Positions 1-32,761 of a stretch of DNA of 32,761 bases are shown piece after piece. This stretch comes from an uncultured candidate division WWE3 bacterium (GTDB taxonomy: Bacteria > Patescibacteriota > WWE3 > UBA101185 > UBA10185), in NCBI GenBank assembly GCA_903879985.1, contig CAIRNR010000004.1, positions 1-32,761 on the forward strand. Reading direction: 5' to 3'. The notes beneath the pieces are model-generated. The model was not told where the DNA came from and made no database searches. It saw nothing but the letters and a program-made list of their open reading frames with translations. How positions within the stretch are numbered: position 1 is the stretch's first letter; each line of letters opens with the position of its first letter. A program made the translations under genes and the position numbers.

Positions 1-634
1 GTTCAATCAAAATTTTAATAACCCCCTTTATTTTTACCTCACCTGACTTAAAAGTTTGGTAATATATTGTGAATAATAAATAAATCGGATAAATCATTAG
101 TCCTGATATTCTTGTTGTCTGTGTAATAGCGAAGGATCCACTTAGTATAACTAATTTCCATGCGGTGGTTTTTTTATCCTTAAATAAATATATTAATAAA
201 ACAGATATCATTAGTGCTGTTGCTCCTGGGACATCGTTAACGCTTGTCGGTATAAGTCCTGAAAAGCTGGGAGTAAACAGTAAAATTACAGGACCCAGTA
301 TCGCATATTTGGTTTTTTTAGAGTGTGCATATATCAGAAAGTACGTTGCTATAAATATTGGCAAAGCAGCAATCATATTTTCTAGGTGAAATTTCTCATA
401 TTTAAATTTGGGATTTATTATATTTAAGAATCCGGTGTATGCATACGATTCAAGCGGATCTGTTGAATTTGCCATACTGTAATCTAAAGCGTTTTTATTT
501 TGATAAAAATTTACAAGTTCTTTTCCTTTAACATAGCGGTATTCTTCGTCGGCAGTAATAGGAAATTGTTTATAAGTTATTAAGCATATTGTTATGTAAA
601 TTAAACAAAAAGCTATTATTGGTACATGTTTCAC
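1..634 (-). CDS. GT-C (ArnT/PMT-like) membrane glycosyltransferase, partial (C-terminus outside window)
   Basis: An open frame of 211 codons runs on the minus strand from a GTG at 634 off the left edge. It is clearly paralogous to the complete protein at 12277-13794. Shared blocks are TYK-(x)3-ITADE-x-YRY near the N-terminus, FHLENMI, and a P-[ST]-FSG segment followed by a MIS-x-LLIYL helix. The N-terminal helix, the acidic ITADEE motif in the first outside loop and the following hydrophobic helices fit GT-C enzymes that take sugar from a polyprenyl-phosphate donor at the outer face of the membrane. The substrate is unknown. GTG is chosen because an in-frame TAA lies two codons upstream and a TATTAT box ends exactly 6 bases before it. 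There is no Shine-Dalgarno. It is divergent from the gene at 683. Confidence 0.75.
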   Translation of the reverse strand, partial: MKHVPIIAFCLIYITICLITYKQFPITADEEYRYVKGKELVNFYQNKNALDYSMANSTDPLESYAYTGFLNIINPKFKYEKFHLENMIAALPIFIATYFLIYAHSKKTKYAILGPVILLFTPSFSGLIPTSVNDVPGATALMISVLLIYLFKDKKTTAWKLVILSGSFAITQTTRISGLMIYPIYLLFTIYYQTFKSGEVKIKGVIKILIE

Positions 635-640
635 GCGTTA

Positions 641-646
641 ATAATA
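641..646 (-). promoter_or_regulatory. Putative -10 box of leaderless GTG-started gene
   Basis: TATTAT on the minus strand with a 6-base gap to the GTG at 634. No convincing -35 was seen. The spacing would put the transcript start at the start codon. Confidence 0.4.
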
Positions 647-667
647 GCACGTTGCCATTGAGTTTTA

Positions 668-676
668 TGCTAATAT
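668..676 (+). promoter_or_regulatory. Putative extended -10 (TGC-TAATAT)
   Basis: TGC followed by TAATAT, 6 bases before the ATG at 683; no good -35 at standard spacing. It predicts a leaderless mRNA. Confidence 0.4.
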
Positions 677-682
677 AACTGC

Positions 683-2215
683 ATGCGTAAACCTTTAACT
701 CTGATAATTTTATTTGGAGTTAGCTTGTTTTTGTTTTTATCCCCATTAAGCTCAAAAATTAATTTTTATCAAAATGATGATTGGGTTTACTATAAAATGG
801 TTGAGAATTTTATGCGCGGTGATTTTAAACTGGCATCTATTTCTGCGCCTACATTTTACACACAAGGTTTGATAGCTACATTTTTCAGCATCATATTCGG
901 TATAAATCACCTCCCATACTTAACGTTGTTATTCTCCGTTCTTAATTTTATGCTAGTGTCTTTTATTTGTTATCGCTTCTTACTAAAAAAATTAGGTATT
1001 TCGTTATTAGCAGGTCTATTAGTTTTTGTTACACCTTGGCATATGTATTCCGTTTGGGGATTTATGACTGAAAATTACTTTCTGTCATTTTTACTGGTTA
1101 GTATTCTTTTCTTTTTATATTTCGATGAGCAAAAAAAACAAAAATATTTTGTTTTGTTGTTTTTATTTAGTTTTTTGTCGTTACTACTACGCCAAGTAGC
1201 TTTAGTAATTCCGCTGTCGGTTTTTCTGTATTACCTTTGTAAACGGGATTTTAAACTTACTTGTTTGGCAGGTGTTCTTTTATTTATAGAATCATTGTTT
1301 TATTTTTATTTATTTCCAAAAACTCCGGAGATGTTATCAAAAAGCTTACAGTTCCAGCATTTACTGGATTTCAACTACGCGTATTCTCTGGTTTATGGCG
1401 CATTTTTAATGTTAACCGCAGTAACTATCCCTTTTATTCTCATTGCGCTTGATTATTCCCATAAGAAAAAATCCTACAAGTGGTATGTACTATTTTTAGC
1501 AATTTGCGTTGCCCTATACTATATTTTTAATCGCTTTTATAAACCTATGTCAGTTTCGTGGGGAGAATTTCCCTATCTTGAAAATGTATGGGAAAGAAAA
1601 GGTTTTTATCCAAGAGGTATATTAGGAACGAAGTATTACTTTAAAGGTATTTTTATATTGTATCGCTATTGGGATGTCGCCGCCAAACTGTTTTTTAGTG
1701 GCTTTGCGGCATATTTTGTAGTTTTTAAACGTAAAGTAGTTAACTTCTTTTTTATTTTCATAGTTTGTTATATGGGACTTATGGTGGTTACCGAGACTTT
1801 TTACGATCGATATTTGCTTGTATTAGTGCCTATCACTGTTTTTTATTTTTTGTCGTTTGAAACAAAAATTACGTATACGAAAACCGCGTTTTTAGCCATC
1901 TTCGTTTTGTTTATGGGGTTTCTTTCTTATCAATTTTCTATGGATTTTGTTTTAAGTAACCGTTATGTGTGGGATAAAAGTTTGGAACTCGTACAAAATC
2001 AAAATATTATTCCAAACAAGATTCAGGGTACAAATGCTTGGAAGCTTACCAGTAGAAATTTAGAGAAAAATTACATGTATGATTTTTCCTTTGACTCACA
2101 AAAAGTAAACAAAGACTATGCAACCAGTTATAATCTAGTTGATACAGGAGAAATAAATTTTCCGTTTAGCCTATTTTTGGAGCCAAAAATCTATTTGTAT
2201 GAAAAGAAGTTATGA
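683..2215 (+). CDS. GT-C family polytopic membrane glycosyltransferase-like protein
   Basis: 510 residues with many predicted membrane helices. After the first helix comes an outside loop with NDDW (about residues 31-34) followed by an amphipathic YYKMVENFMRGDF stretch. This resembles the acidic catalytic loop of GT39/GT83 (PMT/ArnT) enzymes, which transfer sugars from polyprenyl-phosphate donors. Helices continue to about residue 425, followed by a soluble C-terminal tail. It overlaps the next gene by four bases (ATGA), so the two are probably translationally coupled and may act on the same cell-envelope polymer or protein. The start has an extended -10 6 bases upstream and no Shine-Dalgarno. 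Family assignment rests on topology and the loop motif; acceptor and donor cannot be told. Confidence 0.7.
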   Translation: MRKPLTLIILFGVSLFLFLSPLSSKINFYQNDDWVYYKMVENFMRGDFKLASISAPTFYTQGLIATFFSIIFGINHLPYLTLLFSVLNFMLVSFICYRFLLKKLGISLLAGLLVFVTPWHMYSVWGFMTENYFLSFLLVSILFFLYFDEQKKQKYFVLLFLFSFLSLLLRQVALVIPLSVFLYYLCKRDFKLTCLAGVLLFIESLFYFYLFPKTPEMLSKSLQFQHLLDFNYAYSLVYGAFLMLTAVTIPFILIALDYSHKKKSYKWYVLFLAICVALYYIFNRFYKPMSVSWGEFPYLENVWERKGFYPRGILGTKYYFKGIFILYRYWDVAAKLFFSGFAAYFVVFKRKVVNFFFIFIVCYMGLMVVTETFYDRYLLVLVPITVFYFLSFETKITYTKTAFLAIFVLFMGFLSYQFSMDFVLSNRYVWDKSLELVQNQNIIPNKIQGTNAWKLTSRNLEKNYMYDFSFDSQKVNKDYATSYNLVDTGEINFPFSLFLEPKIYLYEKKL

Positions 2216-3681
2216 CACGAACTAAATATATTCTAATTATTGTCGCGCTCAGCTTATTATTCCTTCTGCCGCGCATTCCTAAACTTGGATATGATTTTAC
2301 AAATACCGATGCTTTTCGTTGGCATATCCGCTCTGAGAATTTTTTAAATGCTATTCGTTACAAAAAACTTGCAGATACTTATCAACGTTATCATCCTGGC
2401 GTTACGATGATGTGGTTAAACGCAGCTGTTATTTTAGTGACTTACAAATATCAACTAACCTACACAAATACTCCAAAAAGTTTACAAAACGCGGACTATT
2501 TTCCTATTTTAGATGGAATTTCCAAGGGAGCTATTGTGGCGGTTTTGTTAGTTATGCTGATTTTTCAGTTGATACTGCTCTCAAAGATATTCAATAAAAA
2601 GACTGCTCTCTTATATGTATTTTTGATTTGTGTCGAGCCTTATATGATTGGTATAAATCGTTGGTTTCATTTAACTTCCCTCGAAGTGTTTTTTGGGTTT
2701 ACCTCCCTTTTATTTTTGCTTTACTGGCACAAGTACGATAAAAAGATGTTTATGTTTGTGTCCGCGGTTTTTTTGGGTTTGGCGATCTTAACTAAAACCA
2801 CAACTTTAATGCTGGTGCCTATATTGTTGGTGATCTTCGTTTCCAGATTTTTTAAATCACATAAACGAGAAGGTATTCAATATGCAGCGTTGTATTTTCT
2901 AACCACAGTAGCTGTGATATTCCTGCTTTTCCCTGCTCTTTGGGTTGATCCTATTGGCGTGTACAAACAACTTTACGACGCGATTTTTTTAGCTGTTACA
3001 GATAATGTTCGTTCCGAAATGCTTCCTGTGTATATGCAGCCTTTTTATTATTTAATAATCTTGGGTTTTAAGCTTTCGCCGTTTACGTTGATTTTAGCGA
3101 TTGTGTCGGTTGTAAGTTTGCGAAAGACAAAGGATTTTTACTTACAAGTAATGGCTTTATCTTTTTTGTGGTTTTACTTTTGCTTTTCTGTCACTGAAAA
3201 AAAGATTGATCGCTATGTTTTGGCAATGTTTCCATATTTACTGATTATTTGCGCATATTACCTGTCTGGTTTACAAAAGAGACTTCAACTAGTTTATGTT
3301 TTAATGTCATTAGTCTTTCTTGGTTACGTAACTTATGTTTATTTTCCACACTATTTTGCCTATTATTCGCCGGTTTTTGGAGGAACCCGTGTGGCTAATA
3401 ATATTGGCGTTTACGAAAATGGTGGTGCTTACTTTGCCGAGGCAGCTTTTTATTTAAATACAAAGGGCCGCGATAAAAGCACCTATGTTCCAAATAGTTT
3501 TGAATCTTTTTCCAGTTATTACAAAGGTCATTCACAGCGCGAGTTTGATACAAACACCGATTACGTGGTTAACCGTTTGGATATTGATCGCAAATCTTTT
3601 GATGGTGTTTATTGCAACAAAATCGATAAAACTTTTGGAAGCAAAGATTTACAAGTTGTTGCTGTTTTCTCTTGCAAATAA
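2212..3681 (+). CDS. Glycosyltransferase family 39-like membrane protein
   Basis: 489 residues with an N-terminal helix, then an outside loop with NTDAFRWHIRSENF and YQRYHPGVTMMW. An Asp in loop 1 followed by an HPG-type motif is typical of family 39 (PMT-like) mannosyl/aminoarabinosyl transferases. Around ten further hydrophobic helices follow, and a soluble C-terminal region of about 100 residues carries a YY..VFGG-like block. The ATG overlaps the stop of the preceding GT-C gene (ATGA), so it is the second gene of a two-gene operon. The likely role is lipid-linked sugar transfer at the outer face of the membrane. The specific reaction is inferred only at family level. Confidence 0.75.
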   Translation: MTRTKYILIIVALSLLFLLPRIPKLGYDFTNTDAFRWHIRSENFLNAIRYKKLADTYQRYHPGVTMMWLNAAVILVTYKYQLTYTNTPKSLQNADYFPILDGISKGAIVAVLLVMLIFQLILLSKIFNKKTALLYVFLICVEPYMIGINRWFHLTSLEVFFGFTSLLFLLYWHKYDKKMFMFVSAVFLGLAILTKTTTLMLVPILLVIFVSRFFKSHKREGIQYAALYFLTTVAVIFLLFPALWVDPIGVYKQLYDAIFLAVTDNVRSEMLPVYMQPFYYLIILGFKLSPFTLILAIVSVVSLRKTKDFYLQVMALSFLWFYFCFSVTEKKIDRYVLAMFPYLLIICAYYLSGLQKRLQLVYVLMSLVFLGYVTYVYFPHYFAYYSPVFGGTRVANNIGVYENGGAYFAEAAFYLNTKGRDKSTYVPNSFESFSSYYKGHSQREFDTNTDYVVNRLDIDRKSFDGVYCNKIDKTFGSKDLQVVAVFSCK

Positions 3682-3731
3682 TCATTGACAACTAACTCTT
3701 CGTTGCACTACTCTTATACTCAGGATTCATT

Positions 3732-4271
3732 ATGAAGCTAATCTTTAAAAACACTGCTTATATCTTTCTTTTACTCGTAGCAGTAAGTATTTTATCCGCA
3801 CCAAAAACATTAGCTTCTACTCTTCAATTATCAAAGATTGGTGCCTTAGATATTGGTGGGAAATTTTATAACGAATGGTGGTATACCGGAGCTAACCCAG
3901 CTCTTGTTGGAAAAGCAACTGCTAATACAGATGTCTCAGTAAAAATTGATGAAACCGCAGGCACAGCAAAAGCAAATGGAACGGGTGATTGGTCTTTTAA
4001 TACAACTCTTACAACCGGTGACCATAAAATAGTTATTACGCAAGGTGCAGAAAATATCACTTTCACACTTCATGAAGGTCAACCACTTCCAGCCAATATT
4101 GGCGGTACAACAAATCAAGCAACAGTGGCTAGTAAAACACCAGTAACAGGCTTTAATCAAATAGTTGCATTATCTTTTGGTCTTGGAGTTATTCTTTTAG
4201 CTTCTTACCTATATATTTGGGGTGATAGTAAAAGAAAATCAGTTTTCGAAGCTAAAATTCTTAAAGATTAA
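3732..4271 (+). CDS. Secreted Ig-like (Big-type) surface protein with C-terminal membrane anchor
   Basis: 179 residues. Residues 1-29 form a signal peptide (Lys, hydrophobic run, TLAS cleavage-like site). Residues about 38-115 look like one bacterial Ig-like beta-sandwich, with the pattern GxA-(x)n-DVSVKID-(x)n-GDWSFNTTL-(x)n-GDHKIVITQG. A short Pro/Thr linker leads to PVTG (137-140), a hydrophobic helix (about 144-163) and a basic DSKRK patch, ending with about ten extra residues. This is a membrane-anchored or possibly sortase-processed surface protein. A TATACT lies 11 bases before the ATG, with a weak AGGA between. It follows the GT39-like gene by 50 bases and ends head-on against the HIT gene with no intergenic bases. 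Function beyond adhesion or envelope is unknown. Confidence 0.7.
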   Translation: MKLIFKNTAYIFLLLVAVSILSAPKTLASTLQLSKIGALDIGGKFYNEWWYTGANPALVGKATANTDVSVKIDETAGTAKANGTGDWSFNTTLTTGDHKIVITQGAENITFTLHEGQPLPANIGGTTNQATVASKTPVTGFNQIVALSFGLGVILLASYLYIWGDSKRKSVFEAKILKD

Positions 4272-4661
4272 TTAATTTTTACTTCTAATCTCTTCAGCTA
4301 AATCTAAAAGTTCTTCCGCCGACGGTTTTTCTTTTAACTGTTCTTTGTAGTTTTCGTAAACAGGATATAACTTTGTGTGCAAATGACTGACTTCTAAACC
4401 TTCGGCTTGCATAAAAACCCACTCAACGCCTAAGCCTTTTTCTAAAAACTTTGCCGCCTGTTTTGTTGCCAAAATTAGCTCGCAAATATCTTTGTCGTCG
4501 TTGTTAAATAAATATGAAGGTTTGTGTGCTTTTGGTATCACCACAGTCATGCCTTTAACCTTTGGACTTGTATCCAATATGGCCATGTGAGTTTCGTTTT
4601 CCCAGATTATGTTTGCGGGAATTTCGCCTGATGCAATTTTACAAAATATGCAGTTTTCCAT
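4272..4661 (-). CDS. HIT family nucleotide-binding hydrolase/transferase with variant triad
   Basis: 129 residues. The N-terminus has the usual CIFCKI zinc-type Cys pair and ANIIWEN, followed by the VVIPKAHKPS strand. The histidine triad reads SHLHTKLYP: the first two His are present, including the middle His that is the nucleophile in HINT-type enzymes, but the third is Lys. The family hydrolyses or transfers nucleoside monophosphates from substrates such as AMP-amidates or dinucleoside polyphosphates; the actual substrate is unknown. It follows the methyltransferase gene by 14 bases on the same strand and is probably co-transcribed. A TAGAAT sits exactly 6 bases before the ATG, suggesting an additional leaderless start. 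No Shine-Dalgarno. Confidence 0.85.
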   Translation of the reverse strand: MENCIFCKIASGEIPANIIWENETHMAILDTSPKVKGMTVVIPKAHKPSYLFNNDDKDICELILATKQAAKFLEKGLGVEWVFMQAEGLEVSHLHTKLYPVYENYKEQLKEKPSAEELLDLAEEIRSKN

Positions 4662-4667
4662 GGTTGT

Positions 4668-4673
4668 ATTCTA
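4668..4673 (-). promoter_or_regulatory. Putative -10 box upstream of HIT gene
   Basis: TAGAAT on the minus strand, 6 bases from the ATG at 4661, lying just past the stop of the methyltransferase gene. No clear -35. Confidence 0.3.
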
Positions 4674-4675
4674 AC

Positions 4676-5356
4676 TTACCGCGCAAGCTTTTTAAATATC
4701 AGGTATTTATTTGATTTATTATCTTTGCCGTCAGCTTCCAATTTTTCTACAAGTTCAACGTCGTAATTTGTAGAAATATCGTTTAATTCTTTTTCGGTAA
4801 ATTTATGCGCATATCTTTCGGTTTCAGGCTTTTTGTCCCACCCCAAAATGTAGTCACCTTCATCAGGTAATGTTTTGAGAACTTTTTCTGCCTTAAAGTC
4901 CCAAAAGGTTAAAACAAGTATGCCTTTTTCTTCTAACAGCGCAATCACGTCGTGCAGCCACTTTTCTCTAAACTCTTTGCCTGGAATGTGATGCATAAGC
5001 CCAAACACAACTATAAAGTTATATTTATCTTTTAAGCTTTCCAAGTTACCAAACACGTCTACATCAATAAATTTACATTCAGGATTTTTTGATTGGGCTT
5101 CTGATAATAACTCTGCGTTGTTGTCTATGCCCGTGTATTCAAATTTCTTACTAGTGTTTTCCTTTAGAAAATTTAAAAACCTTCCGTTGCCGCAGCCAAT
5201 ATCCAAAACCTTTGGTTCGGGGAGGTCTTCAAAAAAATTCACTACCCTACCCCACCCTTTCCAGTTGCTCTGACGTGTTTTGCTGAAATGCGTAGCAACT
5301 GATTGGTAAAATTTGGTATTTAAGGCTAAAATCTGTTTTATTGTGGAATCATTCAT
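4676..5356 (-). CDS. Class I SAM-dependent methyltransferase, Trm9/ALKBH8-like
   Basis: 226 residues. SAM motif I is VLDIGCGNGRFL (50-61), followed by an acidic GIDNN strand end, FIDVDVF (motif II-like) and GLMHHIPG. The N-terminal FYQSVATHFSKTR (17-28) followed by W matches the signature of Trm9/ALKBH8 methyltransferases, which in eukaryotes esterify cm5U at tRNA position 34 to mcm5U. It lies head-to-head with Elp3, the enzyme that builds the cm5U group, which supports this reading. ATG 5356 is chosen because the ATG at 5365 lies inside a perfect TATAAT (5369-5364) whose end is 7 bases from 5356. The longer frame to 5635 would run through Elp3. It is followed by the HIT gene. Exact substrate is inferred. 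Confidence 0.75.
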   Translation of the reverse strand: MNDSTIKQILALNTKFYQSVATHFSKTRQSNWKGWGRVVNFFEDLPEPKVLDIGCGNGRFLNFLKENTSKKFEYTGIDNNAELLSEAQSKNPECKFIDVDVFGNLESLKDKYNFIVVFGLMHHIPGKEFREKWLHDVIALLEEKGILVLTFWDFKAEKVLKTLPDEGDYILGWDKKPETERYAHKFTEKELNDISTNYDVELVEKLEADGKDNKSNKYLIFKKLAR

Positions 5357-7052
5357 TCTGACCATTATAGAGCAAATATCAAAACTTCCGCCTAATTCCC
5401 ACGAAAAAGTGTGGAAGATACTACATAAGGACGGCAAAGACCTTTCTAAAACCGAGGTTTTAAAGGCGTACAAGGCTTTGGTAGCAAACGGTGGTATAAA
5501 GTTATCTCTTAAAGCTGAAAAGGCGTTCTTAGCCAATATAAAGACTAAAAATACACGTACAATATCAGGTGTTACTCCCGTTACAGTTTTAACAAAGCCA
5601 TTTCCTTGCCCAGGCAAATGTATTTTTTGTCCCAACGATTATCGTATGCCCAAAAGTTATTTATCAAGCGAACCCGGTGCGCAAAGAGCTTTTGCAAACA
5701 AATTCGACCCTTATATGCAAACTTATAACCGTTTGTTGGCATATAAAAACATGGGCCACGGCACGGACAAAGTTGAACTTATTGTTTTAGGTGGAACTTG
5801 GTCGGCCTATCCAAAGGAATATCAACGCTGGTTTATAAAAAGATGCTTTGATGCAATGAACGACTTTGATCCAGAAAATACAGTTGAACGTGTAACTTTA
5901 GAAAGTGTTATGCCCTATTCTGAGGAAGATTTAAAGCAAAATGAAGGTTTGGTAAGTTATAACAAGGTTGTGGCAAAAGCTATGACTTCTCGTTTGCACG
6001 CAAGTCAGGAATCAAGTACGTGGGAAGAAGTTGAAGTTGCGCATAACGTTAATGAAACGTCACGTATTCGTTGTGTTGGATTAGTTATCGAAACTCGCCC
6101 CGACGAAATAAACGAAGAAGAAGTTATAAATATTCGAAGGCTTGGTGCCACTAAGGTTCAGCTTGGTGTTCAAAGTTTAAATGATAAAGTTCTGAGTTTA
6201 AATAAGCGTGGCCACGATGTTGCACAAACTGCTTTGGCTTTTAAATTGTTGCGCCAAGCCGGTTTTAAGATTCACGTTCATTGGATGCCTAATTTGTATG
6301 GTTCTAACCCGGAAATGGACAAAAAAGATTTTGTTAAATTATTTAAAAACCCAAAATTCAGACCTGACGAATTAAAGATTTACCCATGTTCATTAATAGA
6401 ATCAGCCGAGCTTTTTGATTATTACAAAAAAGGTTTGTGGCAGCCTTATACCAATGAACAGCTAATTGATGTTTTGAGTTTTTGTTTGTCTCATGTGCCA
6501 AACTATTGCAGAGTAACACGAGTTATTCGAGATATTTCATCTGAAGATATTGTTGTTGGAAATAAACTTACTAATATGCGCCAAATCGTTGAGGAAGCTG
6601 TTAAAAAATCTGGTGGCACTTTAGACGATATTAGGTCGCGCGAGGTAAGGGGAAGGCTTGTGGAGTCATCTGAGCTTAAATTGCGAACTACTCGATACAC
6701 CACTACAAATTCTACGGAATATTTTTTCGAATATATTTGTGATGATAACGATATCGTTGGTTTTTTAAGATTGTCTTTACCAAAAGATATCGTTTGTTTT
6801 ATTAGCGAGTTAAGTGGCGTGGCAATTATTCGCGAAATACACGTTTATGGTGAAACAGTTAACATCGGTGACAAGGAAGACGGTAAGGCACAGCACTTAG
6901 GTTTGGGAAAATCTTTAATAAGTGAAGCAAAGAAGTTGGCAAAAAAGCATGGGTTTGCGGAGCTCGCTGTAATTTCTTCGATTGGTACGCGTGAGTATTA
7001 TAGGAAGAATGGCTTTGTTGATGGAGTTTTGTATCAGTCGCTATCGTTATAA
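5343..7052 (+). CDS. elp3: Elp3-like tRNA wobble-uridine carboxymethyl-forming radical SAM / acetyl-CoA enzyme
   Basis: 569 residues from GTG 5343. A TTG at 5313 would add 10; both are uncertain because no ATG is available. The radical SAM centre is CPGKCIFCP, spacing Cx3Cx2C, Cys at residues 89, 93 and 96, preceded by the Elp3-typical TISGVTPVTVLTKP. The barrel continues with VLGGTWSAYP, IETRPDEI, LGVQS and HWMPNLYGS. The C-terminal part is a GNAT domain with QHLGLGKSL and GTREYYRKNGF. The family makes the 5-carboxymethyl(-amide) group on tRNA U34 from acetyl-CoA. A TAAAAT lies 10 bases before the GTG. The 5' end overlaps the divergent methyltransferase gene by about 14 bases. An intrinsic terminator follows. 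Confidence 0.92.
   Translation: MESFILTIIEQISKLPPNSHEKVWKILHKDGKDLSKTEVLKAYKALVANGGIKLSLKAEKAFLANIKTKNTRTISGVTPVTVLTKPFPCPGKCIFCPNDYRMPKSYLSSEPGAQRAFANKFDPYMQTYNRLLAYKNMGHGTDKVELIVLGGTWSAYPKEYQRWFIKRCFDAMNDFDPENTVERVTLESVMPYSEEDLKQNEGLVSYNKVVAKAMTSRLHASQESSTWEEVEVAHNVNETSRIRCVGLVIETRPDEINEEEVINIRRLGATKVQLGVQSLNDKVLSLNKRGHDVAQTALAFKLLRQAGFKIHVHWMPNLYGSNPEMDKKDFVKLFKNPKFRPDELKIYPCSLIESAELFDYYKKGLWQPYTNEQLIDVLSFCLSHVPNYCRVTRVIRDISSEDIVVGNKLTNMRQIVEEAVKKSGGTLDDIRSREVRGRLVESSELKLRTTRYTTTNSTEYFFEYICDDNDIVGFLRLSLPKDIVCFISELSGVAIIREIHVYGETVNIGDKEDGKAQHLGLGKSLISEAKKLAKKHGFAELAVISSIGTREYYRKNGFVDGVLYQSLSL
5364..5369 (-). promoter_or_regulatory. TATAAT -10 box of methyltransferase-HIT operon
   Basis: Perfect TATAAT on the minus strand, 7 bases before ATG 5356. 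It overlaps the next ATG upstream (5365) and so excludes it as the start of the usual transcript. Confidence 0.5.
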
Positions 7053-7070
7053 GTTTGGTTGAGGAAAAAA

Positions 7071-7106
7071 AATGAACCCCTATTGTTTTTTGCAAAAGGG
7101 GTTTTT
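7071..7106 (+). terminator. Intrinsic terminator after elp3
   Basis: Stem AACCCCT (7075-7081) with AGGGGTT (7097-7103), followed by a T run to 7106 and preceded by an A run, so it may also act on the opposite strand. Confidence 0.75.
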
Positions 7107-7112
7107 GTATTT

Positions 7113-7463
7113 CTAAGGCGACGTTATTTCTTTTTTTGTTATTGTGACTGTATAACCCTTCATGAAAGGTATATTCCACGCCAGATTATAATCTCCGTTT
7201 TCAGCATAAATATCTGAAACTGCTTTCGCTGATATGATACATTCAACTTCATCGAAAATATTTCTAGTTTCACATATTTGTATCGCAGCACCAACTCTTT
7301 CTTGCTTTTCACGATATTGTAGAACTTCACTTGCCCAGTGAGTATCTATGCTGTAAATGCTGAATACGTTAGTAAAAACAATGCCCACGTCTGCACCAAT
7401 GATGCAAACTAGTATGATAATAACACTGTATTGTCGCCAGCAGACTTTCCATATTTGTTTCAT
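7113..7463 (-). CDS. Unrecognised single-pass membrane protein
   Basis: 116 residues, no family recognised. Residues about 10-31 form one hydrophobic helix after a basic N-terminus (KQIWKVCWRQ). The rest is predicted outside, mixed polar, with two Cys in ICETRNIFDEVECI that could pair. ATG 7463 is preferred over GTG 7469 because GGGAG is well spaced from it. The unit is self-contained: a TTGTTG-N17-TATAAT promoter about 30 bases upstream and Shine-Dalgarno. On the 3' side the elp3 terminator hairpin lies just past its stop and could end both transcripts. It differs from the conserved neighbours, which lack Shine-Dalgarno sites. Function unknown; the envelope location is inferred. Confidence 0.65.
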   Translation of the reverse strand: MKQIWKVCWRQYSVIIILVCIIGADVGIVFTNVFSIYSIDTHWASEVLQYREKQERVGAAIQICETRNIFDEVECIISAKAVSDIYAENGDYNLAWNIPFMKGYTVTITKKEITSP

Positions 7464-7493
7464 TACCACTTCTCCCTTTTCAGTATTTTCGGC

Positions 7494-7522
7494 ATTATAC
7501 TACTATAGGGTCTGTACAACAA
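7494..7522 (-). promoter_or_regulatory. Sigma-70-type promoter TTGTTG-N17-TATAAT
   Basis: On the minus strand the -35 TTGTTG (7522-7517) and -10 TATAAT (7499-7494) are separated by 17 bases. It predicts a leader of about 25 bases containing the GGGAG ribosome site. Confidence 0.65.
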
Positions 7523-7530
7523 GCTTATTG

Positions 7531-7568
7531 GTACAAAAAAGACCCGGAGTCGTTCCGGGCCTTTGTAC
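7531..7568. terminator. Bidirectional intrinsic terminator
   Basis: Core stem CCCGGA/TCCGGG with a 5-base loop, extended by GTACAAA (7531-7537) and TTTGTAC (7562-7568). The minus direction has a TCTTTTTT run, so it chiefly ends the lipoprotein gene and shields the promoter of the 7463 gene. Confidence 0.85.
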
Positions 7569-7590
7569 TAACGATTATCGTTGTAACGAC

Positions 7591-8262
7591 TTATTGGCAG
7601 TTTAAAGCCTTTAAGCATTCAGCCTTTTTATCCGCTTCTTGAATGTAATCACAAGCTGAGCACATACCTTTTGTTTTGTCGGTTTGTTGCAAAGCTTTTA
7701 TTGATCCTGTTGCATCACTAAATGTTACGTCTTTTGGCAAATCAAACATTGATTGATCTACGGTCCATGGTTGGCAGTGATAAACAAAGTTCTGATTTAA
7801 TTTATCTTTGGCCATTTTTGCTTCGGCATCAGTTGCTGTAGCCGTGCTCTTAAGATCATTTATATTCATCTTAGTTCCTTGAGGTAATATTGGACTCCAC
7901 ATGTAAGCCCATTCGCCATCCATGTACGTATGAGCTTCTAACGATCTTCCTTGAACTGTTGTCGTAAAATCGCTTCGTACTTTTTGACCTGATACATAAA
8001 TTGTTCCGGCCAGTTTTGTTGCTGTGTCGGTGTACGTGCAAGTAATATCTTTTCCAAGTTTTACAATATCAAAGATAGATCCGCTAACGTCGGAGTTTAG
8101 GTCTGCAATTGTTGGTGTTGGTGCGTCTGCCAATTTACCTGTTTGTTCGGTACCTTGTTCAGGTACAGCGTCAAAATTTTCTTTAACCAATGGGTTTTTT
8201 ATAGTACAAGCTGTTAAAACGAAAGGCAAAATTATCATTAAGGATATAGTGAGTTTTTTCAT
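7591..8262 (-). CDS. Putative lipoprotein, function unknown
   Basis: 223 residues. The N-terminus MKKLTISLMIILPFVLTAC is a lipoprotein signal with LTAC lipobox; Cys19 would be lipid-modified. The mature part has a Thr/Pro linker, then a beta-rich segment (YTDTATKLAGTIYVSGQKVRSDF, then TYMDGEWAYMW) that recalls the LolA/LppX-like half-barrel, though this is only a shape impression. Seven further Cys, five of them in the last 40 residues (CSAC, EC, NC), suggest disulfides or metal binding. The longer frame to 8313 reads through the terminator hairpin of the upstream gene, so ATG 8262 (or ATG 8271) is taken. It ends at a strong terminator. Confidence 0.7.
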   Translation of the reverse strand: MKKLTISLMIILPFVLTACTIKNPLVKENFDAVPEQGTEQTGKLADAPTPTIADLNSDVSGSIFDIVKLGKDITCTYTDTATKLAGTIYVSGQKVRSDFTTTVQGRSLEAHTYMDGEWAYMWSPILPQGTKMNINDLKSTATATDAEAKMAKDKLNQNFVYHCQPWTVDQSMFDLPKDVTFSDATGSIKALQQTDKTKGMCSACDYIQEADKKAECLKALNCQ

Positions 8263-8271
8263 AGTCTCCAT

Positions 8272-8308
8272 AAAAACGAAGACTCCTCTGGCATATGCCT
8301 TTGGAGTC
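8272..8308 (-). terminator. Intrinsic terminator of the DUF4870 gene
   Basis: On the minus strand GACTCC and GGAGTC (8308-8303 / 8286-8281) enclose the palindrome GGCATATGCC; TTCGTTTTT follows. It lies just before the lipoprotein start. Confidence 0.7.
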
Positions 8309-8325
8309 TCCATTTAATAATCAAA

Positions 8326-8673
8326 TTAAAACTTTAGTATCTGATCTGCGTATTTTCCAATTACTGGAAGTTCGGTCATTTTTCCGTTGACTGCGTTCAT
8401 TATTCCGATAATCCAGAATACCATTGCCGCTACAGAAGCTACCATAAATGCAAGTTGGCCTAGGATTGGAATAATATTTACGAAAAACGAAGCTACTATC
8501 AATAAGACAATCATGATGGACTGCTTTACATGAAACTTAACAAATGGACTATCTTTTGAGTCCGTTAATAATGGCAAGAAGAATATAAAGTAGGCCAATA
8601 TAGCCATACCTTTATTTTTTTCTACGTCATCGCTTACTGGCGGAGTTGCTGTTTGATCTTTTTTTTCTTCCAT
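8326..8673 (-). CDS. DUF4870 (Tic20-like) small membrane protein
   Basis: 115 residues from ATG 8673 (a GTG at 8697 would add 8). A charged N-terminus (EEKKDQTATPPVSDDVEKNKG) is followed by AILAYFIFFLPLLTDSKDSPFVKFHVKQS, the DUF4870 hallmark of a helix, short loop and FVKFHxxQ motif. Two more helices follow and a short polar tail (GKMTELPVIGKYADQI). This family is widespread and uncharacterised, related to Tic20-like membrane proteins. It is separated from the downstream lipoprotein by a terminator hairpin, so the two are probably independent units. Start choice is uncertain, since neither candidate has a good ribosome site. Confidence 0.8.
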   Translation of the reverse strand: MEEKKDQTATPPVSDDVEKNKGMAILAYFIFFLPLLTDSKDSPFVKFHVKQSIMIVLLIVASFFVNIIPILGQLAFMVASVAAMVFWIIGIMNAVNGKMTELPVIGKYADQILKF

Positions 8674-8751
8674 ATATACATCTGGGACTTGCGTCACCAG
8701 CCTTTCAAAATAAATTACTACCTAAATAACAATATACACTTTCCTAACGGC

Positions 8752-8780
8752 TTGTAATAGCCTGGCATTAGTTTTAATAT
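8752..8780 (+). promoter_or_regulatory. Promoter TTGTAA-N17-TAATAT of ROK kinase gene
   Basis: -35 TTGTAA (8752-8757), 17-base spacer and -10 TAATAT (8775-8780), ending 6 bases before ATG 8787. This is the best case here of a complete promoter giving a leaderless transcript. Confidence 0.6.
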
Positions 8781-8786
8781 TTAGGC

Positions 8787-9623
8787 ATGTTCATTTCCAT
8801 AGATATGGGAGGAACTACTACCCGTGTAGCTTCTTCAAAAAATTTGGGAAAACTTTATAAAATTGTAAAGTTCCCAACAAATCGCGATGTTCGTACTCAA
8901 AAGCTCTTTATTGAGGATGCTATTCTAAAGGTTTCTGATCGAGGCCATGTTGAATATTTTTGCTTGGGCGTGCCCGGTACAGTTGATAAAGATAACAAAA
9001 AGTTTTTGCGCATGCCAAATTACTCCCAATTAAATGGCAAAGATTTTTCTGAACTTGTAGATTCAAAGTTTGGCGACAATGTTTATGTTGAAAATGACGC
9101 AACTATGGCTGCAGTAGCTGAAGCTATGATGGGTGCCGGAGAAGATGATGAGTTCAAGAGTGTTGCGTATTTATCTCTTGGTACCGGCGTTGGTGGTGCT
9201 CGCGTTGAAAAGGAACCATTTTCATATTTATCAGCAGAGCCAGGTCATCAAATAATTTCAGCTGAAGGTAGAATTTGTAAGGGTTGTGGTCAGCAAGGTT
9301 GTTTGGAAGCGTATGCATCAGGTAGATCTTTTAAAGAACTTTTTAAAATAAACGCGGAAGATTGTACCGATAAGACTATATGGCGTCAGTACTCTTCGTA
9401 TTTAGCCATTGGACTTATAAATATTATTTCCATGTGGCGTCCCGATATTATTATTTTGGGCGGCAGTGTTGCAAATAAGTTTGGAATATTTCAAAGTCTT
9501 TTAGTTGAACGTTTAATTGTTTTAGATTTTTTTGATATTCCTCCAATTGTTAAATCTAAAATTGGCGATGAAGCTGGCGTGTATGGTGGGTTTTTGATTA
9601 CTGAACGTGTGCTCAATCCCTAA
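8787..9623 (+). CDS. ROK family sugar kinase (glucokinase-like)
   Basis: 278 residues. The N-terminal phosphate loop is DMGGTTTR (6-13). GVPGTVD follows (61-67). The sugar-site VENDATMAA contains the catalytic base Asp104, and LSLGTGVGGA is the second phosphate loop. The ROK zinc site is intact: His154 in EPGH, then Cys164, Cys167 and Cys172 in CKGCGQQGCLEA. The family phosphorylates glucose, fructose, ManNAc or related sugars with ATP; the exact sugar is not decided by sequence. It ends 9 bases from the convergent GH genes, which could release the glucose it would use. The start is set by the promoter 6 bases upstream; no Shine-Dalgarno. Confidence 0.9.
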   Translation: MFISIDMGGTTTRVASSKNLGKLYKIVKFPTNRDVRTQKLFIEDAILKVSDRGHVEYFCLGVPGTVDKDNKKFLRMPNYSQLNGKDFSELVDSKFGDNVYVENDATMAAVAEAMMGAGEDDEFKSVAYLSLGTGVGGARVEKEPFSYLSAEPGHQIISAEGRICKGCGQQGCLEAYASGRSFKELFKINAEDCTDKTIWRQYSSYLAIGLINIISMWRPDIIILGGSVANKFGIFQSLLVERLIVLDFFDIPPIVKSKIGDEAGVYGGFLITERVLNP

Positions 9624-9632
9624 CTAACTATT

Positions 9633-10712
9633 TTATTTTCTGAAAATTGCTTTAGCTGTATCCCAGTAAAATGGATTACCATTGTTTTGTTTTTCCCAAA
9701 GCCACCATTCTGCTCCCCACAAATATAAATCTTTAAAGCCAGTTTTTTGAGCGTAACTTATTGTTTCCAAGAAATCTGTACGGGACATAGTTTGATTTTT
9801 GTCTTCTTCTGAAAGTAACGAGTTTAAACCCGGTCCCCATGGTTCGGCTTGCAACTCCGTTACTATGATTTTCTCTGGTGGCACGCCAAATACGTTAGCT
9901 CTTATTTTGTATGACCAGTAGCTTAATGGATATTGGAAATAAATAAATTTACCAAAGAATACTCCCCAAAAGTCGTACCAAATCTTGCGATACATCGAGA
10001 TACCTAAGTAGTCGGCCATTTGGTAACTTGGGAACCAAAAGCCCCCTTCACCGCTGTCCTGAACTAATATTTTTCGTGAGGAATCCATATTGCGCACGAT
10101 TGAGATTTCTTTTTCAACTGTGGCTTTTTTAATAGGTAAACAAGTTCCGAATGGGAAAAAGGGTTCGTTTTCTACCTGCCACATTTTTATAGACTTGTAA
10201 CCGCGTAATTCGGTAACTGTTCTAAATATGTATGCGTAAAGCTCTTCGTTTCGAGTATCTTCGGAACTGGTATTTTTCCACCAGTCAGGCTCAAAGCACT
10301 CAGGATATCTCGGAACTTTGCGTCCCATTGTTAAAATAACGTTTACGTTTCTTTTTTCGGCTTCGTCCAACTGCCACTTAATAATGCTGTAGTCATAGGT
10401 ATCCAAAGTTTTTTCAGAGTCATCCCAATAAACAACCAGTCTCATGTTTTTTGATCCTAAATCGTCGAGAATTTTTAAGTAAGTGTCTTTCCAATCCATA
10501 CCCATTTGTTCCGCGTATTTGTGACTGAAAGTTATACCGTAGTTGATATCTGTTGCTGGTTTTGGGCGGATAAAAAAGAAAACGATAAGCGGCGTAACTA
10601 TTATTAATACTAGTGCGAGCAAAAGAGTGCGTATTAGTTTTAAAAAGAACAGTCTTTTTATAAGATATTCGCTTCTTTTTATTTGTGACTTAAGGGCAGT
10701 GCTAAAGTGCAT
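9633..10712 (-). CDS. Membrane-anchored clan GH-A glycoside hydrolase
   Basis: 359 residues. A basic N-terminus precedes one membrane helix (about 25-48, LLLALVLIIVTPLIVFFF), so the catalytic barrel faces outside. Barrel landmarks: RLVVYWDD, ILTMGRKVPRYPE, WQVENEPFFP with acid/base Glu183 in the Asn-Glu-Pro motif, and VTELQAEPWG with likely nucleophile Glu286. This strand 4/strand 7 Glu pair marks clan GH-A (families such as GH5, GH39, GH42); the family is not decided. It follows the GH1 gene by 16 bases on the same strand and is probably co-transcribed. The suggested job is to cut extracellular or wall glycans into pieces for the GH1 enzyme. Confidence 0.8.
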   Translation of the reverse strand: MHFSTALKSQIKRSEYLIKRLFFLKLIRTLLLALVLIIVTPLIVFFFIRPKPATDINYGITFSHKYAEQMGMDWKDTYLKILDDLGSKNMRLVVYWDDSEKTLDTYDYSIIKWQLDEAEKRNVNVILTMGRKVPRYPECFEPDWWKNTSSEDTRNEELYAYIFRTVTELRGYKSIKMWQVENEPFFPFGTCLPIKKATVEKEISIVRNMDSSRKILVQDSGEGGFWFPSYQMADYLGISMYRKIWYDFWGVFFGKFIYFQYPLSYWSYKIRANVFGVPPEKIIVTELQAEPWGPGLNSLLSEEDKNQTMSRTDFLETISYAQKTGFKDLYLWGAEWWLWEKQNNGNPFYWDTAKAIFRK

Positions 10713-10728
10713 AAAATTCGGTTTCTTT

Positions 10729-11919
10729 TTAATCTATAGCATTATTCTTACATATTTCGGCATAGTAAGAAAAGGACTTTCTGGGTTTTCGCTTTAAATC
10801 GTGCTCTCGATCTATTTCCACGATTCCAAATCTTGGCCAAAAGCCTTGGTGCCATTCAAAGTTATCAATTAAAGACCAATAAAAGTATCCACGTAAATCC
10901 ACACCCTCGTTTATGGCCTCACCGCATTTTATTAGCATATCGTGGATAAATCTTTTGCGATGTTTATCCTTTGCGTCTGCGACTCCGTTTTCGGTTATAT
11001 AAATTGGTTTGTTATAACGTTTTAGTTTAAGCAGAATATTTTTAATACCTTGAGGATAAATCCACCATCCAAGATCACTGTTGAAGTCGTCAGGATTCGC
11101 AGTTTTTAGGTTTAAAAAGCGTGTTGTAAAGTAAAAGTTAAGACCTAGCATGTCGCAGTTCTTTACAACCGGATTTAAAAAGAAACCTTCGTTCATAAAA
11201 TATATAAATTTCGCAAACCACGTATCTAAAATATTTGTACTCGTAGAACATGCTTCATACCAAACAATATTTTTTACAATTCCAACTGGTTTTGTATAAA
11301 CTTCTTTTATGCTTTTATACGCAGCATTATGTGAACGCATTAAATTTATCTGTACTATAAGTGACGATAAGTAATTTTTTTTATTTGGTGGCCACGATCC
11401 AACTGTGTATGACATTAAAGCGTAAACTTGAGGTTCGTTAATAGTCCAGATAGCGTCACATAAATGTCCAAGCTCTTGTGCACATCTACGGGCGTATCTT
11501 GCAAATATTTTTGGCGATTCAGGATTTAAAAAGCCACCTTTGTTTGCAAACCACAGTGGATTTGTAAAATGATGAAGTGTAACGTAAGTTTTTAATCCCC
11601 TACTTCTTGCGGCGTTTAAAACTTTTTTGTAATGTTGAAATGCTGCTAAATCAAAGTAACCTTCTCTTGGTTCAAGTCTTGCCCATTCAATAGATAGTCT
11701 GATTGCGTTATTGTTCAAATCTTTGGCAAGGTCAAAGTCTTCTTCAAAACGGTTATATGAATCACAAGCAATTCCCGAGGCATCAAGTGGAAATTGTCGC
11801 GTAGTTGTTTCGGTATCTTTAGAGACTTCCCAGCGCCACCAATCGGTATTTATGTTATTTCCTTCTGTTTGATGTGCGGAGACCGCTGTTCCCCATATAA
11901 AGCCTTTTGGAAAGTCCAT
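10729..11919 (-). CDS. GH1 family beta-glucosidase-like glycosidase
   Basis: 396 residues, shorter than the usual 440-480, but both catalytic Glu are present: acid/base Glu162 in WTINEPQ and nucleophile Glu310 in YITENGV. Other GH1 landmarks are FIWGTAVSAHQTEG (8-20), the RLSIEWARLEP block (74-84), VTLHHFTNPLWF (113-124), and WSLIDNFEWHQGF (348-360). There is no signal peptide, so it is cytoplasmic. It probably removes glucose or galactose from beta-linked oligosaccharides. Leading gene of a two-gene operon with the anchored glycosidase. The promoter box TATACT ends 6 bases before the ATG, and the intergenic space to the divergent gene is only 25 bases. Confidence 0.93.
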   Translation of the reverse strand: MDFPKGFIWGTAVSAHQTEGNNINTDWWRWEVSKDTETTTRQFPLDASGIACDSYNRFEEDFDLAKDLNNNAIRLSIEWARLEPREGYFDLAAFQHYKKVLNAARSRGLKTYVTLHHFTNPLWFANKGGFLNPESPKIFARYARRCAQELGHLCDAIWTINEPQVYALMSYTVGSWPPNKKNYLSSLIVQINLMRSHNAAYKSIKEVYTKPVGIVKNIVWYEACSTSTNILDTWFAKFIYFMNEGFFLNPVVKNCDMLGLNFYFTTRFLNLKTANPDDFNSDLGWWIYPQGIKNILLKLKRYNKPIYITENGVADAKDKHRKRFIHDMLIKCGEAINEGVDLRGYFYWSLIDNFEWHQGFWPRFGIVEIDREHDLKRKPRKSFSYYAEICKNNAID

Positions 11920-11925
11920 ATTTTA

Positions 11926-11935
11926 AGTATACAAT
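11926..11935. promoter_or_regulatory. Overlapping back-to-back -10 boxes of a divergent gene pair
   Basis: TATACT on the minus strand (11931-11926), 6 bases from ATG 11919, overlaps TACAAT on the plus strand (11930-11935), 9 bases from ATG 11945. Both promoters share a 25-base gap, so their -35 regions lie in the opposite genes. Confidence 0.45.
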
Positions 11936-11944
11936 AAATATAGT

Positions 11945-12280
11945 ATGAAACTAATCCTTCGTTTAGCTATATCGGTGTTGTCTGTACTGGTGGCATCGTC
12001 TATTATTCCTGGGGTTTATATAAAGGATATTTTTACTGCTGTAATACTTGTTGTCGTTTTGTGGGTTTTAAATGCAATTATTAAGCCACTTCTTGTGGTG
12101 TTAACTCTGCCTGTCACGATTATAACCTTAGGTTTGTTTTATTTTGTGATTGACGCTGGGATAGTGATCTTTGCAAGTCACCTTGTACCTGGGTTTACGG
12201 TTGATGGTATTTTAACGGCTTTGCTTTTTAGTTTAGTGGTTTCACTTATTCAGTCTTTGTTAAATTCACTTTCAAATTAA
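11945..12280 (+). CDS. Phage-holin-4 superfamily (YvlD-like) small membrane protein
   Basis: 111 residues made of four hydrophobic helices. Characteristic blocks are LASSIIPGV (about 16-25), VLNAIIKPLLVVLTLPVTIITLGLFYFVID (41-71) and LVPGFTVDG (81-89). This matches the 4-TMS holin-like family PF04020, common in bacterial chromosomes as a housekeeping membrane protein; it is not evidence of a prophage. Function is not established. The gene is divergent from GH1 with a shared 25-base promoter region. Its TAA overlaps the TAA of the convergent GT-C gene (12277-12280). Confidence 0.85.
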   Translation: MKLILRLAISVLSVLVASSIIPGVYIKDIFTAVILVVVLWVLNAIIKPLLVVLTLPVTIITLGLFYFVIDAGIVIFASHLVPGFTVDGILTALLFSLVVSLIQSLLNSLSN

Positions 12281-13794
12281 TTCTTGGACATTATAAGATT
12301 TAACACCGCAGCATCTTTTTGTATTACGTGTAACACTTTGTAATTGTAACCTCGCCTGGTGTATTCCATATTGTCGCAAACAACAATGTCAGCGTTACCA
12401 ATAGAATATGTGTATTCATATTTATTATCTGCATAATATTCCATGGCATAACCCAGGGCACAGCTAAAAACTTTAGGCCTAATGTTTGTATTTTTTACGT
12501 AATCATTTTTGATCCACTCGGCGGCATCTTTGTAAGAAGTTCCCCAATATTCTGTTTCAAAGTTTTTATACTGGTGAGAAACTCCGCCGACAAGTTCGTT
12601 AAAGTAAGAATATTGGTGTGGAAATAACCTTCCGATGTCCATAATTACAAAGGACACGTTTATTAGTATTAATGCGAGCAGTAATTTTTTTGTAATCTTA
12701 TAACCTTTGGTTCTAAAAAATTCAAAGAAAAATAGAAATGCTGCCATAGTTATTTGAGGTATAAGATACGAGAAGTGTCTTAAAGTGTTGTAAATTACCG
12801 GTTGGATACATGCGTAAAGAACTAGGTTCAAAAGCACACTGCTAATTATCAAAAAGAATATTTTGTTTTTAACCAATTCCTTAATACTGAGAATAGACAT
12901 TAAGAAACCGACCAAAATATATATTGGAGTTGTGATTGTTAAGTAAACAAATAAGTAGTGCCAAGGTCTTTGATCTTTGTAAATGTATCTACCCATGTAC
13001 CAAATAATGTTGTCCCACTGGTTAAAGTTGCTGTTTACTGAAAGTTGATAAGAAAATTGTTGAAAGTAGTTAACTCCTTGTAATTGCCATATGCTTGCCA
13101 CAAGAGCAGTTGAAACCGCGAGCATCACAAAATACTTAGGCGAATTTTCTTTTAGCCACAGTTTCCAGTTTTGGCGATCTACTTTGATTATGTATGTGTA
13201 GAGTTCATACATTCCTAAAACTACATACAGGCTTAAACCTATAAGCCTTATGCTTTGTGTTAATGCGATTGTTATTCCCAGTAAAACAAGCAAGTACATT
13301 TTGCGTTGTTCTCCCCACAAATATATTAATAGGAGCGAAATCATATAAAACGTTGTGAATGAAATATCGATTGGATTAAATGCCAAATGCCCGGAAAAAG
13401 TTGGTGAAAGATACAACATTAGCACGGCGGCGATACTGGATTTTTTATTTCTGGTGGCTAAATACACTAATGCATAAAATGCTATAAAAGTACCAAAAGC
13501 AAAAATCATATTTTCAAGATGAAATGTCTCATATGAAAAGCTTGGATTAAAAATATTTAGTAGCATTGGGTATATGTAGTATGCGTCGGGATCAACATAA
13601 ATTTGAGTGTGTTTAGTTAGGGTAGGTTTATGCTTAATTATTTGTAAAAATTCACGTCCTCTTTCGTACCGATATTGTTCGTCGGCGGTGATTGAGTAGC
13701 TTTTATACGTTGTAAAAGCAATGATAAAGTACAGCGCTGTGAAAATTAAAAATAAATAATGTCTTTTGAAAAGTCTCGAGAACATACTCCCCAT
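12277..13794 (-). CDS. GT-C (ArnT/PMT-like) polytopic glycosyltransferase
   Basis: 505 residues with an N-terminal helix and a loop with ITADEQYRYERGREF, whose acidic pair is the likely metal/acceptor site of GT-C enzymes. FHLENMI and PTFSGHLAFNPIDISFTTFYMIS follow, then about nine more helices and a C-terminal soluble part of about 110 residues. It is a full-length paralogue of the truncated gene at 1-634. Its ATG (13794) overlaps the stop of the pseudouridine synthase gene by one base (TAATG), so it is the last gene of a coupled four-gene operon. A second ATG at 13785 is possible. It probably transfers sugar from a polyprenyl-phosphate donor; the acceptor is unknown. Confidence 0.75.
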   Translation of the reverse strand: MGSMFSRLFKRHYLFLIFTALYFIIAFTTYKSYSITADEQYRYERGREFLQIIKHKPTLTKHTQIYVDPDAYYIYPMLLNIFNPSFSYETFHLENMIFAFGTFIAFYALVYLATRNKKSSIAAVLMLYLSPTFSGHLAFNPIDISFTTFYMISLLLIYLWGEQRKMYLLVLLGITIALTQSIRLIGLSLYVVLGMYELYTYIIKVDRQNWKLWLKENSPKYFVMLAVSTALVASIWQLQGVNYFQQFSYQLSVNSNFNQWDNIIWYMGRYIYKDQRPWHYLFVYLTITTPIYILVGFLMSILSIKELVKNKIFFLIISSVLLNLVLYACIQPVIYNTLRHFSYLIPQITMAAFLFFFEFFRTKGYKITKKLLLALILINVSFVIMDIGRLFPHQYSYFNELVGGVSHQYKNFETEYWGTSYKDAAEWIKNDYVKNTNIRPKVFSCALGYAMEYYADNKYEYTYSIGNADIVVCDNMEYTRRGYNYKVLHVIQKDAAVLNLIMSKN

Positions 13795-14495
13795 TATACA
13801 GTTTTTAGTTGCTGTACCTCGTAGGCAGTTAAATCTCTAAATGTTCCTTCTTTTAGGTTATCTAGTGTAATTGGTCCAATAGCTATGCGTTTAAGATCTA
13901 ATAATTTTAGGTGTAAGGCCTGGCACATGCGTCTAACCTGGCGTTTTTTACCCTCGTGAATTGTTAATTCTAATGTAGTTACACCTTTGTCGACAAAAAT
14001 TACATTAGCGTCGGCCGGTGAGGTCATGCCATCTTCTAGTTCTACGCCACTTGCCAAATGAGACAAATCTTCAGGCGAAACTCTGCCTTGAATTTTAAGT
14101 TCGTAAATTTTCGCAGTATGAAATTTTGGATGTGTTAAGCGTAAGGCAAGTTCGCCGTCGTTGGTAAGCAATATTAGCCCTGTGGTGTCATAATCAAGAC
14201 GTCCAATTGGAAATAATTTAACAGGAGATTTTACTAAATCGATAACAGTTTTTCTGTCGCGATCGTCACTAACAGTTGATAAAACTCCTTTAGGTTTGTT
14301 TAACATTATATAAACTGTTTCACTTGTAACATTTAAGGTTTTTCCGTCGAGTTTAATGGCATCACGATTAACATCAACCTCTTGTCCCATTTTTCCGGTG
14401 ATTCCGTTTACCTCAACGCGACCTTGTTCTACAAGTTCATCGGCTTTGCGTCTCGAATATCCACTAGAGCTGGCTATGAATTTATTAATTCTCAT
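13794..14495 (-). CDS. rluB: RluB/RsuA-family pseudouridine synthase
   Basis: 233 residues. The N-terminal S4 RNA-binding domain is RINKFIASSSGYSRRKADELVEQGRVEVNG (2-31). The catalytic domain begins with LNKPKGVLSTVSD; the active-site Asp lies in PIGRLDYDTTGLILLTNDG, and the C-terminal HEGKKRQVRRMCQALHLKLLDLKRIAIGP block is typical of this family. It converts a uridine of rRNA (23S helix 89 region for RluB, 16S U516 for RsuA) to pseudouridine; which one cannot be decided, and RluB is the nearer guess. It overlaps the upstream metalloprotease gene by four bases (ATGA) and the downstream GT-C gene by one. Confidence 0.9.
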   Translation of the reverse strand: MRINKFIASSSGYSRRKADELVEQGRVEVNGITGKMGQEVDVNRDAIKLDGKTLNVTSETVYIMLNKPKGVLSTVSDDRDRKTVIDLVKSPVKLFPIGRLDYDTTGLILLTNDGELALRLTHPKFHTAKIYELKIQGRVSPEDLSHLASGVELEDGMTSPADANVIFVDKGVTTLELTIHEGKKRQVRRMCQALHLKLLDLKRIAIGPITLDNLKEGTFRDLTAYEVQQLKTV

Positions 14496-15436
14496 AAATA
14501 TTTTTTAACGTAATTGTTATAATAGCCCCCTAGTATACCAGTTACATTTTCGTAAAAGGTTTGAAATCTGTTTTTTCCGTTACAAAAGTTTTCAAGATTT
14601 TGCAAATCTTCAGCATCGAGTTTAGTTGTGTAGTTTGCAATTGGATACATTATGGCGTTTTTGTCATTTGCTATATGATCAACTCCAAGCGCGTGTCCGA
14701 ACTCGTGTGTTAATGTATGCATAAAGTCTTGTTGTGAATCAAAAAAGAATATATCGATTGTATTTGTATTTGAAATATAAACGCCTTCCTCCGGTTGAAT
14801 TGCTAAAAGTTTGTTAAACTCGGTATTTTGCGCATTAATTTGGTCTACCTGTGTGTTTAGCTTTGTGATGTTATTTTCTATTCCTTGACGTTCGACGTTT
14901 ACTTGATTTATTTGATTTTTCATTGAAGTTATTTGTGCTGTAAGTTGTTTGTAAGTATCTTTGGGAGCACCACCGCGGCTGTTCCAGTAATCCACTTGTG
15001 CATTTAGTGCAGCAACGCTTTTGTTTAAATCTGTCGTTTGTGCGTTATACGCTGTAATTTTATCTTCCAAAGTTTTTTTGTCGGCCTCAATATTAAATTT
15101 TTGAACAACCAGACCTGCGAGTAATCTCTGGCGCTCGTCGTACAACAAATTAATATCTAAAGGTGATTTAGAACTATCGCGGTAAAGAAAAACTTCTCGA
15201 TGTAGCGTATCATTCCAAATAGCTGCAGACTCTTGAGCTGTTTTCACAACCTGGTCTTTGCTTACATTAAATTTTGGATCTATAGCGTTAACAGTAAAAT
15301 CGATAGTACGTTCGCAAGGTTTGTACCACGCTTCTCGGCGTATAAAATCGTTTATGTCATCTTTACGTTTGGAATAGATAAAAAACCCAAGTCCTATTAT
15401 TATGGCCAGCAAAATAAGTCTCTTAATAGATTTCAT
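14492..15436 (-). CDS. Matrixin-like (M10-type) zinc metalloprotease with coiled-coil insert
   Basis: 314 residues. Residues 7-21 are a membrane helix, so the rest is probably outside. Residues 41-100 form the first part of a metzincin fold (Trp74 in AAIWND, then LDINLLYDE). Residues about 100-215 are a long coiled coil rich in Gln, Asn and Lys. The catalytic part has HEFGHALGVDH (His244, Glu245, His248, His254) and Met-turn IMYP (Met263). Placing a coiled coil between the early strands and the active helix is odd for matrixins. No classic pro-peptide Cys switch was seen, though Cys41 is a candidate. It follows DUF5652 by 7 bases and overlaps rluB. The substrate is unknown. Confidence 0.85.
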   Translation of the reverse strand: MKSIKRLILLAIIIGLGFFIYSKRKDDINDFIRREAWYKPCERTIDFTVNAIDPKFNVSKDQVVKTAQESAAIWNDTLHREVFLYRDSSKSPLDINLLYDERQRLLAGLVVQKFNIEADKKTLEDKITAYNAQTTDLNKSVAALNAQVDYWNSRGGAPKDTYKQLTAQITSMKNQINQVNVERQGIENNITKLNTQVDQINAQNTEFNKLLAIQPEEGVYISNTNTIDIFFFDSQQDFMHTLTHEFGHALGVDHIANDKNAIMYPIANYTTKLDAEDLQNLENFCNGKNRFQTFYENVTGILGGYYNNYVKKYL

Positions 15437-15443
15437 ATTTTAT

Positions 15444-15674
15444 TTAGTAGTTTGCTTTTGGCTTTTTATTTAGTAATAGGTAGATTATCGGCAAAATGCC
15501 CATGCTATTAACTATAAGCAGCGCAACAAACCATACCTTTTGACCTTTTTGTGCTGATCTCCATAGAGATACTCCGCGTAAGGCTAGATCTATAAATACG
15601 ATGATATAGAAGTAGGGTGAGTGAACAAAGTCATTTAAAGACTGTAGGTATGATGTTTGTGTTAGGAAATTCAT
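15444..15674 (-). CDS. DUF5652 family small membrane protein
   Basis: 76 residues with two membrane helices. LALRGVSLWRSAQKGQKVWFVALLIVNSMGILPIIYLLL is the family-like core: an Arg/Trp-containing amphipathic stretch, then a helix ending in GILPIIYL. It resembles DUF5652 proteins, common in candidate-phyla genomes and uncharacterised, and the LPIIYL ending also recalls PLDc_N-type membrane helices. It is the first gene of the operon DUF5652, matrixin, rluB, GT-C. A TACAAT ends 6 bases before ATG 15674, predicting leaderless mRNA; no Shine-Dalgarno. Confidence 0.75.
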   Translation of the reverse strand: MNFLTQTSYLQSLNDFVHSPYFYIIVFIDLALRGVSLWRSAQKGQKVWFVALLIVNSMGILPIIYLLLNKKPKANY

Positions 15675-15680
15675 ATGTTT

Positions 15681-15686
15681 ATTGTA
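15681..15686 (-). promoter_or_regulatory. Putative -10 box TACAAT of DUF5652 operon
   Basis: TACAAT on the minus strand, 6 bases from ATG 15674. The -35 region is poor. Confidence 0.4.
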
Positions 15687-15701
15687 ATACAGTTGAGGTT
15701 T

Positions 15702-15730
15702 TTGTGGAAGTTAGGCTGTATGCGTATAAT
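15702..15730 (+). promoter_or_regulatory. Promoter TTGTGG-N17-TATAAT, copy 1 of duplicated cassette
   Basis: -35 TTGTGG (15702-15707) and -10 TATAAT (15725-15730). The downstream leader GGGTAATTAGTC is shared with copy 2 (GGCAATTAGTC after 16149). AGAGG (15755-15759) is a well-spaced ribosome site. Confidence 0.65.
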
Positions 15731-15765
15731 CTGGGTAATTAGTCAAAACAAAAGAGAGGTACAAA

Positions 15766-16047
15766 ATGTCCAAAAAGCACAATTCGGTTGTTAGTTATTT
15801 TTCTTTAAATTATCCTAAGTTACTGCAATATCTTGATAATCCAGAAGGATATTGGCCAAGTATTAAGGATAATACTATTAAAACAAAAAGGTTAGCTCAT
15901 ATAGTGCAGACATATGTGATAATGCCGGCATATAAGTTTTCGCCCCTTGAGGAAGTCTGTAAAGCACTGTTGGTTGGTAGAATACTTGGACACATAGTTG
16001 ATCCAGATGTTGTGGCAGCAAAAACCCGACATAAAAAATGCATTTAA
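15766..16047 (+). CDS. Orphan small protein, copy 1 of tandem paralogue pair
   Basis: 93 residues, no family recognised. It aligns along most of its length with the protein at 16192. Shared pattern: YF near residue 11, then Y-(x)2-LL-x-[YF]-LD-(x)4-[YF]-W-x-SI-[KR]-[DE]-NTI-(x)4-LA, and later LLVGR or ILVAR. No signal peptide or membrane helix, so it is cytoplasmic. The C-terminus is basic (KTRHKK). Start is fixed by AGAGG 6 bases upstream. It has its own promoter and a terminator nearly identical to the one ending copy 2. Function unknown. Confidence 0.7.
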   Translation: MSKKHNSVVSYFSLNYPKLLQYLDNPEGYWPSIKDNTIKTKRLAHIVQTYVIMPAYKFSPLEEVCKALLVGRILGHIVDPDVVAAKTRHKKCI

Positions 16048-16052
16048 GCGGT

Positions 16053-16097
16053 AAAAGGCCAATACTTCACACTTGTGATTTATTGGCTTTCTTTTTT
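16053..16097 (+). terminator. Intrinsic terminator, copy 1
   Basis: Stem GCCAATA (16058-16064) with TATTGGC (16081-16087), an inner TCACA/TGTGA-type stem, then TTTCTTTTTT. It closely resembles the terminator at 16795-16840. Confidence 0.85.
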
Positions 16098-16120
16098 AAC
16101 GCGACTTTGTTGGCTATAGG

Positions 16121-16149
16121 TTGACTAAGGCGGCTGTTTTAGCTATACT
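16121..16149 (+). promoter_or_regulatory. Promoter TTGACT-N17-TATACT, copy 2 of duplicated cassette
   Basis: -35 TTGACT (16121-16126), 17-base spacer, -10 TATACT (16144-16149), then a leader sharing AATTAGTC with copy 1 and a GAGGAG ribosome site (16178-16183). Confidence 0.75.
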
Positions 16150-16191
16150 ATCGGCAATTAGTCGAAAAAATCTATGTGAGGAGAGAAGATA

Positions 16192-16473
16192 ATGGCGTTA
16201 TATGCAAATGTAACAGAATACTTTGTAGAAGAATATGGTTTCCTGCTGCCGTTTTTGGACAAGAATGATCCTTTTTGGTTATCCATAAGGGAGAACACTA
16301 TTTCCAACGCGGACTTGGCACGGAATTTATTGCCGTATCTGAAAAGAAGCGACGCGGAAGCAACACCGTTTTATCGTGCCAATTTGGCAATTTTGGTGGC
16401 GCGTTCACTATTTTGGATCGAAGAACCGCCTAAACGACGCTTACAAAAAAAGGGAGATCGAAATGTTCATTGA
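16192..16473 (+). CDS. Orphan small protein, copy 2 of tandem paralogue pair
   Basis: 93 residues, paralogous to the product of 15766-16047 with the same spacing of YF, LL-x-FLD, FW-x-SIRENTI and LA. The second half is more diverged (LLPYLKRSDAEATPFYRANLAILVARSLF), and the C-terminus is basic (PPKRRLQKKGDR). No signal or membrane helix. ATG follows GAGGAG by 8 bases. Unlike copy 1 it is followed, with an 11-base overlap, by a small membrane protein gene, so this unit is bicistronic. No function can be assigned; the pair looks like a recent local duplication of a whole transcription unit. Confidence 0.7.
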   Translation: MALYANVTEYFVEEYGFLLPFLDKNDPFWLSIRENTISNADLARNLLPYLKRSDAEATPFYRANLAILVARSLFWIEEPPKRRLQKKGDRNVH

Positions 16474-16774
16474 AATTGTGTTTTTCGTGGTAGTTTTGTT
16501 AATTCCTGTTGGTGTTGGGATATATATCTTCAATGGCACCAGGGTTGTCGTTTGGGCTTTTGGTAATCAAATCGACCAGGCGCGTTTCGCTAATGGCCAA
16601 AAAATTGGGTCTGCCACTAGCGAAAAGGAAATGGATGAAATATTTGCACGTTATAACAAAAAACATTTTGTGCAAGTACAAAGCGATAGCTATCTTGGCT
16701 ATAAGTATTTTCTCACAAATGAGAGAATGTACTGGGATGCCGTTAGAGTACTTTGGAAAGAAACAAATAAATAA
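16463..16774 (+). CDS. Orphan small membrane-anchored protein
   Basis: 103 residues. Residues about 2-22 form one hydrophobic helix (FIEIVFFVVVLLIPVGVGIYIF). The rest is a soluble domain of about 75 residues with alternating charge (GNQIDQARFANGQKIG, EKEMDEIFARYNKKHF) and several aromatic residues. No family recognised. The open frame extends upstream to 16376, but the start is placed at 16463 because GGGAG lies 6 bases before it and the extension would lie wholly inside the preceding gene. It overlaps that gene by 11 bases, so translation is probably coupled. It ends at a strong terminator that also faces the mgtA transcript. Confidence 0.65.
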   Translation: MFIEIVFFVVVLLIPVGVGIYIFNGTRVVVWAFGNQIDQARFANGQKIGSATSEKEMDEIFARYNKKHFVQVQSDSYLGYKYFLTNERMYWDAVRVLWKETNK

Positions 16775-16794
16775 TAAAGTTTTCGTTAAGCAAC

Positions 16795-16840
16795 AAAAAG
16801 CCAATATTTCACACACGTGACTTATTGGCTTTATTTTTTT
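16795..16840. terminator. Bidirectional intrinsic terminator, copy 2
   Basis: Stem AAAGCCAATA with TATTGGCTTT (10 bp), inner CAC/GTG pairs, T runs on both strands. It ends the orphan operon on plus and mgtA on minus. Confidence 0.85.
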
Positions 16841-16892
16841 CACGGCGCAATTTTATCCCCCACCCTTCTCCGCCATCCATACCGCTAGTTAC

Positions 16893-19448
16893 TCAGTCAT
16901 TTCGCGAGTAAAAAATTCTTTTGCCAATTTCAACCGAGATCAAATATAAAAGTACGACGCCAGCCAAAGTTATTGGAACCAAAATTGGCGGCGCAGTGAA
17001 TCCGAAAAATGTTCCTATAAACGTATAAGGAATTGCCCATCCAATTGTGACAGCTAACAAAGTTGTAAAAATAAGGTACTTGCTTGCGCGGCTTTGCACA
17101 AAAGGAATATGTCTGGTTCTTATAATATGTATAACTAAAGTTTGTGTGGCGAGTGACTCAATAAACCAACCTGTCTGAAATCCTGATGCCGAGCTTTTAA
17201 ACATTACGAACATCACAAAAAAAGTCATGAAATCGTAAATTGAACTTATAGGACCAAAAATAATCATAAAGTTTCTGATGTATTTAATGTTCCATCGTTT
17301 TGGTTTTTGTATAAATTCTTTATCAACGTTATCGGTTGGAATAGTTATTTGTGATATATCGTACAAAAAGTTATTTAACAGTATTTGGATTGGAAGCATT
17401 GGCAAATAAGGTAAAAACAAAACCGCACCTAAAACGCTGAACATGTTTCCAAAGTTAGAACTTATTCCCATCATGATGTACTTCATTGTGTTTCCAAAAG
17501 TTTTTCGGCCTTCAATAACGCCGTCTTTTAATTGATGTAAACTCTTTTTGGTTAAAATCATGTCAGCTGATTCTTTAGCAACATCAACTGCATTTGCTAC
17601 CGAAATTCCCACATCAGCTGTTTTAAGTGATGGCGCATCGTTTATTCCGTCTCCCATGTAACCAACAACATGGCCGTTAGCTTTTAGCGCGCGGATCACT
17701 CTGTTTTTATCATCCGGAGAAAATCTGGCAAAAATAGTAATATCTGAAACCATATGCTTAACTGCTTCATCTGTTAAATTGTGAATTTCATGTCCCAGCA
17801 ACACGCCTTTAACATGTAAGCCAACATCTGAACAAATCTTTTTTGCAACAAGTTCGTTGTCTCCTGTTAAAATCTTAACTTCAATGCCCATCTTTTCGAG
17901 CTCTTCGATTGTTTGTTTAACTCCTTCTTTTGCAGGATCTAAAAATGCCACGTATCCCATTAAAATTAAATCCTGTTCATCTTCTTTTTCGTAAATCTGC
18001 TTTACGCTAACAACTTTTTTTACAGCCAATGCCAAAACTCTAAAACCCTGATTACTTAGTTCTACATATTGATTAATGAGTTTGTCCGAATTCTTTGGAT
18101 CTAAATCTTTGTGAGTTCCATTGTCGTCGTAAGCTTTACACGAAGTAAATATTTCCTCTGGTGCGCCTTTAGTTACCATGAACAATTCGCCGTGGTCTTT
18201 AACAACAACACTCATTTTTTTACGTTCAAAATCAAAAGGAATTTCGTCTACTTTTGTGCAATCTGCCAAATCAAGTTTTTTGAAATTTATAACAGCTGTA
18301 TCCATTGGATTATTTATTCCTGTTTGAAATGAGCTGTTTATATAGGCATAGCGCAAAACTTTGTCTGAGTGATTTCCGTTAATATCCACATAATTAATAA
18401 GTTTAATCTTGTCCTCAGTAAGTGTGCCTGTTTTGTCTGTACATAAAATATCTAAACTTCCGAATGTTGGAATAGCGGCCAATTTTTTAACAATAACCCC
18501 CTTTTTGGCCATGTTTACAGAACCTTTTGCCATTGTTACCGACATTATCATTGGCAAAAACTCTGGAGTTAAACCAACAGCAACTGCTAAAGAAAACAAC
18601 AGCGATTCCAAAAGATCGTGTTTGAAAAGCGCGTTAACCGCGAAAATAAAAATTACAAAAAATATAATTACTTTCAAGATCATGACACTGAAGTTTGATA
18701 CACCTTTTGTGAACTCATTTTCCGGTTCCTGTGCAGCAAGATTTTCAGCTATTTTTCCAAATTCTGTGGCGCTTCCAATTGTTACAACTACTGCACTAGC
18801 CGACCCGGTAACAACACTTGTTCCGCTGAATAGAATATTTGTCATTTGAGTTAGGTCAGCGTCTTCTCCATTCTTCTGAACTATCGGCGTGGTGAACTTT
18901 TCGATTGGAAATGATTCTCCTGTCATAACGGATTGGTTTATAAAAAAGTCTTTTGATGATAGTACGCGACAGTCGGCTGGTATTAAGTCGCCTGCGTTTA
19001 ACTCAATAATGTCGCCAATTGTTAATTCGGTGTTTTTTATCTCTTTTTTTTGGCCGTCGCGTAATACAAGCGATACGTTGGCAATTTTTTCTTTTAGTTC
19101 ATGTGCTGCATTGCTGGCTTTGTATTCCTGAAAAAAGTTAAGTGTGACACTCATGATTACCATAGCTAACACAATAATGGCATCTACGGTTCCGCCGGTT
19201 AACATGGAAACTCCTGCCACTCCAAGCAACATTAAAATAAGTGGACTTTTAAAGTTAGACAAAAATTGAATTATTACGTGAGCTTTTGTTTCTTCTTTTA
19301 TTGTGTTGGAGCCGTACGAGGCTATGCGTTCTTGTGATTGTTTGGATGTTAGCCCTTTAATAGTTGTTTCTACAGTTTCCAAAACTTTCTCGGTTGTTGC
19401 ACTGGCAAAAAAGCTTAGTTTTGTCTCGGGTTTTTGGGTGGGAGCCAT
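16893..19448 (-). CDS. mgtA: Mg2+-translocating P-type ATPase (type IIIB, MgtA-like)
   Basis: 851 residues, close to the usual MgtA length. TGES phosphatase loop at 176-179; the type III signature GLTPEFLPMI at 292-301; phosphorylation site CTDKTGTLT with Asp338; later KGAPEE for nucleotide binding, TGDN, and hinge GDGINDAPS. About ten membrane helices in the standard order (pairs around 60-110, 255-300, then six after about 650). It imports Mg2+ across the cell membrane using ATP. The transcript start predicted from TATACT leaves only about 4 bases of leader, so the leader-RNA control known for enterobacterial mgtA is unlikely. The gene is divergent from an orphan gene. Ca2+ transport is less likely, given the type III motifs. 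Confidence 0.93.
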   Translation of the reverse strand: MAPTQKPETKLSFFASATTEKVLETVETTIKGLTSKQSQERIASYGSNTIKEETKAHVIIQFLSNFKSPLILMLLGVAGVSMLTGGTVDAIIVLAMVIMSVTLNFFQEYKASNAAHELKEKIANVSLVLRDGQKKEIKNTELTIGDIIELNAGDLIPADCRVLSSKDFFINQSVMTGESFPIEKFTTPIVQKNGEDADLTQMTNILFSGTSVVTGSASAVVVTIGSATEFGKIAENLAAQEPENEFTKGVSNFSVMILKVIIFFVIFIFAVNALFKHDLLESLLFSLAVAVGLTPEFLPMIMSVTMAKGSVNMAKKGVIVKKLAAIPTFGSLDILCTDKTGTLTEDKIKLINYVDINGNHSDKVLRYAYINSSFQTGINNPMDTAVINFKKLDLADCTKVDEIPFDFERKKMSVVVKDHGELFMVTKGAPEEIFTSCKAYDDNGTHKDLDPKNSDKLINQYVELSNQGFRVLALAVKKVVSVKQIYEKEDEQDLILMGYVAFLDPAKEGVKQTIEELEKMGIEVKILTGDNELVAKKICSDVGLHVKGVLLGHEIHNLTDEAVKHMVSDITIFARFSPDDKNRVIRALKANGHVVGYMGDGINDAPSLKTADVGISVANAVDVAKESADMILTKKSLHQLKDGVIEGRKTFGNTMKYIMMGISSNFGNMFSVLGAVLFLPYLPMLPIQILLNNFLYDISQITIPTDNVDKEFIQKPKRWNIKYIRNFMIIFGPISSIYDFMTFFVMFVMFKSSASGFQTGWFIESLATQTLVIHIIRTRHIPFVQSRASKYLIFTTLLAVTIGWAIPYTFIGTFFGFTAPPILVPITLAGVVLLYLISVEIGKRIFYSRND

Positions 19449-19458
19449 ATGTGATATA

Positions 19459-19464
19459 AGTATA
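19459..19464 (-). promoter_or_regulatory. Putative -10 box TATACT of mgtA
   Basis: TATACT on the minus strand, 10 bases before ATG 19448; implies an almost leaderless mRNA. Confidence 0.4.
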
Positions 19465-19481
19465 TCTGATTTTTAGATATA
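19461..19481. promoter_or_regulatory. Dyad between mgtA and divergent orphan gene; possible operator
   Basis: TATATCT (19461-19467) and AGATATA (19475-19481) form a perfect 7-base inverted repeat with a 7-base centre. It overlaps the mgtA -10 and lies next to the start region of the 19502 gene. It could be a regulator site or chance in AT-rich DNA. Confidence 0.3.
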
Positions 19482-19501
19482 TCGTAGAGAGAGGAGAAAA
19501 A

Positions 19502-19741
19502 ATGTTGATTGTACTGGTTATTGATCATTACTTTTTGTTGGTACGGGTTAATGATGCCGACAGTTTGGACAAAATGATGGGTGTTTACGTGTATGAGGGA
19601 AATTTAGATGGTTGGTCCCGCCATGCCAATGAACTTTTTTTAAACAAGATGTTGCATGTTGTTGAACGTATTTCCGGCGATAATAACGAACAATATTTTC
19701 CCGGTACCCGCGGATATCCAACCTTCCGCTGCACTTTGTAG
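19502..19741 (+). CDS. Orphan small protein
   Basis: 79 residues, no family recognised. The start is MLIVLVIDHYFLLVRV, beta-like and hydrophobic but short for a membrane span. A polar middle follows (NDADSLDKMMGVYVYEGNLDGWSRHANELF), then a C-terminal region with GDNNEQYFPGTRGYP. ATG is fixed by GAGGAG (19491-19496) 5 bases upstream. It is a single-gene unit closed by a strong terminator. Divergence from mgtA across a shared dyad could mean joint control, but no function can be named. Confidence 0.6.
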   Translation: MLIVLVIDHYFLLVRVNDADSLDKMMGVYVYEGNLDGWSRHANELFLNKMLHVVERISGDNNEQYFPGTRGYPTFRCTL

Positions 19742-19757
19742 TTTATTACAAGTTCAA

Positions 19758-19800
19758 AGAGCGCTGTTGTTTAAAATAAAATAATGGCGCTCTATTTTTT
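19758..19800 (+). terminator. Intrinsic terminator after orphan gene
   Basis: AGAGCGC (19758-19764) pairs with GCGCTCT (19787-19793), followed by ATTTTTT. Confidence 0.85.
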
Positions 19801-19840
19801 CAGCTTAAATTCAGCAATACGCGCTTATTCTTTGCTAGTA

Positions 19841-19846
19841 TATAAT
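19841..19846 (+). promoter_or_regulatory. TATAAT -10 box of ABC exporter operon
   Basis: Perfect TATAAT, 8 bases before ATG 19855; predicts a leaderless mRNA. No good -35. Confidence 0.5.
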
Positions 19847-19854
19847 CAATACTT

Positions 19855-20658
19855 ATGGATAACATTATTGTAGTAAAAGACCTGGTAAAAAAATTTAAAG
19901 AAGTCACTGCAGTAAATGGTATTTCGTTTGAGGTACCTAGAGGCGAAGTTTTTGCCTTTCTTGGACCAAACGGTGCCGGTAAAAGTACAACGATAAAAAT
20001 GTTAACAACTATTTTAGACAAAACTTCCGGGCATATTACTTTAAATGGCTTTGATCCCGAGAAAAATCGTGAGGATGTACGTAAATCCTTTGGAATAGTT
20101 TTTCAAGATCATAGTTTAGACGATGATTTAACAGCATACGAAAACATGGAATTTCACGCAGCTTTATATAATGTTACAACTGCAAATAATGTTCGTCAGC
20201 ACCGTATCGAAGAAATGATGAAGTTTGTTGAACTTTGGGATCGAAAAGATAGCATGGTTAAAACATTTTCTGGGGGTATGAAACGACGCTTGGAAATTGC
20301 TCGTGGGCTTTTACATCATCCAAAAATACTTTTTCTCGACGAGCCTACGCTTGGTCTTGATCCTCAAACCCGAAATCACGTTTGGGAGTATTTGAAAGAA
20401 ATTAATAAAAACGAAAACATGACGATATTCTTTACCACTCATTACATGGAAGAAGCCGAAAAGATTGCCGATAAAATTTCGGTAATAGATCATGGTGATA
20501 TTATTGCCACTGGAACAGCCGAAGACTTAAAGAAGCAAACGTCGACTGAAACTTTGGAAGATGCATTCTTAGCCTTAACAGGAAAAAATATTCGTGAAAA
20601 TGAAGCTACTGGTTTAGATGGTTTACGTTCAGATAGCAAAATGTGGAGGCGTCACTAA
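19855..20658 (+). CDS. ABC transporter ATP-binding protein (DrrA/CcmA-type)
   Basis: 267 residues. Walker A GPNGAGKST (37-45), Q-loop in VFQDHSLDDDLTAYEN, signature FSGGMKRRLEIARG (137-150), Walker B ILFLDEPTLGLD (157-168) and H-loop TTHYMEEAE. The sequence type (LTAYENMEFHAALY, SGGMKRRLE) is that of ATPases pairing with ABC-2 permeases for drug, lipid or polysaccharide export. The stop is one base from the permease ATG, and GGAGGC lies inside its last codons, giving the permease a ribosome site. Substrate unknown. Confidence 0.93.
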   Translation: MDNIIVVKDLVKKFKEVTAVNGISFEVPRGEVFAFLGPNGAGKSTTIKMLTTILDKTSGHITLNGFDPEKNREDVRKSFGIVFQDHSLDDDLTAYENMEFHAALYNVTTANNVRQHRIEEMMKFVELWDRKDSMVKTFSGGMKRRLEIARGLLHHPKILFLDEPTLGLDPQTRNHVWEYLKEINKNENMTIFFTTHYMEEAEKIADKISVIDHGDIIATGTAEDLKKQTSTETLEDAFLALTGKNIRENEATGLDGLRSDSKMWRRH

Positions 20659-20659
20659 A

Positions 20660-21406
20660 ATGCAAGCAGCATACATATTATGGCTACGACAAGTTAAAAA
20701 GTATTACAGATCAAAATCCAGAGTAATTGGCTCTCTTGGGCAACCATTATTATTTTTGTTGGCTTTTGGATTTGGCTTTGGTTCTATATATCAAAAAGCC
20801 GAAAATGGAAATTACTTAGAGTTTTTAGCACCGGGAATAATTTTGATGAGTGTTTTGTTTACGGCGTTGTTTTCCGGAATTGAAATTATTTGGGATAAGC
20901 AGTTTGGATTTTTAAAGGAAACATTAGTCGCGCCAGTGCCAAGAATAAATATTATGCTCGGTCGTACTCTCGGTGGTGCTACCGTTGCAACAATTCAGGG
21001 GGCAATAGTTTTTCTTTTAGCTATGCTCTTTGGTTTTAGACCACAAAATATATCTATGGTGTTTATAGCTTTCGTGTTCGTGTTTTTGGCTGCCCTACTA
21101 TTTACTTCTGTCGGAACAATAATTGCTTCTAAAATGGATGATATGCAAGGTTTTCAATTAATCATGAACTTTTTGGTTATGCCAACTTTCTTTTTGTCAG
21201 GTGCTTTATTTCCACTAAGTGGTTTGCCTCCGATAATGAAAACATTTATTCAGTTTAATCCCCTAACTTATGCTGTTGATGGTGTGCGCGGTACATTAAC
21301 AAATGTTTTTGCTTTTAGCCCACTTACGGACTTTGCAGTGCTTGCCGTTGTAACTTGCATTCTATTATTACTAGGAAGCTACTTTTTTGAAAAAATTCAG
21401 GCATAA
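20660..21406 (+). CDS. ABC-2 type permease (DrrB-like)
   Basis: 248 residues from ATG 20660; the frame is open back to 20618, but that extension would lie inside the ATPase gene. Six hydrophobic helices in the ABC-2 pattern: an N-terminal amphipathic stretch (LWLRQVKKYYRSKSRVIGSLGQPLLFLLAFGFG), the GIEIIWDKQFGFLKETLVAPVPR loop between helices 2 and 3, then PTFFLSGALFPLSGLP and NPLTYAVDGVRG. These blocks are typical of DrrB/NodJ-like exporters. It forms a dimeric channel driven by the ATPase encoded one base upstream. The cargo is not known. Confidence 0.92.
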   Translation: MQAAYILWLRQVKKYYRSKSRVIGSLGQPLLFLLAFGFGFGSIYQKAENGNYLEFLAPGIILMSVLFTALFSGIEIIWDKQFGFLKETLVAPVPRINIMLGRTLGGATVATIQGAIVFLLAMLFGFRPQNISMVFIAFVFVFLAALLFTSVGTIIASKMDDMQGFQLIMNFLVMPTFFLSGALFPLSGLPPIMKTFIQFNPLTYAVDGVRGTLTNVFAFSPLTDFAVLAVVTCILLLLGSYFFEKIQA

Positions 21407-21415
21407 TAGATCTAT

Positions 21416-21979
21416 ATGACAACAACTAAAACAAAAATATTAGCGTTTGGTGGCTCACTTAGAAAGGATTCATACAGCAAAGCTTTGTTGCTTGCTACTG
21501 TAGATATGTTTCCCGATACTGTGGAAGTTGAAGTTTTCGATAGACTTGGAGAATTCCCTTTATTTAACCAGGAAATCGAAGCTAATCTACCCGAGGTCGT
21601 TAAGGAATTGAAAGATAAAATAAAAGCTGCAGATGCAGTGTTGATTTGTACTCCCGAATATAACTATTCAGTTCCGGGTTTTCTAAAAAATGCTTTAGAT
21701 TGGATTTCACGTCCTTATGGCGATGCCAGTTTAAATGATAAACCTGTCGCAATTATGAGTTCTTCACCTGGGATGCTTGGCGGTTCTCGTGCGCAATATC
21801 ATTTACGCCAGACAATGGTATTTTTTAATGCTCATGTAATTAATAAACCGGAAGTAATTGTTGGTGCCGTTCATGAAAAAATTAAAGACGGTGTGCTTAC
21901 CGATGAAGTAACAAAAGAAAAGATAAAAGAATTAGTCGGTGCCTTGGTGGTTTGGGCCGCGAGATTAAAAACTAACTAA
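21416..21979 (+). CDS. NADPH-dependent FMN reductase family protein
   Basis: 187 residues with a flavodoxin-like fold. FMN phosphate loop GGSLRKDSYSKAL (14-26), then ADAVLICTPEYNYSVPGFLKNALDWISRP, the family hallmark (PEYN-x-S-[VI]-PG-x-LKNA-[LI]-D), and SSSPGMLGGSRAQYHLRQ. These soluble enzymes reduce FMN, quinones, azo dyes or chromate using NAD(P)H; the substrate cannot be told. It starts 9 bases after the permease stop and may ride on that transcript. CATAAT 8 bases before ATG could give a separate leaderless start, but it overlaps the stop codon and is weak evidence. Confidence 0.93.
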   Translation: MTTTKTKILAFGGSLRKDSYSKALLLATVDMFPDTVEVEVFDRLGEFPLFNQEIEANLPEVVKELKDKIKAADAVLICTPEYNYSVPGFLKNALDWISRPYGDASLNDKPVAIMSSSPGMLGGSRAQYHLRQTMVFFNAHVINKPEVIVGAVHEKIKDGVLTDEVTKEKIKELVGALVVWAARLKTN

Positions 21980-21987
21980 CTATTTAT

Positions 21988-23016
21988 TTAAGCTTTTGGA
22001 AGAGTAACCGTGAAAGTGGTTCCCTCATTTAGTTTACTCACTACTTTGATATCACCCTTGTGAGCTTTCACAATTTCTTTTGCTATTGCTAAACCTAACC
22101 CTGTTCCGTTTCTTGAATTTTTAGAACGTGACTTATCCGCCCTAAAGAATGGATCAAATACGTAAGGTAAATCTTTTTCCGGAATTCCTTCTCCATGATC
22201 TTTGATCTTTGTAAAGGTACAACTATTTTCCGCAAACGTGTCTATTTCTATAGTGCTTCCTTCTTTGCTGTATTTAATGGCGTTGTCTAGCAAGTTTTTG
22301 AATAATCTGGTTAAACCTTCTTCATTTCCCTTAACGGGAACATTATTTGAAGTGCATTTAATCTCTATCTGTTTTTCTTTTGCTAAAATTTTATATTTTC
22401 CAATTACATTTTTAAGGATGTCATCGATATTGAGTTGTGTAAATTCGCCTATTTTGTATGCCCCAGCCTGTAACTTACTTTGTGTTAGCAACTGCTCTGT
22501 TAAATTATGTAATTCGTCAATTTCAGTTACGGTGCCGAGCATTGTTTTTTTTGCTTCCTCTATGTCTAGGTGTTTATCTCGCAAAGTAACTTCTAAATCT
22601 GCTTTCATCGCGGTAAGCGGTGTTTTAATTTCGTGTGCTGCGTCTGAAATAAATCTTTTTTGTCTATCTACCATGTTTTCTATTGGCTTTAGAGTTTTGC
22701 CTGCCAAAATATATCCAAGTCCCCCGGCCAATATCAGTACAGATAAATTAATTAAGCCTAATAAAAATAAGGTTTTTTCTCTAATTTCAGCGGCTGTTTC
22801 TTCTTTAAAAATAGGAATGTTTTGAGGAGGAGGTGGTGGTATTAAAAAAGCAGTATTATCGTCAAATTGATGTTGAATTCTTCTTTGCTGGCTTTCAAGT
22901 GCTTTCGTTGTTACCATGTCAACGCTAGAATACACTGCTGCACTAAAGCACAAAGTTATCGCTAATATTATTAATAAATACCAAGCTGTTAGTTTTATTC
23001 GCGCGGCTTTAAACAT
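21988..23016 (-). CDS. Membrane sensor histidine kinase
   Basis: 342 residues. Helix 1 about 10-30, an outside loop of about 50 residues containing five Pro in a row (60-64), helix 2 about 83-105. The DHp motif is DAAHEIKTPLTAMKADLE with phosphorylated His128. The ATPase domain has RLFKNLLDNAIKYS (N box), DHGEGIPE (G1), VFDPFFRADKSRS (F box) and GTGLGLAIAKEIV (G2). HAMP is not evident; DHp follows helix 2 after about 20 residues. It lies 9 bases after the OmpR-type regulator gene, forming one two-component system, and AAAGGA gives it a ribosome site. The signal is unknown; the MacAB-like genes upstream are likely targets. Confidence 0.93.
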   Translation of the reverse strand: MFKAARIKLTAWYLLIILAITLCFSAAVYSSVDMVTTKALESQQRRIQHQFDDNTAFLIPPPPPQNIPIFKEETAAEIREKTLFLLGLINLSVLILAGGLGYILAGKTLKPIENMVDRQKRFISDAAHEIKTPLTAMKADLEVTLRDKHLDIEEAKKTMLGTVTEIDELHNLTEQLLTQSKLQAGAYKIGEFTQLNIDDILKNVIGKYKILAKEKQIEIKCTSNNVPVKGNEEGLTRLFKNLLDNAIKYSKEGSTIEIDTFAENSCTFTKIKDHGEGIPEKDLPYVFDPFFRADKSRSKNSRNGTGLGLAIAKEIVKAHKGDIKVVSKLNEGTTFTVTLPKA

Positions 23017-23025
23017 GTAATCCTT

Positions 23026-23700
23026 TTATTCTCTTAGTGAGTATCCAAAACCTCTAATAGTTTGAATTAATTGTTTCTTTTCTGGGAATGGTTTGTCTAT
23101 TTTACATCTTAAATAACCTACATATTGTTCAACGGTGTTTGGTAATACATCAGAATCAAAACTCCATACATGCGAAACAATTTGTTCTTTAGTTAATGTT
23201 TTTTCTTTGTTTCTAAGTAAATACTCAAGTAATGAGAATTCTTTTTTTGATAGAGAAATACGTGTTTCTCCGCGAGTTACATTAAAATTTTGTGAATCTA
23301 ACATTAAATCATCTGCAGTTAGATGTTCATCCATAAGATTATGAGGTCTTCGTAATATGGCTTTTAGGCGCGCAAGTAGTTCTTCAAATGCGAATGGTTT
23401 TGCCAGGTAATCGTCGGCTCCGGTGTTTAAACCTTTAACTTTGTCTTCAAGTTCACTCTTTGCAGTTAATATTAAAATAGGTGTGTGAATATTTTGTTTT
23501 CTAAGGCTTTTGCAAATTTCTAGGCCATCCATTTCGGGTAACATCAAATCAAGAATTATTCCATCATAATCTTCGGTCGATGCGTAGTCGTAGCCTTCAG
23601 TTCCTGTAAATGCTAAATCAACAAGAAAAGCTTCTTGTTCAAGTCCTTTTTTTATAGCATTTGCTATTTTATGCTCATCTTCAACTACTAAAATCTTCAT
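23026..23700 (-). CDS. OmpR/PhoB-family response regulator
   Basis: 224 residues. The receiver domain has the acidic pair Glu7/Asp8-Glu9, phosphoacceptor Asp51 in LDLMLPEMDG, Thr79 and Lys101 in DDYLAKPF. The winged-helix C-terminal domain has LSKKEFSLLEYLLRNKEKTLTKEQIVSHVWSFD and the closing VEQYVGYLRCKID block with TIRGFGYSLRE. It controls transcription after phosphorylation by the kinase encoded 9 bases downstream. A perfect TATAAT ends 6 bases before ATG 23700, so the pair probably has its own leaderless promoter in addition to any read-through from the sensor gene. Confidence 0.95.
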   Translation of the reverse strand: MKILVVEDEHKIANAIKKGLEQEAFLVDLAFTGTEGYDYASTEDYDGIILDLMLPEMDGLEICKSLRKQNIHTPILILTAKSELEDKVKGLNTGADDYLAKPFAFEELLARLKAILRRPHNLMDEHLTADDLMLDSQNFNVTRGETRISLSKKEFSLLEYLLRNKEKTLTKEQIVSHVWSFDSDVLPNTVEQYVGYLRCKIDKPFPEKKQLIQTIRGFGYSLRE

Positions 23701-23706
23701 AGTATC

Positions 23707-23712
23707 ATTATA
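23707..23712 (-). promoter_or_regulatory. TATAAT -10 box of two-component operon
   Basis: Perfect TATAAT on the minus strand, 6 bases from ATG 23700; no good -35, as might fit an activated promoter. Confidence 0.5.
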
Positions 23713-23738
23713 TCTTGTTGGCTGAGTTTTTGCTGAAT

Positions 23739-24338
23739 TTATCTTTTGTGTTCTAGTTTAAGGCTGTGTTTTAAATATTTTGCACAAAGGTATGTTAAAA
23801 AGGTTGCAATCATTGTGCATGCCCATCCAATTGCTACTAATTTTAAAAGTAGATTCTCATTTTTTTCGACTTCGGTTAATGACTTACCAACTACAACAAA
23901 TCCGCTTGTTTGCGAGACTGTATTGTTAAAGCGAGTAACGACAATGGCGCTGCGTACACCTGTCTTTGGCTGCCAGGTAACTTTATCTTCGCCATGTTGT
24001 CTTACGTAATCAAAAATTCCTGAAGGAATTGTAGGTACTTTGCCGTCAAGTAATGCAGTTGAAGCTATTGGTTTACCTCCATCGTCATAGACTATTGTGA
24101 ATACCTGTAAACTTTTTGAAATATCAATTTTTTGAGATATTTGTTCCACTAGATCCGGAGACATTCCGCCCTCAAAGCTTATAACCGAGTCTCTAGCAAT
24201 TTGTATTTGTTCTAAGTTTGCAGTTTGTCTGATAATCTGCTGTCCAACAACATATATCAAAATTGATAACATTGTAGTTGTAACAGCAAGAGGTAACCAT
24301 TTTATTAAAGTTTTTAATATGTCTTTTGAAGTGATCAT
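23739..24338 (-). CDS. Stand-alone membrane sensor-like protein with outside Cache-like domain
   Basis: 199 residues. Helix 1 about 12-34, an outside domain about 36-160, helix 2 about 165-187, and a 12-residue basic tail. The outside part reads like a Cache/PDC sensor: LQVFTIVYDDGGKPIASTALLDG, GIFDYVRQHGEDKVTWQPKTGVRSAIVVTRF and GFVVVGKSLTEVEKNE. There is no kinase, HAMP or other output domain. It lies 38 bases before the response regulator gene on the same strand and may hand its signal to the kinase, whose own outside loop is small. ATG 24338 is chosen because TATAAT lies 6 bases upstream; the TTG at 24353 is in the promoter. Confidence 0.7.
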   Translation of the reverse strand: MITSKDILKTLIKWLPLAVTTTMLSILIYVVGQQIIRQTANLEQIQIARDSVISFEGGMSPDLVEQISQKIDISKSLQVFTIVYDDGGKPIASTALLDGKVPTIPSGIFDYVRQHGEDKVTWQPKTGVRSAIVVTRFNNTVSQTSGFVVVGKSLTEVEKNENLLLKLVAIGWACTMIATFLTYLCAKYLKHSLKLEHKR

Positions 24339-24344
24339 AAAAAA

Positions 24345-24350
24345 ATTATA
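24345..24350 (-). promoter_or_regulatory. TATAAT -10 box of Cache-like sensor gene
   Basis: TATAAT on the minus strand, then six T, then ATG 24338; it rules out the upstream TTG start. Confidence 0.5.
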
Positions 24351-24357
24351 CAACGTA

Positions 24358-24383
24358 GAGGCGCTTCGTACGATAAGCGCCTC
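24358..24383 (-). terminator. Hairpin ending the MacAB-DUF5666 operon
   Basis: GAGGCGCTT pairs with AAGCGCCTC around an 8-base loop, extendable to 11 bp. The T run is not adjacent (TACGTTGTATAATTTTTTT follows), so the terminator assignment is probable rather than sure. Confidence 0.5.
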
Positions 24384-24402
24384 TATTTGTAATTAGCTAA
24401 CA

Positions 24403-24888
24403 TTATTTTTGGGGTAGTCCCTGTTGAGCTGGTGCTGGTTGTCCTGGTTGTGTCGTGGGCATGTCTGGGTTAAGTTGAATATTTTGTGCTGCGATACTTC
24501 CGTCGGTATTGGCGGTTCCAAATACTCTTACGTTGTCTCCAGCTTTTAAGTCGGTTGCTGTGGCTGACGCTGCTTTGTTGATTGCTGTTGTTGATGAGAA
24601 CAATATTATTTTCGAACTACCGTCTTGTAGTTTTACTGTAATACTTTTTGCGTCTGCAGAAATGATTGAACCAGTTACTGGTCTAAGTCCTGCGGCTGCG
24701 CCCGCGCCCATTCTTTGTTGGCCTGCGCCCTGAACTCTTGCAGATCCATTAGTTGGTTGTCCGTTTTGACCGAACGCGCCACGTGTTGGAACTTTAGTTT
24801 TTTCGTATTGCATTCCTCCAAAGAATCCACCTGCACCTGCTAATATTACTGCAGCTACTAGGGCTATTATGACTTTTTGGTCTTTCAT
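24403..24888 (-). CDS. DUF5666 domain membrane-anchored protein
   Basis: 161 residues. An N-terminal helix (about 6-26, VIIALVAAVILAGAGGFFGGM) is followed by a Gly/Gln/Ala-rich linker. Residues about 70-140 form a small beta domain (VTGSIISADAKSITVKLQDGSSKIILFSSTTAI, then LKAGDNVRVFGTANTDGSIAAQNIQL), which matches the DUF5666 pattern. A Pro/Gln-rich tail follows. It is preceded by AAGGAGG 8 bases from ATG, the strongest ribosome site in the window, as expected for an internal operon gene. It is 50 bases after the MacB-like permease, so it is probably an outside accessory of that exporter. Function unknown. Confidence 0.8.
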   Translation of the reverse strand: MKDQKVIIALVAAVILAGAGGFFGGMQYEKTKVPTRGAFGQNGQPTNGSARVQGAGQQRMGAGAAAGLRPVTGSIISADAKSITVKLQDGSSKIILFSSTTAINKAASATATDLKAGDNVRVFGTANTDGSIAAQNIQLNPDMPTTQPGQPAPAQQGLPQK

Positions 24889-24938
24889 GTGATTTTCACC
24901 TCCTTAAAAAAGAAATTTATTTTTGCTGTTTTTTGATC

Positions 24939-26159
24939 TCACTCGTATCGTAAAGCTTCAATTGGTTGTAAGTTTGCTGCTTTTCTCGCGGGATACCATC
25001 CAAATATTATTCCGATAATTCCTGAAACACCCAAGGCTAAAGCTACTGAATGTAGTGCTAAGGTAAACGGCAGATTAATAACCTTAGAAATAATAAATGA
25101 CACAAGCGCGCCCATTACTGTTCCTAAAATTCCTCCGGCAAAAGTTAAAATAATAGCTTCAATTAAAAACTGCAAAATAATTGTTTTCTTTTTTGCACCT
25201 AAGGCTTTTCTTAAACCGATTTCGCGGGTTCTTTCTGTGACTGTGACCAACATTATGTTCATAATTCCAATTCCTCCTACTATAAGAGATATAGCAGCAA
25301 TTCCTGATAATAAGGCAGTTAATGTTCCTGTAATCTGATTAGCTGCACCCAGAATATCGTTTTGAGACATTATTGAAAAATCAGCCAACGCTGGATCCGT
25401 AATTTTATGTCTGGCCAGCAAAAAATAGCCAAGTTGATCTTGAGCTGCTGTCATAACATCGGCACTTACTGCTTCGGCAGCAATGTTTGATAAGTAATCA
25501 ACTCCAAACAATTGTTTTTGTGCCGTTGTTAATGGAACGAAAATCATGTCATCGGGATTTTGAAAACCGCTTCCGCCTTTTGATACTGTAACTCCAATTA
25601 CTTTAAATGCCTGGCCACTTATTCTAATGGTTTGTCCAATTGGGTCAGCGTCTGCAAATAAATCTGTAGCCGTTGTTGGACCAAGTACCGCTACTTTTGT
25701 CATAGCATCAACATCTCTTTGAGCAATGAACACTCCGGACGCTATGTTTACTTTGTGAATGTCTGCGTATGTTGGAGTTGACCCTACTATTTGTGTATTT
25801 GTATTATTTTTACCTGCAACAACTTGTCCTCTTTTGGAAAATTCTGGTGAAATACTTTTTATGTCTGTTAGTTGGTCTGTGCTAGACATTGCTGCAGCAT
25901 CTTCGTTTGTTAAAGTTTGGGAACTGCCTGCGGCACCTCTTACGGCGCCACTACTTTGAGATCCCGGCATGATAGTTAATAAATTTGCTCCAAGAGATTG
26001 TATTTGATTGGATATCGATTGTTGGCTTGCCTGACCAAGTGATATAAGTGCAATAACACTTCCTGTGCCGATAATAATTCCCAACGTTGCCAGGGCTGTG
26101 CGCATTTTATTTAACGTTAATGAGCTTAGTGCTTCTAATATTAGTTCAACTATGCTCAT
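24939..26159 (-). CDS. MacB-type ABC permease (FtsX-like)
   Basis: 406 residues. An N-terminal amphipathic stretch (ALSSLTLNKMRTALATLGIIIGTGSVIALISLG) is the MacB start block. A large outside domain (about 45-270) follows, then three helices near the C-terminus with GGIGIMNIMLVTVTERTREIGLRKALGAKK, the FtsX/MacB hallmark, ending in GWYPARKAANLQPIEALRYE. Such permeases work by mechanotransmission, driving an adaptor rather than carrying cargo through the membrane. It overlaps the ATPase gene by four bases (ATGA). No outer-membrane channel gene is nearby, in line with a single-membrane cell. Cargo, such as peptides or lipoproteins, is unknown. Confidence 0.93.
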   Translation of the reverse strand: MSIVELILEALSSLTLNKMRTALATLGIIIGTGSVIALISLGQASQQSISNQIQSLGANLLTIMPGSQSSGAVRGAAGSSQTLTNEDAAAMSSTDQLTDIKSISPEFSKRGQVVAGKNNTNTQIVGSTPTYADIHKVNIASGVFIAQRDVDAMTKVAVLGPTTATDLFADADPIGQTIRISGQAFKVIGVTVSKGGSGFQNPDDMIFVPLTTAQKQLFGVDYLSNIAAEAVSADVMTAAQDQLGYFLLARHKITDPALADFSIMSQNDILGAANQITGTLTALLSGIAAISLIVGGIGIMNIMLVTVTERTREIGLRKALGAKKKTIILQFLIEAIILTFAGGILGTVMGALVSFIISKVINLPFTLALHSVALALGVSGIIGIIFGWYPARKAANLQPIEALRYE

Positions 26160-26851
26160 ATGACTTTCCTAAAATTAGTATTAATTTTATCTTCAAATAC
26201 CTTGCCATCTTTGATATGAATAATTCTTTTTGCATGTTCTGCAATATCAGGTTCGTGTGTGATCATAATAATAGTGTGTCCCTCTTCATTAAGTTTTTGA
26301 AAAATACCCATAACTTCTGAGGCTTGGCTTGACGCAATATTTCCTGTTGGTTCATCGGCTAATAAAATACTAGGGTGCATAGCGATACCGCGGGCAATAG
26401 CCACACGTTGTTGTTGTCCGCCTGAAAGCTGGTTTGAAAGATGATACATTCTGTCTTTAAGTCCTACCATTTCTAAATATTTTTTTGCGCGTGCTTCACG
26501 TTCTTCTTTTGGTAGACCTGCATAGGCCATGGGTAACATTACATTTTTTAATGAAGTTGTTCTTGGTAGTAAGTTAAACGCTTGAAAGATAAAGCCGATT
26601 TTTCTATTTCTAATGTCGGCTAGTTCATCGTCGCTTAATTCCTCAACACTTTCACCGTCCAGAATATATTCTCCTTTTGTTGGTGTATCTAAAGCCCCAA
26701 GTATATGCATCAAGGTTGATTTACCACTTCCTGATGGTCCCATAATAGCCACAAACTCTCCTGCTTTTATTTCAAAGGAAACATCATCTAATGCTCGGGT
26801 TTCAAAGTCATCTGTTTTATATATTTTGGATATGTGGCTTATTTTAATCAT
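26156..26851 (-). CDS. MacB-type ABC ATPase (LolD-like)
   Basis: 231 residues from ATG 26851. Walker [11 protein letters not shown]-loop [26 protein letters not shown], signature [14 protein letters not shown], Walker [12 protein letters not shown] and H-loop [14 protein letters not shown]. The LLPRTT and ADEPTGN forms are typical of the LolD/MacB/FtsE group. The usual GNLDS after Walker B is GNIAS here. The frame is open back to 26911, but that part lies in the adaptor gene and has no family match. It starts 20 bases after the adaptor stop and overlaps the permease, giving the operon adaptor, ATPase, permease, DUF5666. Confidence 0.94.
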
Positions 26852-26870
26852 AAGTTGCCGTTTCCAAAAA

Positions 26871-28142
26871 TTATCGACCGCCTCGGGCTGCAGCGCCGCC
26901 AAAGCCGCCACCGGTTCTTATACCGAATACTGACGCACCGGTTGTAGCTGTGGTGCCACCGGTTGTAGTTTTAGAAGAAGTGACAACTTCATCGCCTTCG
27001 TTAAGACCTGAAACGATTTCAGTATCTGTGTCCGATGAAAGTCCTGTGGTTACGTCTACGTTAGAGGGCACGCCGTTCTTTAAAACTTGTACATATGATT
27101 GACCATTTAAACTTTTAACTGCTGCCACAGGTACGTATAATACGTCGTCTTTTGAATCAATTATTATGTTTGCAGTTGAAGACATGTTTGCGTAAATTTG
27201 TGGGTTTGATGTGTCCAATATAATTGTTGTTGGATAAGTTGTTACACCAGAACTCACACTTCCTGTTGTATTAATGTTAAATACTTTTCCGGTAAATGTT
27301 TTATCAGGGAAGGCATCAAAAGTTACTGTAGCTTTATCCCCTATTTTTACACTTGGAATGTCTATTTCAGTTAAGTTTATTGAAACAATTGCGTAACTTG
27401 ATGTAGTTATTGTGGCAATATTTTGTGAAAGTGTATTTGTTGAACTCGATACTGCTTGTGCAGGAATAACTGAACCTTCTTGTAATGAAAGTCCTGTTAA
27501 TGTACCGGATATTGGGGCAACTATTGTTGGTGAGTAATTTTGTAACGAAAGTGATGCGCTTGTTAACGAGGTCTGTGACTGGTTAATCACATTGTCTTGA
27601 TTATCGTATTTGTTTTCGGCAACTGACTTAGCAGCTTTAAGTGCTATATATGTTGGATTATCCTCCTCTAAATGTTTATCAATAGCTTGTTTTAGAAAGT
27701 TATTAGCCGCAGTAATTTTGTCTGATCTCATTTGAGTTTGATTAATTTCTGCAGATCTTAATGAGTTCTGTGCGTTTTGATATGAAGCTTGTTGCTGAAT
27801 ATATTTTTGAGTTGAACTTTGATCTAATTGAACAGTAGCAATGGCTTGTCCGGCTTTTACTGGGTCACCATTTTTTACATAAACTTTAGTAATAAGTCCG
27901 GTTACCTGTGTTACAACAGGAGTATTATTTGCAGTGGACACTTGTCCCGATGCCGACACCGTGGAAACTATAGTTCCCTTTTGTACTGGTGCTGTTTGGT
28001 ATTGTACTTGAGTAGCTTTGGGTGCAAAAAATTGTTTGTATACAAACCAACCGCCACCAAGAACTAATGCTAGTGCAACAATCCTTAAAGGCCAACCAAA
28101 TTTTTTATTACGCTTTTTCGAAGTTTCGGATTTATCATTCAT
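26871..28142 (-). CDS. MacA/HlyD-type efflux adaptor
   Basis: 423 residues. A basic N-terminus and membrane helix (about 15-37) anchor an outside chain. The first lipoyl half is VVTQVTGLITKVYVKNGDPVKAGQAIATV (78-106); a helical hairpin of about 100 residues follows (QKYIQQQASYQNAQNSLRSAE to SLTSASLSLQNYS); the second lipoyl half is IVAPISGTLTGLSLQEGSVI. Beta-barrel and membrane-proximal domains follow (KIGDKATVTFDAFPDKTFTGKV; VLYVPVAAVKSLNGQSYVQVL). The tail is Gly/Thr/Ala-rich (GGGFGGAAARGGR), unusual but seen in tripartite-like adaptors of other phyla. First gene of the operon; TATAGT lies 6 bases before ATG 28142. Confidence 0.93.
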   Translation of the reverse strand: MNDKSETSKKRNKKFGWPLRIVALALVLGGGWFVYKQFFAPKATQVQYQTAPVQKGTIVSTVSASGQVSTANNTPVVTQVTGLITKVYVKNGDPVKAGQAIATVQLDQSSTQKYIQQQASYQNAQNSLRSAEINQTQMRSDKITAANNFLKQAIDKHLEEDNPTYIALKAAKSVAENKYDNQDNVINQSQTSLTSASLSLQNYSPTIVAPISGTLTGLSLQEGSVIPAQAVSSSTNTLSQNIATITTSSYAIVSINLTEIDIPSVKIGDKATVTFDAFPDKTFTGKVFNINTTGSVSSGVTTYPTTIILDTSNPQIYANMSSTANIIIDSKDDVLYVPVAAVKSLNGQSYVQVLKNGVPSNVDVTTGLSSDTDTEIVSGLNEGDEVVTSSKTTTGGTTATTGASVFGIRTGGGFGGAAARGGR

Positions 28143-28148
28143 ATCACA

Positions 28149-28154
28149 ACTATA
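28149..28154 (-). promoter_or_regulatory. Putative -10 box TATAGT of MacAB-like operon
   Basis: TATAGT on the minus strand, 6 bases from ATG 28142; a second TATACT (28165-28160) lies further up and would give a short leader. Confidence 0.4.
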
Positions 28155-28209
28155 CGTTTAGTATACTGATAATATCCTGAGATAGTAATAGATAGTTGAA
28201 AAATACTTA

Positions 28210-29478
28210 TTAATATTCAATAAAGGTTAAAGCAATACCTTTTTTGTTTGCACGGCCGGTTCTTCCAATACGGTGAACGTAGTCGTCGTAGGTTTTTGGC
28301 ATATCGTAGTTGATAACGTGACTTACGTCATCAATATCTAAGCCTCTTGCAGCTACGTCGGTAGCTAATAATATTTTAATCTCATTGTTTTTAAATCTTT
28401 CTAATGTGGTGTGTCTTTGGCTTTGTCTTTTATCTCCGTGTATAGAGTCAACTCTATGTCCTCTAACTGAAAGTTCGTCGGTCAATTTTTGAACGTCCCA
28501 TTTGGTGTTTCCAAAAATTATGACTTTTTCAAATTCAGCTTGAATTAATAAGTTGTTTAAGGCATCGATTTTACTTTGACTTCTTTTTACCTTAACAACA
28601 TCTTGTGCAATATTTATTGCTGTATCTTGTTTTTTAACACTAATTGTTACAGGAGCTTTAACAAAGGTATAAAGTAAGTCTTCTACTTTGTTAGATATTG
28701 TTGCTGAAAAGAACAATGATTGTCTTTGATTTGGTAATAAAGAGATAAAGTATTTAATTTCTGGTAAAAATCCAATATCAACCATACGGTCAGTTTCGTC
28801 TAAAACAACGTTATTAAATGTACCTAAGTTTAAAATATTTCTTTTTATTAAGTCTTTAATACGTCCTGGTGTTCCAATAACAAAGTTTGGATTTCTACGT
28901 ATTGCTGAAATTTGTGGATTCATGTTTCTTCCACCAATAACAAGTGCGCAGTAAACTTTCATTCCTTTTTCGAAATCTCTGAATTCATCGTAAATTTGTT
29001 CAGCAAGTTCACGTGTTGGGGATACTATTAATACTTTTTGTTTTCTATCCTTAACGACTTTGTCTAAAAATGGTATTAAAAATGCGGCTGTTTTACCAGT
29101 TCCTGTATTAGCAATACCAATAACGTCTTTACCTTCAATAATAAGTGGAATAGCTTGGTCCTGAACCGGAGTTGGGTCAGTGTAGCCTTTGTCTATAATA
29201 TTTTGTTTAAGTAGATTGTTAATAGGTAGTGATGCAAAAGAGTTTTTAGCAACATACACTTCTTCGACTTCTTGCTCGGTTCTTATTTTAGCGACCTTTG
29301 AATACTCAACAGATCTTACCAAGTCATCAGTTGACCATGTATATTGGTATTTTTCTTTTCTTTTACCATTATTACCGGAAAATCTTGGTTTACTGCCTGA
29401 TCTGTTAAAACTTCTAAAGTTTGAACTAGATCCCGACTGCCTTGATTCCCTCTTGTTATTACCAGAGTTATTGTACAT
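28210..29478 (-). CDS. DEAD-box RNA helicase with N-terminal basic tail
   Basis: 422 residues. Residues 1-48 are a low-complexity Asn/Ser/Arg/Gly tail, likely an RNA-binding disordered region. The core has the Q motif (FASLPINNLLKQNIIDKGYTDPTPVQDQAIP), Walker A ANTGTGKT, PTRELAEQ, TPGRI, motif II DETD in place of DEAD, SAT, and in domain 2 FGNTKWDVQ, TDVAARGLDI and HRIGRTGR. The chain stops 14 residues after the last motif, so there is no C-terminal basic tail as in RhlE/CsdA-type proteins. It unwinds short RNA duplexes, probably in ribosome assembly or mRNA turnover. It is a single-gene unit. Confidence 0.93.
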   Translation of the reverse strand: MYNNSGNNKRESRQSGSSSNFRSFNRSGSKPRFSGNNGKRKEKYQYTWSTDDLVRSVEYSKVAKIRTEQEVEEVYVAKNSFASLPINNLLKQNIIDKGYTDPTPVQDQAIPLIIEGKDVIGIANTGTGKTAAFLIPFLDKVVKDRKQKVLIVSPTRELAEQIYDEFRDFEKGMKVYCALVIGGRNMNPQISAIRRNPNFVIGTPGRIKDLIKRNILNLGTFNNVVLDETDRMVDIGFLPEIKYFISLLPNQRQSLFFSATISNKVEDLLYTFVKAPVTISVKKQDTAINIAQDVVKVKRSQSKIDALNNLLIQAEFEKVIIFGNTKWDVQKLTDELSVRGHRVDSIHGDKRQSQRHTTLERFKNNEIKILLATDVAARGLDIDDVSHVINYDMPKTYDDYVHRIGRTGRANKKGIALTFIEY

Positions 29479-29642
29479 ATATTTTTATGCTATATGCAGA
29501 GCAAAACCAAGGGTCTGCTTAAATTAGAGTAGTTTAGAGAAAAGATACATTTTTAGAGTATAAGGCTATCTTTATCTAGATCAACTGACACAATATAAGG
29601 CAGATTCTTGACTTCATTCTGCAACGAACAAGGAAGTGTAAC

Positions 29643-29717
29643 ATGTATTGTATTCAAATGCAACAAACTATGGGATTTGATGTTATAGGTTGTTTTGGCG
29701 CGGATATCCTGGAGTAA
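29643..29717 (+). CDS. Possible 24-residue small protein
   Basis: An ATG preceded by AAGGAAG with 6-base spacing opens 24 codons ending in TAA. The peptide is MYCIQMQQTMGFDVIGCFGA followed by DILE: two Cys, three Met, mildly hydrophobic, no family. It lies in the 298-base stretch between the helicase and the 30217 gene, which holds nothing else recognisable apart from the terminator at its end. The leader (AACAAGGAAGTGTA) resembles that of the gene at 32277 (AACAAGGAGTGTA). A possible -10 TATAAG is at 29594. With only 24 codons, chance is a real alternative. Confidence 0.35.
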   Translation: MYCIQMQQTMGFDVIGCFGADILE

Positions 29718-29756
29718 AAATTAGAGCCTAAACTTATTGTGTTAACAAGTTTAGGC
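29714..29756 (-). terminator. Intrinsic terminator of the 30217 gene
   Basis: GCCTAAACTT (29726-29735) pairs perfectly with AAGTTTAGGC (29747-29756). On the minus strand it is followed by TCTAATTTTTAC. Confidence 0.8.
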
Positions 29757-29776
29757 CCTTGGGTTTGGCGTTTATA

Positions 29777-30217
29777 CTATTGTTTTCGTTTGTAACCTGC
29801 AGGAGGAATAATATCCGACGGATACTCTTCGATTAAAACAGCCATTCCTGCGTAGGCTACAGCCATTTCTTTAGGTAATGTGCCCCCGTCAAAGGCAATA
29901 TAAATAGTGTAGGCTTCGGGAGTAAAATACACATAACCGCCTGTTTGGGCTAGTTCCCCTTCTGCTCCTACAGGCATAACGCCAGACGATCGTCCTGTTG
30001 ACAGCATTTTTGCGATTTTCATCTGTGCTTTGCCGTAGTGATTAATGGGTTTTCCCCTTACCGTTTCAACGACCTCACCTATTGTAGTTGTATATAAACG
30101 CATGTTTTTCGAGCTCGGCGCTTGTACAGCAATTACGGCAACCCCGCTTTTTATTCCCTGCTGCTTAGCCCCAGCTACCATAGCGTTTAACACATTCTTA
30201 CACAAATCTACTTTCAT
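29777..30217 (-). CDS. Unrecognised 146-residue soluble protein
   Basis: No signal or membrane helix. The layout is a helix (CKNVLNAMVAGAKQQGIKSG), a strand (VAVIAVQAP), a helix with Lys/Gly (GKPINHYGKAQMKIAKMLSTGRSSG), a Gly-rich turn, strands (GGYVYFTPEAYTIYIAFDGG) and a final helix (PKEMAVAYAGMAVLIEEY). The order recalls GlcG/HbpS-type proteins (PF03928), which bind small ligands such as haem, but key motifs are not clear and this is a weak guess. ATG 30217 is preferred to 30220 on spacing from GGAGG. It is a self-contained unit with a TTGACC-N17-TATAAT promoter and a perfect terminator. It is divergent from typA. Confidence 0.7.
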   Translation of the reverse strand: MKVDLCKNVLNAMVAGAKQQGIKSGVAVIAVQAPSSKNMRLYTTTIGEVVETVRGKPINHYGKAQMKIAKMLSTGRSSGVMPVGAEGELAQTGGYVYFTPEAYTIYIAFDGGTLPKEMAVAYAGMAVLIEEYPSDIIPPAGYKRKQ

Positions 30218-30255
30218 CATCCCTCCAAAATTTAGGTTTTTTGAATATCCGCAGG

Positions 30256-30284
30256 ATTATAAACCGTACCAACTTTTAGGTCAA
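30256..30284 (-). promoter_or_regulatory. Promoter TTGACC-N17-TATAAT
   Basis: On the minus strand, -35 TTGACC (30284-30279) and -10 TATAAT (30261-30256) are 17 bases apart, with a leader of about 30 bases containing GGAGG. This is among the closest matches to consensus in the window. Confidence 0.75.
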
Positions 30285-30320
30285 CTTATAGCATATACAG
30301 GACATTTCTTATAAAACGTG

Positions 30321-30326
30321 TATAAT
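30321..30326 (+). promoter_or_regulatory. TATAAT -10 box of typA
   Basis: TATAAT 15 bases before ATG 30342; GACA (30301-30304) is a partial -35. It predicts a leader of under 10 bases. The GTG at 30318 lies at the promoter and is excluded as a start. Confidence 0.5.
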
Positions 30327-30341
30327 CTAACACTGCAGCCT

Positions 30342-32162
30342 ATGAATACAAGAAAACTAAGAAACATCGCCATAATCGCACACGTTGACCACGGAAAAAC
30401 CACTATTGTTGATGGTTTGTTAAAGCAGTCCAAAACCTTTAGAGAAAACGAAAACATGATGTCACAAGAGCTTATTATGGATTCAAACGATCAAGAAAGA
30501 GAACGCGGAATCACTATTTTGGCCAAAAATACGGCTGTTTTTTATAAAGACTACAAAATTAATATAATAGACACCCCAGGTCACGCTGATTTTGGTGGTG
30601 AAGTTGAGAGAACCTTAAACATGGCCGATGGTGCCCTACTTGTTGTTGACGCACAAGAAGGACCAATGCCACAAACAAAATTTGTTCTTAAAAAAGCTTT
30701 GGACTTAGGTTTAAAGATTATTGTTGTTGTAAACAAAATCGATAAAACAAACTCACGTGTACCGGAAACCGTTTCAAAAATTTACGATTTATTTTTAGAA
30801 TTAGCTTCACATGAAAACCAATTAGACTTTCCTATTTTGTTTGCCAGTGGTAAAAACGGAAAAGCTTGGGATAAAATGCCTAACGATTTTAACGAAACAG
30901 CAGACTTCACACCTATATTTGAAGCTGTAATAAAATATATTCCAGAACCAGTAGCCGATGAACATGGTGCTTTTCAAATGCTTGTTACAACATTGGACTG
31001 GGACAACTTTAAAGGTAAATATGCAATTGGTCGTGTAAACCGCGGACATATCACAAACGGCGATAAAGTTGTTTTAATAAAAAATGACGGTACATCTACT
31101 GACTCAGTTATTGAAAAAGTTTTTGTAAACGAAGGTTTAAAAAAGATCGAAACTGATATTGGTGAAGCCGGAGATATAGTTTCTGTTACAGGTATTAAAA
31201 ACGCTGAAATCGGTGACACACTTTGTGCAGTCTCTCATCCCGAAGCTTTACCTTCAATTAAAATAGAAGAACCTACTTTAAGTATTACTCTTGGACCAAA
31301 CACTTCTCCATTTATGGGTAAAGAAGGTAAATTTGTTACAGGTCGACAACTTTTAGAAAGAATCGAACGCGAACTTCAAACAAACATTGCAATGAGATTT
31401 AGAATTTCTGAAGAAGGAAGATACGTTTTGTCAGGTCGTGGCGAATTACATTTGTCAGTTTTTTTGGAAACTTTAAGACGTGAAGGTTACGAATTAGAAG
31501 TAAGCCGACCAACTGTTATCACAAAAGTAGTTGACGGTCATGAAGTTGAACCTATCGAAGAATTAACCGTTGATGTTGATGCCGACTACGTTGGTGCTGT
31601 AAAAAGTGAAGTTGGCCGCAGACGCGGCGTTTTGCTAAACCAAGAAGATGTAACATCTAAAGTTACACGTTTAACATTCGAAATTACAACTCGTGGAATT
31701 TTGGGATTACGTGGTGCCTTATTAACCTTGAGTAAAGGTACAGCCATTTGTAGTTCCAGTTTCGTAAGAAACGACGTAATGGGAGCACAATTACAAAAAT
31801 TACGAAAAGGTGTTGTCATTGCCTCAATGAATGGAAAAGCTGTTGCTTATGGTTTGGTAAGTGCTCACGATAAAGGCGACGTATTTATTCCACCTCAGAC
31901 AATGGTTTACGCCGGAATGATTGTTGGTTTAAACGGTCGTGATGAAGACTTAGAGATTAACGTTTGTAAAGAAAAACAACTTACTAATAACAGATCAGTT
32001 GGAGAAGATGGAATTATTTTGCCACCTCCAGTTGATATGAGTTTGGAACAATACTTAGGCTTTTTGGAAGACGACGAGTTGTTAGAAATAACTCCAACAA
32101 GTTTACGTTTACGTAAAAAAGTTTTAGATGCTACACAAAGACGCCGCACTCAGCGAAAGTAA
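30342..32162 (+). CDS. typA: Ribosome-associated GTPase TypA/BipA
   Basis: 606 residues, the usual length. G1 [10 protein letters not shown]2 RERGITI, G3 DTPGHADF, G4 NKID and G5 region [10 protein letters not shown] translation-factor beta barrel follows ([21 protein letters not shown]), then EF-G-like domains ([26 protein letters not shown]) and the TypA-specific C-terminal domain ([48 protein letters not shown]). The basic C-terminus is [14 protein letters not shown]. It binds ribosomes with GTP and helps large-subunit assembly, especially under cold or other stress. Single-gene unit with a short leader and no Shine-Dalgarno. ATG 30342 is chosen over the GTG at 30318 because of the promoter. 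Confidence 0.96.
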
Positions 32163-32206
32163 TCCCCTACTCTTTTTGTTAATACTATTTAAATATTTAT
32201 AATTGT

Positions 32207-32235
32207 TTGACACAAAATTTTTACTGTGTTTGAAT
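32207..32235 (+). promoter_or_regulatory. Promoter TTGACA-N17-TTGAAT of orphan gene
   Basis: Perfect -35 TTGACA (32207-32212) with a weaker -10 TTGAAT (32230-32235); leader of about 35 bases with AAGGAG at 32262-32267. Confidence 0.55.
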
Positions 32236-32276
32236 TAATGTTCGTCCTAATCCCAATAAACAAGGAGTGTATTTGA

Positions 32277-32657
32277 ATGGAAGTAATACTCAGAGAAGGT
32301 TTTGTATACGTAAAGATATTTAGTGATACTTTTGGACACAACGACTATTTTTTCTTTACGCACGCAGATGTGCCACCACTTGTTGAAAAGGTCACGATGA
32401 CCACACTGGCAAAAATTGAAAATGGATTAGGTCGATCGAGCACATGTTTCTGGCCATCCGTATCTTCTAGGCAACCCTTTTTTGTAAAACCAGGGGAAGT
32501 TCGCAGGGCAACTGATAACGATTTGCGAGCTCTTCTGAAAATGTGGAAATGTTGTTTACCAATTTCCACGTGGGTTGAAAACATCAACAATATGTCGCAA
32601 GGTATATTGCATGATGAGAAGTTACGAATTGCCCGCATAGCAAGTGAATTTAATTAA
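32277..32657 (+). CDS. Orphan 126-residue protein
   Basis: No family recognised, no signal or membrane helix. The N-terminal third looks beta-rich (EVILREGFVYVKIFSDTFGHNDYFFF), followed by helices (PPLVEKVTMTTLAKIENGLG) and a C-terminal helical part (RATDNDLRALLKMWKCC; ISTWVENINNMSQGILHDEKLRIARIASEF). ATG is fixed by AAGGAG 9 bases upstream. Single-gene unit with perfect TTGACA -35 and a strong terminator, like the other orphans at 7463, 15766, 16192 and 30217. Function cannot be assigned. Confidence 0.65.
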   Translation: MEVILREGFVYVKIFSDTFGHNDYFFFTHADVPPLVEKVTMTTLAKIENGLGRSSTCFWPSVSSRQPFFVKPGEVRRATDNDLRALLKMWKCCLPISTWVENINNMSQGILHDEKLRIARIASEFN

Positions 32658-32675
32658 ACATTTGCTGTGCAAAAT

Positions 32676-32718
32676 CTCTCTTACTCGTAGATTTCATCGC
32701 GGGTAAGAGGGTCTTTTT
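32676..32718 (+). terminator. Intrinsic terminator after orphan gene
   Basis: CTCTTAC (32678-32684) pairs with GTAAGAG (32703-32709), followed by GGTCTTTTTT. The 43 bases beyond it show no gene. Confidence 0.8.
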
Positions 32719-32761
32719 TAAAGCATAATTTTCAGCTAACACTCAGGGAGCTCACATAAGA

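Follow-up and report, generated by a model that had tools for sequence, protein, structure and literature searches.

Among the closest described systems, the eukaryotic pathway that modifies the tRNA wobble uridine (U34) combines Elongator with Trm9-Trm112 or ALKBH8-TRMT112, and both yeast Trm9 and ALKBH8 depend on Trm112. Within this pathway, cm5U is methylated by Trm9 in yeast (PMC5372719, PMC6367351). In archaea, a stand-alone Elp3 occurs together with a putative Trm9 in Haloferax (HVO_0574/HVO_1032) and in Sulfolobus (PMC2584109, PMC5372719), the clustering of the two genes in Sulfolobus having been noted in 2008 (PMC2584109), and archaeal Elp3 yields cm5U in vitro (PMC13315578). In most bacteria, U34 is modified via MnmE and MnmG, with bacterial Elp3 placed in a Dehalococcoides clade (PMC7663514). 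The MnmE-MnmG route, together with MnmC or MnmL/MnmM, leads to (c)mnm5U34; it serves the same tRNAs and the same position as the pathway proposed below, but its enzymes are unrelated (GTPase and FAD). The Elp3 of D. mccartyi, for which a structure has been solved, is treated as an isolated case (PMC7663514, PMC6367351); it is the bacterial Elp3 that has been assayed, was weakly active, and for xcm5U in Elp3-bearing Dehalococcoides a 2020 review reports no direct evidence (PMC7663514). The fold and the tRNA-triggered hydrolysis of acetyl-CoA are common to bacterial, archaeal, and eukaryotic Elp3 (PMC6367351). Relatives of the Trm112-dependent methyltransferases were described as undetectable in bacteria in a 2017 review (PMC5372719).

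Here, we analyze an Elp3 gene paired with the gene for a Trm9-like methyltransferase in a candidate division WWE3 genome, within a window of 32,761 nucleotides (the whole stretch of DNA analyzed). No description of a bacterial pair of this kind was found in the open-licence literature; what is new is a bacterial variant of a known pathway, and the chemistry itself is not new. The pair shares with the eukaryotic pathway homologous catalytic subunits for both steps (Elp3, and a methyltransferase with the Trm9 fold, signature, and lid). It differs in that Elp3 stands alone, with no other Elongator gene beside it within the window, that no Trm112 was found, that the genes form a divergent pair, that the position of Tyr243 is occupied by Ala or Cys, and that thiolation would fall to the bacterial MnmA. 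The combination of a stand-alone Elp3 with a Trm9-like methyltransferase is also that of the archaeal systems (archaeal Trm9 being compared here by description), whereas most archaeal groups have Trm112, sometimes fused to the methyltransferase (PMC5372719), and none was found here. With D. mccartyi Elp3, the protein has in common that it is bacterial, stand-alone, and carries CPGKCI(F/Y)C.

Organization of the locus

The window belongs to an assembly of 1.01 Mb with a completeness of 97.8%. A sequence-only reading had placed the two genes head to head at 4676-7052, and these coordinates proved correct (Table 1). The likeliest start of Elp3 is GTG 5343, which gives the short overlap of the 5' ends listed in the table; TTG 5313 is also possible and would extend the overlap to 44 bp. 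Spacing between the genes is equally short or overlapping in relatives, with start codons often within tens of bases of each other. These divergent, overlapping starts suggest shared regulation; a scan of the shared start region for promoters and terminators gave no signal usefully above chance.

Table 1. Features of the Elp3/methyltransferase locus, in window coordinates.
Feature	Position	Strand	Remarks
Trm9-like class I SAM methyltransferase gene, 226 aa	4676..5356	-	ATG 5356, stop 4676-4678; Methyltransf_23 58 bits
Trm9-type lid motif R-Y-A-H, residues 181-184	4805..4816	-	family RYCH or RYYH; yeast Trm9 RYYH
SAM-binding motif I VLDIGCGNGR, residues 50-59	5180..5209	-	near invariant, 109 relatives
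N-terminal methyltransferase signature FYQSVATHFSKTR, residues 16-28	5273..5311	-	109 relatives aligned
14-bp overlap, both 5' ends head to head	5343..5356	.	holds if GTG 5343 is the Elp3 start
Elp3 (radical SAM + GNAT), 569 aa	5343..7052	+	GTG 5343 start; TIGR01211 490 bits (profile search; curated cut-off 350); PDB Elp3 matches to 1e-105
Elp3 [4Fe-4S] motif CPGKCIFC (CX3CX2C)	5607..5630	+	aligned with D. mccartyi CPGKCIYC
Elp3 GNAT/KAT domain	6708..7016	+	PF00583 25.6 bits, cut-off 20.7

The Elp3 protein

The assignment of the larger gene to Elp3, first made from the Cx3Cx2C motif and a GNAT domain, is upheld by both features and by the TIGR01211 score (Table 1). Along with PF00583, the radical SAM domain (PF04055, 49.7 bits) and the radical-SAM C-terminal domain (PF16199, 62.5 bits) lie above their Pfam cut-offs, and the Lys of TDKVEL aligns with the trigger residue Lys77 of D. 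mccartyi Elp3 (taking the 5l7l chain numbering as native). CX3CX2C was considered as a marker of paired Elp3 and rejected, since it is also present in unpaired CPR Elp3 and in D. mccartyi Elp3. The corresponding motif of M. infernus Elp3 is CX4.

The Trm9-like methyltransferase

The METHYLTRANSFERASE protein, encoded at 4676-5356 on the minus strand, is Trm9-like. In a phmmer search of the PDB, the top match was Y. lipolytica Trm9 (5cm2_Z, 1.2e-8), which also came first with profiles built from 24 relatives (1e-22; 84 bits, the next match at 55) and from 81 relatives (2.8e-24; 89 bits, the next at 63). The alignment with Trm9 reaches through the C-terminal lid, whereas most other PDB matches stop once past the SAM-binding half. 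The structure predicted by AlphaFold (pLDDT 95) contains a two-stranded lid (strands 168-173 and 176-184), and Foldseek ranked 5cm2_Z first for this model by a narrow margin (3.6e-12, TM 0.77 by target length); generic methyltransferases were close behind, and fold similarity by itself therefore does not settle the assignment.

In the reverse direction, yeast Trm9 matched a single protein in the genome, the 226-aa methyltransferase (5e-10), and none of the three further Methyltransf_11 proteins encoded there. When the same query was run against the 76 related genomes described below, the best 17 matches all belonged to the Elp3-linked methyltransferase family; a different protein ranked first in the reverse search of relatives G042 and G009. 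A phylogenetic tree built from 50 proteins nests Trm9, which has a long branch, among the Elp3-linked enzymes and apart from generic methyltransferases, with support of 92/81 and 93/93 at the forks. Moving Trm9 to the generic methyltransferases was nearly rejected by the AU test (p=0.054), and a topology uniting Trm9 and every Elp3-linked enzyme in a single clade was not rejected (p=0.215).

The best Pfam models for the protein are general ones (Methyltransf_11/23/25), and no NCBIfam family reached its cut-off. CmoB and CmoA (cmo5U34), which share the SAM fold and act on U34, gave weak profile matches of 27 and 20 bits, far below the cut-offs of 209 and 193, and the protein is not a member of either family; scores for UbiG, UbiE, and further named methyltransferases likewise lay far under cut-off. 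Profile searches thus yielded no firm grouping with non-tRNA families, and the resemblance to Trm9/ALKBH8 proposed from the sequence alone was recovered by phmmer, profile, Foldseek, and reverse searches.

The signature FYQSVATHFSKTR, noted before SAM motif I in that earlier reading, is present and proved to be a signature of the family, with Y17, F24, and R28 kept in 106-107 of 109 relatives. Ten residues (R28, H122, H123, W152, D168, W173, R181, Y182, H184, and E190) are near invariant among these relatives and identical in Trm9. Within the lid, R181 is kept in 108/109, Y182 in 101/109, and H184 in 100/109, and position 183 varies among C, V, Y, A, and F. Yeast Trm9 requires R29, H115, R241, Y243, and N271 (PMC5372719). 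R28 aligns with a Trm9 arginine that is presumably equivalent to yeast R29, and H122/H123 and R181 would likewise match H115 and R241 when numbering is transferred via Y. lipolytica Trm9. The Tyr243 position is A183 in this protein, and most family members have Cys there, so that one of the five active-site residues differs. The counterpart of N271 is probably N216, conserved in 100 of the 109 relatives and located in a stretch outside the coverage of the yeast alignment.

Conservation of the gene pair

Among 76 related CPR genomes, Elp3 occurs in 39 (38 above cut-off, and G016, in which the gene is broken by a contig end). The methyltransferase is found in 31 of these 39 and in 0 of the 37 genomes without Elp3 (Fisher p=3e-14; a 42-bit match in G053, which lacks Elp3, and a weak match in G044, which has it, are left out of the count), and is never seen without Elp3 (31/31). 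Seven related genomes have an Elp3 with no adjoining methyltransferase. The two genes are directly head to head in 26 CPR genomes, and divergent but separated by about 1.4 kb in G040 and about 3.3 kb in G055, which brings divergent orientation to 28 of 28 assessable genomes (G016, interrupted by contig ends, and G051 and G073, with the genes on different contigs, are not assessable). A HIT gene (4272-4661) lies near the pair in 12 of 28 close relatives.

The pairing extends well beyond this group. Elp3 is present at 57 of 80 loci from named genomes, always upstream on the opposite strand, in at least seven phylum-level groups. Chloroflexota (20 loci), Myxococcota (7), Minisyncoccota (5), and Acidobacteriota (3) are represented, as are WWE3, Parcubacteria, Dojkabacteria, TM6, Peregrinibacteria, Nealsonbacteria, Ignavibacteriota, and one cultured member of the Actinomycetota, Ellagibacter isourolithinifaciens DSM 104140. 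At distant loci, the genes that flank the pair in the window are not kept (nearby in at most 2 of 80 cases), and the pairing is therefore not accounted for by general synteny. No third gene accompanies the pair outside the close family, and distances between Elp3 proteins correlate with those between the methyltransferases (r=0.83 over 52 pairs; 0 of 2000 permutations).

We also analyzed a sample of 121 Chloroflexota genomes, 24 with a Trm9-like gene and 97 without. Thirteen of them encode the same methyltransferase family (≥196 bits), 12 with a divergent Elp3. Another 11 (1.4-2.2 Mb) encode a more distant Trm9-like protein with an RYYHLF lid and FSRNIC near its end; the best PDB relative of this second subtype is again Trm9 (7.5e-15), and its gene lies beside a divergent Elp3 in 11/11. 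Judged by their size and their Elp3, these genomes look like Dehalococcoidia. Overall, a divergent Elp3 partners the Trm9-like gene in 23 of the 24 Chloroflexota genomes, and the linkage first seen at a single locus is thus kept across phyla.

Proposed replacement of MnmE and MnmG

The genome containing the window gave no match to MnmG (TIGR00136) and, for MnmE (TIGR00450), just a 25-bit P-loop fragment; of the genes looked for after the sequence-only reading, mnmE, mnmG, and trm112 are all absent, and mnmA is present (contig C7, 518864-519946; TIGR00420, 391 bits, cut-off 237). Among the 36 tRNA genes of the genome are those for Lys UUU, Glu UUC, Gln UUG, Arg UCU, and Gly UCC.

MnmG was found in three of the 76 CPR genomes, with full-score MnmE in the same three, all of which lack Elp3. 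The resulting difference (0/39 with Elp3, 3/37 without) falls short of significance (p=0.11), since MnmG is missing from most of the Elp3-free CPR genomes as well, and it is the Chloroflexota set that carries the point of mutual exclusion. There, none of the 24 genomes with the Trm9-like gene has MnmG, against 55 of the 97 that lack this gene (p=5.5e-8, in a count that ignores shared ancestry). Among 21 named genomes bearing the methyltransferase, full-length MnmG occurs in two, an Omnitrophota genome without an adjacent Elp3 and a member of the Ignavibacteriales. While missing data in draft genomes could mimic the absence of MnmG, they would not do so at the observed rate.

Proposed pathway and alternatives

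We consider it probable that Elp3 and the Trm9-like methyltransferase form a bacterial wobble-uridine module that makes mcm5U34, stands in for MnmE/MnmG, and works without Trm112. In this proposal, Elp3 would use SAM and acetyl-CoA to place a carboxymethyl group on C5 of U34, giving cm5U34, and the methyltransferase would then esterify the carboxylate with a methyl group from SAM, giving mcm5U34. On the Lys, Glu, and Gln UUN tRNAs, MnmA would add the 2-thio group, leading to mcm5s2U34. The reactions, their order, the tRNA specificity, and the independence from Trm112 are what we infer; the two-step, eukaryote-like scheme suggested by the sequence-only reading draws its support from the observed homology, linkage, co-occurrence, and MnmG replacement pattern, and its enzymology is a hypothesis.

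One alternative concerns the partner alone and is compatible with the module: the methyltransferase may need a Trm112-like activator too diverged for Pfam. All characterized eukaryotic Trm9 enzymes require Trm112 (PMC5372719), PF03966 scores above cut-off in 10 of the 21 methyltransferase-bearing named genomes, and the genome encodes small CPxC...CxxC proteins; the latter, however, resemble ribosomal or zinc-ribbon proteins. The lack of a Trm112-like partner, initially remarked for the window, extends to the whole genome as far as PF03966 detects, and the domain is above cut-off in just 2 of the 76 CPR relatives, yet the same search matched 8 of 14 control genomes. Its absence here and rarity in relatives suggest that the methyltransferase does not need Trm112, and there is a precedent in archaeal Trm11, which in some species is active without it (PMC5372719). 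We regard a hidden activator as unlikely, and name the enzyme Trm9-like, rather than a Trm9-Trm112 holoenzyme, because no Trm112 was found.

The pathway could also begin with Elp3 in the same way and end elsewhere, with the ester as an intermediate (e.g., to ncm5U) or with the methyl group on another U34 atom. The substitution at the Tyr243 position would fit such an outcome, ncm5U is known from an archaeon (PMC5372719), and the linkage, co-occurrence, and MnmG exclusion are compatible with any step after Elp3. Against this stand the conservation of the remaining lid and active-site positions of Trm9 and the lack of a third gene accompanying the pair outside the close family, and we judge a different end product improbable.

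It is more doubtful still that bacterial Elp3 makes a product other than cm5U, which the methyltransferase would then serve. The very weak activity of the D. mccartyi enzyme and the fact that xcm5U is unmeasured in bacteria (PMC7663514) leave room for this reading, but CX3CX2C, the Lys77 equivalent, and the GNAT domain are intact, and the fold and tRNA-triggered acetyl-CoA hydrolysis are those of all three domains (PMC6367351). That the protein is a generic small-molecule or other methyltransferase adjoining Elp3 by chance is hardly credible: the general Pfam models and the many class I structures close behind in Foldseek would allow it, but the divergent linkage across phyla, the 31/31 co-occurrence, the correlated distances, the way the pair and MnmG exclude each other, and the outcome of searching in reverse with Trm9 all speak against it.

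Implications

In several phyla, the pair is frequent and takes over from MnmG, in contrast to the view in reviews of Elp3 as confined to one bacterial clade (PMC7663514, PMC5372719). On balance, we lean towards a scenario in which several lineages (CPR/Patescibacteria, Chloroflexota, Myxococcota, Acidobacteriota, and some Actinomycetota) swapped MnmE/MnmG for a Trm112-free, two-gene mcm5(s2)U34 module, and in which eukaryotic Trm9 may branch from a prokaryotic, Elp3-linked family; the pair thus bears on the origin of the eukaryotic enzyme. The cultured E. isourolithinifaciens, which has the pair and in which neither a full MnmG nor Trm112 was found, offers an organism in which to search for the nucleoside, and, with just two proteins and no Trm112, the module would be a simple model for a pathway with links to human disease. 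If the proposed pathway is correct, mcm5(s2)U34, which has been held to be eukaryotic (and proposed for archaea), would also be a bacterial modification.

Genomic Context and Distribution of the Elp3/Trm9-Like Pair

Among 28 close relatives, 12 have the gene for a HIT-family protein near that of the Trm9-like methyltransferase; this holds for only 2 of 80 distant loci.

Location of the HIT-family gene in the window
Feature	Position	Strand
HIT-family protein gene	4272-4661	-

In Chloroflexota, a second subtype of the Trm9-like methyltransferase is marked by an RYYHLF lid and an FSRNIC motif, and its gene is head to head with Elp3 in all 11 of the small genomes that carry it (loci L212, L214-L221, L223, L226), which are probably Dehalococcoidia. 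The much-studied Elp3 of D. mccartyi may also have an adjoining gene of this subtype. At approximately 18 Chloroflexota loci (including L047, L052, L054-L056, and L208), no Elp3 was found in the locus surroundings, within ∼4 kb of the Trm9-like gene.

Seven CPR genomes (L181-L187) retain Elp3 with no adjoining Trm9-like gene; in these organisms, U34 modification may end at cm5U, or the second step may differ. About half of the CPR relatives (G000-G075) have neither Elp3 nor MnmG, a component of the usual bacterial U34 pathway.

Ellagibacter isourolithinifaciens DSM 104140 (L091), a gut bacterium available in culture, also carries the divergent pair, and neither a full MnmG nor Trm112 (the activator of eukaryotic Trm9) was found in it. 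This strain is a practical choice of organism for tRNA nucleoside analysis.
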